64,000 nucleotides of DNA from Nonomuraea rhodomycinica (GTDB taxonomy: Bacteria > Actinomycetota > Actinomycetes > Streptosporangiales > Streptosporangiaceae): the NCBI RefSeq assembly GCF_013363995.1, contig NZ_JABWGO010000001.1:868001-932000 (forward strand), read 5' to 3'. The notes under the pieces are model-generated. The model was not told the DNA's origin and did not search any database. It worked only from the letters and a program-made list of their open reading frames with translations. This document shows positions 1 to 64,000 of the stretch, one piece after another. The number at the start of each line of letters is the position of its first letter. Position 1 is the first letter of the stretch. The position numbers and the translations under genes are program-made.

Positions 1-11
1 CCGGCTGGGAC

Positions 12-584
12 GTGCTGGACTTCTCCCACCAGGCGCTGCGCCAGGTCGTGCGCGGGGTGCCCGCGCAGGCGTGGCACCTGCCCACCCCCTGCGCGCAGTG
101 GGACGTCACCCAGGTGCTCCAGCACGCCGCCGGCGACCAGATCGGCTTCGCCGCGTTCCTCACCGGGGAGCCCGGTCCGGCCGAGGACCCGTTCGCGCCC
201 TCCGGCACCCTCGCCGGCGACCCGGAGGCGTACGCCGAGGCGGCCCTGAGCCGCTCGGCCGCGGCCTGGGCCGGCGTCGACCGCGCCGCCGAGCAGGTGC
301 CGGTCCCGGTGCCGCCGAACGCGATGGAGCCGTCGCTCGGCGCGGCCGCCTGCGCGCTCGACGCCGCCGTCCACGCGTGGGACATCGCGCTCGCCACCGG
401 GCAGCCGTCGCCGCTCACCGGCGAGGTGGCGCGGGAGCTGCTGGAGGCGGCCCGGCGGTTCGTCGAGCCGCTGCGCGCCTGGGGGGCGTACGCGGCGGTG
501 CTGCCGGCCGAGGACGGCGACGACGACGTGGCGGCGCTCCTGCGCTACCTGGGCCGCGACCCCCGCTGGACCCCGGCCACCTGA
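12..584 (+). CDS. TIGR03086-type metal-binding protein, probably 5'-truncated by the window
   Basis: The sequence resembles the TIGR03086 / mycothiol-dependent maleylpyruvate isomerase N-terminal (DinB-like) family. The N-terminal helix carries the family-typical PTPC.QWDV segment (about residues 24-31), followed by VLQHAAGDQ. The C-terminal half has the conserved AAVHAWDIALATG stretch. Related proteins usually start a few residues further upstream, and the frame is open to base 3, so the GTG at 12 is only the first visible start and the true start may lie outside the window. The family is DinB-like and often of unknown substrate; no enzymatic role can be assigned. Confidence 0.75.
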   Translation: MLDFSHQALRQVVRGVPAQAWHLPTPCAQWDVTQVLQHAAGDQIGFAAFLTGEPGPAEDPFAPSGTLAGDPEAYAEAALSRSAAAWAGVDRAAEQVPVPVPPNAMEPSLGAAACALDAAVHAWDIALATGQPSPLTGEVARELLEAARRFVEPLRAWGAYAAVLPAEDGDDDVAALLRYLGRDPRWTPAT

Positions 585-614
585 CCCCCGCGACGTCCTG
601 AAGCCCGCCCGCCG

Positions 615-1604
615 TCAGGCTCGGCGGGCGCAGGACGCGAGGCGATCGGCGAGCGCGACGACGAGGTCGCGCAGTTCGTCGGGGCGCTCGATGACGAACG
701 GCCGGTCGAGTGAGGCGAGCACCGGAGGCAGCCAGTCGAGCCGCTCCACCCGCAGCTCGACGCGCAGCCAGCGCTCGGCCGCCCGGTCCTCGCCCGCCGC
801 GGACTCGTCCTCCTCCAGGCTCGCCACGCCGGCGGGAAGGCGGGCGCGGATCTGCTCGACCGTGCCGTGGATCCGCAAGGTCACCTCATGCCGGTACGCG
901 GCCGTGGCGAACGCCGACAACACCCGCTGCGCCGGACCGGGGCCCACGGGCGTCGCGAACGAGCCGGGCAGGGTCCGCGCGTCCGCGATGCGATCGAGCC
1001 GGAAGGTCCGGTCCTCGCCGATCCGATCGTCCTTGCCCGTGACGTACCACCGGCCCGCATGGGCGACGATCCCGTACACGTGCAGCGTGCGTTCGCTGCG
1101 CCGTCCGTCGCGGTCGGTGTAGCGGATCGAGACCGGTCGGCGGTGGCGCACCGCATCGGCGACGGTGAGCAGGACCTCAGCGTCCGGGGTGTCGAACGCG
1201 CCGGGCTGATCGGTGAAGGCGAGAGCTTCCAGGAGGGCGTCGAGCCGGCGGGCGACGTGCTTGGGCAGCACCCGCCGGATCTTCGCCGAGGCCGTCTCGC
1301 CTGCCGTGTGCTCCGTCGTCGTCAACCCCGCTCGGCGGCCGGCGACCAGGCCGAGCAGCACGGCCAGCGCCTCGTCGTCGCTGAGCATGAGCGGAGGCAG
1401 GCGGTACCCGGGGGCGAGCCGGTACCCGCCGTAGCGGCCGCGCACCGACTCCACGGGCACGTCCAGGTCGATCAGCTGGTCCACATAGCGCCGCACGGTG
1501 CGCCCTTCGACGCCGAGCCGGTCGGCGAGTTCGGCCACCGTCCGGGTGCCGCCCGACTGCAGCAGCTCCAGGAGTGTCAGCACGCGGGCGGTCGGTCGAG
1601 GCAT
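615..1604 (-). CDS. YafY-type HTH/WYL-domain transcriptional regulator
   Basis: The protein (329 aa) has an N-terminal winged helix (about residues 1-60, RVLTLLELLQSGG...TVAELADRLGV, then the RTVRRYVDQL recognition helix). A WYL ligand-sensing domain follows at about residues 150-215, containing RPVSIRYTDRDG and the GRWYVTG core, with a C-terminal WCX-like extension. It is divergent from the VOC gene at 1698 and probably controls it and itself through the inverted repeat in the 93-bp gap. WYL proteins of this layout are common in actinobacteria and sense nucleic acids or other ligands; the signal here is unknown. Confidence 0.9.
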   Translation of the reverse strand: MPRPTARVLTLLELLQSGGTRTVAELADRLGVEGRTVRRYVDQLIDLDVPVESVRGRYGGYRLAPGYRLPPLMLSDDEALAVLLGLVAGRRAGLTTTEHTAGETASAKIRRVLPKHVARRLDALLEALAFTDQPGAFDTPDAEVLLTVADAVRHRRPVSIRYTDRDGRRSERTLHVYGIVAHAGRWYVTGKDDRIGEDRTFRLDRIADARTLPGSFATPVGPGPAQRVLSAFATAAYRHEVTLRIHGTVEQIRARLPAGVASLEEDESAAGEDRAAERWLRVELRVERLDWLPPVLASLDRPFVIERPDELRDLVVALADRLASCARRA

Positions 1605-1626
1605 GTTCGCAGCCTAATGCGAATAC

Positions 1627-1643
1627 TGGACCGATTCTGTCCA
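1627..1643. promoter_or_regulatory. Candidate operator, TGGAC-N7-GTCCA
   Basis: A 5-bp inverted repeat with a 7-bp spacer sits in the short divergent intergenic region between the WYL regulator and the VOC gene. It is the only clear dyad there, so it is a plausible binding site for the regulator. Spacing and half-site length are ordinary, so confidence is modest. Confidence 0.35.
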
Positions 1644-1697
1644 CTATTTCGCCTAGCCTGCGACGTGCACGCCTCCAGCACAGCCAAGGAGATTCCC

Positions 1698-2096
1698 ATG
1701 GACTTCGTCTCGATCCGCGTCATCACCAGCGACGTCGCGCGCCTCGTCGAGTTCTACGAGCGAGCCACAGGGGCGCGGGCGACGTGGGCCACCGACGACT
1801 TCGCCGAGCTCAGGACCGCGGGCGCCACCCTCGCGATCGCCGGCACCCGCACCGTCCCGCTGTTCGCCCCGGGCTCTGCCCGCCCGGCGGACAACCACAG
1901 CGTGATCACCGAGTTCCTCGTCGACGACGTGGACCGCGTTCACCGCGACCTGACCGGCTTCGTCACCGACTTCGTCACCGGGCCCACCACGATGCCGTGG
2001 GGCAACCGGTCGCTGCTGCTCCGCGACCCCGACGGCAACCTCGTCAACTTCTTCACCCCCGTCACCCCGGCGGCCATCGAGAAGTTCGCACGCTGA
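1698..2096 (+). CDS. VOC (glyoxalase/bleomycin-resistance fold) family protein
   Basis: This 132-aa protein has the vicinal-oxygen-chelate layout: an N-terminal FVSIRVITSDVARLVEFYERATG segment and a C-terminal LLLRDPDGNLVNFFTP segment with the family-typical DPDGN turn. The ATG at 1698 was chosen because AAGGAG lies 7 nt upstream and the homologous fold begins right there; the longer open frame upstream is a shadow of the WYL gene. Divergence from the WYL regulator suggests induction by its ligand. The family covers glyoxalases, dioxygenases and drug-binding proteins, so no substrate is assigned. Confidence 0.88.
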   Translation: MDFVSIRVITSDVARLVEFYERATGARATWATDDFAELRTAGATLAIAGTRTVPLFAPGSARPADNHSVITEFLVDDVDRVHRDLTGFVTDFVTGPTTMPWGNRSLLLRDPDGNLVNFFTPVTPAAIEKFAR

Positions 2097-2235
2097 CGCC
2101 ACGCACAGCCGGCCCCCGAAGGGCGCCCGTGCCCGCGGATCGACGCGGGCACGACCCGGGCGGCGGCCTGATCCTCGTCTTGGACCAGCAGTCCGAACCC
2201 CTGACGGAGATCCCGCAGGTGCCGAGACGCCCCGC

Positions 2236-2718
2236 CTAGCGCTCGTCGAGCACGAACAGGATGTGCTCGTCCTCGCCGTGCGTGACCGTGCCCGCACGCC
2301 GGAACCCGCACCTCTCCAGCAGCCGCACCGACCCGGTGTTGCCGCCGAACGGGTCGGCGTGCAGGGGGCGGGCCTTCTCGGCGCGCAGGAACAGCGTCAG
2401 CGCCCGGGTGCCGACACCCCGCCCCCAGAACGCGCGGCCGAACCAGTAGCCGAGGAAGCGCCGCTCCCCTTCCCACCAGGCGACGACGTTGCCCGCGAGC
2501 ACGCCGTCCACGACGACCGCCTGCACGAAGACCGTGGGGTCGCCCAGGACCACGGTGCGCCAGTGGGTCATGAACCGGTCGCGCTCACGGGCCGGGAACC
2601 GGGAGCGCCGGGTCGCCTCCGGGTCCTGCTCCTGCTCGAAGAAGACCTCCAGGTCGTCGTCCACCACGTCCCGCAGGATCACGTCCACGGCCCGGGGACC
2701 GTTCATGCCGTCACTCAT
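2236..2718 (-). CDS. GNAT family N-acetyltransferase
   Basis: The 160-aa protein matches the RimJ/RimL-like GNAT class. The acetyl-CoA-binding motif A is visible as FWGRGVGTRAL (about residues 95-105), and a FGGNTGSVRLLERCGFRRAG segment gives the C-terminal beta-bulge signature. Its start overlaps the stop of the upstream gene (2711-3454) by 8 bp, so the two are translationally coupled. The acetylated substrate is not predictable. Confidence 0.9.
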   Translation of the reverse strand: MSDGMNGPRAVDVILRDVVDDDLEVFFEQEQDPEATRRSRFPARERDRFMTHWRTVVLGDPTVFVQAVVVDGVLAGNVVAWWEGERRFLGYWFGRAFWGRGVGTRALTLFLRAEKARPLHADPFGGNTGSVRLLERCGFRRAGTVTHGEDEHILFVLDER

Positions 2719-3454
2719 GACCGCCGAGTCTGGCAGGCGCCACCGACAGTTCCCGGTGACGTTGCTCCTCCCACAGGTCCAGGGCGTTGCGCAGCTCGCG
2801 CTCGGCGCGGGGCGAGCGCGTGCCGGCCAGGCCCTGCCTGAGCAGGCGGGCCGGGGCGGGGCCGGCGAGCCACGCGTCCACGGCGGCGTACCATGGGTCG
2901 TGGCCGGCCGTCCGGCTGCGCCAGTCGCGGACGAGGGCGGCCACGTGCCGGGCCGCCGCCTCCTCGCCGGCCGTCTCCTCCCACACCGCCAGGTACGGGG
3001 CCGGGTCCAGGCGGAACTCGCCGCCGATGATCTCCAGCAGGTGCGGGGCGTCGAGCTCGCGCGGGTAGGCGCTCAGCGTCTCGCGCCACCAGAGGCCGAC
3101 GGCCGCCACGACGGCGCGCCTCTCGTCGTCCGGCCAGCTCGCCCAGTGCGAGGCCGCCACGCGGGCCAGGACCGGCCCGACGAACCAGCCGTCCATCTCC
3201 TCGGTGATCAGCAGCTCCAGCAGGCGCGGGAGGTAGTGCTTGAAGTCGGCCTCGCCGCCCCAGGCGGAGTGGTTCCAGGCGTACGGTTCGAGGGCCTCGG
3301 CGCCGAGGGAGCGCAGCGGCCCGGTCCGGGCGGCCCGGACCAGCTCCGGGGGGACGCAGTGGTCGCAGACGACGGTGTCCTCCGGGAGCGGGTGCCGGGA
3401 GAAGGTCGCGTAGAGGTGGTCCAGCGCTGTGCGCAAGTCGGGGTCCGTGCTCAC
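2711..3454 (-). CDS. Conserved hypothetical protein
   Basis: This soluble, Trp-rich 247-aa protein has no signal peptide and no membrane segment. An early CDHCVPPELV motif (about residues 32-41) and many acidic/tryptophan helices (WFVGPVLARVAASHWASWPDDERRAV) are visible. I know of similar uncharacterised proteins in actinomycetes but cannot name a domain. It forms a two-gene operon with the downstream acetyltransferase through an 8-bp overlap. The coding frame is well supported by third-position GC bias and length. Confidence 0.7.
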   Translation of the reverse strand: MSTDPDLRTALDHLYATFSRHPLPEDTVVCDHCVPPELVRAARTGPLRSLGAEALEPYAWNHSAWGGEADFKHYLPRLLELLITEEMDGWFVGPVLARVAASHWASWPDDERRAVVAAVGLWWRETLSAYPRELDAPHLLEIIGGEFRLDPAPYLAVWEETAGEEAAARHVAALVRDWRSRTAGHDPWYAAVDAWLAGPAPARLLRQGLAGTRSPRAERELRNALDLWEEQRHRELSVAPARLGGHE

Positions 3455-3629
3455 CTCACGGGATGCTAGACCGCCCGGCGCCGCGCCACGCGCGACTTCG
3501 CAGATGCGGCGCGCCGCCGGGGACGGCGCTCACTCCGGGACGGGTGGATGGAGGAAGGCGGCCTGGACGCCCGCCGAGGGGAGGGGCGCGGGCGGTCCCC
3601 TCCGCCCGCCCGCGCCCGCGAGGCCCGCA

Positions 3630-3664
3630 CCGGGCGGCGCGTGCCCGACACGCGCGCCGCCCGG
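3630..3664 (-). terminator. GC-rich hairpin terminator of the exported protein gene
   Basis: Perfect 12-bp arms (3630-3641 and 3653-3664) flank an 11-nt loop, just past the stop codon of the minus-strand gene at 3671. There is no T-tract, as is usual for high-GC actinobacteria. Confidence 0.6.
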
Positions 3665-3670
3665 TCGCGG

Positions 3671-4255
3671 TCAGCCCTGGACCACGGTGAAGCGGGCGTG
3701 GATCTTGGAGGAGGCCCCCGTCCCGAACCGCGTGCCGTTCACCACCGCTCCGTAGCCCGCCCCGTTCGCCCAGTCCAGGGTCATCACCCCGGGCCGGGAC
3801 GAGAAGTCGATGCTCGCGACCATCTCGGTGAAGGCGCTGCTGCCCCCGATGGCCGAGGACCCGTGGGCGCTCAGGCTCACCCGGTCGCCGTTGATCTGGT
3901 AGCGGCCGCGCAGCGGGTACAGGTCGGTGCGGACGTCCGTGGTGGTGAAGGCGAACGTGCCGTTGTCGAAGAAGGTGAAGACGGCGTTGGCCACCCGGGC
4001 CCGCGCGCGGGCGCTGGGTGCGCCCTTGACCTGCTGGAAGGCGAGGAGCCGCCCCACCCGCAGCACCACCGCCGCCCGCGCCCTGACCGCCGCCTGGAGG
4101 CTTTGCGCCCGGTACGCCGTCGCCGTCCCCGTCCCCGTCCCCGTCGCCGTCGCCGCGTTCGCCGGGGCCGGCGCGACCAGCAGCGCGCCCAGGCCCGCCA
4201 GCAGCGCCGCCCCCGCCAGGAACCGCCGCCCGCCCATCACATGCTCAGTGCCCAT
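3671..4255 (-). CDS. Exported hypothetical protein with Thr-Gly/Ala linker
   Basis: The chosen start (4255) follows GGAGGGG by about 5 nt. It gives a 194-aa protein with a clear signal peptide (GGRRFLAGAALLAGLGALLVAPAPANA). A low-complexity ATGTGTGTAT stretch follows. The mature part is beta-rich with FTFFDNGTFAFTTTDV and GRYQINGDRVSLSA, resembling a small lipocalin/avidin-like barrel, although I cannot assign a family. The 83 residues upstream of this start in the same frame are Arg/Ala-rich shadow of the antisense strand. It probably acts outside the membrane. Confidence 0.7.
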   Translation of the reverse strand: MGTEHVMGGRRFLAGAALLAGLGALLVAPAPANAATATGTGTGTATAYRAQSLQAAVRARAAVVLRVGRLLAFQQVKGAPSARARARVANAVFTFFDNGTFAFTTTDVRTDLYPLRGRYQINGDRVSLSAHGSSAIGGSSAFTEMVASIDFSSRPGVMTLDWANGAGYGAVVNGTRFGTGASSKIHARFTVVQG

Positions 4256-4355
4256 GTTCCCCTCCGGTGCAGCCGTCGTCACCTCATGGGTACCGCCCGT
4301 TGGAACGGTCCGGTATCCCCGGAAAGCTGGGGATTGCCGCCGGGGCGGCCCTGTG

Positions 4356-5255
4356 CTAGGGAGGCATGCCCAGCTCGTTGGCCCAGCGGATGGCCGCGCT
4401 GAGCGGCGCCAGGTTGCGGCTCTCGCCGGGATGGCAGGCCACGTACTTGTCGCGCACGCCCGCCAGCAGGTCCGACACCCGGTCCTCGCCGACGCGCAGC
4501 TCACGGGCCGCCTCGTGCCGGGTCATGCCGAGATGGCCGACCAGCCGCACCACCTCCCGCTCGCGCGCGGTCAGCCGGTAGCGGCGGTCCCTGCGGCGGC
4601 GTCGTACGACCTCGAAGACCCGGGCGACCAGCGCGTGCAGCTCGGCCTCGGGCACCCCGGCGCGCCGCGCGGCCTCCGCGGCGCTGTCGCCCTGGGCGAA
4701 GGCCCGCACGACGCCCAGCTCCACCGGCCCGAGCTCGCCGTCGGCCAGCGGGCGGCGGCGGACGTCCTCCAGCACGTAGCCGGCCAGGCGGGCCGAGACG
4801 TGGTGGTGGCCCTCGACGACGGCCGCGACCGCCGAGACGAACTCCGCGGGCACGGACGTCTTCTCCACGAACCCCCGCGCCCCCTGCTCGATCGCGTCCA
4901 GCACCTGCTCGGGCGTGGCCACCCCGGACATGGCCAGCACCCGGCAGCCGTGCGCGGACAGGTGCCGGATCGCGCCGCCCCACGACAGGCCGGGCAGCAG
5001 CCGCAGGTCGCAGATCGCGACGTCCGGGGCCAGCGCCCAGTCGATGTCCTCCACGTCCGTGACCGGGGGCAGGACCGCGAAGCCCGCGTCCAGCAGCCGC
5101 AGCGTGATGGACTCCGTGACCGACGGATGGTCGTCGACGATGATCAGCTTGGCGGAGCCCGCCCCGGAGCCCACGCCGGGGACCGCGCCGGGGACCGCGC
5201 CGGGGACCGCGCCGGGGACCGCGCCGGGGCCGCCGCCGGGGTCCTCATCCGGCAT
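4356..5255 (-). CDS. Two-component response regulator with degenerate LuxR-type output domain
   Basis: The 299-aa protein begins with a repetitive tail (PGAVPGAVPGAVPGAVPG, residues about 9-28) encoded by a 12-bp minisatellite. A receiver domain follows: IIVDDHP acidic pocket, phospho-acceptor Asp in VAICDLRLLPG, Ser/Thr in VLAMSGVA and Lys in FVEKTS. The C-terminal part has RLTAREREVVRLVGHLGMTRHEAARELRV, a LuxR/sigma-4-like HTH, preceded by an extra helical region. Its start overlaps the stop of the kinase gene 5245-6399, so this is a cognate pair. SD GGAG lies 8 nt before the ATG. Confidence 0.88.
   Translation of the reverse strand: MPDEDPGGGPGAVPGAVPGAVPGAVPGVGSGAGSAKLIIVDDHPSVTESITLRLLDAGFAVLPPVTDVEDIDWALAPDVAICDLRLLPGLSWGGAIRHLSAHGCRVLAMSGVATPEQVLDAIEQGARGFVEKTSVPAEFVSAVAAVVEGHHHVSARLAGYVLEDVRRRPLADGELGPVELGVVRAFAQGDSAAEAARRAGVPEAELHALVARVFEVVRRRRRDRRYRLTAREREVVRLVGHLGMTRHEAARELRVGEDRVSDLLAGVRDKYVACHPGESRNLAPLSAAIRWANELGMPP
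5173..5230. repeat. 12-bp in-frame minisatellite in the response regulator
   Basis: Four to five copies of a 12-bp unit (gccggggaccgc) lie inside the first 30 codons of the response regulator and encode the tetrapeptide repeat PGAV. The unit is a multiple of 3, so copy-number change would lengthen or shorten the tail without a frameshift. Confidence 0.85.
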
Positions 5256-6399
5256 GGGCGGTCTCCGGCCAGCGGATCGCGACGCGCGTGCCCGCCCCGG
5301 GTTCGGAGGTGACGTCGCAGACGCCCCCGTGCCGGGCGACGGCGGCGAACGTGCGCAGGAACCCGCCGCCCGGCCGGACCCGCCCCGCCGCGAACCCGCG
5401 TCCCCGGTCGCGGATCACCACCTCCAGCCGGTCGGGGGCCGCCTCCACGAACAGGTTCACGCGCGCCTCCTCGCCCGCGTGCTTGAGCACGTTCGTGAGC
5501 GCCTCGCGGGCCGCCGCGGCGACCGCCTCGCCCACCTCCTCGGGCGGGTCGCCGTCCACGAGGATCACCGACGTCAGCGCCAGCCCCCGCGCGAGGTAGG
5601 CGTCGCAGACCTCCTCCATGAGCCGCTCGAACGGCAGCTCGTCGGCGGCGCGGGGGTCCATGATGAAGCGGCGCGCCCGGTTGGCCCCGAGCCGCGCCGC
5701 CCGCGCCAGCCCGGGATCGACGTGCTGCCCGGCGGCCACGTGGTCGACGATGGGCAGCAGGTGGTCGTGGATCTCCCGGTGGGTGCGCTCCCGGTGCCGG
5801 GTGATCATGGTGAGGCGTTCCTGCTCGGCGAGCAGGCGCTCGGCCCGCCGGGTGGCGTCCTGGGCCTTCTCCGCCGCGTCCGCCAGCGTGCGCAGCTCCC
5901 GGCCGATCAGCACCGCGATGGCGTACCAGAGCAGGAACCCGAGCAGGTCGGAGACCACCTTGATGGCGTAGTGCGGGTAGAGCGCGACCGGCCACGACAG
6001 GCACAGCGCCGCGAGCCCCGGCACGGCCCGCCGGCCGAACCCCAGCCCGAACCCCATCGCCGCCGACGCCACCAGGCTGTACGGCAGGAACTCCGTCGTG
6101 ATCACGTTGCGCTCCGCCGGGAACGCGGCGCGCGTGCCGACGAGCATGACCACGACGCAGAACACGACGTCGCCCCAGATGAGCACCGGGTCGCGCAGGT
6201 CGCCCGAGCGCCAGGCGCGGCGGAAGAACCACGTCGCCTCGGCGGTGGCCGCCAGCGCGGTGGCGACGGACAGCACCGGGTGGGCCAGGTCGTTCCAGCC
6301 GAGCAGCGGGATGTAGACGAAGGGCGTGGTCCCGGCCCGGGTGTAGGCGATCATCCTGGCCATGCGCTCCTCGGTGTGGCGTTTCACCTGGCCCGACAC
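5245..6399 (-). CDS. Membrane sensor histidine kinase (NarL/LuxR partner type)
   Basis: The N-terminal half has about five to six hydrophobic segments (FVYIPLLGW, VLSVATALAATAEATWFF, VLIWGDVVFCVVVMLV and others). A coiled coil (LADAAEKAQDATRRAERLLAEQERL) and the H-box THREIHDHLLPIVDH of the HisKA_3 class follow. The C-terminus has an N-box (REALTNVLKHA), G1 (RDRGRGF) and GAGTRVAIRWP. The GTG at 6399 was chosen because GGAGG lies 5 nt before it; an ATG at 6363 is an alternative. It is coupled to its response regulator by an 11-bp overlap. The sensed signal is unknown. Confidence 0.88.
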   Translation of the reverse strand: MSGQVKRHTEERMARMIAYTRAGTTPFVYIPLLGWNDLAHPVLSVATALAATAEATWFFRRAWRSGDLRDPVLIWGDVVFCVVVMLVGTRAAFPAERNVITTEFLPYSLVASAAMGFGLGFGRRAVPGLAALCLSWPVALYPHYAIKVVSDLLGFLLWYAIAVLIGRELRTLADAAEKAQDATRRAERLLAEQERLTMITRHRERTHREIHDHLLPIVDHVAAGQHVDPGLARAARLGANRARRFIMDPRAADELPFERLMEEVCDAYLARGLALTSVILVDGDPPEEVGEAVAAAAREALTNVLKHAGEEARVNLFVEAAPDRLEVVIRDRGRGFAAGRVRPGGGFLRTFAAVARHGGVCDVTSEPGAGTRVAIRWPETAHAG

Positions 6400-6670
6400 C
6401 ACACCTCCTCGGCCGCCCCTCCGCAGACCTGGAGCCCCCGCCACCCTCGGCCCTCGCTCCGGACATCGCCGCGATCGGCGGGTTGGTTACGCGGAGCCCG
6501 CCGCTTTCCTGACATGTCATGACCTGGTGAGTGGCGTGGCGGACACGCTACGCCCACCTCGACGCCACATCTCCCACTCGACATCCCGGAGTAACCCGAA
6601 TCTCAACCCATGGTCATGCACGATTGTCAGGTTCAAGGGCGGAACCGCTCCCCCGGACCCGAGGAGACCC

Positions 6671-7525
6671 ATGTCCCGACGACCCGGCCTCGTCATCGCG
6701 ACCACGCTGATCGTCCTGGCGGCTCTCACCGCCCCGCCCGCCTCCGCTGCCTCCCGTGGGGAGGCACCAGTCGCCGTCGCCCACCGGGGCGCCTCCGCGT
6801 ACGCGCCCGAGAACACCCTCGCCGCCTTCGAGCTGGCCGCCGAGCAGGGCGCCGACCTGTACGAGCTGGACGTCCAGGAGACGCGCGACCACCGGCTCGT
6901 CCTCATGCACGACACCACGCTCGCCCGCACCACCGACGCCGAGCGGGTCTTCCCCGGCCGGGCGCCGTGGCGCGTGTCCGGCCTGTCGCTGGCCGAGATC
7001 CGCAAGCTGGACGCCGGCTCCTGGTTCGGCGGAGACTTCGCGGGCGAGCGGGTCCCCACGCTCGCCGAGACGCTGAGCGCCATGAGCGGCAGCGGGATGG
7101 GGCTGCTGCTGGAGATCAAGGCCCCGCACCTGTACCCCGGCATCGAGGCCCGCGTCGCCGCCGAGCTGCGCCGCTTCCCCGTGTGGCTGGAGCCGGGGCG
7201 GCTCGTGGTGCAGTCGTTCGACTGGGACTCGATGCGCCGCTTCCACGCGCTCATGCCGGACGTCGCGGTGGGGATCCTCGGGACGCCGTCCCTCGGGCGG
7301 CTGGCCGAGCTGGCCCGCTTCGCCGACCAGATCAACCCGCCGTACCGGGACATCACCTCCGACTACGTGCGACGGGTGCACGCGCGCGGCATGCGGGTGC
7401 TCACCTGGACCGTGGACGACCCGGCCGTCATGCGGCGGATGCTCGGCCACGGCGTGGACGGCGTCATCTCCAACCGGCCGGACGTGGTGCGGGACGTCCT
7501 CGGCGAGGACCGCCGCGCCGCCTGA
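6671..7525 (+). CDS. glpQ: Secreted glycerophosphodiester phosphodiesterase
   Basis: The ATG at 6671 follows GAGGAG and gives a 284-aa protein with a signal peptide (LVIATTLIVLAALTAPPASA). The mature enzyme has the GDPD signature: VAHRGASAYAPENT, the metal-binding ELDVQETRD pair, catalytic His in LVLMHDTTLART, LLLEIKAP, and C-terminal LTWTVDDP. It hydrolyses glycerophosphodiesters, or possibly teichoic-acid chains, to glycerol-3-phosphate outside the cell. The upstream 6400-6670 gap contains AT-richer promoter-like sequence near 6600-6640. The gene appears monocistronic. The symbol is by family; substrate preference is not shown. Confidence 0.9.
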   Translation: MSRRPGLVIATTLIVLAALTAPPASAASRGEAPVAVAHRGASAYAPENTLAAFELAAEQGADLYELDVQETRDHRLVLMHDTTLARTTDAERVFPGRAPWRVSGLSLAEIRKLDAGSWFGGDFAGERVPTLAETLSAMSGSGMGLLLEIKAPHLYPGIEARVAAELRRFPVWLEPGRLVVQSFDWDSMRRFHALMPDVAVGILGTPSLGRLAELARFADQINPPYRDITSDYVRRVHARGMRVLTWTVDDPAVMRRMLGHGVDGVISNRPDVVRDVLGEDRRAA

Positions 7526-7551
7526 CGCCCGGCCGCGCGCGGGGCGGCGCG

Positions 7552-8139
7552 TCAGCCCACGCCGAAGGCCGCCAGCGTGGCCCAGGTACTGGCGACGCCC
7601 ACCAGGGCGCCCGCCGCCACCTGGGCCGCCGTGTGGTGGGCCAGCCGTACCCGGGCCCAGCACACCAGCGCCACGACGGCGCCGCCGGCGAGCACGGTCG
7701 GCACGGGCGGCAGGACGTGCGCCAGGACCACCACCGTGCCCGCCGACACGGCGGCGTGGAAGGAGATCTTCCATCGCAGCGTCACGGGCACGGTCACGGC
7801 CAGCGCGACGAGCATGGCCGTGACGGTCGCCACCAGCAGCGTGGGCGCGCCGAGGGCCACGAGCAGCACGAGCGCGACCAGCACGGCCCCCACCGCCGAC
7901 AGCAGCGGGCCGGTGCGGCGGGCCCGGTCGACGATGTGGTGGGAGTCCAGCCGCCCCGACCGCACACCGAGCGCGATCACCGCGGCGGGCACGCCGCCGC
8001 ACAGCGCGGAGGCCAGCAGGCCCCAGGCGGCGCCCGCCCAGCCCTCGGCCAGCAGCCCCACGAGCGGCGGCATGGCGATGACCAGCACCTGCGGTGCCAG
8101 CACGTCCGTCACCCTGCGCGCCACCTGGTCGGCCATCAT
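7552..8139 (-). CDS. PAP2-superfamily-like integral membrane protein
   Basis: The 195-aa protein has five to six hydrophobic segments. It carries the remnants of PAP2 phosphatase motifs: WKISFHAAVSAGT in place of the PSGH motif and RVRLAHHTAAQVAAG in place of the SR..HxxxD motif. Actinobacterial homologues with this pattern are annotated as PAP2 family. No ribosome-binding site precedes any of the three candidate ATGs (8136, 8139, 8151), which suggests leaderless translation. The open frame continues to 9180, but that part is the shadow of the LuxR gene. Catalysis is uncertain because the motifs are degenerate. Confidence 0.7.
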   Translation of the reverse strand: MMADQVARRVTDVLAPQVLVIAMPPLVGLLAEGWAGAAWGLLASALCGGVPAAVIALGVRSGRLDSHHIVDRARRTGPLLSAVGAVLVALVLLVALGAPTLLVATVTAMLVALAVTVPVTLRWKISFHAAVSAGTVVVLAHVLPPVPTVLAGGAVVALVCWARVRLAHHTAAQVAAGALVGVASTWATLAAFGVG

Positions 8140-8292
8140 GGCAGCACACATTACGCGATCATGGCGGCCGTTCCACGCCCCGGCCACGTGCCTGTCGCGG
8201 GCGCGTCCGCGCGTCTCGCCTGTGCCAGGTGGTGCGCGGGCATCGGCAGCGTGGCTGAGCGAAAGGCCGGGCCTTGTGGGATATAAAGAACC

Positions 8293-9264
8293 GTGGCCGA
8301 GATCACCCTGAACGTCCGCCAGTTGCAGGCGTTCGCCGAGGTCGGCTACGAGGTCGCCGGAGGGGGCGGCGCGCACGGCGCGATGGCGGCCCTGCGCCGG
8401 GTGGTGCCGCTCGACGCCTACGAGTTCGTCGCGTTCGACCCCGCGACCGGCCGGCATCACAGCGTGGTCTCCGACGGCCATCACCGCATCGACGGTGACG
8501 CCGCCGAGGAGTACACCGGGCTCGACGCCTACCGGCGGGCGATGGCCACCCGCTGCCCCGTGAGCATGCCCGAGCCCGGCACCGAGCGTTACTTCCGCCG
8601 CCACCTCGCCCCCTACGGCTGGACGGCCGGGCTGACGGCCCCCCTGTTCCTGGCCGAGGGCCGGTACACGGGCCTGCTGCACCTGGCCTCGCGCGACGCC
8701 TTCCCGGAGCTGGCCGAGCCGCTGATCACGGCCGTCGCGCCGATGCTGGCGCACGTCACCGACCTGACCCGGTGCGTCATCGACCCGGTGGGGCTGCCGG
8801 CCGGGTTCAACGCGGTGACCTTCGACCGGCAGGGCACCCGCCGGGACGTGCCGGGGTTCGCGGCGTCGGCGGCGCTGACCGGGGAGCCGGGGCTGGCGGC
8901 GCTGGCCCGGGCGTTCATCGACGCCAGGGAGCTGAGCCGGCACGGGCTGTGGCTCGGGCGCGACGGCCGCTGGCACGAGCTGCGGCTGCTGCGCGCCGGG
9001 GTGGGCTTCCAGGGGACGATCCAGGGCGCGGTGGTCGCCGAGCGGCCGTGTGCTCTGCCGTACGAGCTGACGGGCCGCGAGGTGGACGTGCTCACCCGCG
9101 TCGCGGCCGGCGACTCCAACCCGCAGATCGCCGCCGCGCTGGTGCTCAGCGTGCGCACGGTCACCACGCACCTGGAGCACATCTTCACCAAGCTGGGCTG
9201 CGACAGCCGCACCCGGCTCACCACCAAGGCCCTGGCCGAGGGCCTGTGCCGCCTCGACCTCTGA
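8293..9264 (+). CDS. LuxR-family transcriptional regulator with GAF-like N-terminus
   Basis: The 323-aa protein starts at GTG 8293 and ends in a classical LuxR HTH (LTGREVDVLTRVAAGDSNPQIAAALVLSVRTVTTHLEHIFTKL, about residues 257-300). The N-terminal 220 residues look like an alpha/beta sensor of GAF type (LDAYEFVAFDPATGRHH; GLTAPLFLAEGRYTGLLHLASRD). There is no phospho-receiver Asp pocket, so it is an orphan single-component regulator. It is divergent from the PAP2-like gene. The ligand is unknown. Confidence 0.87.
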   Translation: MAEITLNVRQLQAFAEVGYEVAGGGGAHGAMAALRRVVPLDAYEFVAFDPATGRHHSVVSDGHHRIDGDAAEEYTGLDAYRRAMATRCPVSMPEPGTERYFRRHLAPYGWTAGLTAPLFLAEGRYTGLLHLASRDAFPELAEPLITAVAPMLAHVTDLTRCVIDPVGLPAGFNAVTFDRQGTRRDVPGFAASAALTGEPGLAALARAFIDARELSRHGLWLGRDGRWHELRLLRAGVGFQGTIQGAVVAERPCALPYELTGREVDVLTRVAAGDSNPQIAAALVLSVRTVTTHLEHIFTKLGCDSRTRLTTKALAEGLCRLDL

Positions 9265-9294
9265 CGGCGCGGGGATCCGCCCGACGGCCGGGCG

Positions 9295-9762
9295 TCATCC
9301 GGCGGCGGGGGCGAGTTCGAACCAGACCGTCGTGGCCCCGCCGGCGCGGCTGAGGCCCCAGCGGTGGCTGAGCGCCTCCAGCAGCGGCAGTCCGCGCCCG
9401 TGCGTGGCGTGCCCGCCGTCCGGGTCGCGCCGGTCCCCCGTCGTACGGCAGGCGCAGGGCGGCTCGTCGGAGCCCGCGTCCGCCACCCAGACCCGCACCG
9501 CCGCCCCCGAGGCGCGCACCGCCACCGTGAACCAGCCGCCCGCCCCGGAGCGGGAGTGCAGGATGGCGTTCGTGGCCAGCTCGGTGGTCAGCAGCGCGCA
9601 GTCGTCGTAGAGCGGGTGGTCGCGGCCCAGGACCGCCGCGACGAGCCGCCTGGCCCTCGGCACCTGCGACGGGACTCCCGGGAAGCGCAGCATCAGGTCC
9701 CGGGTGGCGCAGGTGCGGGGCTCCCTCCCCTGGTCGGTGTCGTGCGAGTGCGGCGGTGTCAC
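9295..9762 (-). CDS. RsbW-like anti-sigma factor / ATP-binding regulatory kinase
   Basis: The GTG at 9762 is preceded by GGGGGAGG at 5 nt, giving a 155-aa protein. It has a short His/Asp-rich lead and a HATPase_c_2 domain with N-box ELATNAILHS, G1-like VWVADAGSDEPPC and GRGLPLLEALSHRWG (G2). Such stand-alone GHKL proteins bind and inactivate a sigma factor or phosphorylate a STAS antagonist. A STAS protein (56980) is present in this window but far away, so no partner is implied. It is convergent with the LuxR gene. Confidence 0.85.
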   Translation of the reverse strand: MTPPHSHDTDQGREPRTCATRDLMLRFPGVPSQVPRARRLVAAVLGRDHPLYDDCALLTTELATNAILHSRSGAGGWFTVAVRASGAAVRVWVADAGSDEPPCACRTTGDRRDPDGGHATHGRGLPLLEALSHRWGLSRAGGATTVWFELAPAAG

Positions 9763-9920
9763 GGCGGCCTCCCCCAGTACGGCGACGTCATAAGACGCAC
9801 GACACCGAGGTGGGAGATACCGCCAAAAGGTAGGAACGCCCTTTCCCATGGTCACCCGCACGGCCCCTCCGCATGACCGAGTAGTCTGCGATCGACGCAT
9901 CGACGAGGAGGAGTCCCCAC

Positions 9921-10388
9921 GTGAGCAGCCTGGAGGCCGTCTGGGTGCAGCCGTACGCGCGACCCGGTGCGGCGGTCGTCACCGGCGTGTTCGACATCCT
10001 GCACGTGGGCCACGTGCGCTACCTGGGAGCGGTCGCCGCGCGAGGGCTGCCCCTGGTCGTGGGGGTGGAGGACGACCCGCGGGTGCGCGCCTGGAAGGGG
10101 CCGAGCCGGCCGCTCAACCCGGCCGCCGAGCGGGCCGAGGTGATGGCCGCGCTGCGGTTCGTGGAGGGCGTGTTCATCGTGACGGGCGCGCCGGACGCGC
10201 ACGGCCCGGAGGACTACATCGACCTGCTCGCCCCCATGCGGCCCGGCGCGCTCGCGCACACCGCGGGCGACCCGCACGCCGGTGGCCGGCGCGCCGCCGC
10301 CGCGCTGCTGGGCGCCGAGTGCTGGGAGCTGGAGGCGATCCCCGACCGCTCGACCACCCGCATCGTGAACGCGGCGGGCAAGGGCTGA
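9921..10388 (+). CDS. Cytidylyltransferase-like nucleotidyltransferase
   Basis: The protein (155 aa) has the HxGH nucleotidyltransferase signature near its N-terminus (VVTGVFDILHVGHVRYLG, residues about 19-36). It ends with the family-typical C-terminal strand and Ser/Thr motif (IPDRSTTRIVNAAGKG, compare ISTTxI in RfaE/TagD relatives). It transfers a nucleotide to a phosphorylated sugar or alditol. GAGGAGGAG lies 8 nt before the GTG start. It stands alone, so the substrate cannot be inferred from neighbours. Confidence 0.87.
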   Translation: MSSLEAVWVQPYARPGAAVVTGVFDILHVGHVRYLGAVAARGLPLVVGVEDDPRVRAWKGPSRPLNPAAERAEVMAALRFVEGVFIVTGAPDAHGPEDYIDLLAPMRPGALAHTAGDPHAGGRRAAAALLGAECWELEAIPDRSTTRIVNAAGKG

Positions 10389-10601
10389 GCCGGCGTCCCG
10401 CGGGGAGCCGCCCGTTTCCCGGGCGAGGCGGACGCTTTTCCGGTCGGCCGCCATCGCCATTTTCGGACGGTAATGCGCAGTTATCTGCGGCCCTTTTCCG
10501 GAAGCCCCATGATCTTTCTTGTCAAGGAAGGGTAACGAACTCTTCCCTCGGCCGGTAAAGGCCACATACATTCCCCGCAACGCCGTTGCGGGGAGGGCCT
10601 T
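10389..10601. other. Intergenic region before the TRAP operon
   Basis: This 213-bp gap is AT-richer between about 10460 and 10560 than the genes around it. It should contain the promoter of the TRAP operon and ends in the hairpin at 10573-10593. No ORF is supported. Confidence 0.4.
10573..10593 (+). promoter_or_regulatory. Hairpin overlapping the ribosome-binding site of the TRAP permease
   Basis: The arms ccccgcaac (10573-10581) and gttgcgggg (10585-10593) pair perfectly around a 3-nt loop. The 3' arm contains the first half of the Shine-Dalgarno GCGGGGAGGG (10588-10597) that serves the GTG at 10602. When folded, the hairpin would partly hide the ribosome-binding site. Confidence 0.55.
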
Positions 10602-12599
10602 GTGACCGAGCTGAGCGATCGCGCGCCGGAGCTGGCGGCGGCGCACGAGCAGGAACGCCCCGCCCGGGTGCTCACCGGCCGCCTCTGGCTGGGCGTGCGG
10701 ATCGTGGGCGGCCTGCTGTCCGTCTACTCGCTGGTCGTCGTGTTCCGGCCGGTGGAGGCGCTGGAGCAGCGGATGACGTTCCTGGCGGTGGCGCTGCCGC
10801 TGGTGTTCCTGTGCTACCGGTCGGGCTGGTCGTCGCCGGTACGGCGGGCGCGGGGACGCCCGCGTCAGGAGGACGACTCCGGCCCGGCGGCCGCGGGAGC
10901 GCAGGCCGGCGGGCGCGGCGAGCGCCCCGGAGTGGCCGACTGGCTGCTCGCCGCGGCGTCCCTCGCCGTGCTGCTCTACCCGCTGCTGGACATCGACGCC
11001 TTCCGCGACCGCGGCTCCGGGTCGGCGCTGACGCCGCTCGACCTGGTGGCGGGCGTGGCGCTGACCGTGCTGCTCCTGGAGGCCGTACGGCGCACGGTGG
11101 GCTGGGCGCTCACCATCATCTGCATAGTTTTCTTAATTTATGCCTATTTCGGGGCGTATTTGCCTATCACCTGGCCGATCGGGCATCGCGGATTCGACCT
11201 CTCGCAGATCGTGTCACAGCTCTACACCGGCACCGAGGGATTCTTCGGCGTCCCCCTCCAGGTGGCCGCGAGCTACATCATCCTGTTCACCGTCTACGGC
11301 GCGGTCCTCGACTTCTCCGGCGCCAGCAGGTTCTTCATCGACCTCAGCTTCGCCGCGTTCCGCCGCTCCCGCTCGGCCCCCGGCCGGACGGTCACCCTGG
11401 CCGGGTTCCTGCTCGGCACCGTGTCCGGCTCCGGCGTGGCGACCACGGTCAGCCTGGGCAGCGTCGCCTGGCCGGTGCTCAGGCGCGCCGGCTACCCGAG
11501 GGAGCCGGCCGGCGGCATCCTGGCGGCGGGCGGCATCGGCGCCATCCTGTCGCCGCCGACGCTGGGCGCGGCGGCGTTCATCATCGCCGAGCTGCTCCAG
11601 GTCAGCTACCTGCAGGTACTGCTCTACGCGACGATCCCGACGCTGCTGTACTACCTGGGCATCTTCCTGGCCATCGAGGTCGACTCGCGCCGCTTCGGCA
11701 CGCGCGCCGTCGAGGTGGACGCGCCGGGCGCGGGCCGGCTGCTGCTGCGCTTCGGCTACCACTTCAGCTCGCTGATCCTCATCATCGTGCTGATGGCGCT
11801 GGACCGCTCGGCCTTCCAGTCCGTCGTCATCGCCACCGCGATCGCCTTCGCGCTGTCGTTCCTCGACCCGGCGCACCGCATGGGGCCGCGCCGGGTCGGC
11901 GAGGCGCTGGCCAAGGGCACGCTGGAGGTGCTGCCGGTGACCGCGGTGTGCGCGGCGGCGGGCATCATCGTCGGCGTCATCACCCAGACCGGCCTGGGCC
12001 TGAACCTCAGCTCGATCATCGTGGACGTCGCCGCGGGCAACCTGATCCTGACGACCCTGCTCGCGGGCGTGGCCGTGATGCTGCTGGGGCTGGCCGTGCC
12101 GGTGACCGCGAGCTTCATCATCGCCGCGGTCATCATCCGGCCGGCGCTCACGCAGCTGGGCGTCTCGCCGGCCGAGGCGTACATGTTCGTGTTCTACTAC
12201 GCGGTGCTGTCGGAGGTGAGCCCGCCGACCGCGCTGTCGGCCGTCGCCGCGGCGGCCATCACGGGCGGCAACACCTACCGGACCATGATGATGACCTGGC
12301 GTTACACGCTGCCCGCGTTCCTCGTGCCGTTCGCGTTCGTGCTCACCCCCAACGGCCAGGCGCTGCTCGGGCAGGGCCCGATCGGCACCGTGCTGCTCAT
12401 GGCGGCGGTCTCGGCCGTGGCCGTCGCGGCGCTGGCCATGGCGACCGGCGGGCTGCCCGGCATCCCCGAGCGGCTGCTCGCGGCGGTCGCGGCCGTGCTG
12501 CTGCTCTTCCTCGAACCCGTCCCCATCGCCGCCGGCCTCGCCGTGCTGGCCGTCGCGGCGGCCGTCCACCTCATCAGGCAAAGGAGACACCGAACGTGA
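10602..12599 (+). CDS. TRAP transporter fused large/small permease, TAXI type (DctM/DctQ-like)
   Basis: This 665-aa polytopic membrane protein has an N-terminal 4-TM small-subunit-like part. A linker near residue 85-115 is followed by the large DctM-like domain (AGFLLGTVSGSGVATTVSLGSVAWPVLRRAGYPREPAGGILAAGGIGAILSPPTLGAAAF). That GS-rich loop and the later GLGLNLSSIIV...VPVTASFIIAAVI and EVSPPTALSAVAAAAITGG helical hairpins are typical. It couples solute uptake to an ion gradient, using the lipoprotein encoded next. The three genes 10602-14043 form one operon with 4-nt overlaps. Confidence 0.93.
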   Translation: MTELSDRAPELAAAHEQERPARVLTGRLWLGVRIVGGLLSVYSLVVVFRPVEALEQRMTFLAVALPLVFLCYRSGWSSPVRRARGRPRQEDDSGPAAAGAQAGGRGERPGVADWLLAAASLAVLLYPLLDIDAFRDRGSGSALTPLDLVAGVALTVLLLEAVRRTVGWALTIICIVFLIYAYFGAYLPITWPIGHRGFDLSQIVSQLYTGTEGFFGVPLQVAASYIILFTVYGAVLDFSGASRFFIDLSFAAFRRSRSAPGRTVTLAGFLLGTVSGSGVATTVSLGSVAWPVLRRAGYPREPAGGILAAGGIGAILSPPTLGAAAFIIAELLQVSYLQVLLYATIPTLLYYLGIFLAIEVDSRRFGTRAVEVDAPGAGRLLLRFGYHFSSLILIIVLMALDRSAFQSVVIATAIAFALSFLDPAHRMGPRRVGEALAKGTLEVLPVTAVCAAAGIIVGVITQTGLGLNLSSIIVDVAAGNLILTTLLAGVAVMLLGLAVPVTASFIIAAVIIRPALTQLGVSPAEAYMFVFYYAVLSEVSPPTALSAVAAAAITGGNTYRTMMMTWRYTLPAFLVPFAFVLTPNGQALLGQGPIGTVLLMAAVSAVAVAALAMATGGLPGIPERLLAAVAAVLLLFLEPVPIAAGLAVLAVAAAVHLIRQRRHRT

Positions 12600-13549
12600 A
12601 GCGGATCATCGCGGTGCTCGCCTCCGTCGTCCTGGCCGCCGCGGCGGCCGGCTGCGGCGGCGGGGCGGGCGGCGGGCGGGGCAACCGGCTGTCGATCGCC
12701 ACCGGGGGCACGACCGGCGTCTACTACGTGTACGGCGGCGGCCTGGCCAAGCAGCTCAGCACCGGCATCGCCGACACCCAGGCGACGGCCTCGGTCACCT
12801 CCGCCTCGGTCGAGAACATCAAGCTGCTCGCCACCGGCAAGGCCGACATCGGCTTCTCCCAGTCCGACACAGCCGCCGACGCGGTCAACGGCACGGGCAC
12901 GTTCACCGCGAAGCAGCCGGTCAAGGCCATCGCCCGCATCTACGACAACTACGCGCACGTCGTCGTCGCCCCCGGCGTCAAGGCGGAGAAGGTGGCCGAC
13001 CTCAAGGGCAGGCGCGTCTCCCTCGGGCCGCCGAACTCCGGCACCCAGGTCGTGGCCCGGCGCATGCTGGAGGCCGTCGGCCTCGCCCCCGACACCGACG
13101 TCAGCAAGCAGCAACTGTCGATCAACGAGTCGGTGCAGGCCGTCAAGGACGGCACCATCGACGCGTTCTTCTGGGTCGGCGGCCTGCCCACGGCGGGCAT
13201 CGTGGACCTCGCCACGAGCCGCCCGGAGATGCGCATGCTCGACACCTCGGACGCGCTGGCCGCCATGCGGGCCAAGTACGGCCAGGAGTACGTCGGCCTC
13301 GACGTCGACCTGTCGGTCTACAAGCTGAAGGGCACGATCAAGACGGTCGGCGTGGCCAACGTGCTGCTCGTGCCCGACTCGATGAACGAACAGCTCGCCT
13401 ACGACGTCACCCGCGTGCTGTACGAGCGCAAGGCGCAGCTCGCGGCCGTCCACCCGGAGGCCAACAAGCTGGACCCCCGGCTCGGGCAGCAGACCGCCCC
13501 GGTGCAGCTCCACCCGGGCGCGGCCCGCTACTACAAGGAGAAGGGCTGA
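12596..13549 (+). CDS. TAXI-family TRAP transporter solute-binding lipoprotein
   Basis: The GTG at 12596 overlaps the permease stop (GTGA) and follows AAGGAG. The 317-aa product has a lipoprotein signal with lipobox AAGC (Cys 20). The mature protein has the TAXI core: LSIATGGTTGVYYVYGGGLAKQLS, SVENIKLLATGKADIGFSQSDTA, VKAIARIYDNYAHVVV, and GPPNSGTQVVARRMLEAVGL. It captures substrate outside the membrane and hands it to the fused permease. TAXI systems transport small dicarboxylates or amino acids such as glutamate in characterised cases; the substrate here is not readable. Confidence 0.93.
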   Translation: MKRIIAVLASVVLAAAAAGCGGGAGGGRGNRLSIATGGTTGVYYVYGGGLAKQLSTGIADTQATASVTSASVENIKLLATGKADIGFSQSDTAADAVNGTGTFTAKQPVKAIARIYDNYAHVVVAPGVKAEKVADLKGRRVSLGPPNSGTQVVARRMLEAVGLAPDTDVSKQQLSINESVQAVKDGTIDAFFWVGGLPTAGIVDLATSRPEMRMLDTSDALAAMRAKYGQEYVGLDVDLSVYKLKGTIKTVGVANVLLVPDSMNEQLAYDVTRVLYERKAQLAAVHPEANKLDPRLGQQTAPVQLHPGAARYYKEKG

Positions 13550-14043
13550 CCCGCGGCCGGCCGGTCCTGGCCGGGGCGCTCGTGCTCACGCTCGCGCTCG
13601 CCCCGGCCGCCGGGGCAGGGCGGCCGGCGGTGGCCGGGCTCGTGCTGCCGCCGTCCGGGGTCTTCGCCCTCGCGTACGTCCATTCGGTCTACCGGGCGCC
13701 GTCGGCGGAGGTGTTCACGGCGCGCGGCGGCCGGTTCACCATGTGGGCCGTCGTCTCCACCAGCGACGGCGTCCTCGACTACTACGCCCTGGACGGGACG
13801 CGCTCCCGCACCCCGGACGGCGGCCGGCTGCTGCGCCTGGCCGTGCCCGTGACGTACGGCGAGCTGCCGCTCATCGCCACCCCGATCGGACGCAGGACGC
13901 TCGTCGCGGGCGGGCGCTGCCTGCCGCTCTACCCGGCCTCGGGCGCCCGCCGGATCACGCTGACGGTACGGCCCGCCCTGGACGACCGGGGCGGGCCGTG
14001 CCCGCCCCCCTTCCGCGCCGTCACAGCCAGTCTCGCTTCTTGA
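13546..14043 (+). CDS. DUF1850 family exported protein of the TRAP-TAXI operon (probable CTG start)
   Basis: DUF1850 proteins accompany TAXI transporters, and this one shows the family features AYVHSVYRAPSAEVFTARGGRF and LDYYALDG. The usual first start candidate, GTG 13582, has no Shine-Dalgarno and cuts off the positive n-region of the signal peptide. A CTG at 13546 overlaps the previous stop as CTGA, has AAGGAG 5 nt upstream, and yields MTRGRPVLAGALVLTLALAPAAGAG, a normal signal peptide. I therefore take CTG as the start, by inference. The 3' end overlaps the convergent corA gene by 23 bp. Confidence 0.75.
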   Translation: MTRGRPVLAGALVLTLALAPAAGAGRPAVAGLVLPPSGVFALAYVHSVYRAPSAEVFTARGGRFTMWAVVSTSDGVLDYYALDGTRSRTPDGGRLLRLAVPVTYGELPLIATPIGRRTLVAGGRCLPLYPASGARRITLTVRPALDDRGGPCPPPFRAVTASLAS

Positions 14044-14995
14044 ACGCGGCGTACAGCCCCACGGAGATCCCGGCGATCAGCACGGCCGACAGCCAGAACC
14101 CCCAGCCGCGCGCGTAGCCCGGGTAGGGGACGTTCATCCCGTAGAAGCCGGTGATGAGCGTGGGCACGGCGATGATGGCGGCCCAGCCGGTGAGCCGCTT
14201 CATGATCTCGTTGAGGCGCATGCCCTGCTGGGCCAGCCGGGTCTCGCGCAGGTTCGCGAGCTGGTCGCGGATGGACTCCAGCCACTCGTCGACGCGGATG
14301 ACGTGGTCGTAGACGTCCTCGTAGTAGGGGGCCATCGGGGTGCCGGCGACCAGGCCCTGGTTGCGGCGCAGCAGGGTGCCGAGCACCTCGCGCATGGGCA
14401 TGGCGACCTTGCGGAAGCGGGCGATCTCGCGGCGCAGCTCGTAGATCGTGCGCTGGAGGGCGCGGCCGTCGACCGGCCTGTCCTCGTCGAAGATCTGCTC
14501 CTCCAGGTCGTCGACGCGCCCGTCGACGTCGTCGACGTAGTCGAGGTGGCCGTCCACCACGTAGTCGAGCAGCCCGTGCAGCAGGAACGAGACGCCGTTG
14601 ACGCCGAGCCGCTCGTCGGTGGCGTCCCAGCGCCTCATCACCTGGCGGATGTCGAAGCGCTCGTCCTCGCGGATCGTGACCAGGGCGTTGGCCGTGACGA
14701 AGAGGTCCACCTCGACCGGGGCGAGCCGCCCGTCGTCGACGTGGACGCCGTAGACGGTGATGAACAGGTGCCGGTCGTAGAGGTCCACCTTGGGGCGCTG
14801 GTGGCCGGAGACGACGTCCTCGACGGCCAGCTCGTGCAGGCTCAGCTCCTCCTCCAGCACGCGCAGGTCCCGCTGCGTCGGGCGGCACAGGTCGAACCAG
14901 ACCGTGTTGTCCGGGTCTTGGACGTACTCGGAGACGTCCTCGACGGGGAAGCCTTCCTTTTCGAGGACTCCGTTGCGGTACAGGCGTGTGTGCAC
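14021..14995 (-). CDS. corA: CorA-type Mg2+/Co2+ transporter
   Basis: This 324-aa protein has a long acidic N-terminal cytoplasmic domain, an extended helix (LDYVDDVDGRVDDLEEQIFDEDR... ELRREIARFRKVAMPMREVLG) and two C-terminal membrane helices. The signature YGMN motif is followed by VPYPG at the TM1/loop boundary, and the tail ends in the basic KKRDWL. It forms a pentameric cation channel. The gene starts one base from the stop of the DUF72 gene, so they are probably co-transcribed. Confidence 0.95.
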   Translation of the reverse strand: MHTRLYRNGVLEKEGFPVEDVSEYVQDPDNTVWFDLCRPTQRDLRVLEEELSLHELAVEDVVSGHQRPKVDLYDRHLFITVYGVHVDDGRLAPVEVDLFVTANALVTIREDERFDIRQVMRRWDATDERLGVNGVSFLLHGLLDYVVDGHLDYVDDVDGRVDDLEEQIFDEDRPVDGRALQRTIYELRREIARFRKVAMPMREVLGTLLRRNQGLVAGTPMAPYYEDVYDHVIRVDEWLESIRDQLANLRETRLAQQGMRLNEIMKRLTGWAAIIAVPTLITGFYGMNVPYPGYARGWGFWLSAVLIAGISVGLYAAFKKRDWL

Positions 14996-15709
14996 CTAAA
15001 GCAGTCTCCCAAAGCGGAGGGCGTCGCGCACCGCCGCGCCCCCTGGATCGTTGTTGAAGTAGACGTAGGCGTCCTGCCAGCCCGCGTCCCGGACGCGGCC
15101 CGCCCAGGTGCGCAGCGACGTGTCGCCGTACGAGGGCCTGGGCGTGGCGCGTCCCTCGTGCAGCCGCACGTACCCCCAGGAGGTGGTGCGCCAGAACGGC
15201 GCCACCGGCCGGCCGAGGCGGTCGGCCCAGCACAGGGCGGCGCCCCGCGCCTCCAGCACGGCGCGGACCTCGTCGGTCCACCACGACGGGTGACGGCACT
15301 CGACGGCGACGCGCACGCCGCCGGGGAAGGCGGCCAGGCAGCGGTCGAGGCGTTCGGGGTCGGCCCTGAACGTCGGCGGGAGCTGGACGAGCACCGGGCC
15401 GAGCTTCTCCTTCAGCCGGGAGGCGGCGTTCATGAGCCGCTGCACCGGCTCCTCGGGTTCGGCGAGCCGCTTGATGTGGGTGAGGTACCTGCTCGCCTTG
15501 ACCGCCATGACGAACCCGTCGGGGGTGCGGTCGCGCCAGCCAGCGAACGACTCGGGTGAGGGCAGGCGGTAGAAGGCGTTGTTGCTCTCGACGGTGGGGA
15601 ACGTCCCGGCGTAGGTCTCCAGCCAGAGCCGCTGCGGCACGCCCTCGGGGTACAGGACGCCGCGCCAGTCCTTGTACTGCCACCCCGAGGTGCCCACCCA
15701 GGTCGTCAT
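14996..15709 (-). CDS. DUF72 domain-containing protein
   Basis: The 237-aa protein opens with the family signature TWVGTSGWQYKDWRGVLYPEG. It continues with FPTVESNNAFYRLPSPESFAGWRDRTPDGFVMAVKASRYLTHIKRL, the TIM-barrel-like core of DUF72 (YecE). The end YVYFNNDPGGAAVRDALRFGRLL is also typical. The biochemical function of the family is not established. It lies immediately upstream of corA on the same strand with no gap. Confidence 0.93.
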   Translation of the reverse strand: MTTWVGTSGWQYKDWRGVLYPEGVPQRLWLETYAGTFPTVESNNAFYRLPSPESFAGWRDRTPDGFVMAVKASRYLTHIKRLAEPEEPVQRLMNAASRLKEKLGPVLVQLPPTFRADPERLDRCLAAFPGGVRVAVECRHPSWWTDEVRAVLEARGAALCWADRLGRPVAPFWRTTSWGYVRLHEGRATPRPSYGDTSLRTWAGRVRDAGWQDAYVYFNNDPGGAAVRDALRFGRLL

Positions 15710-15792
15710 GGGGTCCGCCTACCCGCGAAGGCGGCGAGTACCCGGCCCGCGGTGCGTTACTGTCACTGATCGCGACAGTGGGGAGGGGTGCG

Positions 15793-17166
15793 ATGGGCGC
15801 CGGTCACGGCCACGGGCACGTGCACGGGCATGGACACGGGCATGCACAGGGACCGGGGCACGGGCAGGGGCGCCGGCGCAGGGGGGCCGGCGCCCCGCGG
15901 CGGGCGGTGGTGGCGACGCTGGCCGTGCTGGTGCCGCTGGCGGTGGCGACGGTCGTCCTGCTGGTGTGGCTGTGGCCGTCCGGGCGGACCGAGGTGCCGG
16001 CCGGGGCGGGCCTCGACCAGCTCGACGGCACGGTCGTGGCCGTCCACCCGGGGCCGTGCGGTGAGGTGCCCGAGGGCGCGGCGGCGCCGGACCCGGCGAC
16101 CTGCGGGCACGCGACCGTGCGCGTGGAGGAGGGGCCGGACGTGGGGCGGGACGTGCGGCTGGCCCTGCCCAGGGGGCCGGGGGCGCAGCGCTTCACCGCG
16201 GGCGACGCGGTGGTGCTCATCCGCGTCGGCGGCGCGGAGGAGGGGGACGGGTCCGCCGCGGACCAGGCGGCCGGGGGCGAGACGGCCGAAGAGGAGACGG
16301 CCGGGGACGAGACCGCCGGGGACGAGGCCGCGTACCAGCTCTCGGACCATGACAGGACGAGTGCCCTGTGGCTGTCGGCCGTGGCGTTCGCGCTGGCGGT
16401 GATCGCGTTCGGGCGCTGGCGCGGCGTCACCGCCCTGGCCGGGCTCGCGATCACGTTCGTGCTGCTGCTGGCGTTCGTGATCCCGGGCATCCTGGAGGGC
16501 GAGCCGCCCATGCTGGTGGCCATCGTGGGCGCGGCGGCGATCATGCTGACCGTGCTGTTCCTGACGCACGGGTTCACCCTGACCACGTCCATGGCCGTCC
16601 TCGGCACGCTGGCCAGCCTCACGGTGACGGGCCTGCTCGCGTACGGGGCGATCACGTTCGCCGAGCTGACCGGGGTCACCGACGACAGCTCGTTCATGCT
16701 GGGCTTCAGCACCAGGATCGACACGCAGGGGCTGCTGCTGGCCAGCGTCATCATCGGCGCGCTCGGCGTCCTGGACGACGTGACCGTCACCCAGGCGGTC
16801 ACGGTCACCGAGCTGGCCGCCGCCAACCCGTCGTACGGCTGGCGGCGGCTCTACCGGGCCGGCAGCCGGGTCGGGCGCGCGCACATCGCCTCGGTCATCA
16901 ACACGATCATCCTGGCGTACGCGGGGGCGTCGCTGCCGCTGCTGCTGCTGTTCAGCGTGGGCGCCCAACCACTGGAGGAGGTGCTGACGACGCCGGTCAT
17001 CGCCCAGGAGATCATCCGCAGCGTCGTGGGCACGCTGGGACTCATCTCGGCCGTGCCGATCACCACGGCCCTGGCCGCGCTGGTGGCCACCCGCCGCGAC
17101 GACCCCGGGGGTCAGCCGGCGGCCGTGCTGCCCTCGACGCCCAGCTTGCGCCGCGCCCGCTCGTAG
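15793..17166 (+). CDS. YibE/F family membrane protein with His-rich N-terminus
   Basis: The ATG at 15793 follows GGGAGGGG. The 457-aa product starts with HGHGHVHGHGHGH (residues 4-17), a likely metal-binding tail, then a TM helix (about 38-62). An extracytoplasmic OB-like domain with an acidic EETAGDETAGDEA stretch follows. The rest is a seven- to eight-helix YibE/F core (FLTHGFTLTTSMAVLGTLASL; GVLDDVTVTQAVTVTELAAANP; YRAGSRVGRAHIASVINTIILAYAGASLPLLLLF). The family is found in bacterial membranes and has no firmly assigned substrate. The 3' end overlaps the convergent NAD kinase gene by 55 bp. Confidence 0.92.
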   Translation: MGAGHGHGHVHGHGHGHAQGPGHGQGRRRRGAGAPRRAVVATLAVLVPLAVATVVLLVWLWPSGRTEVPAGAGLDQLDGTVVAVHPGPCGEVPEGAAAPDPATCGHATVRVEEGPDVGRDVRLALPRGPGAQRFTAGDAVVLIRVGGAEEGDGSAADQAAGGETAEEETAGDETAGDEAAYQLSDHDRTSALWLSAVAFALAVIAFGRWRGVTALAGLAITFVLLLAFVIPGILEGEPPMLVAIVGAAAIMLTVLFLTHGFTLTTSMAVLGTLASLTVTGLLAYGAITFAELTGVTDDSSFMLGFSTRIDTQGLLLASVIIGALGVLDDVTVTQAVTVTELAAANPSYGWRRLYRAGSRVGRAHIASVINTIILAYAGASLPLLLLFSVGAQPLEEVLTTPVIAQEIIRSVVGTLGLISAVPITTALAALVATRRDDPGGQPAAVLPSTPSLRRARS

Positions 17167-17969
17167 AACGTGCTGCCCATCCGCACCACGTTGGCCGCGC
17201 CCGGCACCGCGACGATCGACACCTGGTCGCCCGGGCACAGGTGGGCGTGCACCGCGCCGTCCACCTCGACGGCCACCCGGCCGCTGGACGGCAGCACCTC
17301 CAGCGTGACCTCCTCGTCGGCGGGCAGCACCAGGGCGCGGTTGAACACCGAGTGGGCCGCCGCCGGCACCACCAGCACCGCCTCGACGCGCGGCGAGACG
17401 ATCGGCCCGCCCGCGGAGAAGCTGTAGGCGGTGGAACCCGTCGAGGTGGCCACGATCACCGCGTCGGCGGCGTAGCGCACGAACGGGTCGCCGGCCGGGG
17501 TGACGCTGATGGCCGCCAGGCCCTCGCCGGGGATGCGGGCCAGCGCGATGTCGTTGAACGCGGTGACCTCCTCCTCCCCCAGCTTGGCCCGCACGGCCAT
17601 GCGCGGCTCGACGGCGTAGGCGTGGGAGTCGATGGCCGACAGCGTGGCGGGCAGGTCGCGCACGTCGATCTCGGCGAGGAAGCCGAGCCGCCCCAGGTTG
17701 ACGCCCAGCACCGGCGTGCGGCGCCCGGCGATGAGCCGCATGGTGCGCAGCATCGTGCCGTCACCGCCCAGGCTCACGAGCAGGTCGGACCGCTCGACGA
17801 GGGCGTCGGCGTCCACGGCCACCGCGCTGCAGTCGATCCGGCCCACCTCCTCGGGCAGGCCGAGCACCGTGACGTGGCGCCCGTCGGCCCAGCGGAGGAT
17901 GTCCTTGATGGCCTCCTCCGAGTCGCGTCGCGGGTGCAGCACCAGCCCGACCGTTCCGACCATTCCCAT
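17112..17969 (-). CDS. nadK: NAD kinase
   Basis: This 285-aa protein has the diagnostic LVSLGGDGTMLRTMRLI motif (about residues 65-81). It also has GVNLGRLGFLAEI, AFNDIALARIPGEG and the substrate-binding VATSTGSTAYSFSAGGPIVSP. It phosphorylates NAD to NADP. It is divergent from the ABC-F leader region and convergent with the YibE/F gene. Length and motif order match the family. Confidence 0.95.
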   Translation of the reverse strand: MGMVGTVGLVLHPRRDSEEAIKDILRWADGRHVTVLGLPEEVGRIDCSAVAVDADALVERSDLLVSLGGDGTMLRTMRLIAGRRTPVLGVNLGRLGFLAEIDVRDLPATLSAIDSHAYAVEPRMAVRAKLGEEEVTAFNDIALARIPGEGLAAISVTPAGDPFVRYAADAVIVATSTGSTAYSFSAGGPIVSPRVEAVLVVPAAAHSVFNRALVLPADEEVTLEVLPSSGRVAVEVDGAVHAHLCPGDQVSIVAVPGAANVVRMGSTFYERARRKLGVEGSTAAG

Positions 17970-18041
17970 GGCCCCACCCTAGCCGCGCCGGTTTCCCGGC
18001 CGCGGGGCGCGGGCCGGGATGCTAAAGTAGGAGACCCTTTC

Positions 18042-18122
18042 GTGATCGGGTGGCCGGAGACCGCGGCCCCCGCAGGCAACAGGAGACCAGACATGGCAGG
18101 TGACGACGACATCTCCGGGTGA
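18042..18122 (+). CDS. Leader peptide (26 codons) upstream of the ABC-F gene
   Basis: A GTG at 18042 sits 8 nt after AGGAG (18029-18033) and opens a 26-codon frame ending at TGA 18120-18122. The C-terminal 9 residues are MAGDDDISG, and an internal ATG at 18093 with its own AGGAGA could also start translation. A TAAAGT -10-like element overlaps 18023-18028. The stop codon lies in the loop of a hairpin. This is the layout of ribosome-mediated attenuators that control antibiotic-resistance ABC-F genes such as lmrC. The call is inference from arrangement. Confidence 0.6.
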   Translation: MIGWPETAAPAGNRRPDMAGDDDISG

Positions 18123-18228
18123 TACCGGAGACCGGCCGGCCCCGGCAGGCGCAGTTGACGCCGCCGACGTGGCCCCCGTCGTCGTTCCCTGATCCTTTTC
18201 CCTTGCCGGGCGGCTGCCGCGCGCCCGG
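18113..18228 (+). promoter_or_regulatory. Candidate attenuator hairpins between leader peptide and ABC-F gene
   Basis: Stem 1 pairs ctccgg (18113-18118) with ccggag (18125-18130), with the leader stop codon in its loop. Stem 2 pairs ccgggcg (18206-18212) with cgcccgg (18222-18228), 21 nt before the ABC-F ATG. Ribosome stalling on the leader would change which stems can form. There is no T-tract, so termination or ribosome-site occlusion are both possible. Confidence 0.5.
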
Positions 18229-18249
18229 GTCACGTACGAGGTCTCCCAC

Positions 18250-19875
<1,626 letters not shown>

Positions 19876-19992
19876 CGCGGGCGGGCGCCGCGTGCTCGCT
19901 CTCGGTGCGCATCCCGTCGCGCGGGGCGCGGAAACCGCAATCCTCGGCGTGGCGGCGCTGACCCGCCCGTCTGACGGGGGAGGAATGCACGC

Positions 19993-21390
19993 GTGAAGCA
20001 GGAACGCCTCCCCCCGTCTCAGCCGTCCGAGCCGAGCGCCCCCGCGCCCCCCTCACCCGCCCCCGGCAGCGGCACGCCCTCACCGGACGGCCCGCCCTCG
20101 GCCGAGGGCGGGCGGGCCGACGCGCCGCGCGGCCTGCGGCATTCCCTGCGGGCCTTCCGCCACCGCGACTTCACGATCTTCTGGGGTGGCGCCCTGGTGT
20201 CCAGCACCGGGAGCTGGCTGAGCAACCTGGCCGTGCCGTACGTGCTGTACCAGATCACCGGCAGCGCCTTCTGGGTGGGGCTGGTCAGCCTGGCGCAGTT
20301 CCTGCCCAGCGTGTTCCTGTCGCCGGTGGGCGGGACCCTGGCCGACCGCCTGTCCCGCAAGCGCATCCTGCTGGTCACCCAGTCGGGCATGGCGGTCTCC
20401 GCGCTGCTGCTGTGGCTGGGGTGGACCTCCGGGCAGCGCGACCCGGCGGTCATGCTCGTGCTGGTCAGCCTCGGCGGCGTCTTCGCGGGGTTCAACATGC
20501 CGACCTGGCAGTCGTTCGTCAGCGACCTGGTGCCGCGCCGCGACCTGCACTCGGCGGTGACCCTGAACAGCCTCCAGTTCAACACCGCCCGTTCGCTCGG
20601 CCCGGCCATCGCGGGGCTGCTGCTGGCCGTGCTGGGGCCCTCGTGGACGTTCCTGCTGAACGCGGTGTCGTTCCTGTTCGTGCTCGCGGCCCTGGCGGCG
20701 ATCCACCCGCGCGCGGGACGGCCCCAGCAGGCGGCGCCCGCGAGCATGACGCGCCGCTTCCTCGCCGCGCCCCGCTACATCCGGCGCCAGCCGGGGCTGG
20801 TCATGGCGCTGGTGGTCTCGGTGCTCGTCGGGGTGCTCGGCCATCCGATCTTCCAGTTCACGGTGGTGTTCGCGGGGAGCGTCTTCGCGACCGGGCCGGT
20901 CGGGCTGGGGCTGCTCAACGCGGCGCTCGGGCTGGGCGCGGTCGTGGCCGCGCCGCTCGTCTCGGGCTGGCACCACAAGCTGCGCCTCGGCCTGGTGGTG
21001 CGCTGGGGGCTGGTGCTGTACGGGCTGTCCATGATCGCCTTCGGGGCGGCGCCGGGGTACGCGTGGGGGGTGGCGGCGCTGATCGTCGTGGGTGGATCGT
21101 TCCTGGCGGTCATCTCGTCGGTGAACACCTCGATCCAGGTCATCGTGGCCGACGGGATGCGGGGACGGGTCATGGCGTGCCGGATCATGACCTACACGGC
21201 GTCGCTGCCGGTCGGCGGCCTGCTGCAGGGCGTCGTCGCCGACTGGGCCGGGCCGCGCTGGGCGGTGTGCGGGGCGGGGGCGCTGATGGCGGTGGCGGCG
21301 GTGACGCTGATGCGCCTGCGGGGGCGGGCCCGGCTGGACCGGCTCGACGACCCGCACGACGACAGCCACCTGGTGGGCACCGCGACCTGA
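19993..21390 (+). CDS. MFS transporter (EntS-like exporter)
   Basis: The 465-aa product has a Pro/Ser-rich cytoplasmic lead of about 45 residues and then a 12-TM major facilitator. The sequence AFRHRDFTIFWGGALVSSTGSWLSNLAVPYVLYQITGSAFWVGLVSLAQFLPSVFLSPVGGTLADRLSRKR carries the motif-A-like loop GGTLADRLSRKR. The class is typical of siderophore/drug exporters in actinomycetes. It follows the ABC-F gene by 117 bp on the same strand and may be co-induced. The substrate is not known. Confidence 0.92.
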   Translation: MKQERLPPSQPSEPSAPAPPSPAPGSGTPSPDGPPSAEGGRADAPRGLRHSLRAFRHRDFTIFWGGALVSSTGSWLSNLAVPYVLYQITGSAFWVGLVSLAQFLPSVFLSPVGGTLADRLSRKRILLVTQSGMAVSALLLWLGWTSGQRDPAVMLVLVSLGGVFAGFNMPTWQSFVSDLVPRRDLHSAVTLNSLQFNTARSLGPAIAGLLLAVLGPSWTFLLNAVSFLFVLAALAAIHPRAGRPQQAAPASMTRRFLAAPRYIRRQPGLVMALVVSVLVGVLGHPIFQFTVVFAGSVFATGPVGLGLLNAALGLGAVVAAPLVSGWHHKLRLGLVVRWGLVLYGLSMIAFGAAPGYAWGVAALIVVGGSFLAVISSVNTSIQVIVADGMRGRVMACRIMTYTASLPVGGLLQGVVADWAGPRWAVCGAGALMAVAAVTLMRLRGRARLDRLDDPHDDSHLVGTAT

Positions 21391-21852
21391 CCCGGCCGCC
21401 CGATCCGGGCCGGACGTTCCATGACCGGCCGGAAAGGATCCTTTTCGCGTACCCTCACCGAGGAGGAGGTTCGCCTTTCCCCGGCCTCGCGGACTTTTCC
21501 CCGGACGGGGACGTGAGGCGCTCGGGAAAGGCCGCGACGACGACGCCGAATGCTCCGGAACGGCCGCAAACCCGCAGGCCGGAGGAGTTTACCGGGCCCG
21601 GGACGTCCTTTTGGCCGGTCACGGAATTCCCTGAACGATCCGCCAATCCGCACATATCAGATATTTCACGACGTGCAGTGATATATCCGGAAATAAGGCT
21701 TTGCCTCTTGCCGGGAGACTGCGCCCACCGCCCCCCTTAGCCTGAGTTCAGTGCGCCGCATCCGGCGTATCCCGGGAAAAACCGAATTCGACGCTCAGCC
21801 AGATCGCCGGTCATGTCCGGAAGGCGATCCTCATCTCAGGGAGTGATCTCTG
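21391..21852. other. Intergenic region with AT-rich promoter segment
   Basis: No gene is supported in this 462-bp gap. The segment about 21650-21710 is unusually AT-rich for this genome. It contains an inverted repeat ATATCA (21654-21659) / TGATAT (21679-21684), which is likely part of the regulatory region of the secreted microprotein gene. Confidence 0.4.
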
Positions 21853-22125
21853 ATGCTCAAGCGTCTCGTCATCACCGCCGCTCTGGCGGGTTCCACGCTC
21901 GTCGTGGGCGGCGCGGCCACCACCTCGGCCGCCAGCGCCGCCCCCAAGTGCGCGACGCCCTCGTCCCAGCACGTCACCTCGTCCACGGCCAGCAAGTGCA
22001 CGTGGCGCTGGTGGCACGGCCGCAAGTGCAAGTACTGCTGGCACCACGGCGCCTGGGAGCTCCAGTGGTGCAAGGGCAACTGGGGCGGCGGCGGAGGCGG
22101 CGGCGGAGGCTGGTGGAGCCACTGA
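21853..22125 (+). CDS. Small secreted Trp/His/Cys/Gly-rich protein
   Basis: The 90-aa precursor has a strong signal peptide (LKRLVITAALAGSTLVVGGAATTSAASA) with cleavage expected after ASA near residue 29. The mature part of about 60 residues has five cysteines, eight tryptophans, a WWHGRKCKYCWHHGAW core and a nine-Gly run before WWSH. GGGAG lies about 9 nt before the ATG. A double hairpin terminator follows directly, so it is a single-gene unit. I do not recognise a family. The aromatic/Cys composition would suit a small extracellular binding or surface-active protein, but that is speculation. Confidence 0.75.
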   Translation: MLKRLVITAALAGSTLVVGGAATTSAASAAPKCATPSSQHVTSSTASKCTWRWWHGRKCKYCWHHGAWELQWCKGNWGGGGGGGGGWWSH

Positions 22126-22148
22126 CCCGCACCAGAACGGTGACCGGT

Positions 22149-22183
22149 GGGTGCCCCGCGGGCCACGCGCTCGCGGGGCACCC
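22149..22183 (+). terminator. Strong hairpin terminator
   Basis: Perfect 12-bp arms (22149-22160 and 22172-22183) surround an 11-nt loop, 24 bp after the microprotein stop codon. Confidence 0.75.
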
Positions 22184-22198
22184 GTCGCCGCTCAGGGC

Positions 22199-22230
22199 GA
22201 CGACCCTTCGGCCTCGGTCGAAGGGTCGTC
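22199..22230. terminator. Second tandem hairpin
   Basis: Perfect 12-bp arms gacgacccttcg (22199-22210) and cgaagggtcgtc (22219-22230) surround an 8-nt loop. With the previous hairpin it insulates the secreted-protein gene from the TauE gene. Confidence 0.7.
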
Positions 22231-22234
22231 CTCC

Positions 22235-22240
22235 TATGAT
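22235..22240 (+). promoter_or_regulatory. -10 element TATGAT
   Basis: A near-consensus -10 hexamer ends 7 bp before the ATG at 22247. Transcription would start at or next to that ATG, making the first open frame leaderless. Confidence 0.5.
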
Positions 22241-22246
22241 CCGGGG

Positions 22247-22309
22247 ATGAACTCCCACCCCGATCTCCCCATCGCCACCGACGCCGCCGTGCGGGACCGC
22301 ACGGCGTGA
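22247..22309 (+). CDS. Leaderless 20-codon upstream ORF coupled to the TauE/SafE gene
   Basis: ATG 22247 sits exactly where transcription from TATGAT should begin. The frame runs 20 codons and stops at TGA 22307-22309, overlapping the GTG start of the next gene (GTGA). It is in a different frame from that gene, so it is not an N-terminal extension. The transporter gene itself has no good ribosome-binding site, so translation of the small frame may deliver ribosomes to it. Function as a peptide is not implied. Confidence 0.45.
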   Translation: MNSHPDLPIATDAAVRDRTA

Positions 22310-23073
22310 CCCTGGCGCACCTGCTCGCCGTCTTCGCGGCGGGAGTCGCCGCCGGCGGCCTCAACACCGTCGTCGGCTCCGGCACGCTGATCAGCTTCCC
22401 CGTCCTCCTCGCCGTCGGGCTCCCGCCGGTCACCGCGACGGTCTCGAACGCGCTCGGCCTGATCCCCGGCTCCGTCGGCGGCGCCATCGGCTACCGCAAG
22501 GAGCTGAGCGGTCAGGGCCGCCGGCTCGTCCGGCTGGGCGCGGGCTCCCTGGCCGGGGGCGTCACGGGGGCCTCGCTCCTGCTGGCGCTGCCGGCTACGG
22601 CGTTCGAGACCATCGTCCCGGTGCTGGTGACGCTCGCCCTCGTCCTGATCGCCCTGCAGCCCTGGATCGGCGCACGCGTGAGACGCCGCCGGGAGACGTC
22701 CGGGCGGCCGGCGCGCCCCGACGGCGGCCCGCTGCTGCTCGCGGGGCTGACGCTGGCGAGCGTCTACGGCGGCTACTTCGCCGCCGCCCAGGGCATCATC
22801 TACATGGCGCTCATGGGGGCGCTCCTGGAGGAGAGCATGCAGCGGCTCAGCGCCGTCAAGAACGTGCTGGTCGCCGTCGTGAACTCCGCCGCCGCCCTGT
22901 TCTTCCTCGTCGCCGGCGAGTTCGACTGGACGGCCGTCGGGCTCCTCGCGGCCGGTTCGGCCATCGGCGGCCGGCTGGGCGCCACGGTGGGCCGCCGGCT
23001 CAGCCCGCGGGTGCTCCGCCTCCTCATCCTGGTGGTCGGCACCGTGTCCCTCGGCCAGCTGCTGCTGCGCTGA
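22306..23073 (+). CDS. TauE/SafE family sulfite/organosulfonate exporter
   Basis: The 255-aa protein has seven to eight hydrophobic segments. It carries the two internal TauE repeats, GGLNTVVGSGTLISFPVLLAVGLPPVTATVSNALGLIPGSVGGAIGYRKEL near the N-terminus and GGYFAAAQGIIYMALMGALLEESMQRLSAVKNVLVAVVNSAAALFF in the second half. The conserved short helix-breaking G-S-G and ATVSNALG segments are intact. It is predicted to export small sulfur anions or similar acids. The GTG start overlaps a leaderless upstream ORF. Confidence 0.92.
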   Translation: MTLAHLLAVFAAGVAAGGLNTVVGSGTLISFPVLLAVGLPPVTATVSNALGLIPGSVGGAIGYRKELSGQGRRLVRLGAGSLAGGVTGASLLLALPATAFETIVPVLVTLALVLIALQPWIGARVRRRRETSGRPARPDGGPLLLAGLTLASVYGGYFAAAQGIIYMALMGALLEESMQRLSAVKNVLVAVVNSAAALFFLVAGEFDWTAVGLLAAGSAIGGRLGATVGRRLSPRVLRLLILVVGTVSLGQLLLR

Positions 23074-23129
23074 GCGTCCAGGCCCCGGCGGTGCGGCCCG
23101 TGCTGTGAGGCGATCACCGTGGAAGCGCT

Positions 23130-23165
23130 GAAGGGCCGGCCCCGCGGACGCGGAGCCGGCCCTTC
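23130..23165. terminator. Bidirectional hairpin terminator
   Basis: Arms gaagggccggc (23130-23140) and gccggcccttc (23155-23165) pair perfectly over 11 bp. It lies between the convergent TauE and subtilase genes and can serve both. Confidence 0.75.
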
Positions 23166-23179
23166 GAGGGGTCAGGCCC

Positions 23180-25126
23180 CTACCGGTTGACGTTCTGGTA
23201 CAGGTACACGGCCGTCTTCTTCTGCTGCGCGGCGCCGCCCTTGGCGCGCTGCCTCTCCGCGACCGTCAGCGCCTGCTTCAGCGTCGTCGAGCCGCGCACC
23301 TTCGCCGAGGCGTTGTACACGCCGTGCGCGTAGTTCAGCCAGGAGGCCAGCAGCTCGCGGTCCAGCAGCGCCGAGGCGCTCCTGCTCTTCGTGGCCAGCA
23401 CCTTGTACGCCTTCGACAGCGTGCCGGCGTCGGTCAGCTCGGGGAAGACCGTGCTGCCGTTCTGGGCGATCGACAGGTAGCACAGGAGCGTCCGGTCCGA
23501 GAGGCCGCCCTTGCCCTTCAGCATCTCCCTCGCCCAGCCCTTGGCGCTCAGGGGCTTGGTGCCGTGGCCGCGGGCGCAGGTGTCCGGCACGGGCTCCGGG
23601 TCGGGGTCGATGCTGATGACGCCGGGGTCGCTCGTGCCGGGGGTGGTGCGCGTCGGCGACGGCGTGTGGCTCGGCTGGGCCGTGTGGCTCGGCTGCGGGG
23701 TGGCCGTCACCGTGGCGGTGGGGGTCGGGGTGGCCGTCGGCGTGACCGTGGGCGTCGGCGTCGGGGTGGGCGTCGGCGTGCCCTTGGGCGGCGTGGCCGC
23801 GGCCAGGTTGACGCGCCTGGTGGTGACCGCGCCGTACGTGATCGCCTTGCCGGTGTCCTTCAGCTTGGCGAGGATCTGGGCGGCGCTCATGCCGGGGTAG
23901 GCCTGCTTCATCACCGCGAACGCGCCGGCCACGTGCGGAGCGGCCATCGAGGTGCCGCCCAGGTCGCCGTACGTGTTGCCCGGGACGGAGGAACGGATCT
24001 GCACGCCGGGCGCGAACAGGTCGAGCAGCGCGCCGCGGTTGGAGAACGTCGCGATCCCGTCCTGGTCGTCGGTGGCGCCGACGGCGACGGCGCTCGACAG
24101 GCAGGCCGGGGTGGAGACGGAGTCCTGGTAGGCGTTGTTGCCGGCGGCGACGACGGGCGCCACGCCGAGCTGCAGCAGCAGGTCGAACTGCTGCTTCATC
24201 GCGGCCTTGTTCGCGTCGGCGTCGCAGTGCGCCTTGTACCGGCCGCTGCCGAGGCTCAGGTTGACCGCCACGACGTCACGCGCGGCGGCGAGCTCGGCGA
24301 CGCGCTGGAGCGCGAGCATCTGGTCGGAGGTGAAGCTGAGGAAGCAGGGAGCGTCGCGGCCCGCGGACTGCAGGCAGACGTCGTCGTCGTCGAACCGGCT
24401 GAAGACCTGGATCGGGATGATCTTCGCCTCGGGAGCGACGCCGTCGGACGGGGCGCCGGTGGTCTTCTTGCCGGCGGCGATGCCGGCCACGTGGGTGCCG
24501 TGGTAGCACTGGTTGGCCCCGGCCACCATGCACTTGGGGGTCTCGGCGTCCGCCGCGCCCGCGCCGGTCTGCGTCTGCCCGCCGTTCGGGCAGAGCGAGG
24601 TGGCGCCGTATTCGGGGTCGATGGAGGAGAAGCACGCCTCCTCCACGATGCGTCCCGCGAAGAACGGGTGGTCGCGGTCGATGCCCGTGTCCAGGATCGC
24701 GATCTCGGCGCCCTTGCCGGTCCATCCGGCCTCGTGGGCCTTGTCGGCGCCGATCACCTTGGTGCTGACGTCGAGGGAGGCGGCGGACAGCTCGTCCTTG
24801 TAGATCGCCTCTACGCGGGCGTCGGCCTTGAGGGAGTCGAGGGTCTTGCCGTCGAGCTCGACGACGAAGAAGCCCTTCGGCGCCCGCTCGACGACGTCGA
24901 TGCCCTTGGACGCCTTCTCGGCCTTGTCGGCCACGAGCGCGACGCTCTGGCCGGGCTTGAGCTCGACGATCGAGCGTACCTCGTGCTTGTCCGCGAGCTC
25001 CGCGACGAGCGCGGGGCTGACGTCGGGGTCGGCGGCGGTGGCCGCTTGGGCCGCCGGGGCCGCGACGAGCGCGGCCGAGGTCGCGGCCAGCGCCATGGCG
25101 CCGGCCAGCAGAGACCGTAGTCTCAC
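23180..25126 (-). CDS. Secreted S8 subtilisin-like serine protease with PT-rich linker and C-terminal domain
   Basis: The 648-aa precursor has a signal peptide (RLRSLLAGAMALAATSAALVAAPAAQA) and an I9-like pro-region (about 35-110). The catalytic domain has Asp in AILDTGIDRDHPF, His in HGTHVAGIAAG, the oxyanion Asn in VVAAGNNAY and Ser in GTSMAAPHVAG. A Pro/Thr repeat linker (TPTPTPT...; about residues 450-505) joins a helical C-terminal domain of about 130 residues ending YLYQNVNR. I do not recognise that domain. The enzyme would be exported, autoprocessed and degrade extracellular protein. Confidence 0.93.
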   Translation of the reverse strand: MRLRSLLAGAMALAATSAALVAAPAAQAATAADPDVSPALVAELADKHEVRSIVELKPGQSVALVADKAEKASKGIDVVERAPKGFFVVELDGKTLDSLKADARVEAIYKDELSAASLDVSTKVIGADKAHEAGWTGKGAEIAILDTGIDRDHPFFAGRIVEEACFSSIDPEYGATSLCPNGGQTQTGAGAADAETPKCMVAGANQCYHGTHVAGIAAGKKTTGAPSDGVAPEAKIIPIQVFSRFDDDDVCLQSAGRDAPCFLSFTSDQMLALQRVAELAAARDVVAVNLSLGSGRYKAHCDADANKAAMKQQFDLLLQLGVAPVVAAGNNAYQDSVSTPACLSSAVAVGATDDQDGIATFSNRGALLDLFAPGVQIRSSVPGNTYGDLGGTSMAAPHVAGAFAVMKQAYPGMSAAQILAKLKDTGKAITYGAVTTRRVNLAAATPPKGTPTPTPTPTPTVTPTATPTPTATVTATPQPSHTAQPSHTPSPTRTTPGTSDPGVISIDPDPEPVPDTCARGHGTKPLSAKGWAREMLKGKGGLSDRTLLCYLSIAQNGSTVFPELTDAGTLSKAYKVLATKSRSASALLDRELLASWLNYAHGVYNASAKVRGSTTLKQALTVAERQRAKGGAAQQKKTAVYLYQNVNR

Positions 25127-25483
25127 GGTTCCTCCGAGGGGGTCGACCGTCCGGTTCCGGACGGGCCTGAGGGACGTGGGACGCCAACGGACGGCGCGGC
25201 CCGCCTGCGCCGGGAACGGCGGTGAGCTGTGAACAAGCCCCCGAACACGCTCAACCGCACGGCACAGGACAGCCGGAAGAATCCCCCATGTGATCTTTAC
25301 GTACGAGGCAGGAGTGTACGCATGAGACTCATTTCGGCCCTATAGCTGAAACTGGTCTGTTATGGGGATATGTAGCGTTCCACATCGCGCGCCGACCCCA
25401 GCTCCCGGCCCGCGACCGGCTTCCCCCGGCCCTGTGCCGGGTCAAGGACCGCCCGCCCGACCGCCCGCCCCGGGCACGCGGGG
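25127..25483. other. Intergenic region upstream of the protease
   Basis: This 357-bp gap has no supported gene. The part around 25285-25375 is AT-richer and probably holds the protease promoter (minus strand). The remainder (25380-25480) is GC-rich and follows the end of the SLOG gene. Confidence 0.35.
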
Positions 25484-25960
25484 TCAGTCGCGGTGGGCGC
25501 CGCGGGGCCAGACGACGTGGACCGGGATCCCGCGGTGGCGGGCCTCGGCGACCACGTCGGCCGTGCCGCCCACGCCCCGCGCGGGCAGCCCGTCCCAGAC
25601 CGCGAGCAGCTCGTCGGCGCCGTCCAGCATGCGGCGCCCGGCGGCCAGGTGCGACTCCGAGGTCGACTCCACGAAGGGCAGCCGGTGCACCCGGGCGGCG
25701 TGCCCGTACAGCTCGTCGTAGGCCCGGTGCGCGCCCTCGGGCAGCGCCTCGCGGTAGTGCTCGGCGGGCACGACGGCCTCCAGCGACCCGCCGAGGTCCA
25801 GGACCGCGCGGGCGAAGATCTGGTCGGCCCCGTCGGCCAGGCATGACAGCCCGACGAGCGGCGGGCCCTCCCCCGCGAGCGCTTCCCTGATCGCGCCGTC
25901 GACCAGCTCGGCCGTCTGCGGCGGGAGTCCGCGGTGGCCGGTGAACGCGATGCGGGACAT
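25484..25960 (-). CDS. SLOG-fold (YoqJ/DprA-like Rossmann) putative nucleotide-binding protein
   Basis: The 158-aa protein opens with SRIAFTGHRGLPPQTAELVDGAIREAL. The TGHR(G/P) strand-loop is typical of the SLOG superfamily, which binds nucleotides or nucleotide-derived ligands. Further SLOG-like elements are LVGLSCLADGADQIFARAVLDLGGSLEAVVP and the C-terminal ADELLAVWDGLPARGVGGTADVVAEARHRGIPVHVVWP (GGTxD...A loop). It lies 15 bp downstream of an XRE/TPR-type regulator in the same operon. SLOG proteins act as sensors or effectors of nucleotide signals in several conflict systems; here a signalling role with the regulator is inference. Confidence 0.75.
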   Translation of the reverse strand: MSRIAFTGHRGLPPQTAELVDGAIREALAGEGPPLVGLSCLADGADQIFARAVLDLGGSLEAVVPAEHYREALPEGAHRAYDELYGHAARVHRLPFVESTSESHLAAGRRMLDGADELLAVWDGLPARGVGGTADVVAEARHRGIPVHVVWPRGAHRD

Positions 25961-25975
25961 GGCGCTGCCTTCTTC

Positions 25976-27391
25976 CTACGTGATCGTCGCGAGCAGTCTC
26001 TCGTCGAAGGTGCGGACGGTGGCCGTCACCGGGCCCGTGTAGGCGCGCCGGAAGCGCCGGGCGCGGTGGATGATCCGCTCGGAGCCGTACGTAACGCCGA
26101 CGGTGAGCGCGCTGGAGGCGGACTGGAACGCCTCCTCGTGCCGTCCGGCCATCGCCTGGGCCGCCGCCATCTCGGTCAGCAGGACGCCGCGCTGCTTGAC
26201 CGCCGGCCTGCCCGCCGACAGCGACTCCGACAGCGCGCTGCGGGCCTCCTCGGCGCGGCCCAGCCGTACCGACACCTGGCCGCGGTAGCCGGCCAGTTTG
26301 GCCTGGTCGAAGGGGAACACCCACGGCCAGGGCGGCGCGCCCGACCGCTCGCCGGCCGCGATCGCGCTCTCCGCGCGGCGCAGCGCCGTGCCGGCGGCCT
26401 CGGCGTCGCGCCCGGCCGCGTGGCCGAGCGCCTCGATGCTGGCCAGCCACGCGCCGGCGGTGGCCGGCGGGCGCTCGCCCAGCTCGCGCCGCGCCTGGGC
26501 GACCAGCGTGAGCGCCAGCACCGGGTCGTCGGCCTCGACCTCGAACGCGGCCCGGCTGCCGATCATGTACGCGGCCAGCAGCGGGTGCCCGGCCTGCCGG
26601 GCGCTCTGGACGGCGAGCCGGTAGTAGCCGCGGGCGGTGCCGAGGTCCTGCATGTCGCCGTGCAGCCAGGCGGCGAACCCGGCCGCCTCGCTCAGCCCGG
26701 CCCGCAGGTGGCCGGCGGTGCGGGCGTCGGCCCGGCCGGGGACCTGGTCGCCGAGGACGTGGCCGAGGACGCGGCCGGCCAGGTCGACGTGGGCCACGGC
26801 CTCGCGGGCGAGCTCCCGCGCGGGCGTGCCCGGCTCCTGGCGCCGCCGGGCTCGGGTGACGCTGGTCAGGCTCTGCGCGGCCGACTCGTCCAGCCGGATC
26901 CGGGCGCTGCCCGCCGGGCCCCGCGCGGCGGACTCGTCCGGGCGGATCCGCGCCCGGCCGGTGGGGCTCTGCGCGGCGGGCTCGTCCGGCCGGATCCACG
27001 CCCGGCCGGGCGGGCTCTGCGGGGGCGGCTCGTCCGGCCGGGCGCGGCCGGGTCCGGTCGGTGGGGTGAGGACCGCCGGCGGGCCGCCGGGGTCCCGGAC
27101 CGCCGCGGGGTCGTCGCCTCCCGGCGCCCCGAAACGGAGCAGCTGGAGCGGCACCCCGAGCCGAACGGACACCTCCCGCACCTGGTCCACGGTGAGCGGC
27201 TGCCGCCGGCGCACCACCTTCGACACCCAGCTCTGGGAGTACCCGACCACGTCCGCGAGCTGTGCCTGGGTCCACCCCCGCGCCCGGCGGATCTCGTCGA
27301 GCAGCGCCGGCACGTCGCCCTCGGCGAGCGCGGCGGCGACGGCGGGCGCCGCCCAGAACCGGGGCGGCAGGCGTTCGGGGGGATGCGTCAC
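25976..27391 (-). CDS. XRE-family HTH regulator with helical (TPR-like) sensor region
   Basis: The 471-aa protein has an N-terminal Cro/C1 HTH (residues about 35-90: RARGWTQAQLADVVGYSQSWVSKVVRRRQPLTVDQVREVSVRLGVPL). A repetitive Pro/Arg linker of four 16-aa units (about 118-175) follows. The long helical C-terminus resembles TPR arrays of actinobacterial regulators (AWLASIEALGHAAGRDAEAAGTALRRAESAI; VSVRLGRAEEARSALSESL). It heads a two-gene operon with the SLOG protein. Related HTH-TPR regulators sense peptides or nucleotides; the ligand could be connected to the SLOG partner. Confidence 0.85.
   Translation of the reverse strand: MTHPPERLPPRFWAAPAVAAALAEGDVPALLDEIRRARGWTQAQLADVVGYSQSWVSKVVRRRQPLTVDQVREVSVRLGVPLQLLRFGAPGGDDPAAVRDPGGPPAVLTPPTGPGRARPDEPPPQSPPGRAWIRPDEPAAQSPTGRARIRPDESAARGPAGSARIRLDESAAQSLTSVTRARRRQEPGTPARELAREAVAHVDLAGRVLGHVLGDQVPGRADARTAGHLRAGLSEAAGFAAWLHGDMQDLGTARGYYRLAVQSARQAGHPLLAAYMIGSRAAFEVEADDPVLALTLVAQARRELGERPPATAGAWLASIEALGHAAGRDAEAAGTALRRAESAIAAGERSGAPPWPWVFPFDQAKLAGYRGQVSVRLGRAEEARSALSESLSAGRPAVKQRGVLLTEMAAAQAMAGRHEEAFQSASSALTVGVTYGSERIIHRARRFRRAYTGPVTATVRTFDERLLATIT
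26883..27041. repeat. 48-bp in-frame tandem repeat in the XRE regulator
   Basis: Units begin at 26883, 26931, 26979 and 27027 with an exact 48-bp period. They encode 16-aa repeats of the type RPDE(P/S)AAQSPxGRARI between the HTH and the helical sensor region. The repeat is a multiple of 3, so copy number could vary without breaking the gene. Confidence 0.85.
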
Positions 27392-27543
27392 TCCGTCAGG
27401 CTATGCCGCGCGCGCCGATCACGACAGCGCGCGCGACGTCGCTCGGCGGTCGCCCCGGCCCCCGGGCACCCCCGGACGCCGCCGGGCGCCGCCGGGCGCC
27501 GCCGCCGGACGATCGTGAAAGTTGCACTCCGGCGCGCGGAGAG

Positions 27544-27590
27544 CCGCAGCTCGCCAGGCGGCCCGCCCGCAGCTCGCCAGGCGGCCCGCC
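27544..27590. repeat. 23-bp direct tandem repeat, two copies
   Basis: The unit ccgcagctcgccaggcggc plus four bases begins at 27544 and again at 27567. It lies in the 291-bp gap between the XRE gene and the broken secreted-protein gene. No coding function is seen. Confidence 0.75.
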
Positions 27591-27682
27591 CACGCCGCTC
27601 CGCTCCCCCGTTCCGCCGCCGATCAGCCGCTCCTACGATCTGCGCGAGACCGCGGCGGGGAGCCTCCGAGGGGAGCCGGACG

Positions 27683-28177
27683 ATGCGCATGACCAGGTCC
27701 AGGATCGCGACCGCGGTCGCGGCGACGCTCGCGCTGCCGGCCGCGACGCTGACGCAGCTCGCACCCCCGGCCGGCGCGGCGACCGTCCAGATCATGCCGC
27801 TGCTCGTCACGAAGATCTCTCCGAGCGGGAGGACAACGCGATCATTGCGCTGGTCGGCCTCGGCGTCGGCATCGAACTCAGTGATCCCGACGCAGAGTGC
27901 TACGCGTTCGTGTCGGTGGATGAGCAGTTGGCCTACCCGGCCCTCCGCTCGCGTCCGGCTGCGGAAACGGGCAAGGGTCTCCCGTCTACCCGCCGACAGA
28001 GTGAGGGGCTTGTGCTCCAGGGGGCCGCGAACCCGCCTTCGGTAAGGGCTCTGACGTGCACAGACTCGCTACTTCGGGGCTCATCGCACGGACCCACCGG
28101 AGGGCCTCCCTAGGCGTTCTACGCGCGGCCGCACGGCGAGCCGTGGCGGGTGATCCTCATCGCCGCGCCCCACTGAC
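27683..28177 (+). pseudogene. Frameshifted secreted-protein gene
   Basis: A TACGAT -10-like element (about 27636), an upstream GGGGAG and ATG 27683 introduce a good signal peptide (RMTRSRIATAVAATLALPAATLTQLAPPAGA). Shortly after, near 27820, the sense frame shifts: frame +1 at that point reads SEREDNAIIALVGLGVGIEL, a sensible alpha/beta segment, while the original frame becomes Ser/Arg-rich nonsense. A further fragment (FYARPHGEPWRVILIAAPH and stop, ending 28177) is in the third frame. I read this as a decayed gene. The exact boundaries and the family are unknown. Confidence 0.5.
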
Positions 28178-28289
28178 AGCGCAGGGCTGTGAAAAATGCA
28201 TATTCGCCTGATGACCGGGACACTATCCGTCCTTTCCAGCCTCCTGCCACCATCTCCCTAAATTGTGGTGAACAAGGAGATACCGCCTA

Positions 28290-28434
28290 ATGGAACCCAC
28301 CGAAGCCCTGCCGATCGTCACCGTCGGGCTCGGCGCACACGCGCTGCTGCGCTTCATCACCACCGACCGACACCGGCTGGGGGTACGGCCTCGTCGCCCT
28401 GGCAGCCGGCCTCATCCATGCCTGTGGCTCATAG
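28290..28434 (+). pseudogene. Small membrane-protein gene broken by a frameshift in a G-run
   Basis: ATG 28290 follows AAGGAGAT. The frame reads MEPTEALPIVTVGLGAHALL and on to a hydrophobic helix, but after a run of five G (28379-28383) it turns into Arg/Pro-rich sequence. With four G the frame would continue as YGLVALAAGLIHACGS and stop at 28432-28434, giving a plausible 47-aa two-helix membrane peptide. It is either a recent pseudogene or a homopolymer sequencing error. Confidence 0.55.
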
Positions 28435-28444
28435 CGACCGGCGC

Positions 28445-28564
28445 ATGCGCACCGTGATCAAGATCCGGTCGAACGACCGGCACACATTCGAGATCTCCTT
28501 CACCCCACCGGGCCACGCGGAACGCCTGGTGGACCGCGTCATCTACATCCGCGATTCCGCCTGA
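28445..28564 (+). CDS. Small hypothetical protein
   Basis: ATG 28445 opens a 39-codon frame (MRTVIKIRSNDRHTFEISFT... ending VIYIRDSA) directly after the broken membrane-peptide gene. The composition (mixed charged and beta-forming residues) looks like a real small soluble protein. No Shine-Dalgarno is obvious, and translation may depend on the upstream gene. I recognise no family. Confidence 0.45.
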   Translation: MRTVIKIRSNDRHTFEISFTPPGHAERLVDRVIYIRDSA

Positions 28565-28620
28565 GGCGACGGCCCCCGAAACCCTGTCCTTGAAGATCAC
28601 AAGAAGTGGAGAACGCATTC

Positions 28621-29547
28621 ATGCGCGCACTGGTCGTCGATCCGAACGCACCCGCACGGCTTCGCCTGGGTGAGGTGCCTGAGCCGGTGCCCACCCCGGG
28701 ACAGGTGGTGGTCGAGGTGCGCCATTCCTCCCTCAACGCCGCGGAACTGTTCTTCGCCGGACGTTCCACGCCAGGCACCGTGCTGGGGTTCGACGCCGCC
28801 GGGGTGGTGGTCGAGACCGCCGCTGACGGGACCGGCCCAACGGTCGGCAGCCGGGTCGTGTCGTTCGCCTCCGGCGGCGGGTGGGCCGAGCGACGTGCGG
28901 TCAACGCGATCGATCTGGCGGTGGTGCCGGATTCGGTGGACCTGGCGGAGGCGGCGACGCTGCCGGTGGCGGCCGGAACAGCCCTGCGGGCGTTGTGGCA
29001 GGCAGGGCCGATCGCCGGTCGGCGGGTACTGGTGACCGGTGCCTCCGGCGGCGTCGGCTCCTTCGCCGTACAGCTCGCCGCGATCGGCGGCGCCCACGTG
29101 ATCGCCTCTGTCGGCTCGGCGGAGAGCGGCAAGGGACTGGCGGAGCTGGGCGCCGACGAGGTGGTCTTCGGACCGGAGAACGTCAGCGAGCCGGTGGACG
29201 TCGTCATCGACATGGTCGGCGGCCGGCAGCTGGTCACGGCGTACGGTCTGCTGACGCCGGGAGGAAGCCTGCAGAGCGTCGGATGGGCCTCCGGCGAGGC
29301 GGCGGTCCTCGAGCCCGGCTCCACTCTGGGCCGCCCGGCTCCCACGTTCATCACCTCGGTCTATAACGGGTCGGGCCTGACCGACCGGCCCGCACAGCTG
29401 AAGGCGCTGCTGGACCTGGTCGCCGCCGGTCGGCTCAAGCCGAAGATCTCCTGGCGTGGACGGTGGGATCGGATCGCCGAGGCGGCCGAGGCCCTGGCCG
29501 ACCGCCGTCTGCAGGGCAAGGCGGTACTGGATGTGAAGGGGACGTGA
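28621..29547 (+). CDS. Zinc-less MDR-family NADPH:quinone oxidoreductase-like protein
   Basis: The ATG at 28621, 9 nt after GGAG, gives a 308-aa protein beginning at the conserved MRALVVDPNAPARLRLGEVPEPVP. It has the GroES-like N-terminal half (LGFDAAGVVVETA) and a Rossmann half with VLVTGASGGVGSFAVQLAAIGGAHVIASVGS for NADP(H). The Cys/His residues of zinc alcohol dehydrogenases are absent, placing it with quinone oxidoreductases. A GTG overlapping its stop starts the 29544 fragment. Confidence 0.92.
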   Translation: MRALVVDPNAPARLRLGEVPEPVPTPGQVVVEVRHSSLNAAELFFAGRSTPGTVLGFDAAGVVVETAADGTGPTVGSRVVSFASGGGWAERRAVNAIDLAVVPDSVDLAEAATLPVAAGTALRALWQAGPIAGRRVLVTGASGGVGSFAVQLAAIGGAHVIASVGSAESGKGLAELGADEVVFGPENVSEPVDVVIDMVGGRQLVTAYGLLTPGGSLQSVGWASGEAAVLEPGSTLGRPAPTFITSVYNGSGLTDRPAQLKALLDLVAAGRLKPKISWRGRWDRIAEAAEALADRRLQGKAVLDVKGT

Positions 29548-29684
29548 CCTACACCGTGCAGGCCCTGCCGCGGCCGGGGCCGTGCCACTACCGCCATGAC
29601 TACGGCCAGCCGCTCCCGGACCCGACATGCACGCGCGGCGCCCTCAACGCGACTGGAGCACCGCCGAATCGGTCCTGCATCTGA
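29544..29684 (+). pseudogene. N-terminal fragment of a CHYR..PLPDP..CTPGA-type actinobacterial small protein
   Basis: A GTG overlapping the oxidoreductase stop opens a 46-codon frame with CHYRHDYGQPLPDPTCTRGALN. I recall this pattern (PLPDPxCTPGAxNP) from secreted or phage-borne actinobacterial proteins that continue with a second Cys motif. Here the frame degenerates after GALN and stops. It is most likely a truncated copy. Confidence 0.4.
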
Positions 29685-29756
29685 CCAGACGCAAAGAAGG
29701 TGCACACAGCAGAGCCCCTCTTGCTCGTGTAGTGAGAGGGGCGCTGTCGCATACCG

Positions 29757-30020
29757 CTATGGCTTGAGCCACCGCCACGGCCGCGGTCCGTCCAGCCGGG
29801 CCTCGATGACGGGCGCCGTGCAGAACGCCGCGACCCGCTGCGCCGCCGCCACCTCCCTGGCGAGCGAAGCGGCCTGGTCCCCGTGCAGGACCTTGATCGC
29901 GGCCCGTCTGCCGTCCTCCGCGTACGCCTCATAGACGATCCCCTGGCCGCCGGCCCCCAGCCGCCCGGCCAACCAGTACCCGCCCAGCCGCTGAGGGTCC
30001 GCCTCGGTCGACAGAATCAG
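29757..30020 (-). pseudogene. Truncated Ser/Thr protein kinase (N-lobe only)
   Basis: The frame reads ...RLGGYWLAGRLGAGGQGIVYEAYAEDGRRAAIKVLHGD: glycine-rich loop GAGGQG and catalytic Lys in AIKVL. It then continues as EVAAAQRVAAFCTAPVIEARLDG and ends at a stop with RPWRWLKP. It aligns with the first 75 residues of the intact kinases at 47595 and 49115 and stops before the HRD and DFG motifs. It overlaps the 3' end of the Lrp gene by 4 bp (CTGA). It cannot be an active kinase. Confidence 0.7.
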
Positions 30021-30499
30021 CCGGTGCGGCCGGGACGGTGGCCGGCGGGCTGGGGGAAGACCCGGGACTGCTTGACGATGCCGAACGCGAACTCGGTGTC
30101 GATGGAGGCGATTCCGGGGATGGCATGCAGCGGCCCGCGTACCAGGCGCTCATAGGCCTGAAGGTCTTCGACCACGATGCGCAGCAGGTAGTCGGTGCTT
30201 CCGGCCATGAGGTAGCAGTCCTGGATGTGGTCGATCCCCCGCACATGGTCCTCGAAGACGCCCACGCTCTCGGTGGTGTGCCGTTCCAGGCGGATGCGGA
30301 CGAAGGCCGTCACCGGCAGGCCGAACGAGCTCTGGTCCACCAGCGCCGTGTAGCCGTGGATGACCCCGGCCTCCTCCAGCCGCCGCACCCGGCGCAGGCA
30401 GGGGGACGGCGACAGGCGCACGCGGTCGGCGAGATCCTGGTTGGTCAACCGCCCGTCCTGCTGCAGCTCACGGATTATCGCCCGGTCGATGGCGTCCAT
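30017..30499 (-). CDS. Lrp/AsnC-family transcriptional regulator
   Basis: The ATG at 30499 is preceded by GGGAGGGG and gives a 160-aa protein. It has an N-terminal HTH (MDAIDRAIIRELQQDGRLTNQDLADRVRLSPSPCLRRVRRLEEAGVIHGYTALVD) and a RAM/Lrp ligand domain (VTAFVRIRLERHTTESVGVFEDHVRGIDHIQDCYLMAGSTDYLLRIVVEDL). It is divergent from the EamA exporter at 30621. Lrp-type control of an adjacent amino-acid exporter is a known theme, so it probably senses an amino acid. Confidence 0.93.
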   Translation of the reverse strand: MDAIDRAIIRELQQDGRLTNQDLADRVRLSPSPCLRRVRRLEEAGVIHGYTALVDQSSFGLPVTAFVRIRLERHTTESVGVFEDHVRGIDHIQDCYLMAGSTDYLLRIVVEDLQAYERLVRGPLHAIPGIASIDTEFAFGIVKQSRVFPQPAGHRPGRTG

Positions 30500-30620
30500 T
30501 CCCCTCCCGGAATTGGCAGATTCTGCCCCGAGAGTAGTCGGATAAGGCATAGTTAGCAATCATTTGCCCTGGTCAACGGCATAGCGTTGCAGCATCACCC
30601 ACCGAGTTGCTGGAGATGTC

Positions 30621-31613
30621 ATGTCGACGCCGCTGTCCACCGTCCGCGAGCCGGCGACGGACGCTGCCCCCACCGGTGCGGCCGGGCCCGGCGCCGGTTC
30701 CCGGAAGCCCGGGCTCGACGTGTTCGGCGGGGCGGCGTTGGTCGCCACGGTGTGCCTGTGGAGCGCCTTCGCGTTGAGCGACCGGGCACTCGCCTCCTCC
30801 ACCCTGCGCCCGGCCGACGCCGCGCTGATCCGATTCGGCCTACCGGTGGCACTGCTCGCCCCGGCGCTGTGGAAGCGGCGCAGACAGTACGCGGCCATGC
30901 GCCCCGGCCCGGCCATCAAGATCATCCTCGGTGGCGGCGTCCCGTTCTACCTCGCGGTGACCTACGGCGGTTCACTGACCTCCGCCGCGTTCGTCGGAGC
31001 GCTCGTGCCCGGGATGGTCCCCCTCTTCGCCGCGCTGCTCGCAGCGCTCGGCGGGTCGACGCCGAAGCGCGTGCAGACCGCAGGGCTGGGACTGATCAGC
31101 CTCGGGGTGGCGGCCCTGGTCGCCCCCGAGGTGGCAGCCGTCGACGAGCGGACGCTGACCGGGGCCGGCCTGCTGCTGCTCGCGAGCGGACTGTGGGCGC
31201 TCTACACCGCGGGCCTGCGCGAGACGAACCTGGACGCCGTGGCCTCGATGGGCCTGCTGTGCGCGCCCACCTTCGTGGGCGTCGCCCTGCTGATCCTGAC
31301 CGGGCTGCTCCCCAGCACCCTCGCGCACGCCGCCCCGCACGACGTCCTCGTCTTCGCGCTCGTCCAGGGGATCGGCACCGGCGTCTGCTCCGGCCTGCTC
31401 TACGCCGTCGCCGTCCGGCGACTCGGGTCGTCGCGCTGCACCACTGTCGGCAGCCTCAGCCCGGTGCTCACCGCGGCCGCCGCGGTGCCGCTGCTCGGTG
31501 AGACGCTGACCGTGGTCGTGACGGCCGGCACCGCGTTGATCGCCGCCGGGGTCGTCCTCGCCAACCGCACCGGCGCACCGAAGACCCGCCGCCGACCGGC
31601 AGGGCACCGCTGA
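30621..31613 (+). CDS. EamA/DMT-family transporter
   Basis: The 330-aa protein has ten hydrophobic helices in two EamA repeats (ALVATVCLWSAFALSDRALASSTLRPADAALIRFGLPV; GLLLLASGLWALYTAGLRETNLDAVASMG...; TVGSLSPVLTAAAAVPLLGETLTVVVTAGTALIAAGVVLANR). The C-terminal P-V-L...LGE pattern is diagnostic. It is divergent from the Lrp regulator across a 121-bp promoter region and is probably an amino-acid or metabolite exporter under its control. Confidence 0.92.
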   Translation: MSTPLSTVREPATDAAPTGAAGPGAGSRKPGLDVFGGAALVATVCLWSAFALSDRALASSTLRPADAALIRFGLPVALLAPALWKRRRQYAAMRPGPAIKIILGGGVPFYLAVTYGGSLTSAAFVGALVPGMVPLFAALLAALGGSTPKRVQTAGLGLISLGVAALVAPEVAAVDERTLTGAGLLLLASGLWALYTAGLRETNLDAVASMGLLCAPTFVGVALLILTGLLPSTLAHAAPHDVLVFALVQGIGTGVCSGLLYAVAVRRLGSSRCTTVGSLSPVLTAAAAVPLLGETLTVVVTAGTALIAAGVVLANRTGAPKTRRRPAGHR

Positions 31614-31687
31614 CCCGGGCGCGCATGTCCTCGACTGCGCCGCGCGACGAGACAGTCGACGGCGGGAGATCGTGGAGGATGAGGTGT

Positions 31688-32083
31688 ATGACTGCTGCCA
31701 AACGTCTGGTGACGTTCGTCGACGTCGATGGTCAGGCGGCCGACACCGTCTCGGTGTCGGCGCGTCACGAGGTGGAGCTCGCCGACGGAACCCGGGTGCT
31801 GCTGCTGCATGACAGAGGGTGGGGCTCATCGCAGGGCTGGGCCGCGACGTCGGTAGCAGACGTCCAAGACACGACGCGCACGGTGGTCGGGCCCGATGAG
31901 CCGTTCGGCGGCCGTTCCCAGGAAGACATGGAAGCAGACCATTGGGCCTTGCTCCAGCGGATCGCCCAACGGCAGGGAGTCGTCGTCGACGCGGCCACGC
32001 TCCGGCGACTGCCGCACGACGTCGTGCTCAGCCCACAGGTGCTCGCGCGCATCGAGGGCTACCCAGACCCTGCTTCCGGCTGA
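31688..32083 (+). CDS. Hypothetical protein
   Basis: ATG 31688 follows GGAGG and GAGG sequences; an ATG 9 nt upstream (31679) is an alternative. The 131-aa protein has a beta-rich front (KRLVTFVDVDGQAADTVSVSARHEVELADGTRVLLLHDRGWG) and an acidic/helical back (GGRSQEDMEADHWALLQRIAQRQGVVVDAATLRRLP). There is no signal peptide or membrane helix. Third-position GC is lower than in surrounding genes, suggesting acquisition. No family was recognised. Confidence 0.65.
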   Translation: MTAAKRLVTFVDVDGQAADTVSVSARHEVELADGTRVLLLHDRGWGSSQGWAATSVADVQDTTRTVVGPDEPFGGRSQEDMEADHWALLQRIAQRQGVVVDAATLRRLPHDVVLSPQVLARIEGYPDPASG

Positions 32084-32155
32084 GCCGGGCACCATGACGA
32101 CCTGCTCACCTCGGTGGCCGGGCTGGAGGTCCCGGCCGTCGCCTGATGCGTCCGC

Positions 32156-32464
32156 TCAGTGGTCGACGGCGTGTGCCGCGGCGGCGATCGGTTCGAGCGC
32201 CGCGGCCGGCTCGTCGAGCTCGTCCGCAGCGAGCACGTCGTACGCCGGCGCAGCGAGTTCGCTGGTGAGCGCCTCGATCCGCTGCTTGATCTTCCGGCCG
32301 GCGTGGGTGAACCCGCCGGCGGCGTCCACGAGGCCGCGGTCGCGCAGCCCGTCGACCACGGCGGTCAGTCGTGCCTTGGGCAGGTGGTGGGTCCGGCCGA
32401 ACTCCTCCGCCCTCATGAGATCGCACAGTAGGTCAGCCGGATTCCCGTGGAAGCATCGTGGCAT
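32156..32464 (-). pseudogene. C-terminal fragment of a SCO6745-type protein
   Basis: The readable part (LTAVVDGLRDRGLVDAAGGFTHAGRKIKQRIEALTSELAAPAYDVL) matches the C-terminal winged-helix-like end of the actinobacterial SCO6745 family. The roughly 150-residue N-terminal part is missing; upstream DNA is the start of the ProC-like gene on the other strand. It is probably a remnant left by rearrangement. The ATG at 32464 has no convincing ribosome-binding site. Confidence 0.5.
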
Positions 32465-32524
32465 CGATGTCCAAGGCGGCAAGCGGGTCCACGGCGGCAG
32501 CCAGATTCTGGGACGCTGGGGCTC

Positions 32525-33331
32525 GTGACGACACGAACCGTGGGCATCGTGGGCTTGGGCCGAATGGGGCTGACTCTGGCCGCCGGCTTCAGCAGAGCAG
32601 TCGAACCGGCACGATTGTTCGTCGCAGGTCGATCGGCATCCAGCATCGAGCGCGTACGCGCTGCTGTACCTACCGCCACGGTGCTGCCACCAGCCGACTT
32701 GGCTGACCGGGCCACCCTGGTTGTCCTGTGTGTGCGCAACGTGGACCTTCCTGACGTGCTCGCCGTTGTGCGTCCTCGACTTTCGGCGGAGCACATCGTG
32801 GTCACGATCAACAACGCACTGCCCCTGCCGAGGCTGGCGGACTCGGTTCCCTGTCCCGTTGCCAAGCTGATTCCCAGCGTCGGTAACGAGATCGGTGCGG
32901 GCGCGACGCTGCTCATGCCCGGCCCTGGCCTGAGCGCGGACGCCGTTGCCGAGTTGACGGAGTTGCTGCAGGGGTTCTCTCGGCCGTTCGTGATCAGCGA
33001 GCGACAGGGCCGGGCAGCCACCGACCTGGCATCGTGCGGTCCGGCACTTCTGGCCAGTGCGGCCCAATCGATGATCGCAGCGCAGATCGAGCGCGGCGCG
33101 CCGTTACCCCCGGGTCTGGCCGAACAACTCCTCGCGCAGAGCATCGACGCCGTCAGCCGGCTGCTGGAGCACGGGACGCCCTTGGCCGAGATCGTGGACC
33201 GCGTCGCGGTTCCCGGCGGCAACACCGCCGCTGCCGTCGAGGCGAGCCGCGACGGTCTCGCCGCGGCGTGGCGGGCAGCGTTCTGGGCGACTGCCGACAA
33301 CGAGCGGTCCAAGCCCCTGCCCGCACTGTGA
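32525..33331 (+). CDS. Pyrroline-5-carboxylate reductase-like NAD(P)-binding protein
   Basis: The 268-aa protein begins TTRTVGIVGLGRMGLTLAAGFSRAV, a GxGxxG Rossmann motif. It has the ProC-type VVLCVRNVDLPDVL strand, SVGNEIGAGATLLMPG (compare P5C reductase P..P...G.G) and the C-terminal dimer helix with VPGGNTAAAVEASRDGLAAAWRAAF, the counterpart of TPGGTT. It is probably an imine or ketoacid reductase and not the housekeeping ProC, because no proline genes are nearby. The GTG start is supported by GGGG 5-8 nt upstream and the fold start. Confidence 0.82.
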   Translation: MTTRTVGIVGLGRMGLTLAAGFSRAVEPARLFVAGRSASSIERVRAAVPTATVLPPADLADRATLVVLCVRNVDLPDVLAVVRPRLSAEHIVVTINNALPLPRLADSVPCPVAKLIPSVGNEIGAGATLLMPGPGLSADAVAELTELLQGFSRPFVISERQGRAATDLASCGPALLASAAQSMIAAQIERGAPLPPGLAEQLLAQSIDAVSRLLEHGTPLAEIVDRVAVPGGNTAAAVEASRDGLAAAWRAAFWATADNERSKPLPAL

Positions 33332-33470
33332 TGCATCGTGCGGACCACGACCTCGGCCAGGGTGCCGGTCACGCCGCACAGCGTGCGTTCGGGGAACCGT
33401 GGACGGTGTTGGTGCCGTACCGGACAGCGATCTTGGCTTGCGCGCGTCTCCGGCATGCCGTGACCTGCGT

Positions 33471-33499
33471 GGCCGCGCCGGAGCCTCTCCGGCGCGGCC
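33471..33499. terminator. Perfect 13-bp bidirectional hairpin
   Basis: Arms ggccgcgccggag (33471-33483) and ctccggcgcggcc (33487-33499) flank a 3-nt loop. It lies between the convergent ProC-like and TetR genes. Confidence 0.8.
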
Positions 33500-33544
33500 C
33501 GGCCGTGCGTGACCCTGCCCTCGCCGTCGCCGGTTCCGGCTCGC

Positions 33545-34168
33545 TCACCTCCGCGCGAGGATCGCGGACAGGCCGAACTCGAACCGCCCGCCGAAGGAAT
33601 CCGCGTCGAGGTGGCCGAGGACTCGGTGCAGGGCCGGATGGAGCGTCTCGGAGACCGCGCCCGCCAGGCGGCCGTCCAGGGGATGGCGCGCGGTCGCCTG
33701 CTCTTCCTGGGTGAGGCCGAGGGTGAAGTAGACGATCGACCACGTGGTCCAGGCGGCCGCGCGCTCCTCCAGCCCGCCGTCCAGCAGCGCGCCGACCAGC
33801 GCGTCGGCGAAGCGCAGGGTGTGCGGTTCGGCGGCGTAGGTGCCGACGACGAGCGAGGCGCCGTCACGGTGGCCGAGCAGGGCGCCCCGGTAGCGGCGGG
33901 CCAGCTCACGGACGCGCTCGTCCCAAGGATCCGGCAGGTCGTCGAGGGGGATCTCGCCGACGACGGCGTCCGCCATCAGCTCCAGCATCCGGGCCTTGGT
34001 CTTCACGTGCCACAGCACGGTGTTCATCCGCACGCCGAGCCGGTCGGCGACCGCCCGGACGGACAGGGCCTCCAGGCCTTTCTCGTCCAGCAGCTCCAGA
34101 GCGGCACGGACCACCGTGCCCGTGTCCAGCCGAGGGCCACGGTCTCCACGCGGTTGCGTATTGGTCAT
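33545..34168 (-). CDS. TetR-family repressor with TetR_C-type ligand domain
   Basis: This 207-aa protein has an HTH (TVVRAALELLDEKGLEALSVRAVADRLGVRMNTVLWHVKTKARMLELMADAVV) and a C-terminal domain of the tetracycline-repressor class (VRELARRYRGALLGHRDGASLVVGTYAAEPHTLRFADALVGALLDGGLEERAAAWTTWSIVYFTLGL). It is divergent from the FAD monooxygenase. Two matching palindromes in the 52-bp gap, one covering its own start codon, point to autoregulation and control of the monooxygenase. The start leaves almost no room for a leader. Confidence 0.92.
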   Translation of the reverse strand: MTNTQPRGDRGPRLDTGTVVRAALELLDEKGLEALSVRAVADRLGVRMNTVLWHVKTKARMLELMADAVVGEIPLDDLPDPWDERVRELARRYRGALLGHRDGASLVVGTYAAEPHTLRFADALVGALLDGGLEERAAAWTTWSIVYFTLGLTQEEQATARHPLDGRLAGAVSETLHPALHRVLGHLDADSFGGRFEFGLSAILARR

Positions 34169-34175
34169 TGACCTA
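34161..34175. promoter_or_regulatory. TetR operator O1, TTGGTC-N3-GACCTA
   Basis: This is an inverted repeat (one mismatch in the outer base) that covers the start codon of the tetR gene. It matches O2 at 34197 in sequence and spacing. Confidence 0.7.
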
Positions 34176-34196
34176 GTTTACTGCCGGCAACAGCAA

Positions 34197-34211
34197 TTGG
34201 TCACCGACCAA
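34197..34211. promoter_or_regulatory. TetR operator O2, TTGGTC-N3-GACCAA
   Basis: A perfect 6-bp inverted repeat with 3-bp spacer sits 36 bp from O1 and 10 bp before the monooxygenase GTG. Bound repressor would block both divergent promoters. Confidence 0.75.
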
Positions 34212-34220
34212 GGGGGTCAC

Positions 34221-35699
34221 GTGGAACAGCAGGTCGTCATCGCGGGAGGAGGCCCGGTCGGGCTGTGGCTCGCCGCCGAGCTGAGGCTGGGCGGGGTGTC
34301 GGTCACCGTCGTCGAGGAGCGCATGGAGATCGACCGGCGCTCCAAGGCGCTCACCGTCCACCCGCGCACCATCGAGGTCCTGGCCTCGCGCGGCGCGCAC
34401 GAGGCGTTCCTCGCCGAGGGGACGCCGATTCCGGGCGGCCACTTCGCCATGCTCGACGACCGGCTCGACTTCCGGGTGCTGGACACCCCGTTCCCCTACA
34501 CCCTCTCTCTGCCGCAGGCCCGGACCGAGGAGCTGCTGGAGGAGCGCGCGCTCGCGCTCGGCGCGCGGATGGCGCGCGGGCACCGCGTCACCGGGTTCAC
34601 CGAGCACGCGGACTCCGTGACCGTGCGGGTGGAGGGGCGGGACGGCGTGCCCTACGAGCTGCGGGCGGCGTACATCGTCGGCTGCGACGGTTCCCGCAGC
34701 ACCGTGCGCACCACCGCCGGGATCGACTTCCCCGGCACTCCTGCCACCGTCGTGGGCTGGCTGGGTGACGTCGTCCTGGACGACCCGCCCCGGCCGGGCT
34801 TCAGCGCCTTCGGCCCCCAGGGCGGGGTGATGGCCGTTCCGCTGCCCGGCGGACGGCACCGCGTGGTCGGCGTCAGCCCCGACGGCCTCACCACCGAGTG
34901 GCCCGGCGACCTCGGCATGGAGGAGCTGCGCGCCAAGGTCGTCGCCGTCACCGGCCAGGACTTCGGCATGCGCGATCCCGAGTGGCTCTCCCGCTTCGGC
35001 AACGCCACCCGCTTCGCCGCGCAGTACCGGCGCGGGCGGGTTCTGCTCGCCGGTGACGCCGCCCACCAACACTTCCCCGCCGGTGGCGTCGGCATGAACG
35101 TCGGCATCCAGGACGCGCACAACCTCGGCTGGAAGCTCGCCGCCGCCCTCGGCGGCTGGGCCTGCGACGGCCTGCTGGACACCTACCACACTGAGCGGCA
35201 CCCCGTCGGCGCGCAGCTGATGGAACACAGCCGCGCGCAGACCGCCCTGATGACCGGCTTCACCCCCGAGGGCCTTGACCTGCGCTCGCTGCTCAGCGGG
35301 ATGATCGCCACCCAGCCGGCGTTCAACAGGGCGCTGTCCGAACGCCTCACCGCGCTCGCCGTCGCCTACCCTCCGGCGGACCCGGTGGCCCACCCGCTCA
35401 CCGGCACCCGCGCACCCGACCTGACCTTCACCGGCTCCGCGAACGGCCTGTTCGCCCGGCTGCGCGCGGACGGGTACGTCCTGCTCGACCTGACGCCCGA
35501 CCGCGCACTCGCCGGCCTGGCGGGGCGACGGCTGACCGTACTCACTGCCGCCCTCGACCGGCCCCCGGCCGTCTGGGCCGGGGTGCGTGCCGCCCTGATC
35601 CGCCCCGACGGGCATGTCGCCTGGGCCGGCACCGAGACGGACGACGCCTCGTTGGCCGCCGCCGCGCGCCGGGCGCTCGCCACCCGCCGCCGCCCGTGA
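34221..35699 (+). CDS. FAD-dependent aromatic monooxygenase (TetX/rifampicin-monooxygenase-like)
   Basis: GTG 34221 follows AGGGGG and gives a 492-aa class A flavoprotein hydroxylase. It has the GxGxxG motif (VVIAGGGPVGLWLAAELRLGGVSVTVVEE), the DG motif (YIVGCDGSRSTVRTTAGIDF) and the GD motif (GRVLLAGDAAHQHFPAGGVGMNVGIQDAHNLGWKLAAAL). The C-terminal thioredoxin-like tail is typical of PHBH-family enzymes acting on polyketides or antibiotics. Control by a TetR with a tetracycline-repressor-like ligand domain suggests substrate-induced drug inactivation or tailoring. The substrate is unknown. Confidence 0.93.
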   Translation: MEQQVVIAGGGPVGLWLAAELRLGGVSVTVVEERMEIDRRSKALTVHPRTIEVLASRGAHEAFLAEGTPIPGGHFAMLDDRLDFRVLDTPFPYTLSLPQARTEELLEERALALGARMARGHRVTGFTEHADSVTVRVEGRDGVPYELRAAYIVGCDGSRSTVRTTAGIDFPGTPATVVGWLGDVVLDDPPRPGFSAFGPQGGVMAVPLPGGRHRVVGVSPDGLTTEWPGDLGMEELRAKVVAVTGQDFGMRDPEWLSRFGNATRFAAQYRRGRVLLAGDAAHQHFPAGGVGMNVGIQDAHNLGWKLAAALGGWACDGLLDTYHTERHPVGAQLMEHSRAQTALMTGFTPEGLDLRSLLSGMIATQPAFNRALSERLTALAVAYPPADPVAHPLTGTRAPDLTFTGSANGLFARLRADGYVLLDLTPDRALAGLAGRRLTVLTAALDRPPAVWAGVRAALIRPDGHVAWAGTETDDASLAAAARRALATRRRP

Positions 35700-35710
35700 C
35701 CCGGCCGGCG

Positions 35711-36271
35711 CTAGCCCGGTGCCGAGGGCGTGCCGTGCGCGGGGCGGGCGGGCGGGAGCGCGACGGAGACGATGACGACGGTGGCGGGGCCGCCCCGGGA
35801 CCACAACGCGTGGGGGGCCGCCGCGTCGAAGTGCAGCGCGTCCCCCGCGGTCAGGGCGATCTCCTCGTCCCCGACGCGGGCCACGACACCGCCGCTCACG
35901 ACGTACACCCACTCCTCGCCCGTGTGGACGGCGGTGCGCTGGAGGCGGTCGGCGGTCAGCTCCAGCCGCACCGCCTCCAAGGCCGAGCGGGGGCCGAGAC
36001 CGCTCAGTGTCGCGTAGGGCCCATCGAGTCCCTCGTGCACGGGCGCCGTGGCGCCCCGCACGACGTGGTGCTCGCGCGGGTGCTCGTCGCCGAGCAGGGC
36101 CCCCACCGAGATGCCGTACGCCCGCGCGAGCTGGAACAGCGACCCGATGGACGGCTGTCGCTCGCCCTTCTCCATCCGGGACAGGTGGGCGGCGGAGATG
36201 CCGGTCCACTCGGCGAGCACGGTCAGCGTCAGCCCGCGTTCGCGGCGCAGTTCGCCGAGCCGCGCCGCGAC
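35711..36271 (-). CDS. XRE-cupin transcriptional regulator, 5' end lost or rearranged
   Basis: The readable protein starts VAARLGELRRERGLTLTVLAEWTGISAAHLSRMEKGERQPSIGSLFQLARAYGISVGALLG, a Cro/C1 HTH. A cupin (HTGEEWVYVVSGGVVARVGDEEIALTAGDALHFDAAAPHALWS) follows at about residues 115-175. No ATG, GTG or TTG precedes the HTH in this frame until 36658, 129 codons upstream, and that stretch is antisense shadow of the CBM2 fragment. The natural start therefore appears to be missing. I give the end of recognisable homology as the boundary. Confidence 0.65.
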   Translation of the reverse strand, partial: VAARLGELRRERGLTLTVLAEWTGISAAHLSRMEKGERQPSIGSLFQLARAYGISVGALLGDEHPREHHVVRGATAPVHEGLDGPYATLSGLGPRSALEAVRLELTADRLQRTAVHTGEEWVYVVSGGVVARVGDEEIALTAGDALHFDAAAPHALWSRGGPATVVIVSVALPPARPAHGTPSAPG

Positions 36272-36283
36272 CCGCCGCTCGGG

Positions 36284-36628
36284 GTGAAGGTGCTCGTCGC
36301 GAAGATCATCCCGGTGGCGCCGGCGAGTTGCCCCGCGTGCGGGCAGCGCGTCGTGGACCTCGACGCCGCGATCCCGGGCTGGGCGGCGGGCATCTCCACG
36401 CAGCAGTCGCCGGTGGTGGTCGTGGACCAGTGGACGGGCTTTCTCACCGACGGCCGGCGGATCACCCAGATCTGGAACGGGGCGCCGAGCGCCGACGGCG
36501 CGGCCGTGACCGTGCGCGACGCGGGCTGCAACGGCTCGCTCGCCGCGGGCGGGACGGCCACGTCCGGGTTCCTGGCGTCGTGGAACGGCGTCGACACCGC
36601 CCCGGTCCTGACCTGCGTGAGCGGGTAG
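36284..36628 (+). pseudogene. Remnant of a secreted SGNH/GDSL hydrolase with CBM2 cellulose-binding module
   Basis: The frame reads VLVAKIIPVAPASC...AIPGWAAGISTQQSPVVVVDQWTGF, typical of the C-terminal part of actinobacterial GDSL esterases. It then jumps directly into GRRITQIWNGAPSADGAAVTVRDAGCNGSLAAGGTATSGFLASWNG, the second half of a CBM2. The signal peptide, the GDSL motif, the esterase His and half the CBM are missing. The 5' break lies within about 12 bp of the break in the neighbouring regulator. Confidence 0.7.
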
Positions 36629-36723
36629 CGCGGGCGGGCCCGGCCGGGCCCGTGTCACATTCGCGTGCCGCCGCGTGTCGAGCAGGCAGAGACCTGAGAC
36701 AACGACACGAGAGCGGGGCAGTC

Positions 36724-37521
36724 ATGACGTCATCCATCCTGGTCACCGGCGGTACCGGCACGCTGGGACGCCTGGTCGTCCCCCTTCTGCGCGCGGCGGG
36801 CCGCGAGGTGCGGGTGCTCAGCCGCGCGGGCCGTGAGCCCCGCGACGGCGTCGCGTACGTGAAGGGCGACGTGTCCACCGGCGAGGGGCTCGACGCCGCG
36901 ATGCGCGGCGCCGGGACGGTGGTGCACTGCGCCGGAAGCGCCAAGGGCGACGACGACAAGGCCCGGCACCTGGTGCGGGCGGCGACGGCCGCGGGTGCGC
37001 GGCACCTGGTGTACATCTCGGTCGTCGGCGTGGACCGGGTGCCCGTCGTCAGCGGCGTCGACCGGGCGATGTTCGGCTACTTCGCCGCCAAGCGCGCCGC
37101 CGAGCGGATCGTGGCCGAGTCGGGCATCCCGTGGACCACGCTGCGCGCCACCCAGTTCCACGACTGGGTCCTGATGACGCTGCGGCAGCTCGCGAAGCTG
37201 CCGGTGGTGCTGCCGACCTGGAGCGGGGTCCGCTTCCAGCCGGTCGACACCGGCGAGGTGGCGGCCCGGCTGGCGGAGCTGGCCCTCGGCGAGCCGGCCG
37301 GGCTGGTGCCCGACCTGGCGGGGCCGCGCGTGCACGCGATGGAGGACCTGGCCCGCGACTACCTGCGGGCGGCGGGCCGGCGCCGGCTGGTCGTGCCCAT
37401 GCGCACGCCCGGCCGGGCCGCCGCCGCGTTCCGGGAGGGCGCGAACCTCGCCCCGGACCGCGCGGTCGGCCGCCGCACCTGGGAGGACTTCCTCGCCGCG
37501 CAGGCGCGTCAGGACCTCTGA
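36724..37521 (+). CDS. NAD(P)H-binding atypical SDR (NmrA-like) oxidoreductase
   Basis: The 265-aa protein has an N-terminal SSILVTGGTGTLGRLVVPLLRAAGREVRVLSR (GxxGxxG), then VKGDVSTGEGLDAAMRGAGTVVHCAGS. The segment LVYISVVGVDRVP...YFAAKRAAERIVAESGIPWTTLRATQFHDWV has the YxxxK in altered form (FAAKRAAE). The C-terminal part is substrate-binding. Related proteins are redox sensors or reductases of unknown substrate. It is monocistronic, with a region before it that also ends the CBM2 remnant. Confidence 0.9.
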   Translation: MTSSILVTGGTGTLGRLVVPLLRAAGREVRVLSRAGREPRDGVAYVKGDVSTGEGLDAAMRGAGTVVHCAGSAKGDDDKARHLVRAATAAGARHLVYISVVGVDRVPVVSGVDRAMFGYFAAKRAAERIVAESGIPWTTLRATQFHDWVLMTLRQLAKLPVVLPTWSGVRFQPVDTGEVAARLAELALGEPAGLVPDLAGPRVHAMEDLARDYLRAAGRRRLVVPMRTPGRAAAAFREGANLAPDRAVGRRTWEDFLAAQARQDL

Positions 37522-37560
37522 AGGGGCGGCGGACGACGGGCGTTCGCGGGACGGCGGGCG

Positions 37561-38676
37561 TCAGGGGGTGATGACGGCGAGCTTGTCGACGTAGTCCAGG
37601 GTCGCCCACAGGTTGTCGTCGGAGCCGACGGCGAGCTGGAACGGCCCCGGGTTAGAGGTCGGGGTCGAGTACTCGCTGATCGTCCCCGTGGTGGTCACGC
37701 TGGCGATGCTGCCGCCGACCTGCTCGGCGAACCACAGGTTGTCGTCCGGCCCGAGCGTGATGCCCCACGGGAAGCTGTTGGGGTCGGTGACCGAGTACTC
37801 GGTGAAACTGCCCGAGGTGGTCACGTTGCCGACCCGGCCGGCTCCGTCGGTGTACCACAGGTTGCCGTCGGGGCCCGTGACGATGCCGATCGGCATCGCG
37901 TCGTTGCTCGGCGCGGTGTACTCGGTGACCGTCCCGGAGGTGGTCATCTTCGCCACGCCCTGGGCCAGCGCCTGGGTGAACCAGAGCTTGCCGTCCGGGC
38001 CCGTGGTGATCAGGCAGGGGTACGCGCCGGAGGTCGGCAGGCTGTACTCGGTGATGCTGCCGCTGGTGGTGATGCGGCCGATCTTGTTGGCGTCGATCTC
38101 GGTGAACCACAGGGCGTCGTCGGGGCCGACGGTGATGCCCCAGGGATAGGCGTTCTCCGTGGGCAGTTCGTACTCGGTGATGCTGCCGCTGGTGGTGATG
38201 CGGCCGATCCGGTTGCCGATCGCCTCGGTGAACCACAGCGCGCCGTCCGGGCCGGTGGTGATGTGCGCCGGCTCGGAGACGGCATTCGGCAGCGAGTACT
38301 CGGTGAACAACCCGCCGGTGGTGACCTTGCCGATCTTGTTGGCGTAGTTCTCGGTGAACCACAGGTTGTCGTCCGGCCCGCCGGTGATGCCGACCGGCGT
38401 GGCCGGGTACGTCGGGATGGAGATCTCGCTGATCGACGGCGTGCGCAGGGCGTGCGCGCGCCGCTCGGCGCGCGGGTCGCGGTTGGCCGGCGGGTACTTG
38501 CACCGGATGTGCCGATGTCCCGGCATGCGCTTGAGCGTCAGGCACAGCTTCACCCACGGCCGCAGGTGGACGCCCTGGTCCGGTGGGTCGGCCGACGCGG
38601 AGGCGGGCAGGCCGGACCCGGCGAGCAGCGCCAGGGCCGCGAGCGGGGAGGCGACGAATCGACTGCGGAAAGGCAT
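37561..38676 (-). CDS. Secreted Vgb-like (virginiamycin B lyase family) seven-bladed propeller protein
   Basis: The ATG at 38676 follows GGAAGGA and gives 371 aa with a signal peptide (VASPLAALALLAGSGLPASASA). A basic linker with two Cys comes next. About seven 42-residue blades of the form ITxGPDGxLWFTE..GNxIGRITTSGxITEY follow. Vgb lyases linearise streptogramin B and are cytoplasmic; this protein is exported, so antibiotic resistance is unlikely without evidence. It could bind or cleave a cell-wall-associated substrate. It lies next to the WxL-like module on the same strand as its first gene. Confidence 0.85.
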   Translation of the reverse strand: MPFRSRFVASPLAALALLAGSGLPASASADPPDQGVHLRPWVKLCLTLKRMPGHRHIRCKYPPANRDPRAERRAHALRTPSISEISIPTYPATPVGITGGPDDNLWFTENYANKIGKVTTGGLFTEYSLPNAVSEPAHITTGPDGALWFTEAIGNRIGRITTSGSITEYELPTENAYPWGITVGPDDALWFTEIDANKIGRITTSGSITEYSLPTSGAYPCLITTGPDGKLWFTQALAQGVAKMTTSGTVTEYTAPSNDAMPIGIVTGPDGNLWYTDGAGRVGNVTTSGSFTEYSVTDPNSFPWGITLGPDDNLWFAEQVGGSIASVTTTGTISEYSTPTSNPGPFQLAVGSDDNLWATLDYVDKLAVITP

Positions 38677-38886
38677 GACATCCTTCCAGATCGAAGACAG
38701 AGCGCGGGCGGCGGAAAGGACGGTCGCGTGGTGACGAGCCGTCCCGCCGACGGCCCGGCGGCCGGGGAAAAGAATTCCGCCCGGCGATCCGAATGATCCT
38801 GTGCGCGCCACCGCCCCCTGACGGCCTTTTCGCCAGTGGCGGGTCACGTCTCCCTCAATTCATCGGCTGAACGGCCCGCGATGTGG

Positions 38887-39438
38887 TCAGGCCACCGAAT
38901 GGGTGATGGTCCCCGTGTAGAAGCCCGAGATCGCGCCCTGCGGAACGCTGACGACGATCGTGGGCTGCCAGCTCGTGGAGGTGTTCGTCGGGCCCTTGGT
39001 CGCCCGGAACGCGACGACCGGGACGGTCAGGGCGACGCGCTGCGCGGCCGTGGCCTGTCCGGGGGTGCGGGTGCCGGTGCCGGTCTGCGAGGTGACCGGG
39101 CCGGACCAGTAGGCGATGTTGGCCTTGGTGATGGTCTCCAGGCCCGAGCCGCTGCCGGTGGTGAAGTCCGTGGCCGACACGGTCGCGGTCCAGGTGCGGT
39201 TGCCCGACCGGGTGTCGTTGACGGTGACCGTGCCGAGCGAGGCGCTGAGGGTCCCTCCCCTGCTGCCGGTGCCCAGGTCGGCCGTGTTGGGCACGATGAT
39301 CTCCAGCGGGAACGCGCGCGCCGCGACCGTCGCGTGGACGGCCGTGCTCACGTCGGCATGGGCGCCGGGAACGGCCGGTCCGTGCGCGAGGGCGACGGGG
39401 ATCATCAGCGCGTGGATGACGGCGGCCGCTTTCCTCAC
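38887..39438 (-). CDS. WxL-like secreted surface protein, paralogue 1
   Basis: The GTG at 39438 follows GAGGAG and gives 183 aa with a weak signal peptide (RKAAAVIHALMIPVALAHGPAVPGAHA). The mature part is beta-rich: LEIIVPNTADLGTGSRGGTLSASLGTVTVNDTRSGNRTWTATVSATDFTTG, an AYWSGPVT segment, and a C-terminal SWQPTIVVSVPQGAISGFYTGTITHSVA. The layout and C-terminal Y-T-G-T-(I/V)-x-H-S-V-A match the paralogue at 39795. I read both as actinobacterial counterparts of WxL cell-wall-attached proteins. They are divergently transcribed across 356 bp. Confidence 0.72.
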   Translation of the reverse strand: MRKAAAVIHALMIPVALAHGPAVPGAHADVSTAVHATVAARAFPLEIIVPNTADLGTGSRGGTLSASLGTVTVNDTRSGNRTWTATVSATDFTTGSGSGLETITKANIAYWSGPVTSQTGTGTRTPGQATAAQRVALTVPVVAFRATKGPTNTSTSWQPTIVVSVPQGAISGFYTGTITHSVA

Positions 39439-39794
39439 GTGGCGACTCCTCGGGTCTCTCGTCCGGCGGGGCTGGAAGGGCCGAGGGAATCCTAGATCGG
39501 AAACGGTTTGGCACATCGGCGGGCCGTGTTTTCCGGTGGCAAATTCACCGCCAACGCGGCACATTATCGATGTGGCCGCCGGAGAATGGGGTATCGCCCT
39601 TGTTTCGGTCTCGGACCGGCCCGGTCGGCACCTTTCCGAACCCCCGGCGGATCTTTTTCGAGAACTGCCAGATCGCGGCAAAAAGTCGCCAGTCGCCGCG
39701 TGGGGTCACGTTCCGGACTCTCGGGTCACGCGCAGAATGTGGCTCCGTGTGTCGGGGCCCCGCGCTCTGGGGCGCTTCTTCGAAGGGATCGGCA
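39439..39794. other. Divergent promoter region of the WxL-like module
   Basis: This 356-bp region between the two paralogues has no supported ORF. It is clearly less GC-rich than the genes, with A/T-rich patches at about 39490-39570 and 39650-39685. It should hold both promoters. Confidence 0.45.
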
Positions 39795-40370
39795 GTGTTC
39801 AACAGCCGTTACGGTGCCCTGTGGGCAGCCGCCGCCGTGGTGACCGTCGCCACGGTGGCCGCGCAGCCCGCCCGGGCCGATACCTGTGCCGCGTCGACGA
39901 CGTGCTCCACGACGGTGCTCTTCACCGTGAGCGCCGGCGCCGGCCTGCAGATCACGGTGCCCGACGGCCCGGTCAGCGTCGGCACCGGCTCGCCGGGCGG
40001 CAGCATCAGCGGGCAGATCGGCACGGTCACCGTGTCCGACGCGCGGACCGCGCTCACCGCCACGTGGGTGGCCCAGGTGTCGGCCACCGACTTCACCACC
40101 GGCGGCGGCACACCGGCCGAGACCATCGCCAACAGCCGGATCAGCTACTGGTCGGGCCCCGCGACCGCCACCACCGGCACGGGCACCTTCGTCCCCGGCC
40201 AGGCCAACGCCGCCTCGGCGGTCGTGCTGGACCAGGTCCGCGTCGCGTTCAGCAAGACCACCGGGTCGGGCAACAACTCCGCCGCCTGGGCGCCGACCAT
40301 CGTGGTCGACGTCCCGGCCCAGGCGGTGGCCGGCACCTACACCGGGACGGTGAGACACTCCGTTGCCTAG
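39795..40370 (+). CDS. WxL-like secreted surface protein, paralogue 2
   Basis: GTG 39795 after AAGGGA gives 191 aa with a signal peptide (SRYGALWAAAAVVTVATVAAQPARA). The mature N-terminus has a Cys pair (TCAASTTC), absent from paralogue 1. The core shows ITVPDGPVSVGTGSPGGSISGQIGTVTVSDARTALTATWVAQVSATDFTTGGG, RISYWSGPATATTGTGTFVPGQA and AAWAPTIVVDVPAQAVAGTYTGTVRHSVA. It shares the ordered motifs of paralogue 1. The gene overlaps the next by 8 bp (TTG start), so the two products are probably made together. Confidence 0.75.
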   Translation: MFNSRYGALWAAAAVVTVATVAAQPARADTCAASTTCSTTVLFTVSAGAGLQITVPDGPVSVGTGSPGGSISGQIGTVTVSDARTALTATWVAQVSATDFTTGGGTPAETIANSRISYWSGPATATTGTGTFVPGQANAASAVVLDQVRVAFSKTTGSGNNSAAWAPTIVVDVPAQAVAGTYTGTVRHSVA

Positions 40371-41403
40371 CCGCCCCCTCCTCCGAGCAGCGCTGGCCAC
40401 CCTCCTCGCGCTCGCCTCGCTCGGGACGTGGGCGACGCCGCCGGCCACCGCGGCCGGCCGCGGGAGCGCGGGAGACAACGACGCGGCGGGCGGGAGCACC
40501 ATCGGCATCAGGCTTGTCGAGGTGCCCGCCAGCCGCGTCGCCGACCCACGCGCCCAGCGCTACATCGTCGACCACGTCAATCCCGGCACCACCTTCACCA
40601 GGCGCTTCGAGGTCGTCACCAACGCGACCCGGCCCGTCCGCGCGCGGCTGTACACGGGCGCCGCCGGCATCGAGAAGGGGCGCTTCACGTTCGCGCCCTT
40701 CGGCGCCACCAACGAGCTCAGCTCGTGGATCACGCTGGACCGCTCCAGGGTCCGCCTCGGGCCGGGCGGCCACGCGGAGGTGAAGGCCACCGTCCGCGTG
40801 CCGGAGCAGGCCACGGAGGGCGAACGGTACGCCGTCATCTGGGCGGAGGTGTCGTCCTCCGACCCCGGCCCGAAGGGCAACGTCGCCCTGGTCAACCGGG
40901 TGGGCATCCGCGCGTACCTGGACGTCGGCCCCGGCGGGGAGCTGCCGTCCGACTTCGAGATCGGCGAAATCGTGCCGCGCAGGACCGCGGACGGCCGCCC
41001 GGCGATCGTGGCGGACGTCGCCAACACCGGCCACCGGGCCGTCGACCTCGAAGGGCAGGTGGCGCTGTCCGGCGGGCCGAGCGCGCTGAGCGCGGGGCCG
41101 TTCCCCATCGAGCGCGGCACGACCCTGGCGCCCGGCGACCGCGGCCGCATCACCGTGACCCTCGGCGAGGACCTGCCGAACGGCCCGTGGCGGTTCCGGC
41201 TCACGCTGCGCAGCGGGGAGCTCAGGCGGACCGCGACGGGCACCCTGTCGTTCCCGGCCCAGGCCGGCGCCATCGGCCTGGCCGCCAGCCTGGACTCACC
41301 GCTGGCGTGGGGGCTGGCCGCGGCGGGGGCGCTGGCGCTCCTGGCCACGGGCGCCGCCCTCCTGGTCCGCCGCCACCTGAGACGCCGGCGGACCGCCGCC
41401 TGA
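40363..41403 (+). CDS. Membrane-anchored DUF916/WxL-interacting-like protein
   Basis: TTG 40363 overlaps the previous stop and opens a 346-aa protein with a signal peptide. An Ig-like region (RYIVDHVNPGTTFTRRFEVVTNATRPVRARLYTGAAGIEKGRFTFAPFGATNELSSWITLD) resembles the DUF916 peptidoglycan-binding domain of firmicute WxL operons. A second beta domain (VADVANTGHRAVDLEGQVALSGG) follows. One C-terminal TM helix precedes the basic tail RRHLRRRRTAA. It would hold the WxL-like partner at the cell surface. The partner order (WxL-like, then DUF916-like) echoes firmicute clusters. Confidence 0.78.
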   Translation: MPSRPLLRAALATLLALASLGTWATPPATAAGRGSAGDNDAAGGSTIGIRLVEVPASRVADPRAQRYIVDHVNPGTTFTRRFEVVTNATRPVRARLYTGAAGIEKGRFTFAPFGATNELSSWITLDRSRVRLGPGGHAEVKATVRVPEQATEGERYAVIWAEVSSSDPGPKGNVALVNRVGIRAYLDVGPGGELPSDFEIGEIVPRRTADGRPAIVADVANTGHRAVDLEGQVALSGGPSALSAGPFPIERGTTLAPGDRGRITVTLGEDLPNGPWRFRLTLRSGELRRTATGTLSFPAQAGAIGLAASLDSPLAWGLAAAGALALLATGAALLVRRHLRRRRTAA

Positions 41404-41527
41404 GTCGTCGGTCGTGCCCTGGAGCGGCCGGCTGGCAGCGTCCGGGTGGTACATCCGCCGCGGCCCGGGTACGGGTCCGTATGTCAGGTGCCGCGGGGTA
41501 TCTCCGAGTCTTGGAGTGGAGGCACTG

Positions 41528-41764
41528 ATGGATCCGTCGACTCAGGAAACCGGTGCGGTCACGGGCACCAAGGACAAGGACTACAACCTCATCTGGTTCG
41601 TCGAGCAGTGTCTGAGCAACACGCTCCGGCTGGAGACCTACATCTCCGACGCCGAGCGGAACGGCGACACCGAGCTCGCGGACTTCTTCCGGAGGGCTCA
41701 GGGCGAGAGCCGCAAGGGCGCCGAGCAGGGCAAGGAGCACCTGCGCCGGCGGCTGTCCGGCTGA
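41528..41764 (+). CDS. Small conserved protein of ferritin-like/helical type
   Basis: ATG 41528 follows GGAGG and opens a 78-aa protein. The core GTKDKDYNLIWFVEQCLSNTLRLETYISDAERNGDTELADFFRRAQGESRKGAEQGKEHLRRRL resembles small actinobacterial proteins of unknown function with a two-helix, rubrerythrin-like pattern (E..L...E.YI.DAE..GD.ELA..F). It has no signal peptide. It stands alone before the convergent P450 gene. Confidence 0.75.
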   Translation: MDPSTQETGAVTGTKDKDYNLIWFVEQCLSNTLRLETYISDAERNGDTELADFFRRAQGESRKGAEQGKEHLRRRLSG

Positions 41765-41794
41765 CCGAGCGGCCGATCGCGAGGGCGCGGCGTC

Positions 41795-43006
41795 TCACCA
41801 GGTGACCGGGAGGCGCCACGCGCCGTACACGAGGGCGTTCTCACGGAGCGGCACCTCCTGCGCCGGGACCGCGAGGCGCAGGGCGGGGAAGCGTTCGAAC
41901 AGCGCACGGAAGCCGATGCGCAGCTCCATCCGGGCGAGCAGCTGCCCGAGGCACTGGTGGACGCCGTGACCGAAGGCCAGGTGACGCCCGGCCCCGGCGC
42001 GGTCGAGCCGCAGCGTCCCCGGGTCGGGGAAGCGCCCGGGGTCGCGGTTGACCGCCGGCAGCCCCACGACCACGGTCTCGCCCGCGCGGATCACGCTGCC
42101 GCCGATCTCGACGTCCTCCAGGGCGGCGCGGCTGGGCACGCCCAGGTGGACGATGGTCAGGTAGCGCATCAGCTCCTCGACGGCGTTGTCGGTCAGCGTT
42201 GCGTCGGCGCGGAGGGCGGCGAGCTGGTCCGGGTGCCGCAGCAGGGCGTAGACGCCGAGGGAGAGCATGTTCGCGGTGGTCTCGTGCCCGGCGACCAGCA
42301 GGAGCAGGGCGATGTTGGCCAGTTCCTCGTCGGTCAGGTCGCCGTCGGCGATCAGGTCGCCGAGCAGGTCGTCGGCCGGCTCGGCGCGCTTGCGGCGGAC
42401 GAGGTCGCCCAGGTAGCCGGACAGGGCGCCCATGGCGCTCATGGCGCGGGCCTCGTCGTGGTCCATGTCGACGATCACGAGGGTCTGCGCCTCGAAGAAG
42501 GCGTGGTCGGCGTACGGGACGCCGAGCAGCTCGCAGATCACCAGGGAGGGGACGGGGAGCGCGAAGGCCGCCACCAGGTCGGCGGGCGGCCCGGCCGCCG
42601 CCATGGCGTCCAGCCGGTCGGCGACGATCTCCGTGACGCTGGGTTCGAGCCGTCTCATCCGGCGGACGGTGAACTGGCCGGTGAGCAGCCGCCGGTACCG
42701 GGTGTGGCCGGGCGGGTCCATGCTGGGGAACCAGCCGGGCGCGGGCGGCCGGTCGTGGCCGCCCGGACGGACGTTCGGGCGGGCCAGAGGAGAGTGGCGC
42801 AGCTCCGGCCGGGCGCTGAAGCGGGGGTCGGCCAGGATCGCGCGGGCCAGGTCGTAGCCGGTGACGAGCCAGCCGGCGTGCCCGTCGGGGAACGCGAGGC
42901 GGGCCAGCGGCCGGGCGGCGCGCTGCCGCTCCAGCTCGGGCGGCGGGGCGAACGGACAGCGGGGGTCGCGCCGGGTGGGCAGGGTCACGGGCCGCTCATC
43001 GCTCAC
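41795..43006 (-). CDS. Cytochrome P450
   Basis: GTG 43006 is preceded by AAAGGAG and gives a 403-aa P450. It shows the I-helix [10 protein letters not shown], the ExxR of the K-helix (ELMR), a PxxxNRDPxxFPDP meander ([18 protein letters not shown]) and the heme loop [15 protein letters not shown] with the axial Cys. It is a class I enzyme needing ferredoxin partners, which are not in this window. It is divergent from a TetR repressor with a triple half-site operator between them, so expression is probably induced by its substrate. Confidence 0.94.
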
Positions 43007-43019
43007 AGGTCGTCTCCTT

Positions 43020-43044
43020 TGAGAGTTCACTCTCATTTGAGAGT
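43020..43044. promoter_or_regulatory. TetR operator with three half-sites (TGAGAGT-ACTCTCA-TGAGAGT)
   Basis: TGAGAGT (43020-43026), ACTCTCA (43029-43035) and TGAGAGT (43038-43044) are each separated by 2 bp. They create two perfect 16-bp palindromes sharing the middle half-site. The site lies between the divergent P450 and tetR genes. Confidence 0.8.
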
Positions 43045-43080
43045 ACATCGTCGATTTTCCGGATGCGGCAGAATGAGCGC

Positions 43081-43662
43081 ATGACCAACGGCGGCGGCCT
43101 GCGCGAGCGCAAGAAGGCCAGGACCAGGGAGGCGATCCTGCGCGAGGCGTTCCGCCTGTTCCGCGAGCGCGGCTACGCCGCCACCACCACCGAGCAGATC
43201 GCCGAGGCCGCCGAGGTCTCCCCCGCCACGTTCTTCCGCTACTTCCCGACCAAGGAGGACCTGGTCACCCTCGACCGGTTCCCCCCGCTCGTGGAGGCGC
43301 TGGCGGCCGAGCCGCCGGGTGCGCCGGTCACCGTCCTGCGCCGCGCGTTCCGCGCGGCCTTCGCCTCCCTCACCGCGGAGCAGATCGCCGCCGGGCACGC
43401 GCGGGAGGTGTTCGCGGTGACCGTCCCCGAACTGGTGGCGGCCAACCTGCGCAGGACGCCCGGCCTCCTGCGGGAGGTCGCCGGGCTCCTCGCGGACAAG
43501 ACCGGGCGCGACGCGGACGACCCCCGGATCCGCGACGCGCTCGGAGCGGTCTTCGGCGTCGTGACCCTCGTGTGGTGGCAGTGGGCGGGCGACCCGGCCA
43601 TGGACGGGCCCGCCGAGATCGACAAGGCACTGGCGCGCCTGGAGTCCGGCCTCAACGAGTGA
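43081..43662 (+). CDS. TetR/AcrR-family regulator of the P450
   Basis: The 193-aa protein has an N-terminal HTH ([51 protein letters not shown]). Its C-terminal domain ([50 protein letters not shown]) is of the MftR type. The chosen ATG 43081 fits the domain start; an in-frame ATG at 43063 is possible. It is divergent from the P450 with the operator 43020-43044 in the gap. Confidence 0.92.
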
Positions 43663-43782
43663 GCCCGCCGCCGGGAGCGGCCGGCCGCTCCGCGGCAGGA
43701 ACGCTGGACAAACCCCGGACGGCTCCGGATCATGATCGGGAACTCCCTCGTCACCACCACCCCCCGACGTGAGGATCCGAGG

Positions 43783-45201
43783 ATGACCCGTTCCAGGGCC
43801 CTGCTCCCCATGGCCGCCGTGGCCGTGTCCGTGCTGCTGACCGGCGGCGCCGCCCAGGCCGACGCGGACGTGCCGTTACCGTCGGCGATCTTCCGCGCCA
43901 CGCACAACAGCTACTCCGGCGGCATCGACGGCGCCCGCCAGTCCCTCACCTACCAGCTCGACCACGGCGTCCGCTTCATCGAGCTCGACGTGCACGACAA
44001 CGGGTACGCGAGCGCGCGCGACTACGCCGTCGGCCACGACTCCCCCGGCGACCAGGTGGACCACTCCGGCAACCCGGCGTCGAACCTGCTGCGCGACTGG
44101 CTCGGCGTGATCGACTCCTGGTCGGCGCAGCACCCGACCGCCGCGCCGGTCGTCGTCATGCTCGACCTCAAGGACAACCTGACCGACAACCCGTCGTACG
44201 CGGCCGGCAACCTCGCCGCGCTCAACCGGGAGCTCACCTCCGCCTTCGGGCCGCGCCTGCTGCGGGCCGAGGACTACCCGGCCGGCCCGCCGACGGTCGA
44301 CACGCTGCGGGGCCGCGTCCTGCCCCTGCTGTCCGGCGACGGCAAGAGCCGCGCGGAGTACAAGCGCGACCTCGGCCACAACCCGGCGATCGCGATCAAC
44401 GCGAAGGGGCAGGTCGTCGAGGTGCACGACTCGGGCGCGGGCGTGCTCTGGTACTGGACCGGCACCTACGCCGACGGCCGGGTGACCTGGCGGCGCCACG
44501 GCAGGTACGACACGGGCCAGACGCCCGCCGTCGCGCTGAACGACAACGGCGACCTGGTCGAGGTCCACCAGTCGCAGAGCGCGACGACGCTGTGGTACCG
44601 CGTCGGCCGCCTCGACGCGGACGGCGAGATCACCTGGTCGTCCAGCCGGCAGTACGACGACGGCGTCCAGCCGACGGTCGCCTTCACCGACCCGGCCGGC
44701 ACGCGGCTGCGCGAGATCCACCGCAGCCAGAGCAACAGCCAGAACTGGACGTGGGACGGCGTGCTGGACACCGGCGCCTCGGCGGTGTCGTGGACCGGGA
44801 ACGCGAAGACCTCCGACCCCCGCTTCGACAAGACCACCTCCGTGCGCGGCACCGCGCGCGTGCACGTGTGGACCGGCGCGGACGGCCCGACCCCGGCGCA
44901 GACCCTGCGCGTGGACACCGACCGGTTCGCCGGCGACCGCATCCGCTACCCGCAGACGGCCTTCGTCGAGTACCAGAAGGGCGACAGCGCCGAGCTCCAG
45001 CAGGGCGCCCTGTTCTACGGGGCGCCGGCGACCGAGTCGGCCTTCATCGTCGCGGCCCGGCAGGCGGGGCGGCTGGTGCGCGGCTGGGACTTCGACTCGG
45101 CCTCCCGGGCGACGACCCCGCCGGCCAACTACCCGGCGACCAACCACCCGTACGACGCCTGGTACGAGAACCTGCTCACCCAGTCCGGCGCCGTCCAGTG
45201 A
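43783..45201 (+). CDS. Secreted PI-PLC-X-like phosphodiesterase with C-terminal beta repeats
   Basis: ATG 43783 after GAGGATCCGAGG gives a 472-aa precursor with a signal peptide (RSRALLPMAAVAVSVLLTGGAAQA). The N-terminal domain has the first catalytic His in FRATHNSYSGG and metal residues in RFIELDVHD. It also has the second His in VGHDSPGDQ and DLKDNL, as in PI-specific phospholipase C X domains. The C-terminal half has three or four repeats (AINAKGQVVEVHDS..VLWYWTG; ALNDNGDLVEVHQSQ..LWYRVG; REIHRSQSNSQNWTWDG), likely a carbohydrate-binding beta structure. Length exceeds minimal PI-PLCs. Confidence 0.85.
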   Translation: MTRSRALLPMAAVAVSVLLTGGAAQADADVPLPSAIFRATHNSYSGGIDGARQSLTYQLDHGVRFIELDVHDNGYASARDYAVGHDSPGDQVDHSGNPASNLLRDWLGVIDSWSAQHPTAAPVVVMLDLKDNLTDNPSYAAGNLAALNRELTSAFGPRLLRAEDYPAGPPTVDTLRGRVLPLLSGDGKSRAEYKRDLGHNPAIAINAKGQVVEVHDSGAGVLWYWTGTYADGRVTWRRHGRYDTGQTPAVALNDNGDLVEVHQSQSATTLWYRVGRLDADGEITWSSSRQYDDGVQPTVAFTDPAGTRLREIHRSQSNSQNWTWDGVLDTGASAVSWTGNAKTSDPRFDKTTSVRGTARVHVWTGADGPTPAQTLRVDTDRFAGDRIRYPQTAFVEYQKGDSAELQQGALFYGAPATESAFIVAARQAGRLVRGWDFDSASRATTPPANYPATNHPYDAWYENLLTQSGAVQ

Positions 45202-45230
45202 CGCCCGGGTCTTCCAGGCCGGAGGTGATC

Positions 45231-45414
45231 ATGGTGCGTATGGAGCCGCCGCACCGGCACCTGCCACTGGGGCTCCCCCGCCCACTACGTGCTCGGATCG
45301 CTCACCAAGGGCGGGAACCGGGAGTGGCGCCACTTCCGGCGTGAGACGCGCCGCCGCGGCCGCCGCCAGGCGCGCCGCGAGCTGCGCGCCCGTCCCGGCG
45401 CGGAGCGCAACTGA
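45231..45414 (+). pseudogene. Small protein gene interrupted by a 1-nt frameshift
   Basis: ATG 45231 follows GGAGGTG, but its frame loses sense after about ten codons. Frame +1 from 45262 reads CHWGSPAHYVLGSLTKGGNREWRHFRRE, then an Arg-rich tail and a stop at 45412-45414. I recall similar actinomycete proteins starting CHWGSPAHYV. A 1-nt change near 45257-45262 would fuse both parts into a 60-aa basic protein. No start codon exists in the second frame after its upstream stop. Confidence 0.55.
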
Positions 45415-45420
45415 AGAACC

Positions 45421-45460
45421 GGAGGGGCGGCGCCCGCGCGTCTGCGGGCGCCGCCCCTCC
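45421..45460. terminator. Perfect 17-bp bidirectional hairpin
   Basis: Arms 45421-45437 and 45444-45460 are perfect reverse complements around a 6-nt loop. It ends both the small plus-strand gene and the minus-strand peptidase gene at 45483. Confidence 0.9.
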
Positions 45461-45482
45461 CCCCTGCGTGAGGCCGGCCTGA

Positions 45483-47144
45483 TCAGCGCCGGCCGGAGCT
45501 CAGGAGCGAACCGCCCCAGGGCAGCCCGTCCGTCGGCCACAGCTCACGCTGCGACTTCTTGCGCAGGGTCTCGACCCGGCCGCCCACCGGGCAGCGGAAA
45601 CCCCGCGGGGGCACGGTCAGCGAGATCAGGTAGTCGTCGATCGGGACCGTGCTGCACTCGTCCTTGCCGTAGATGCGGTGACCCCAGCCCTCGTACGTCA
45701 TCAGTCGCGCCTTGGGACCGAGCTGACGGGCCGCGTCGGCGGACCAGGAGTACGGGGTGGACGGGTCGTGCAGGGAGGTGCCCAGCAGGATCGGCGCGCT
45801 GCCCGTGTACCGCAGCCGGTGCTGCGGGTTGGTGGTGGGGTGGTTCAGGCAGACGGGCAGGTCCTCCATGGGCATCGGGTTGAAGCGCATGTCCGGGGCG
45901 CGGCGGTTGGAGCTGCGCAGCAGCGCGGCGTACTCGCGGTAGTCGCGCACCGGCAGCCGGTAGTCCTGGCAGAGGATCGCGGTGGGGAGCTGGGCGACGT
46001 CACCCGAGACGGGCCCGCGGCCGGGCAGCGGAGGCACCCACGCCGGCGGCTCCCCGCCGTCGAGGGCGCGCAGCAGCTCGCTCAGGAGCTGCCAGGCGGG
46101 CCCCTCGGTGCCCAGCACGCCCTGCCACAGCACCTGGATCTCGGTCATCGGACGGTCGGTGACGCCCGGGTAGTACAGCGTGCCACTGCGTGCCTTGGCC
46201 AGGATCCTCTCCCACACGGCCCGGACGTCCTTGCCGTGCAGGGCGCAGGCGGTGTCCTGGGCGCACCAGCCGGCGAACTCGTCGAAGGCGTCCTCGACGG
46301 CCGCCGCCTCGGAGTCGAGGAAGGCCTTCACGCCGAGGCTGTGGTCCATGTTGCTGTCCAGGGCCATGGCCCGGATCCGGTTCGGGAACAGCTCGGCGTA
46401 CATCTGGCCGATCAGCGTGCCGTAGGAGATCCCGTAGTAGGTGAGCTTCTCCTCGCCCAGCGCGGCGCGCAGGGCGTCCACGTCGCGCGCGACGTCGACC
46501 GAGTCCACGTGGTCGTACAGCGGTCCGGTACGGGCCCGGCAGTCGGCGCGCAGCCGCTTGGCGTAGGCGCTCCACCGGACGAAGTCGGCCTGGCTCTTCA
46601 TGACGGCGTACGGCATCTGGTTGTACACCGACGCCGAGCAGATGACGGGGTGGCTGCGGCCGACGCCGCGCGGGTCGAAGCCGACGATGTCGAAGTGCTT
46701 CTGCAGTTCCTCGGTGAAGAAGCCGGGCGCGCCGTAGGCGGCCTCCACGCCCGAACCGCCGGGGCCGCCGGGGTTGATCACCAGGGATCCGACGCGGGCC
46801 GCGGGGTCGGTGGCCTTGCGGCGGGCGACGGCCAGGTCGACGGTGGGCCCGTTCGGACGCGACCAGTCGATCGGCACCGTCAGCTTGCCGCACTCGGCGG
46901 ACGGCTCCTCCTCGCAGGGCGCCCAGGCGATGCGGCCCTTCCCGGGCGCGGGAGTCCGGCTCGCGCTCGGGCTCGGACTCGGGCTCGCGCTGGGGCTCCG
47001 GCTCGCCGAGGGCGTCGGGGTGGTCGTCGGGGTCGGTGTCGCCGTGGCTCCCTCTCCAGAGCCCGCCGCGGCGGCCGACGAGACGGGTAACAGCGTCGCC
47101 ATCGCCACGAAGGCGGCGGCGAGCAGAGAGGATCTTCCTCGCAC
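45483..47144 (-). CDS. Secreted alpha/beta-hydrolase peptidase (TAP/SlpD-E type)
   Basis: GTG 47144 is preceded closely by GGAG and gives a 553-aa precursor with signal peptide (SLLAAAFVAMATLLPVSSAAAA). A Thr/Pro/Ser linker (TPTPTTTPTPSASRSPSASPSPSPS) follows. The hydrolase has VINPGGPGGSG (oxyanion region), VGFDPRGVGRS, the nucleophile in YYGISYGT, and a C-terminal TAP-like domain (ILLGTSLHDPSTPYSWSADAARQL...MTYEGWGHRIY) supplying Asp and His. It is a tripeptidyl aminopeptidase-like secreted enzyme. In streptomycetes such genes release N-terminal peptides from exported proteins. Confidence 0.92.
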   Translation of the reverse strand: MRGRSSLLAAAFVAMATLLPVSSAAAAGSGEGATATPTPTTTPTPSASRSPSASPSPSPSASRTPAPGKGRIAWAPCEEEPSAECGKLTVPIDWSRPNGPTVDLAVARRKATDPAARVGSLVINPGGPGGSGVEAAYGAPGFFTEELQKHFDIVGFDPRGVGRSHPVICSASVYNQMPYAVMKSQADFVRWSAYAKRLRADCRARTGPLYDHVDSVDVARDVDALRAALGEEKLTYYGISYGTLIGQMYAELFPNRIRAMALDSNMDHSLGVKAFLDSEAAAVEDAFDEFAGWCAQDTACALHGKDVRAVWERILAKARSGTLYYPGVTDRPMTEIQVLWQGVLGTEGPAWQLLSELLRALDGGEPPAWVPPLPGRGPVSGDVAQLPTAILCQDYRLPVRDYREYAALLRSSNRRAPDMRFNPMPMEDLPVCLNHPTTNPQHRLRYTGSAPILLGTSLHDPSTPYSWSADAARQLGPKARLMTYEGWGHRIYGKDECSTVPIDDYLISLTVPPRGFRCPVGGRVETLRKKSQRELWPTDGLPWGGSLLSSGRR

Positions 47145-47174
47145 AGTGCTCCAATCGACGACCACGGCAGATCA

Positions 47175-47376
47175 GGGGCAGCACGATACAACGGCGGCAG
47201 CGCGAAGATCATGACAACGGCGGTGAAGATCCCCCATGTCAGGAACGTCTTGCTCGACCACGGCACCAGGCGTCGGCGGCGGCCATGAAGCGGAAGAGCC
47301 TGTGGTGGGCGAGCCACGTGCCGCCGGCCACGAGGAAGGCCGGCCGGTCGCGCCGGATGAGGTCGTACGACACGGA
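47175..47376 (-). pseudogene. Remnant of a TMEM175-type membrane protein
   Basis: In one minus-strand frame the DNA reads RPAFLVAGGTWLAHHRLFRFMAAADAW, like the first-repeat helix of bacterial TMEM175 channels (W..HH.LFR...AD). The following 100 bp continue in another frame as a hydrophobic helix (KTFLTWGIFTAVVMIFALPPL). No full-length frame exists. It occupies part of the 450-bp gap between the peptidase and kinase genes. Confidence 0.35.
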
Positions 47377-47594
47377 CTCCTGCGATCTCCCCGAACGGCC
47401 GGGCGCACCCGGCCACGGCGACGGTTCCGGCACCAAGGATCGGCGCGGGCAACGGCGGCGTTTTCTGCGGTGTCGTCGCGCATGCCGGGGAAACAAGCGG
47501 ACCGCCCGGATGGCGCTGTTTGCCGTGAGTGGTCAATGCGAGTCAGACATCCTCGCTAGGGTGCTGATGATCCATCCGCCGTCACAGGAGTGCC

Positions 47595-49118
47595 ATGCCG
47601 CGAGCCGAACCCCTCCGGGAGGGCGACCCCGCGGCCGTGGGCCCCTACCGGCTCCTCGGCCGTCTGGGCGCGGGCGGGCAGGGCGTCGTCTATCTCGCGT
47701 CGGCGCCCGACGGCAGGCCGGTCGCGGTCAAGGTCCTGCGGGAAGGGCAGGCCGGCGGGCGCTTCCTCGAGGAGATCGACGCCGCCCGCCGGGTGGAGCC
47801 GTTCTGCGTCGCGCAGGTGCTCGACGCCTCGCCCGGGGACCGGCCGTACATCGTGACCGAGTACGTCGAAGGGCCCTCGCTCCAGCAGGCTGGCCGCCAC
47901 GCCGGCGCCGACCTGCAACGGCTCGCGGTCGCGACCGCGACCGCGCTGGCGGCCATCCACCAGGCGGGCATCGTCCACCGCGACTTCAAACCCGCCAACG
48001 TGCTGCTGGGACACGGCGGCCCCCGGGTGATCGACTTCGGGATCGCCCGGTCCGCCGAAGCGGGGGCGGCCGGGGCCGGCGGCATCGTGGGGACCCCCGC
48101 CTACATGGCGCCCGAGCAGCTCGCCGGGGCGCCGGTCGGGCCCGCCGCCGACGTGTTCGCCTGGGGTTCGGCGATGGGGTTCGCCGCGACCGGGTCGCCG
48201 CCGTTCGGCGAGGACACGCTCCCCGCCGTGATCAACCGGATCCTGCACAACGAGCCGCAGCTCGGCGAGCTGCCGCAGCCGTTACGCGCGATCGTGCTCG
48301 AGTGCCTGGCCAAGGATCCCGCGCGCCGCCCGTCCATGGAGCAGGTGCTGCTGCGCCTGCTGGGCGGCCGGGCGGTCGCCGCCGCCGGTCCCGGGCATGC
48401 AGCGGCACGCCCGGCGGCGGATCCCGGCGACGGCGGGCCGGGATCGGCTCTCGGGAGGCCGGGGCGCCGGGTAAGCAAGGGGCGGTGGGTCGCCGGGGCC
48501 GCCGCGGTGGCGCTGGCGGTGGCGGGCGGCGTCGTCTGGGCCGCCATGAACGGCTGGGTCATCGAGCGGCGGCGCCCGCCCGCGGAGGCGCTCGCGCTCT
48601 CCACCGGCACGACACCGGCTCCGACAGCGACCCCCGGGCACGCGAAACGGACGGGCAAGCCGTCCACTCCCCGGCCGGGTCGCAAGTCCACGTCGGCAGC
48701 GGCACGGCGGCCGACCCTCGAACCGTCCAGGCAGCCGACGCGCAAGGCCACCTCGACGGCTTCCACGGGGAGACCCACCCGGTCCGCCGGGCCGAGCGGC
48801 GGCGGGTCGTTCAGGGTCCTGTCGATCCGCGCCCAGAGCCCCGGGACGGACACCGCCCGCGGCTGCCACATCAACGACACCAACACCTTCGGCGTCGTGG
48901 AGGGGACCAGGTTGGCCACCACGTTCCGCTACGAATGGGTCCTCGACGGCCAGGTCAAGGAGCGTTCGGAGGCACCCATCGCGGAGTCCCACACCTTTCA
49001 GCTCGTCGGCCCGCTCGTCAAGACCGAAGGGCCGCACACCGTCATCCTGCGCGTGACCGGGCCCACCACCTCGTCGAAGACGCTCAGGTTCACCATCTGC
49101 CCGGACGACGACCAGTGA
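47595..49118 (+). CDS. Receptor-type Ser/Thr protein kinase A with extracytoplasmic sensor
   Basis: The 507-aa protein has a kinase domain (about 15-260) with GAGGQG loop, VAVKVL Lys, HRDFKPANVLLG, DFGIA and MAPEQ. There is a juxtamembrane region, one TM helix (WVAGAAAVALAVAGGVVWAAM, about 296-316) and a Thr/Pro/Lys linker. The C-terminal beta domain of about 110 residues has a conserved Cys pair (RGCHIND ... FTICPDDD) and a YEWVLDGQ motif. The GTG of the next kinase overlaps its stop. It likely senses an extracellular cue and phosphorylates cytoplasmic targets. Confidence 0.94.
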   Translation: MPRAEPLREGDPAAVGPYRLLGRLGAGGQGVVYLASAPDGRPVAVKVLREGQAGGRFLEEIDAARRVEPFCVAQVLDASPGDRPYIVTEYVEGPSLQQAGRHAGADLQRLAVATATALAAIHQAGIVHRDFKPANVLLGHGGPRVIDFGIARSAEAGAAGAGGIVGTPAYMAPEQLAGAPVGPAADVFAWGSAMGFAATGSPPFGEDTLPAVINRILHNEPQLGELPQPLRAIVLECLAKDPARRPSMEQVLLRLLGGRAVAAAGPGHAAARPAADPGDGGPGSALGRPGRRVSKGRWVAGAAAVALAVAGGVVWAAMNGWVIERRRPPAEALALSTGTTPAPTATPGHAKRTGKPSTPRPGRKSTSAAARRPTLEPSRQPTRKATSTASTGRPTRSAGPSGGGSFRVLSIRAQSPGTDTARGCHINDTNTFGVVEGTRLATTFRYEWVLDGQVKERSEAPIAESHTFQLVGPLVKTEGPHTVILRVTGPTTSSKTLRFTICPDDDQ

Positions 49119-50806
49119 CGGCCCCGCCGCTCCAGCCCGACGACCCGGCCGCCGTCGGCCCCTACCGCCTGCTCGGACGGCTCGGGGCGGGCGGACAGGG
49201 CGTGGTCTACCTGGCCCAGGCGCCCGACGGGCGGCGGGTCGCCGTCAAGGTCCTGCAGGACGGGCTGACGGGCGACCACCGCTTCGCCAAGGAGATCGAC
49301 GCCGCCCGCCGGGTGGAGCCGTTCTGCGTCGCGCAGGTTCTCGACGCGTCGCTGGGCGGCCGGCCGTACATCGTGACGGAGTACGTCGAAGGACCCACGC
49401 TCCGGCAGGCGGGCCGCCACGCCGGCGCCGACCTGCAACGGCTCGCGGTCGCGACCGCGACCGCGCTGGCCGCCATCCACCGCGCCGGGGTGGTGCACCG
49501 TGACTTCAAGCCGGCCAACGTCCTGCTCGGGCGCGACGGCCCGCGCGTCATCGACTTCGGCATCGCGCGGACGGCCGGACAGTCGCTGACCGTGACGAGC
49601 AGCGTCGTGGGCACGCCCGCCTACATGGCTCCGGAACAGCTCGCCGGAGCGCCGGTCGGTCCGGAGGCGGACGTCTTCGCCTGGGCGTCGGTGATCGTGT
49701 TCGCCGCGACCGGGTCGCCGCCGTTCGGCGACGACTCGCTGCCCGCGGTGATCCGCCGCATCCTGCATGACGAGCCGTTCCTGGGCGACCTCCCCGCGCC
49801 GCTGCGCCCGGTCGTGCTCGCGTGCCTGGCCAAGGACCCGTCCGCCCGGCCCGCCATGCAGGACGTGCTGCTCTGGCTCATCGGGTCCCGGCCCGCCCCT
49901 CCCGCGAGCCCGGCGCCGGGACCTCACCCTCGCCCGCACCCGGCGGCGGCAGGCCACGCCGACGCGCAGCTCGCAGCGGGAGGCCACCCTCCCCCGCACC
50001 TCACGGCCGGAGGCCACCCTCCCCCGCAGCTGACGGCCGGAGGCTACGCTCCTGCGCCCCTCGCGGCCGGACGTCATGACGGTGCGGCGACCCGTGGCGT
50101 GAACCGCCGGCCCGGCAGGGCGATCCTGGCGGGCGCCGGGGCGCTGGCGGTGTCCGCTGCCCTGGTGGCCGGGGCGATCATCTGGATGCCCGCTCCGGCG
50201 ACGACCGCGTCCCCGGCCCGCCCGTCCGGCGCCACGGCGTCCGTGAACGCCACGACCGGCACGAAGACCCCGACCGCCACGGCCGGGACGAAGGACGGGA
50301 CGGCCACGACGACCGGCTCCACCCCGGCCGTCCGCCCCAAGACCACGCCCACCGGACGGAAGCCGACCCCCAGGCCGACCTCCAGGACCCCGAAGCCGAC
50401 CACCGCCAAGCCCACCACCGCTGAACCGACCACCCCCGCGCCGACGGCCTCCCGACAGCGGGCCACTCCCACGAGGAGCGCGACCGCGGCCGCGAGCGGC
50501 GGCGTCCGCCTGGTGTCCCTGACGCTGGACGGCCTGAAGACGGAGAAGGGCTGCTGGTCCCCGAGTCTCTTCCCGGTCGCCGTGCTCCAGGGGCCGTCCG
50601 GGAAACTGACCGAGTACGGCTACCGGTGGATCGTGGACGGCCAGGACGAGGGCTGGAAGACGGACTGGGTGAAAGGGACGGCCAAGAACCAGCGCAACCC
50701 GTTCGGCGCGTTCGAGCCGGGCAGGCACACCGTCGTCTTCCGCCTGCTCACCCCTACGAAGGCCGCCAAGAGCACCAGCTTCACCGTGTGCGAGCGGTAC
50801 TCCTGA
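49115..50806 (+). CDS. Receptor-type Ser/Thr protein kinase B with extracytoplasmic sensor
   Basis: This 563-aa paralogue of kinase A starts by GTGA overlap. The kinase domain has GAGGQG, VAVKVL, HRDFKPANVLLG, DFGIA and MAPEQ, and shares long identical stretches with A (IDAARRVEPFCVAQVLDAS). It differs by a repetitive cytoplasmic linker (HPPPxLTAGGHPPPQLTAGGYAPAPLAAG), a TM helix (ILAGAGALAVSAALVAGAIIW) and a very Thr/Pro/Lys-rich stalk. The sensor domain is shorter, with two Cys (KGCWSPS ... FTVCERYS) and YRWIVDGQ. Tandem arrangement suggests duplication and possible cross-phosphorylation. Confidence 0.94.
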   Translation: MTAPPLQPDDPAAVGPYRLLGRLGAGGQGVVYLAQAPDGRRVAVKVLQDGLTGDHRFAKEIDAARRVEPFCVAQVLDASLGGRPYIVTEYVEGPTLRQAGRHAGADLQRLAVATATALAAIHRAGVVHRDFKPANVLLGRDGPRVIDFGIARTAGQSLTVTSSVVGTPAYMAPEQLAGAPVGPEADVFAWASVIVFAATGSPPFGDDSLPAVIRRILHDEPFLGDLPAPLRPVVLACLAKDPSARPAMQDVLLWLIGSRPAPPASPAPGPHPRPHPAAAGHADAQLAAGGHPPPHLTAGGHPPPQLTAGGYAPAPLAAGRHDGAATRGVNRRPGRAILAGAGALAVSAALVAGAIIWMPAPATTASPARPSGATASVNATTGTKTPTATAGTKDGTATTTGSTPAVRPKTTPTGRKPTPRPTSRTPKPTTAKPTTAEPTTPAPTASRQRATPTRSATAAASGGVRLVSLTLDGLKTEKGCWSPSLFPVAVLQGPSGKLTEYGYRWIVDGQDEGWKTDWVKGTAKNQRNPFGAFEPGRHTVVFRLLTPTKAAKSTSFTVCERYS

Positions 50807-50858
50807 AGTCGGAGGCCCGTGCCCGTCTCAGCCGTCCGCCCCGACGCGACGACGGTGG

Positions 50859-51245
50859 TCACACGTTGCCCAGCACACGGGTCACCTTGATCTCCAGCAC
50901 CACGCGCGACGGGTTGGGGCGGGGCGGCTTGTAGCGGGCGGCGTAGCGCCGTTCGGCGTCGGCCACCTCCTCCGCCCCGGTACGCAGCACCGCCCTGCCC
51001 TCCAGCGTGGACCAGCGGCGGCCGTCCACCTGGCAGAGCGACACCGACGCGCCCTCCTCACCGACGAGCCGCGCCTTGACCGAGGCGCCCGAGGTGATCA
51101 CCCGGGCGACACCGGTCCGCAGGTCGAGCGTCGCACCCACCGGGACGACGTGCGGCGGGCCGCCGGGACGGGCGGTGGAGAGCGTGCACAGATGCCGCTC
51201 CTGCCAGAAGGCGGCGAAGGCGTCGCCCTGCTCGACGAGATCCAC
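50859..51245 (-). CDS. PPOX-class F420/FMN-dependent oxidoreductase
   Basis: The 128-aa protein has the split-barrel fold features FWQERHLCTLSTARPGGPPHVVPVGATLDLRTGVARVITSGASVKARLV and VDGRRWSTLEGRAVLR. It ends RPNPSRVVLEIKVTRVLG, typical of actinobacterial F420-dependent PPOX proteins that bind F420 or FMN. The reaction is not known. The gene is convergent with kinase B. Confidence 0.88.
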   Translation of the reverse strand: MDLVEQGDAFAAFWQERHLCTLSTARPGGPPHVVPVGATLDLRTGVARVITSGASVKARLVGEEGASVSLCQVDGRRWSTLEGRAVLRTGAEEVADAERRYAARYKPPRPNPSRVVLEIKVTRVLGNV

Positions 51246-51557
51246 TGCCCTCCTTTGCGGCTTTTGCGGCGAATGACGCTTCAGAGAGGCACATCGTATA
51301 TCTGGCCGCTATCTGGCCGTCTTGCACCCCGCCGCGCAGGGACGGCGTACCGCACCGGTGCCCGTGCCCCCACCACGGGCACCGTCTGGACGCGCATGAC
51401 CTCACCACCGGCCGCCGGATGACCGAGCGCGGCCCCACCGCGGACCACATGCTCGCCATGCTCGACACCCACCGCTTCTTCGCCGGTCTGGGCACTTCCC
51501 GGTCCGCCAGCCGACAGACCCCCGCAACGGAGCCGGTGGCGGAAGGCGGCGACCAGG
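51246..51557. other. Intergenic region with a possible gene fragment
   Basis: One plus-strand frame (about 51340-51500) reads RCPCPHHGHRLDAHDLTTGRR and on to DHMLAMLDTHRFFAGLG. It looks like the Cys/His end of a longer protein but has no start or upstream context. I do not call it a gene. Confidence 0.3.
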
Positions 51558-52292
51558 TCAGAGAACTGCGGGCCGTACGGCGAGCTCCAGGTCCGCCGCG
51601 TTGGCCAGGGCGTCAGAGAGGCGCTCCCGTTGTGAGTCGTCCAGGGGCGTGGCCGCGACGCGGGCCAGCAGGCGCTCGGCCGTGTCGAGGTCGCCGAGCC
51701 GGACCGCCAGTTCGGCCCGGTAGACGAGGGCCTCGACCAGGGTGGTGACCGGGGTGGCGTCGTCGGCCCCGGCGAGCTTGCCGTCCAGGATCTTCGCGGC
51801 CTGACGGGTGTCGCCCCTGGCCTCCCCTTGGACGATGGCGTTCTCCAGCGCCCGCGCCAACGGCCCGCTCGCCGCGTCGCCGGAGTCCGCGGGGGCGGGT
51901 TCGGCCTTGGAGCGGAAGATGCGGATCCAGTTGCCGCCCGGGTCCACGACGGTGAACCCCGCGACGTCGCCGGTGTTCTTCCGCTTCCGCGGCCGGGTGA
52001 TGCGCGGGATGCCGGTGAGCAGCAGCTTTCCGTGGGCGGCCCGCATGCTCGCGGCGAAGTCCTCGAACAGGCCCGCGGTGTCGTCCACGGCGACGATGCA
52101 GGAGCCGTACGACTGCTCCGGGTCGAAGCCGGCGATGCCGGCGAAGTGCAGTTCGATGCCGTCGCGCCGGAGAGCGAGGTACGGGTTCGGGCGGGTCTGA
52201 CGGTGGGTCGTGTCGAAGCCGAGCATGCCGTAGAACGCGGCCACCTCGTCGATGTCCCGGCACGGGAGGATCGGGATGACGGTCTCGTGCAT
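51558..52292 (-). CDS. Bleomycin-resistance/VOC-fold protein with helical C-terminal extension
   Basis: The first 125 residues are a VOC half (HETVIPILPCRDIDEVAAFYGMLGFDTTHRQTRPNPYLALRRDGIELHFAGIAG and GFTVVDPGGNWIRIFRS), typical of bleomycin-binding proteins. The last 100 residues are helical and acidic (LARALENAIVQGEARGDTRQAAKILDGKLAG; LARVAATPLDDSQRERLSDALANAADLELA), a TPR-like addition that is unusual for the family. The start is ATG 52292 or GTG 52298. Confidence 0.85.
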   Translation of the reverse strand: MHETVIPILPCRDIDEVAAFYGMLGFDTTHRQTRPNPYLALRRDGIELHFAGIAGFDPEQSYGSCIVAVDDTAGLFEDFAASMRAAHGKLLLTGIPRITRPRKRKNTGDVAGFTVVDPGGNWIRIFRSKAEPAPADSGDAASGPLARALENAIVQGEARGDTRQAAKILDGKLAGADDATPVTTLVEALVYRAELAVRLGDLDTAERLLARVAATPLDDSQRERLSDALANAADLELAVRPAVL

Positions 52293-52457
52293 CAGCACCG
52301 CCCGCCGAGCTCTTGCGTGTACATCATAAACACATCATAGAGCTGCGATCAGGGGAGTAAGCGCGCTCCCGTTCGGGGCAAAGCGCCTTGCGTTACGAAA
52401 TCCGTGACAAAAAGTGAACATGTGCGCGGTGCCGCTATAAATCACAAACCCGGGCTA

Positions 52458-52477
52458 TCATCGCCATATGGCGATGA
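52458..52477. promoter_or_regulatory. 20-bp perfect palindrome over the arsR start codon
   Basis: The sequence tcatcgccatatggcgatga equals its own reverse complement and contains the ATG at 52468. ArsR/SmtB repressors bind such dyads to shut their own operon until metal arrives. The first bases of the coding region are part of the site. Confidence 0.75.
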
Positions 52478-53103
52478 ATACCGACGACGGCGGCCGGTGT
52501 GTCAGTGCGGAGATCGCGGCCGGGGTCTTGCCCGCGGCGGCGCTGTTCCACTCTCTTGCCGACGAGACCCGGCTGCGGATCGTGCGGCGGCTGGCCCGTG
52601 GCGAGGCCCGCGTGGTGGACCTCACCACCCAACTCGGCCTCGCCCAGTCCACGGTCTCCAAGCACCTGGCTTGCCTGCGCGACTGCGGCCTGATCGACTA
52701 CCGCGCCGAGGGACGCCAGTCGTTCTACTCCCTCACGCGTCCGGAGTTGCTGGACATGCTCGCCTCGGCCGAGCAGTTGCTGGCCGCCACCGGGCACACG
52801 GTCGCTCTGCGCCCCGTCCACGTGCTCACTGGCGACAGAGCCGAGCCGGCGCCCGCCGGGGAGATGGCGTCTGGTGGGAAGGCCGTGCACCGTGCCAGGC
52901 GGGAAGGCGGTGTCCGGCGGGGACGCGGCGCGAAGAAGGCGGTGTCCGGCGGGGACCGCGGCGAGTTGCTGACCAGCGGGGCGCCGCTCGACGGTGGGGA
53001 GCCGCTGGCCCCTGGAGAGCCGCTCACCACTGGGGAGCCGCTCGCCGCTGGGGAGTCGCTGGCCGACAAGCAGCCCCCGGTCGGTGGGGAGCCGGTGTCA
53101 TGA
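52468..53103 (+). CDS. ArsR/SmtB-family metal-responsive repressor with low-complexity tail
   Basis: The 211-aa protein has a winged helix (residues about 18-100: ALFHSLADETRLRIVRRLARGEARVVDLTTQLGLAQSTVSKHLACLRDCGLIDYRAEGRQSFYSL). A 100-residue tail follows, rich in Gly/Arg and then GEPLA-type repeats (GEPLAPGEPLTTGEPLAAGESLA). The normal family length is about 110-120, so the tail is an extension of unknown use. It overlaps the CDF gene by 4 nt (ATGA). The palindrome at 52458-52477 suggests autoregulation by metal. Confidence 0.87.
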   Translation: MAMNTDDGGRCVSAEIAAGVLPAAALFHSLADETRLRIVRRLARGEARVVDLTTQLGLAQSTVSKHLACLRDCGLIDYRAEGRQSFYSLTRPELLDMLASAEQLLAATGHTVALRPVHVLTGDRAEPAPAGEMASGGKAVHRARREGGVRRGRGAKKAVSGGDRGELLTSGAPLDGGEPLAPGEPLTTGEPLAAGESLADKQPPVGGEPVS

Positions 53104-53759
53104 GCGCCTCGGACCTGCCCGGCATCACTCTCGGCCCCGCCCCGGCCCGGCGGGCCGCGCTGCGCCGCCGGATCCGGCTGCTGGTGGCGGCGACCATCAC
53201 CTACAACGTGATCGAGGCCGTGGTGGCCCTCACCGCCGGCGCGGCCGCCTCGTCCGCCGCGCTGATCGGTTTCGGGCTCGACTCCGTCGTCGAGGTGGCC
53301 TCGGCAGCCGCGGTGGCCTGGCAGTTCTCGGCAACCGACCACGAGCGCCGGGAGCGCGCGGCATTGCGCGTCATCGCCCTGTCGTTCTTCGCTCTGGCCG
53401 CGTACGTGACCTTCGACGCCGTCCGCGCCCTGCTCGGCGCCGCCACGGTCGAGCACTCCACGCCCGGCCTCATCCTGGCCGCGTTCTCGCTGGTCGTCAT
53501 GCCGTTCCTGTCATACGCGCAGCGTCGCGCCGGCCGCGAGCTCGGCTCCGCCTCGGCGGTGGCCGACTCCAAGCAGACCCTGCTGTGCACGTATCTGTCC
53601 GCCGTGCTGCTGGCGGGGTTGGCGCTCAACAGCCTCTTCGGCCTGAGCTGGGCTGATCCCGTCGCCGCGCTGGTCATCGCCGCGGTGGCGGTGAAGGAGG
53701 GACGCGACAGCTGGCGCGGCGACGCCTGCTGCGCCACCTGCCCCGCCACGGAGACCTGA
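53100..53759 (+). CDS. Cation diffusion facilitator family transporter
   Basis: This 219-aa protein has five to six helices. It includes the CDF signature IRLLVAATITYNVIEAVVALTAGAAASSAALIGFGLDSVVEVASAAAVAW and the second-half DSKQTLLCTYLSAVLLAGLALNSLFGLSWADPVAALVIAAVAVKEG. The metal-site D/E residues in helices 2 and 5 are present. The usual C-terminal cytoplasmic domain is replaced by a short CCATC tail. It is translationally coupled to the ArsR repressor, so it probably exports Zn or Cd. Confidence 0.92.
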   Translation: MSASDLPGITLGPAPARRAALRRRIRLLVAATITYNVIEAVVALTAGAAASSAALIGFGLDSVVEVASAAAVAWQFSATDHERRERAALRVIALSFFALAAYVTFDAVRALLGAATVEHSTPGLILAAFSLVVMPFLSYAQRRAGRELGSASAVADSKQTLLCTYLSAVLLAGLALNSLFGLSWADPVAALVIAAVAVKEGRDSWRGDACCATCPATET

Positions 53760-53829
53760 CAGCCACCGGCACCGGCACCGGCACTGGTCCCGGGTCGGCC
53801 GAGGGGGCCGCCGACGCGGGCGAGCGCTG

Positions 53830-53946
53830 GCGCGGACGGGCACGGCGGGCGCGGACCGGCGGGGGCGGGCGCGGGCGGACACGGACGGGCACAGCGGGCG
53901 CGGACGGGCACAGCGGCGCGGACGGGCACAGCGGCGCGGACGGGCG
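53830..53946. repeat. GC-rich 17-18-bp imperfect tandem repeat
   Basis: A unit of the form cgcggacgggcacagcgg recurs about five times with drift, starting at 53830. It lies in the 641-bp non-coding gap after the CDF gene. No ORF on either strand looks real there; the long minus-strand frame is Pro/Arg-rich shadow. Confidence 0.6.
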
Positions 53947-54269
53947 GCGTGGATCGTCCGGATCAGGACGACCGGTCTCGCGTGGCCGCCGGCGCCGGCG
54001 TTCCCAGGACGATCAACGGCCGGCCTCCCTGACACGGGATCCAGGGGTGAGATCTGGACGCCGAGCACCAGGCGAGTCCATCGGATGTCGGCTAGGCAGC
54101 CCACCCCGGTGTCGGCGGGCGGCGCACCGGCGCTGATCACCGTTCTCCTGGCGAGCGGTCCGAGGCCGAAGGGGCGACTCCCGCCGGCATGAACCACAGG
54201 GCCGTCATGCGGGCGTGGGCGTAGTTGGCGGGTTCGCCCGCAGGGAGGCGCCGGCCGAGGCCGGGGAGA

Positions 54270-54290
54270 CGGCCTCCCGGCGGGAGGCCG
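54270..54290. terminator. 9-bp hairpin with 3-nt loop
   Basis: Arms cggcctccc (54270-54278) and gggaggccg (54282-54290) pair perfectly. It is in the gap between the CDF gene and the membrane protein gene. Confidence 0.5.
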
Positions 54291-54326
54291 CCGACACCAC
54301 CGAGGCCGCCGACGCCACCGAGGCGG

Positions 54327-54373
54327 CCCGTCCGGAAACGGCGTCGCCGGCGGCCATGCCATTTCCGGACGGG
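54327..54373 (-). terminator. 12-bp hairpin downstream of the membrane-protein gene
   Basis: Arms cccgtccggaaa (54327-54338) and tttccggacggg (54362-54373) pair perfectly over a 23-nt loop, 28 bp past the stop of the minus-strand gene. On the minus strand the stem has an A/T-rich inner end. Confidence 0.65.
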
Positions 54374-54400
54374 CCCCGCACCCGTACCGGGCCGACCTCG

Positions 54401-54958
54401 CTACCCGCTCACGCTCACGCCCACGCCCACGCCGGATCGACGCCTGGCTATCACGACCACGTTCTGCGACAACAAGGTCAGGCCGAGCATGAAGATGACG
54501 CTCGCGCTCGTCGACAGCGCGGTGGCGGCGTGGCCGGCGCCGTAGCCCCCGAGGAGGAAGCGGAGGCCGATGGACAGGCACCACAGGGCGACGGTCGCCG
54601 GCCCGTACCGGTACCACGTCGCGGCGAGCTTGGGGTAGATCTGCACGGTGAACCCGCGGACGACCCCCAGGCCGACCGACACCGCCAGGTCGGCGGCGAT
54701 GAGCTGGTAGTCGATGCCGTGCAGCTCCACCTCCGGCAGGAGCGGGAGGACCGGCGCGAGACCGGCGGCCAGCAGGATGATCGGCAGCGCCAGCAGCTTG
54801 ACGGGCCGGAGCTCCCGTCCGCGCGTCCTCGTCACCACGACCACCACGACCACGAACAGGCCGACGAACACCGGCAGCCGCCCGGCGCCGTCCGCGTCTT
54901 CGGCCACCGATCCGGCCACCGCCGTTCCGGCCGCGAGTAACGCCGCGAACCCCGCCAT
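54401..54958 (-). CDS. DUF1453/CcdC-like membrane protein
   Basis: The 185-aa protein has about five helices (MAGFAALLAAGTAVAGS; LPVFVGLFVVVVVVV; LLALPIILLAAGLAPVLPLL; LIAADLAVSVGLGVVRG; TALSTSASVIFMLGLTLLSQNVVVIAR). It has the YRYGPATVALWCLSIGLRF segment similar to CcdC/DUF1453 proteins. Its ATG overlaps the stop of the TetR gene (ATGA). The function is unknown; the pairing suggests that the TetR controls this gene. Confidence 0.72.
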   Translation of the reverse strand: MAGFAALLAAGTAVAGSVAEDADGAGRLPVFVGLFVVVVVVVTRTRGRELRPVKLLALPIILLAAGLAPVLPLLPEVELHGIDYQLIAADLAVSVGLGVVRGFTVQIYPKLAATWYRYGPATVALWCLSIGLRFLLGGYGAGHAATALSTSASVIFMLGLTLLSQNVVVIARRRSGVGVGVSVSG

Positions 54959-55578
54959 CAGGACTTCCCTTCCAGGTGGCCGGCCAGCACCGAGGCCAGC
55001 GCCGTACGGAATGCGGCCTCGTGCGCCGGTTCGGCCGGGTCGTGGCCGAGCCCGGTGAGCCAGGACCGCTTCCCGAGCGCGAACCCGTAGGACGCCGACA
55101 GCCCGAGCAGCACCACCGCCTCGATCCGGGCGCGGTCCGGCATCCGGTCCGCGGGCAGGACGATGCGGATGCCGGCCTCCATCGCGTCCACGAAACCGGA
55201 CAATCCCTCCGACACGCTGCCCGGGCCTTCCGCGTGCAGCATCGACCAGGCCCACAGGCGGACGTAGCGCTCGTCGGCCAGCGTCTCGAACAGCACCCGC
55301 GTCATGCCCTCGGAGTACGGCACGCCCTGGTCGGCGCGCATGCGTTCGCGCAACCGCTCGCGCTGACGCTCGTTCTCGCGCCGCAGCACGGCCTGGACCA
55401 GCGCGTCGTAGGTGCCGAAGTAGTGGGTCACCAGCCCGTGCGTGACGCCGACCGCGTCGGCGACCCGGCGCAGGCCCACGCCGTTCGGCCCGTGCCGGGC
55501 GATCAGTTCGGTCGCGGCGTCGAGGATCTCCTCGCGTGACTGCTCGGGGGCCCGCCGTCGGCGCCGTCGTTCGGCCAC
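54958..55578 (-). CDS. TetR/AcrR-family regulator
   Basis: The 206-aa protein starts at GTG 55578 after GGAAGGGAG. It has a basic lead (AERRRRRRAPEQSREEILDAATELIARHGPNGVGLRRVADAVGVTHGLVTHYFGTYDALVQAV) with the HTH, and a helical ligand domain. It co-transcribes with the membrane protein. Two near-identical 22-bp direct repeats upstream (55605-55650) are the likely operator. Confidence 0.92.
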   Translation of the reverse strand: MAERRRRRRAPEQSREEILDAATELIARHGPNGVGLRRVADAVGVTHGLVTHYFGTYDALVQAVLRRENERQRERLRERMRADQGVPYSEGMTRVLFETLADERYVRLWAWSMLHAEGPGSVSEGLSGFVDAMEAGIRIVLPADRMPDRARIEAVVLLGLSASYGFALGKRSWLTGLGHDPAEPAHEAAFRTALASVLAGHLEGKS

Positions 55579-55604
55579 GTCGCTCCCTTCCAGGACGGGC
55601 GAGA

Positions 55605-55650
55605 GTTGTTGTCCACTCTGCCAACAGTGTTGTTGTCCACTATGCCAACA
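55605..55650. promoter_or_regulatory. Two 22-bp direct repeats upstream of tetR
   Basis: gttgttgtccact(c/a)tgccaaca occurs at 55605-55626 and 55629-55650, with a single mismatch and a 24-bp offset. Each copy has inverted GTTG/CAAC ends. The placement fits an operator of the downstream TetR. Confidence 0.75.
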
Positions 55651-55697
55651 ACGGGCCGCCCTGGCGAGCCGGAACGATCACCGGCCGCGCGGCCCCG

Positions 55698-56390
55698 TCA
55701 GGCGGGCGGCGCGGGAAAGCTCTCGGGTGTGGTCAGGCCGGTGCTCTCCAGCAGCCGCTGGTGGTTGAGCACCGCGGCGTTGGCCTGCTCGGAGAAGCGG
55801 CGGACCAGGGTGTTCTGCGTGGTGCCGCGCACGGTGCCGATCAGGGTGAAGATCTTGCCGTGGGCCAGGCGGAGCCACTTGACGTAGGTCACGTCATAGG
55901 CGGATCCGGATCTGCCGGTTATGTCGCTCATCCATGTCTGCTGCTCGTCCGTGGGCTTCACCGGCAGCGTGACGTCCAGTTTCGCGGCCAGGTCGCGGAC
56001 CTGCTCGTCCAGCGTGTGGTGCTGGGCCGCGATCCGCCTGCTGACCTCGCGGACCTTCGCCCTGCTGGCGCGCTGCATCGCGTCCTGGGCCATGGGCATC
56101 TCCCACAGGCTCGCCAGCCGGACCTTCTTGATGAGGTCGCGGTCGGTCTCCGACAACGGCCCCCACCTGGTCTCCCGGGTGCCGGCGTCGGCGGCGGCCT
56201 CCGCCGCGACCGGGGCGGGGACGGGCGAGCCGGCCGGACCGGTCCCGGCGGCGGGCGGCGCCGTGCCGAGCCCCGCGGCGCCGGAGCGCGGCGTAGGCGT
56301 GTACTGGGCGCAGGCGGCCAGCGCGCACAGCGCGACGGCGGCGCAGCTGACGAGGACCCCGCGGCTTCGGCCGAGTCTCATGCGCGTCAT
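55698..56390 (-). CDS. DUF4142 lipoprotein
   Basis: The 230-aa precursor has a lipobox LAAC at about residue 24-27 (VSCAAVALCALAAC). A Pro/Ala linker is followed by a DUF4142 four-helix domain (LSETDRDLIKKVRLASLWEMPMAQDAMQRASRAKVREVSRRIAAQHHTLDEQVRDLAAKL and FSEQANAAVLNHQRLLESTGL). An ATG at 56381 is an alternative start. DUF4142 proteins are ferritin-like helical bundles of unknown activity, here anchored outside the membrane. Confidence 0.88.
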   Translation of the reverse strand: MTRMRLGRSRGVLVSCAAVALCALAACAQYTPTPRSGAAGLGTAPPAAGTGPAGSPVPAPVAAEAAADAGTRETRWGPLSETDRDLIKKVRLASLWEMPMAQDAMQRASRAKVREVSRRIAAQHHTLDEQVRDLAAKLDVTLPVKPTDEQQTWMSDITGRSGSAYDVTYVKWLRLAHGKIFTLIGTVRGTTQNTLVRRFSEQANAAVLNHQRLLESTGLTTPESFPAPPA

Positions 56391-56568
56391 CCCTTCCGGG
56401 GCCTCGCGGGAGGCCCTGCCGAGTGATGCTGGTCACTCCGGGATACGCCCGCGCCGCAGCCGAGGGTTCAGCGCAGTGTGCAAGATTTGCACGGAGCAAT
56501 CACGGTACGGCGGCCACCGGACGGGGCCGCGGCGCCGGATCCCCGCGGCGGCTGCTCGTTGCCCGGCC

Positions 56569-56661
56569 CAACGGCGGCTACTAGTTGTCCGGCTCAACGG
56601 CGGCTGCTCGCCGTCCGGCCTCAACGGCGGCTACTCGCCAGCCGGCCCAACGGCGGCTACT
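56569..56661. repeat. 26-27-bp tandem repeat at the 3' end of the zinc-ribbon gene
   Basis: The core caacggcggct(a/g)ct starts at 56569, 56595, 56622 and 56648 (spacing 26, 27, 26). The last copy contains the stop codon of the minus-strand zinc-ribbon gene, so the array looks like repeated copies of its 3' end. Confidence 0.8.
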
Positions 56662-56815
56662 TGTTGCCCGGCTCATGGGTGCGGGTGTCGAACCGGGTGT
56701 GCCCGTTCGGACACTTCGGGATCTTCTCCCCCTCCTTGACCGAGACCTTCGCGTCACATGTCGCGCAGTGGAAGACGCCCGTCTTCTGGGCCTTCTCCCC
56801 GGCGTGAGCCACCAT
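56657..56815 (-). CDS. Zinc-ribbon microprotein (52 aa)
   Basis: ATG 56815 is preceded by GGAGG at 6 nt and opens a 52-codon frame. The protein (MVAHAGEKAQKTGVFHCATC... KIPKCPNGHTRFDTRTHEPGNK) has a C-x2-C pair and a C-x3-H pair that can bind one zinc. It resembles short actinobacterial zinc-ribbon proteins. It is probably an independent single-gene unit, with the repeat array directly after the stop. Confidence 0.72.
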   Translation of the reverse strand: MVAHAGEKAQKTGVFHCATCDAKVSVKEGEKIPKCPNGHTRFDTRTHEPGNK

Positions 56816-56979
56816 GGCGGCCTCCTTCGGCGAAGTCGTCCCCCGTCTCTACCCGTGCCCGCGCCCTTGGTGATGTCCCACTACATTTCTTGCACAGGGC
56901 AAGGATCTGCTACCGTCGGCGACGGTGAGCCGGGAAGTCTGGTCGGCATCGTCGTGTCGCGCCCTTTCGAAGGACAACC

Positions 56980-57363
56980 GTGAGCCCGAACCCGCCACGC
57001 CCGCCGGAGCCGCCCTCCCTTCGGGTCCAGGAGTGGGAGGCCGGCCCCGTGATCGTGCTCACGCTCGGCGGCGCCCTCGTCCAGGCGACGGCGCACGCGC
57101 TGGAGCGGCCCCTGGTGCGCGCCCTCGCCCGGCGCGTCCCGCCGCTGGTCGTGGTGGACGCGAACCGGCTGAGCGCCGTCGACGCGGCGGGCGGCGACCT
57201 GCTCGCGCACGCGGTGCGGTACGCCGCGCAGGCCGGCGGCCGGCTCGTCGTGGCGGGCGGGGGCGAGCACGTCGAGGCGTACGTCGCCGACGCCATGACG
57301 CCCACCCTGGACGAGGCGCTGAGCGAGCTGGCCCGGCCGCCCCGCCGCGGCGACCTCCCCTAG
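56980..57363 (+). CDS. STAS-domain protein (anti-anti-sigma-like)
   Basis: GTG 56980 after GAAGGA gives a 127-aa protein: EAGPVIVLTLGGALVQATAHALERPLVRALARRVPPLVVVDANRLSAVDAAGGDLLAHAVRYAAQAGGRLVVAGG. The strand/Asp-xx-xx-D..G pattern (VVVDANRLSAVDAAG) is that of STAS domains; the usual phospho-Ser is replaced by Ala/Val. It could be a phosphorylation-insensitive antagonist. There is no anti-sigma kinase next to it; one is at 9295 in this window. Confidence 0.75.
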   Translation: MSPNPPRPPEPPSLRVQEWEAGPVIVLTLGGALVQATAHALERPLVRALARRVPPLVVVDANRLSAVDAAGGDLLAHAVRYAAQAGGRLVVAGGGEHVEAYVADAMTPTLDEALSELARPPRRGDLP

Positions 57364-57377
57364 ACGGCGGCCCGGCT

Positions 57378-57893
57378 TCAGAGCTCCTCCAGGAACTGCC
57401 TGTCGGCGATGGGCTGCTCGTCCGCCGCCAGGCTGAAGGTGTTGAGGGCCGCCACCATGGCGTCTCGCTGCTCCTGGGTGAGCTGGGCCAGGATCCGCGC
57501 CAGGTCGCCGCGGCGGTGCCGGGTCACCCCGTCGACCAGGGCTCGTCCCTCCGATGTGAGGGCGATGCGGACCGTGCGCCTGTCGGTGGCGGACCGGCTG
57601 CGCCGCACCAGGCGCTTGGCCACCAGCCGGTCGCACATGCGCGAGGCGGTCGACTGGTTCACGTCGAGCGCCTCGGCCAGAGTGGCCAGCCGTTGCGGCC
57701 CGCGCGCGGCGATCAGGACCAGGGTGCGGTACTGGGGAAGGGTCACCTCGCCGCCGGCGGCGGCGATGGAGCGCGCCGCCACGGCCACCAGCGCCCGGCT
57801 CGCGGTCAGCACCGCCTCCACCACCGGATCGTCCACGGACAGCTGTCCGGCGGCCGAGTCCACGGACAGCCGTCCGGCGGCCGAGTCGCGCAC
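57378..57893 (-). CDS. MarR-family regulator
   Basis: The 171-aa protein has a MarR winged helix (VTLPQYRTLVLIAARGPQRLATLAEALDVNQSTASRMCDRLVAKRLVRRSRSATDRRTVRIALTSEGRALVDGVTRHRRGDLARIL). Its first 20 residues are a direct duplication, DSAAGRLSVD / DSAAGQLSVD, encoded by a 30-bp tandem repeat near 57835-57895. It is convergent with the STAS gene and its start faces the SARP 3' end. Confidence 0.9.
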   Translation of the reverse strand: MRDSAAGRLSVDSAAGQLSVDDPVVEAVLTASRALVAVAARSIAAAGGEVTLPQYRTLVLIAARGPQRLATLAEALDVNQSTASRMCDRLVAKRLVRRSRSATDRRTVRIALTSEGRALVDGVTRHRRGDLARILAQLTQEQRDAMVAALNTFSLAADEQPIADRQFLEEL

Positions 57894-58033
57894 CGTCTCC
57901 CCCCATCACCGCACCACCGACGTCACTCCCGCAGCCGGGACGTCACTCCTGCAATCTAGCGGCGGGCCCGCCCGGTCTCGCCCGTCCCCTCGGACGAGCG
58001 GCGCCGCCGCCGGACGGGCCGTGCGCTGATCGG

Positions 58034-60157
58034 CTAGAAGACCATTCTCACCCCGGCCCGCCGGATGGCGACCCACCGCGCCAGCGGGTCCACGCTCCCG
58101 CCGGCGTGATGCCCGGCCGCCCGGGCGGCGGGCGGCGCCTCGGCGAGCGACAGGGCGCCGTCCGCCCGAACCGCCGGCGGCGCCTCCGCGAGCGACAGGG
58201 CGCCGTCCGTCAGGGCGGGCGGCCGTACGGGTGCCTCCGGCGCGATGCCCGCGACGACGGTGAGCCGGCCGTCGCCGGCGCGGGGCGCGGGCGGCTCCTC
58301 GCCGAGCAGGGCGTGCAGGGCCGCCAGGGCGTGGTCCCGGGCGACGGGGCTGTCCTCGGCGAAGGCCCGTTCGCGCGCGTACTCCCTGATCAGGTCGTGG
58401 AAGGTGTAGCGGCCGGGCCCGCACTCCTCGATCAGGTGGGCGGCGGCGAGCCGGCCCAGCAGCCGGTCGGCCGCCTCGGCGCCGGCGCCGATCAGCGCGG
58501 CGGCCTCCTCGCGGGTGAAGGCCGGCCAGGGCAGCAGGCCCAGCAGCCGGAACAGCCGCCGGGACGGCGGGTCGAGGCGGCGGTAGGACAGGGCGAACGC
58601 GCCGCGGACCGCTGCCTGGGGGTCGTCGTGGAGGTCGAGGATGGACAGCCGGGCCCGGGTGAGCCGGCGCGCCTGTCCGGCGATGTCCCTGCCCGGCGCG
58701 GCGACGATGGCGGCGGCGGCGATCCGCAGCGCCAGGGGCAGGTACCCGCAGAGCCTGGCGAGCTCCAGCGCGGCGGCGGGTTCGGCCGCTAATCGGCGGC
58801 TGCCGAGGATCGCGTCGAAGAGCGAGACCGCCTCGTCGGGCATGAGCATCCCGAGCGGCACCGGGATCGCGCCGTCGCGGGCGACCAGGCCGGTCAGCCG
58901 GTCGCGGCTGGTGACGACGGTGACGCAGCGCCGGCCGCCGGGCAGGAGCGGGCGGACCTGGTCGACGCCGCCGGCGTTGTCCAGCACCACCAGCACGCGC
59001 CGGTCGGCCAGCAGGCTGCGGTAGGCGGCGCTCGCCTCCTCCACGGTGTCCGGCACCCGTTCCGGCGGCACGCCGAGCGCGCGCAGCAGCCGCCCCAGCG
59101 CCTCGATGGGCGGCAGAGGGCGCTCCGGCGAGCAGCCGTGCAGGTTGACGTAGAGCTGGCCGTCGGGGAACAGCGAGCGGACCCGGTGGCCCCAGTGCAC
59201 GGCCAGGGCGGTCTTGCCGACGCCGCCCGCGCCGGTGACCATGGCGACGGCGGCCGTCTCGCCGCGGACCGCGATCTCGTCGAGCACGCTCAGCTCCTGG
59301 TGGCGGCCGGTGAACGGGCCCGCCTCGGGCGGGAGCTGGGCGGGCACGGCCGCGTGCGCCGCGGCCGCCGGGCGCGGGACGCGGGCCATGCGCACGTCAC
59401 CGCGCAGGATGCGCTGGCGGAGCTGGCGCAACTCGGGCCCCGGGTCCAGGCCCAGCTCCTCGCTGAGGTGCCGCCGGGTGCTTTCGTAACGCTCCAACGC
59501 GTCGGCGCGGCGTCCGACCCGGCACAGCGCCACCATGAGCAGGCCCACCAGCCCCTCGCGCAGGGGGTGCGTCGCCACCAGGGCGATCAGCTCGGGGATG
59601 AGCACCGCGTCACGTCCGGCGCGGGTCTCGGCGTTGAGGCACTCCTCGGTGACGGCCAGCCGTTCCTCGCTCAGCGTGTCGCGCAGCCGGTCCAGCAGCT
59701 CCCCGCCGGTGATGCCGGTCAGCGGCTCACCGCGCCACAGCGCCAGCGCGCTGCGCATCCCGGCCGCCTGGGCCTCGTCCGTCTCCATGGTGCGCGCCCG
59801 CGCCACCAGCAGCCGGAACTCGTGCAGATCGACCTGCTCGGCCGCGAGGCCCAGCAGGTAGCCCTGCGGGCCGTGGACGATCGTGACGCCCGCCCGGGCC
59901 AGGACCTGCCGGAGCCGCGACACGTAGCCCTGCACCAGGCCCCGCGCGCCGGCCGGCGGCCGTTCCCCCCACAACGCCGCTATCAGCCGCTCCATCGACA
60001 CCGTGCGTCCGGCGTCGAGGGCGAGCAGCGCCAGCACGGCGCGCTGGCGTGGCGTGCCGAGCGGGATCTCGTGGCGTCCCCGCGACGCCCGGACCGTTCC
60101 CAGGAGTCCGATTCTCACGGCCTGCTCCAGACCTGCCAGGTCTGTTTCAGCTGACAT
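58034..60157 (-). CDS. SARP-type pathway regulator with BTAD and NB-ARC domains
   Basis: ATG 60157 with GGAG 7 nt upstream gives a 707-aa AfsR-like protein. It has an N-terminal OmpR-type HTH (IGLLGTVRASRGRHEIPLGTPRQRAVLALLALDAGRTVSMERLIAALWG; about 15-100) and a BTAD helical domain (LVARARTMETDEAQAAGMRSALALWRGEPLTGITG). The NB-ARC ATPase has GAGGVGKTALAVHWGH, and GxP (GYLPLALRIAA) and RYTFHDLIREYARE are also seen. The TPR region normal in AfsR is missing; a Pro/Ala tail with a duplicated 12-aa unit (DGALSLAEAPPA) takes its place. Divergence from the A-domain operon makes it the likely cluster activator. Confidence 0.93.
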   Translation of the reverse strand: MSAETDLAGLEQAVRIGLLGTVRASRGRHEIPLGTPRQRAVLALLALDAGRTVSMERLIAALWGERPPAGARGLVQGYVSRLRQVLARAGVTIVHGPQGYLLGLAAEQVDLHEFRLLVARARTMETDEAQAAGMRSALALWRGEPLTGITGGELLDRLRDTLSEERLAVTEECLNAETRAGRDAVLIPELIALVATHPLREGLVGLLMVALCRVGRRADALERYESTRRHLSEELGLDPGPELRQLRQRILRGDVRMARVPRPAAAAHAAVPAQLPPEAGPFTGRHQELSVLDEIAVRGETAAVAMVTGAGGVGKTALAVHWGHRVRSLFPDGQLYVNLHGCSPERPLPPIEALGRLLRALGVPPERVPDTVEEASAAYRSLLADRRVLVVLDNAGGVDQVRPLLPGGRRCVTVVTSRDRLTGLVARDGAIPVPLGMLMPDEAVSLFDAILGSRRLAAEPAAALELARLCGYLPLALRIAAAAIVAAPGRDIAGQARRLTRARLSILDLHDDPQAAVRGAFALSYRRLDPPSRRLFRLLGLLPWPAFTREEAAALIGAGAEAADRLLGRLAAAHLIEECGPGRYTFHDLIREYARERAFAEDSPVARDHALAALHALLGEEPPAPRAGDGRLTVVAGIAPEAPVRPPALTDGALSLAEAPPAVRADGALSLAEAPPAARAAGHHAGGSVDPLARWVAIRRAGVRMVF

Positions 60158-60224
60158 ATCGCTCTCCGTCTGAAACATCGTTGTAACAGCGCGTGATGCG
60201 GGAGATACCGGACGAAGTCCAGCG

Positions 60225-60253
60225 CGCATCCTGTCCAAAACAAGCTCGCATCC
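60225..60253. promoter_or_regulatory. Candidate SARP site: CGCATCC direct repeats, 22 bp apart
   Basis: CGCATCC occurs at 60225-60231 and again at 60247-60253, an offset of exactly two helical turns. It lies in the 199-bp divergent region between the SARP and adenylation genes. SARPs bind direct heptamer repeats spaced 11 or 22 bp, so this is a plausible target. Confidence 0.45.
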
Positions 60254-60356
60254 AGTGCTCTCCAACACCATGAACACGATTTCCCCGCATTCGTACCGCA
60301 ACAGCCTTCGGATTGCGTATCGCGCCGTATGCGGCCATCTCTGGAAAGGGGTAAGC

Positions 60357-61919
60357 GTGTCCTATCCATTTCGTGACGTGATGGAAGCGTTTTCCGAAAC
60401 AGCCCGCCTTCATCCGGACCGCCCGGCCGTGACGCGGCATGACCGGACGGTCACGTACGCGGAGCTGGACGCCTGGGTCCGGGCGACGGCGCGCCGGCTG
60501 GGCCCGGACCCCGGGGTGGTCGGGGTGCTGACGTCGCGTTCGGCGGGCACCGTCGCCGCGCTGCTCGGCACGCTGGCGGCCGGCGGGGTCTACTGCCCGA
60601 TCGACCCGGCGTACCCGTGGCCGCGGCGGGAGGCGCTGATGGCGGCGAGCGGCTGCCGCGTGGTGATCGGCGAGCCGGGCTCCGCCGTGCCGCCCGGGGT
60701 CGGCCTGACGCCGCTCCCCGGCCCGGCAGGCCTGCTCGACGCGGATGGGCGCGGCGAGGAGCCGGGCGGCAGCGCCGTCGCCGGCCGCGTGGCGGTCTCG
60801 CCGGACGACCCCGCGTACATCCTGTTCACCTCCGGCTCCACCGGCGAGCCCCGGCCGGTGGTGACGCCACGGGGCGCGATCTCGGTCGTGACGGCCGGGC
60901 TGCGCGAGCTGTTCGGGATCACCCCGGAGGACAGGGTGCTCCAGTTCGCCTCCCTGAACTGGGACACCTGCCTGGAGGAGATCCTGCCCGCGCTGACCTC
61001 GGGCGCGACGCTGGTCTTCCACGACCACGCGTACGCGGGGTCGCTCCACCGGATGCTGCGGATGATCGACGCCGAGCGCGTCACGGTCCTGGACCTGCCC
61101 ACCGCGTTCTGGCACGAGCTGGTCCATCACCTGACGGCCGAGCGCGCCGCCCTGCCGCCGTCGGTGCGGCTGGTCGTCGTCGGCGGGGAGGCGGTCAGTC
61201 CGGTACGGCTGGCCGACTGGCGCGCCCTCGGCCTGGACGGCGTCCGCCTGCTCAACACGTACGGGTGCACCGAGACCACGCTCATCACGCACGCCGTCGA
61301 CCTGCACGGCCCGCACGCCGCGGCCGGCGCGCCGGACGACCGGGTGCCGATCGGCCGGCCCCTCCCCCACGTCGTCGAGCGGATCAGCGAGGAGGGCGAG
61401 CTGCTGGTCGGCGGCCCCGCGCTGGCCCTGGGGTACCGGGACCGGCCGGAGGCCACCGCCGAGCGGTTCGTCGAGTTGGACGACCTCACCCCAGGCGGCG
61501 ACGGGCCGCGCCGGTACTTCCGCACCGGCGACCGGGTCAGCCGGCGCCCGGACGGCGCGCTCGTCCACGAGGGGCGGCTGGACCACCAGCTCAAGGTCCG
61601 CGGCGTCCGGGTGGACCCGGGCGAGGTGGAGGCCCAGATCGCCAGCCATCCGCGGGTCGGGGCGGTGGCCGTGGTGGGCGTCCCGGTCGCCGGCCACACG
61701 ACGCTCGCCGCCTACGTGGTGCCCCGCTCCCCCGCCGGGCCGGCGTCCCCCGCCATGACCGGGTCCCTGGCCAGGGAGGTCCTGGACTACCTGCGCGAGC
61801 ACGTCCCGGCTCATCTCGTTCCGCACCGGATCACCGTCGTACCCGAGCTCGTCCACACGGCGAGCGGGAAAGTCGACCGCGCCGGATCGCACCGGCGATA
61901 CCGGTCGGCCGCCGTTTAA
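60357..61919 (+). CDS. Stand-alone NRPS-type adenylation domain protein
   Basis: GTG 60357 follows AAAGGGG and gives a 520-aa protein with A-domain core motifs in order: A2 (YCPIDPAYPW), A3 (YILFTSGSTGEPRPVV), A4 (LNWDTCLEE), A5 (LNTYGCTETT), A7 (YFRTGDRVSRRPDG), A8 (GRLDHQLKVRGVRVDPGEVEAQIA) and A10 (ASGKVDRAG). It has no fused carrier or condensation domain. It activates an amino acid and loads it on the PCP encoded 13 bp downstream. The specificity pocket cannot be assigned reliably by eye. Confidence 0.93.
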   Translation: MSYPFRDVMEAFSETARLHPDRPAVTRHDRTVTYAELDAWVRATARRLGPDPGVVGVLTSRSAGTVAALLGTLAAGGVYCPIDPAYPWPRREALMAASGCRVVIGEPGSAVPPGVGLTPLPGPAGLLDADGRGEEPGGSAVAGRVAVSPDDPAYILFTSGSTGEPRPVVTPRGAISVVTAGLRELFGITPEDRVLQFASLNWDTCLEEILPALTSGATLVFHDHAYAGSLHRMLRMIDAERVTVLDLPTAFWHELVHHLTAERAALPPSVRLVVVGGEAVSPVRLADWRALGLDGVRLLNTYGCTETTLITHAVDLHGPHAAAGAPDDRVPIGRPLPHVVERISEEGELLVGGPALALGYRDRPEATAERFVELDDLTPGGDGPRRYFRTGDRVSRRPDGALVHEGRLDHQLKVRGVRVDPGEVEAQIASHPRVGAVAVVGVPVAGHTTLAAYVVPRSPAGPASPAMTGSLAREVLDYLREHVPAHLVPHRITVVPELVHTASGKVDRAGSHRRYRSAAV

Positions 61920-61932
61920 GGAGACCCCTTCC

Positions 61933-62151
61933 ATGAATGTCGACGCCGTATCCGCGGTATTCCGCGAAGTTCTGGAAATTTCCGAGATCAACGCTGATTC
62001 TGACTTTTTCGTTATGGGCGGGGATTCGCTGCTCGCCACCCGCGTGCTGAGCGCCGTCGCGCGAGCGAGCGGCGTGGAGCTGGAATTCGACGACCTCCTC
62101 GACGCGCCCACTCCCGGCGCCCTTTCCAAGAAGATCGCGGGGGCGGCGTGA
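61933..62151 (+). CDS. Stand-alone peptidyl/acyl carrier protein
   Basis: ATG 61933 with AAGGAGA gives a 72-aa carrier. The phosphopantetheine Ser is in VMGGDSLLATRVL (Ser about residue 32), the NRPS-type consensus GGDSL. It is flanked by helices I and II-III. The GTG of the oxidase overlaps its stop, so the three genes are translated together. It would carry the amino acid activated by the A domain. Confidence 0.92.
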   Translation: MNVDAVSAVFREVLEISEINADSDFFVMGGDSLLATRVLSAVARASGVELEFDDLLDAPTPGALSKKIAGAA

Positions 62152-63473
62152 ACGTCGTCGTCGTGGGAGCCGGTCTGGCCGGCCTGACCGCGGCGGCCGA
62201 GCTGGTCGCGCGCGGCGCCGAGGTCACCGTGCTGGAGGCGCGGGAACGGGTGGGCGGCCGGACGCGCGGCCTGGAGGTCGAGCCGGGCGGCTGGGTGGAC
62301 GCGGGCGCCGCGTACCTGGGCGAGCGGCACACCGCGCTCACCGCCCTGCTCGCCGAGCTGGACCTGAAGACGACGCCGGCCACCGTGGCGGGAGCCAGCC
62401 GGTTCGCCCTCCGCGACGCCGGCCGCACCCGGCCCGGCCGGTTCCCGCCGCTGTCCGCGGTGGCGCTGGGCGAGATGTTCGACGCGCTGGAGGAGGTCAC
62501 CCGGCTCGTCCGGCCGGACGCCCCCTGGCTGACGGAGGACGCCGCCCGGCTCGACGGCGTGACCGTGGAGCGGTGGGCGGCCGAGCGCCTGCGCCACCCG
62601 GACGCGCGGCTGTTCCTCCCGCTGTTCCTCGGCGAGATGATGGCCGCCGACCCGGCCCGCGTGTCGGTCCTGCACATGGCCTTCTACCTGCGCTCGGGCG
62701 GCGGGATCCGCTACCTCAACGCGTTCGAGGGAGGCGCGCAGGAGTGGCGGATCGCCGGCGGCGCGCATCAGCTCTGCGAACGGCTGGCCGCCGGGCTGGG
62801 CGAGCGGGTGCGCCTGGGAGAGCCGGTCCTGGCGCTCCACCAGGACGCCGGCGGCGTCACCGCCGTCACCCCGCGCGGCCGGGTGCGGGGCGCCCACGCC
62901 GTGGTGGCGGTCCCCCCGGTGCTCGCCGACGCGATCGACCACCGGCCCGGGCCGCCCGCGCCCCGCTCCACCCCGGTGACCGGCCCGGGCTGCGCGGTGA
63001 AGGTGCACCTGGTCTACCCGTCGCCGCTCTGGCGGGGGCTGGGCCTGTCCGGCTGGTCGGTCAGCGCCGAGGGTCCCCTGCTGTCCACCGTGGACGACTC
63101 GCCCGCCGGCGGGCGGGCGGGCGTGCTCACCGGCTTCGTCACCGGCGCCGAGGCCGTCCGTTACGCCGCGCTGCCCGCCTCCGGGCAGCGCGAACTGGCG
63201 GTGGCGCAGGCCGCGCGGCTGTTCCCCGAACTGCCGCCGCCGACCGCGTTCCACCTCACCGACTGGGTCCACGAGCCGTACAGCCGGGGCTGCTACGCGG
63301 CCCTGTTCGGCCCGGGCGACTGGCTGCGCCTCGGCCCCGGGCTGACCGCGCCGCACGGGCGCGTGCACTGGGCCGGCACCGAGACCAGCACCGAGTTCTT
63401 CGGCCTCATGGAAGGCGCCATCCGGTCAGGTCACCGCGTGGCCGCAGAGATCACCTGGAGGGAAACACCATGA
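62148..63473 (+). CDS. FAD-dependent amine oxidase (monoamine oxidase fold)
   Basis: The GTGA overlap with the carrier gives a 441-aa protein. It has the dinucleotide motif VVVGAGLAGLTAAAELVARGAEVTVLEARERVGGRTRG and the rest of the MAO core (GGWVDAGAAYLGERH; IAGGAHQLCERLAAGLGERVRLGEPVLALHQDAGGV). It ends with WAGTETSTEFFGLMEGAIRSGHRVAAEI, the C-terminal FAD-binding stretch. It likely oxidises an amino or aminoacyl group, perhaps while bound to the PCP, giving an imine or keto product. Confidence 0.92.
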   Translation: MNVVVVGAGLAGLTAAAELVARGAEVTVLEARERVGGRTRGLEVEPGGWVDAGAAYLGERHTALTALLAELDLKTTPATVAGASRFALRDAGRTRPGRFPPLSAVALGEMFDALEEVTRLVRPDAPWLTEDAARLDGVTVERWAAERLRHPDARLFLPLFLGEMMAADPARVSVLHMAFYLRSGGGIRYLNAFEGGAQEWRIAGGAHQLCERLAAGLGERVRLGEPVLALHQDAGGVTAVTPRGRVRGAHAVVAVPPVLADAIDHRPGPPAPRSTPVTGPGCAVKVHLVYPSPLWRGLGLSGWSVSAEGPLLSTVDDSPAGGRAGVLTGFVTGAEAVRYAALPASGQRELAVAQAARLFPELPPPTAFHLTDWVHEPYSRGCYAALFGPGDWLRLGPGLTAPHGRVHWAGTETSTEFFGLMEGAIRSGHRVAAEITWRETP

Positions 63474-64000
63474 CCTCGATCGCCCCCCTGCCCGTCCGCC
63501 GGCGGTTCATGACCGAGCCCGGCCTGGGCGCGGGCAACTTCCTCGATCACGCTCTGGAGGGCAACCCCCACCGGGACGTGCCCTTCGTCCACACCCACCG
63601 CACCGACCACCGCGGCCGGGTCGTGCTGCGCGGCCACAGCCTGCTGGACCTGGCCCGGATGCGCGACGGCTACGCCCGCTGGTACCACGCCAACGGCGTG
63701 CGGCCGGGCGACCCGGTCGGGATCGTCGTGGCCGAGGGCCTGGAGCCGCTGATCCACTTCCTGGCGCTCACCGCGCTCGGCGCCGTGCCCGCGATGGTCA
63801 ACGACGCGATGCGGCCGGACGTCATGGTCCGCTACCTCAACCACGTGGGCGTGGTGGGCGTCGTCGCCGACGACACCACCCGGCTCCAGCTCGCCTACCG
63901 CGACGACCCCCAGAACCGGCCGCGGTTCGTCGCGCTCGCCTCCGAGGTCCGCGCCTTCGACGCCGCCTCGGGCACGCTGCCGGATTCCTATCCCCACCGG
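63470..64000 (+). CDS. AMP-dependent acyl-CoA synthetase/ligase, 3'-truncated by the window
   Basis: ATG 63470 overlaps the oxidase stop (ATGA) with GGAGGGAA 5 nt upstream. The frame stays open to the last base (177 codons). The visible part has FVHTHRTDHRGRVVLRGHSLLDLARMRDGYARWYHANGVRPGDPVGIVVAEGLEPLIHFLALTALGAVPAMVNDAM, the N-terminal pattern of adenylate-forming ligases (VRPGDPV, G.VPA..N). The P-loop and A8 motifs lie beyond the window. As the fourth gene of the operon it may activate a carboxylic acid partner. Confidence 0.88.
   Translation, partial: MTSIAPLPVRRRFMTEPGLGAGNFLDHALEGNPHRDVPFVHTHRTDHRGRVVLRGHSLLDLARMRDGYARWYHANGVRPGDPVGIVVAEGLEPLIHFLALTALGAVPAMVNDAMRPDVMVRYLNHVGVVGVVADDTTRLQLAYRDDPQNRPRFVALASEVRAFDAASGTLPDSYPHR

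What the first reader, a model, noticed from the sequence alone, without database searches (positions are those of the whole stretch)
58034..64000. Left edge of an unidentified biosynthetic cluster: SARP, stand-alone A domain, PCP, amine oxidase, acyl ligase
Four plus-strand genes are tightly packed: a 13-bp gap between A domain and PCP, then GTGA and ATGA overlaps. They encode a free adenylation protein, a GGDSL carrier, a MAO-fold flavoprotein and an adenylate-forming ligase. They are divergent from a SARP. Known carrier-bound amino-acid oxidation, such as prolyl-PCP to pyrrolyl-PCP, uses acyl-CoA-dehydrogenase-like flavoproteins. A MAO-fold oxidase in that position is less common and suggests a different chemistry on a PCP-bound amino acid, such as imine or alpha-keto formation. 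The pairing with a ligase suggests the acyl product is then joined to another acid or released. Product and substrate are unknown.
Basis: partly seen in the sequence, partly recalled or inferred. Interest (0 to 1): 0.75.

Follow-up and report, generated by a model that had tools for sequence, protein, structure and literature searches.

The report
Nitrite-using beta-lysine biosynthesis gene cluster
A Nonomuraea actinomycete carries the front end of a widespread, apparently undescribed gene cluster that is predicted to make beta-lysine, hold it on a carrier protein, oxidise it and then likely bond a nitrogen from nitrite to it, which would give a rare nitrogen-nitrogen bond.

Summary
In detail: a divergent SARP and four tightly coupled genes (A domain, PCP, MAO-fold oxidase, adenylate-forming ligase) lie at 58034-64000. 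Past the window edge they continue into an 11-gene operon with a lysine-2,3-aminomutase-like radical SAM enzyme, ATP-grasp and PaaK-like ligases, MFS, SDR and thioesterase. The host is a Nonomuraea. The fourth gene is not read as an ordinary acyl ligase: its closest solved relatives include the diazotase CmaA6 and the N-nitrosylase Tri17, which use ATP and nitrite. The A-PCP-MAO-ligase order holds in 42 of 43 related loci (the other is cut) from many actinomycete genera. In 12 of 43 loci nitrate or nitrite genes sit in or beside the operon (nitrate reductase and/or NarK in 10, aspartate-nitrosuccinate genes in 2), against 0 of 43 control loci. The A pocket (DTEDVGTLIK) fits a diamino acid; the oxidase is nearest to an MAO solved with putrescine. 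Best reading: beta-lysine is loaded on the PCP, oxidised to a pyrroline and N-nitrosated. Nitrite use is well supported by gene linkage; reactions, order and product are inferred, and this window's own operon has no nitrite gene.

The parts
58034..60178 (-). AfsR/SARP-type regulator (winged helix, BTAD, NB-ARC), divergent from the operon; start ATG 60178 is my choice, the ORF list gives TTG 60301
   Evidence: Pfam BTAD 133.1 bits, NB-ARC 31 bits; start read by eye
60357..61919 (+). Stand-alone adenylation domain, pocket code DTEDVGTLIK, predicted substrate a basic diamino acid (beta-lysine favoured)
   Evidence: Pfam AMP-binding 207.7 bits; code (positions by recalled GrsA numbering); start by eye
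61933..62151 (+). Peptidyl carrier protein with GGDSL serine
   Evidence: Pfam PP-binding 56 bits; GGDSL in 42 of 42 homologues
62148..63473 (+). MAO-fold flavin amine oxidase, predicted to oxidise the carrier-bound 1,4-diamine
   Evidence: Pfam Amino_oxidase 215.1 bits; nearest solved protein 8p84/9h5p, 9h5p being its complex with putrescine; MAO lysine and Cys-Tyr motif in 42 of 42
63470..64000 (+). Start of the CmaA6/Tri17-type adenylate-forming ligase, predicted nitrite-activating N-N ligase (continues to 65164 in window numbering; L009 7470-9164)

Best explanation
This is the first part of a conserved 11-gene operon that is predicted to turn lysine into beta-lysine, load it on a carrier protein, likely oxidise it to a five-membered pyrroline and then likely bond a nitrite-derived nitrogen to it. 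Steps: (1) the radical SAM enzyme makes beta-lysine from lysine (inferred from residues and relatives); (2) the A domain loads it on the PCP (inferred from the pocket code); (3) beta-lysine is a 3,6-diamine, that is a substituted putrescine, and the MAO oxidises the terminal amine so that the chain closes to a 1-pyrroline on the carrier (inferred); (4) the CmaA6/Tri17-type ligase adenylates nitrite and nitrosates the ring nitrogen, making the N-N bond (nitrite use well supported by linked genes, the attacked atom inferred); (5) the thioesterase, ATP-grasp and PaaK-like ligases finish and join the unit, and the MFS protein exports the product (inferred). The nitrite comes from a nitrate importer and reductase or the aspartate-nitrosuccinate pathway in some relatives; in this strain, whose operon has neither, it probably comes from its ordinary nitrate-assimilation operon.
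For: Ligase clade: CmaA6 294 bits, 9xb8 288, Tri17 264, next at most 74; best NCBIfam model is the AvaA6 diazotase, 353 bits. Nitrite supply: nitrate reductase (NF047855, 745 bits) and/or NarK in 10 of 43 loci, CreE-CreD (nitrosuccinate lyase, 557 bits) in 2 of 43, 0 of 43 control loci; in S. saharense the run thioesterase, nitrate reductase, NirB N-half, NarK, PaaK2 holds no siroheme nitrite-reductase half. In S. gelaticus creE and creD sit between ligase and radical SAM gene. Code DTE[D/N][V/I]GT in 41 of 41 A domains read, the 42nd being cut; Asp at position 1 and Glu at 3 bind the two amines in PosA (PMC10522769, passages). Radical SAM residues C125/C129/C132/R134/D293/D330/K337 of lysine 2,3-aminomutase kept in 34 of 34; relatives at about 70% sit beside L-erythro-3,5-diaminohexanoate dehydrogenase in 2 of 5 loci viewed. 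The radical SAM gene stays with the core in four of the six loci that lack the ATP-grasp gene. MAO: nearest solved protein was solved with putrescine.
Against: 31 of 43 loci, and this window's own operon, have no nitrite gene in the stretch seen; the own genome has no CreE match. One of the three closest solved ligases, 9xb8, is deposited as Fatty-acid-CoA ligase FadD. The ligase (353 bits) is far below the AvaA6 cut-off (975) and the radical SAM enzyme below those of lysine 2,3-aminomutase (161 of 525) and the KamA family (153 of 199). The code cannot tell beta-lysine from lysine. Nine loci lack the radical SAM gene; all nine genomes have one elsewhere, but so do 147 of 150 of one such family, so that carries no weight. 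In the MAO the second aromatic-cage tyrosine is Leu in 42 of 42, so its substrate may differ from ordinary amines. Two loci (L164, L165, one genus) have A-PCP-MAO without the ligase in the stretch seen.
Confidence: 0.5

Rival explanations
1. The A domain loads ordinary L-lysine, the MAO oxidises its epsilon-amine and a six-membered piperideine forms on the carrier; beta-lysine from the radical SAM enzyme is a separate partner joined by the ATP-grasp ligase. The nitrite step then acts on the six-membered ring or on the partner.
For: The code cannot separate lysine from beta-lysine (PMC10522769 passages); nine of 43 loci lack the radical SAM gene.
Against: The radical SAM gene stays with the core, apart from the ATP-grasp module, in L077, L084 and L093, and in L101, whose genome gave no ATP-grasp match; the nearest MAO was solved with a 1,4-diamine.
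Confidence: 0.2
2. The ligase diazotises a primary amine with nitrite only to remove it, as AvaA6 and AvaA7 do, and the final product has no N-N bond.
For: Best curated model is the AvaA6 diazotase; diazotisation-dependent deamination is described in PMC10777205 (passages).
Against: The cases in the passages read are aryl amines; an alkyl diazonium would be very unstable (general chemistry). Whether any gene here plays the AvaA7 part was not tested.
Confidence: 0.15
3. The ligase is an ordinary acyl-CoA or acyl-carrier ligase and the nitrate and nitrosuccinate genes are neighbours by chance or serve another need.
For: 31 of 43 loci show no such gene; the ligase misses the AvaA6 cut-off; 9xb8, 288 bits, is deposited as Fatty-acid-CoA ligase FadD.
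Against: Two unrelated nitrite routes stand in or beside the operon in different genera, with stop/start overlaps in L072 (if the listed GTG start is used) and L101; 12 of 43 against 0 of 43.
Confidence: 0.1
4. One reading: the MAO makes an alpha-imine or alpha-keto acid on the carrier and the ligase joins or releases it.
For: MAO-fold oxidase next to A and PCP.
Against: Ligase clade and nitrite genes; diamine pocket and nearest MAO.
Confidence: 0.05

Closest known systems
Cma and Ava clusters (p-coumaric and avenalumic acid; diazotases CmaA6, AvaA6)
   Same: Adenylate-forming enzyme of the same clade that uses ATP and nitrite; 72 of 134 ava-like clusters lack the nitrosuccinate genes, as this one does (PMC10777205, passages)
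   Different: Those act on aryl amines carried through a type II PKS; here there is an A domain, PCP, MAO and aminomutase for an amino acid, and in some relatives a nitrate reductase instead of the nitrosuccinate pathway
Triacsin cluster (Tri17)
   Same: Tri17-type ligase, proposed to adenylate nitrite; Tri17 is also reported to act on pyrrolidines and piperidines (PMC11705231, passages)
   Different: Triacsin starts from a hydrazone built through N6-hydroxylysine and glycine; I did not see such genes among the operon genes, but did not search the genome for them
Negamycin cluster
   Same: Beta-lysine formation, ATP-grasp gene and N-N bond (PMC12154649, passages)
   Different: There a heme enzyme (NegJ) makes hydrazinoacetic acid from glycine; here the N-N enzyme would be an adenylate-forming ligase acting on the beta-lysine unit
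Prolyl-PCP to pyrrolyl-PCP pathways (recalled)
   Same: Carrier-bound amino acid oxidised by a flavoenzyme after loading by a free A domain
   Different: Those use acyl-CoA-dehydrogenase-type flavoproteins (recalled; also in the finding); here a MAO-fold amine oxidase and a nitrite step would follow

Membership tests
Nitrite-activating adenylate-forming ligases (CmaA6/AvaA6/CreM/Tri17 clade) | Sequence closer to the clade than to acyl ligases | tested here: met
   294 (CmaA6) and 264 (Tri17) bits against at most 74 for the rest, except 9xb8 at 288, named Fatty-acid-CoA ligase FadD by its depositors and not resolved here; no tree was built
Nitrite-activating adenylate-forming ligases (CmaA6/AvaA6/CreM/Tri17 clade) | Glutamate that holds Mg-ATP (CreM E352) | tested here: met
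   E353 of GSSEMG invariant in 24 of 24 aligned; that it equals CreM E352 is inferred; E352 from PMC11705231 passages. The residue is shared by the wider superfamily
Nitrite-activating adenylate-forming ligases (CmaA6/AvaA6/CreM/Tri17 clade) | Nitrite source linked to the gene | tested here: inconclusive
   Met in 12 of 43 related loci, not in the window's own operon
Nitrite-activating adenylate-forming ligases (CmaA6/AvaA6/CreM/Tri17 clade) | ATP- and nitrite-dependent N-N bond formation | not testable with these tools
   Needs protein
AvaA6 equivalog (NF058622) | Score over curated cut-off 975 | tested here: not met
   353.2 bits
Lysine 2,3-aminomutase | Radical SAM cysteines, Arg134, Asp293, Asp330, PLP lysine | tested here: met
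   Aligned with 2a5h (the lysine placed by eye beyond the alignment end); all seven in 34 of 34; residue roles recalled
Lysine 2,3-aminomutase | Score over TIGR03820 (525.4) or TIGR00238 (199.2) cut-off | tested here: not met
   161.1 and 152.7 bits; the two relatives beside the lysine-degradation dehydrogenase also miss them
MAO-type flavin amine oxidases | Fold, active-site lysine and Cys-Tyr of the FAD site | tested here: met
   Pfam 215.1 bits, Foldseek E 9.4e-45 to 8p84, 42 of 42 for each motif; motif roles recalled
MAO-type flavin amine oxidases | Second aromatic-cage residue (Tyr435 of MAO B) | tested here: not met
   Leu in 42 of 42; position by eye
Beta-lysine-activating A domains | Pocket code of a known beta-lysine A domain | tested here: inconclusive
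   DTEDVGTLIK fits diamino acids; a near-identical beta-lysine code is recalled only, and no paper listed holds it; the one beta-lysine code in a paper seen (DGESISVVNK) differs
Aspartate-nitrosuccinate (ANS) clusters | CreE and CreD homologues | tested here: not met
   Own genome 0 of 1 for CreE (no positive control in that call); five Lyase_1 stretches exist and none was tested as a CreD; both genes present in L100 and L101
Negamycin-type clusters | KinJ/NegJ heme enzyme | not tested
   No NegJ sequence was searched

The most novel reading that the evidence does not exclude
A new class of N-N natural products: beta-lysine is closed to a pyrroline on a carrier protein by a MAO and the ring nitrogen is nitrosated by an adenylate-forming ligase fed by a dedicated nitrate reductase, giving a bicyclic hydrazine-type or N-nitroso unit (for example a pyrrolo-pyrazolidinone) that actinomycetes from Nonomuraea to Kitasatospora finish with a second, sometimes unlinked, ATP-grasp/PaaK operon.
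Probability: 0.3. Interest if true: 0.87.

Novelty: new variant of a known kind. Interest (0 to 1): 0.7.

Why it matters
In the passages read, the natural substrates of nitrite-using ligases are aryl amines or a hydrazone; an aliphatic, carrier-bound amine made from lysine would extend that chemistry. The locus family gives a ready test set: one conserved core in at least 42 genomes besides this one and two independent nitrite sources that predict 15N labelling. A nitrate reductase built into a biosynthetic operon without a nitrite reductase would also tie specialised metabolism directly to nitrate, and it gives a mining handle for unseen N-N compounds.

Tried and rejected
Negamycin-like pathway: considered because of beta-lysine and an N-N bond; set aside because its N-N step uses a heme enzyme.

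Radical SAM co-occurrence: 9 of 9 genomes whose locus lacks the gene have one elsewhere, but the control gave 147 of 150 in one such family, so I dropped it as evidence.

NRPS link in L077: the NRPS after the core looked like a user of the unit, but the ATP-grasp module is present elsewhere in that genome, so I do not claim it. Of the five genomes searched only that of L101 (S. gelaticus) gave no ATP-grasp match; there an ACP and a PKS (by eye) stand beside the core.

Ligase model: pLDDT 65.6, used only to learn the titles of the nearest solved entries. SARP-type repeat pattern of my own making: 6 matches, 7.9 expected. Recalled beta-lysine code DTEDVGTMVK: no paper listed holds it. Literature: in an open-licence library; I saw listings, starts of abstracts and passages of six papers, and none described this operon. 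Two listed mining papers (PMC11177257, PMC11429834) were not opened, not all matching papers were listed, and subscription journals are mostly missing. antiSMASH and MIBiG were not available.

Control caveats: the nitrite-gene queries come from the test loci themselves, the test loci are related to each other, and the 43 controls (36 distant-ligase loci, many from other phyla, and 7 radical SAM loci without this ligase) are not matched by taxon; the Fisher value of 1.0e-4 is only a guide.
Full report
What was checked. The window is G000:C11:868001-932000. The four genes and the divergent SARP are where the finding puts them, with the stated 13-bp gap and the GTGA and ATGA overlaps.

The operon beyond the edge. 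Window position w equals L009 position w minus 56000. After the ligase (63470-65164) follow, in window numbering, a KamA-like radical SAM enzyme 65161-66591, an ATP-grasp ligase 66588-67562, a PaaK-like ligase 67559-68776, an MFS protein 68773-70035 (named by eye), an SDR 70032-70883, a PaaI-type hotdog thioesterase 70880-71263 and a second PaaK-like ligase 71323-72579. From the ligase on, each gene overlaps the one before by 4 bases except the last, which follows after 59 bases.

The ligase. phmmer against the PDB gives 8ztz/9ijf 294 bits, 9xb8/9xbs 288, 9bq0 and 8tf7 264, then at most 74 bits. One search names 8ztz/9ijf as the ATP-dependent diazotase CmaA6 and 8tf7/9bq0 as Tri17. 9xb8 is deposited as Fatty-acid-CoA ligase FadD; it is not in the structure listing and I did not learn its activity. 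The best NCBIfam model is the AvaA6 diazotase, 353 bits, under its cut-off of 975; the next is a fatty-acid-CoA ligase subfamily at 156. In the papers seen, CmaA6 makes diazo compounds from aryl amines with ATP and nitrite (PMC10777205, passages), and Tri17 is proposed to adenylate nitrite and is reported to act also on pyrrolidines and piperidines (PMC11705231, passages).

Distribution. A scan of one genome for each of 84,980 species with the ligase kept 79 loci: 43 at 69-96% identity (L065-L107, from 42 genomes), then a gap to 34% and less. 860 proteins pass E 1e-60 among the candidates scored, and the 120 listed are all at least 77% identical. A, PCP, MAO and ligase stand in that order in 42 of 43 loci, the other being cut at a contig end; the radical SAM gene comes next of the operon genes in 34 of 43 (with creE-creD between in L101); ATP-grasp is in 37, SDR 38, MFS 38, PaaK1 36, thioesterase 34, PaaK2 22 of 43, some absences being due to contig ends. 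Six loci lack the ATP-grasp gene; four of them keep the radical SAM gene, and the other two (L081, L088, both cut at a contig end) lack both. I gave five of these six genomes to a search (not L088): four have the ATP-grasp gene elsewhere, that of L101 gave no match. In three (L077, L084, L093) the genes ATP-grasp, PaaK1, MFS, SDR and PaaK2 form a second, unlinked operon. In the window's family the ATP-grasp gene at 59% or more occurs in 11 of 297 genomes, and in two more at 46-50%; the 11 are those that hold the operon. So the core and the second half work together (inference). The MAO at 65% or more is in 13 of 297, and three more reach 43-44%; the two genomes beyond the 11, one genus, have A-PCP-MAO without a ligase in the stretch seen.

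Nitrite supply. An assimilatory-type nitrate reductase (NF047855, 745 bits, cut-off 1100) is in L067, L072, L078, L105 and L106; NarK is in L065-L069, L073, L078, L105 and L106, and in L055, a longer stretch of the L072 genome. In Streptosporangium saharense (L055 with L162) the order is thioesterase, nitrate reductase, a 482-aa protein matching only the first half of NirB, NarK, PaaK2, and the siroheme half of NirB is not found in the stretch. In Streptomyces gelaticus (L101) and Nocardioides speluncae (L100) the genes after the ligase are homologues of CreE and CreD; the L101 CreD homologue scores 557 bits to nitrosuccinate lyase, cut-off 650. The CreE call rests on its place, PF13454 and recalled annotation; no NCBIfam model hit it. 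In all 12 of 43 loci have such genes; 0 of 43 control loci do (caveats under tried and rejected). The window's operon has only 59 bp between thioesterase and PaaK2, where its nearest relatives L065 and L066 carry NarK, so it seems to have lost it (inference). Its genome has a NarK-nitrate reductase operon on C88 followed by what looks by eye like a full NirB, and no CreE match. 72 of 134 ava-like clusters also lack the nitrosuccinate genes (PMC10777205, passages).

Substrate. The A-domain code, placed by recalled GrsA numbering, is DTEDVGTLIK, and all 41 homologues read have DTE[D/N][V/I]GT; the 42nd (L075) is cut. In PosA the Asp and Glu at positions 1 and 3 hold the two amines of a diamino acid, and DLEDIGTV[T/V/I]K is listed for related synthetases of unknown product (PMC10522769, passages). 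A beta-lysine synthetase code given there, DGESISVVNK, is different, so the code does not prove beta-lysine. The radical SAM enzyme aligns with lysine 2,3-aminomutase 2a5h and keeps the cysteines, Arg134, Asp293, Asp330 and PLP lysine in 34 of 34, though it misses the curated cut-offs. Relatives at about 70% identity are common: 95 of 297 genomes of the window's family match, operon copies included, and 147 of 150 of the family of G302. I viewed the neighbours of five such genes by eye; two (L062, L064) looked like, and by model are, beside L-erythro-3,5-diaminohexanoate dehydrogenase (255 and 256 bits, cut-off 200), which fits lysine catabolism through beta-lysine. In the other three I did not see it.

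The oxidase. The model (pLDDT 80.9) is closest to a Thermoanaerobacterales MAO, 41% identity, one entry of which is its complex with putrescine; human MAO and putrescine oxidase follow. The active-site lysine and the Cys-Tyr of the FAD site are in 42 of 42; the second cage tyrosine is Leu in 42 of 42. Beta-lysine has its amines on C3 and C6, a 1,4-diamine like putrescine, so oxidation at C6 would close a five-membered 1-pyrroline (chemistry; inference).

How it most likely works. Lysine to beta-lysine; loading on the PCP; oxidation to a carrier-bound pyrroline; nitrosation of nitrogen by the ligase with nitrite; release and joining by thioesterase, ATP-grasp and PaaK-like ligases; export. Shown: gene content, order, conservation, nearest relatives of the ligase, linked nitrite genes. 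Inferred: every reaction, their order, the atom attacked and the product. My odds: ligase uses nitrite 0.85, beta-lysine on the PCP 0.7, MAO before ligase with ring closure 0.6.

Novelty. Ten paper searches in an open-licence library (calls listed under tried and rejected) showed no paper on this operon in what I saw of them. I rate it a new variant of a known kind: the N-N ligase clade is known, its use on a carrier-bound lysine-derived amine is not in what I read.

Noticed in passing
L083 13018-13797, L086 11733-12509, L088 11720-12502, L097 11731-12522: A DUF3050 protein (326 bits for the L088 copy; weak haem-oxygenase-like hit), a possible diiron oxidase, follows the ligase, or the radical SAM gene in L083. 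Function unknown.
   Followed up: partly
L070 and L083 (Nonomuraea aurantiaca): One genome carries two copies of the operon of different subtypes, 85% and 77% identical in the ligase to the window.
   Followed up: no
L070 17367-18596: An ORF that looks by eye like a TnpB-type transposon protein sits inside the operon between SDR and thioesterase genes.
   Followed up: no
L164, L165: A-PCP-MAO without the ligase in one genus; either a shorter pathway to the oxidised unit or a decayed operon.
   Followed up: partly
L078, L089, L090, L102, L106: A second, different ATP-grasp gene divergent from the ATP-grasp module in five loci.
   Followed up: no
L062, L064: KamA-like genes that miss the curated cut-offs sit beside 3,5-diaminohexanoate dehydrogenase, suggesting lysine catabolism through beta-lysine; such KamA-like genes are in 147 of 150 genomes of one family.
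   Followed up: partly
L101 17737-21695: In Streptomyces gelaticus the core with creE-creD stands next to an ACP and a PKS (by eye), and this genome gave no match to the ATP-grasp gene.
   Followed up: partly
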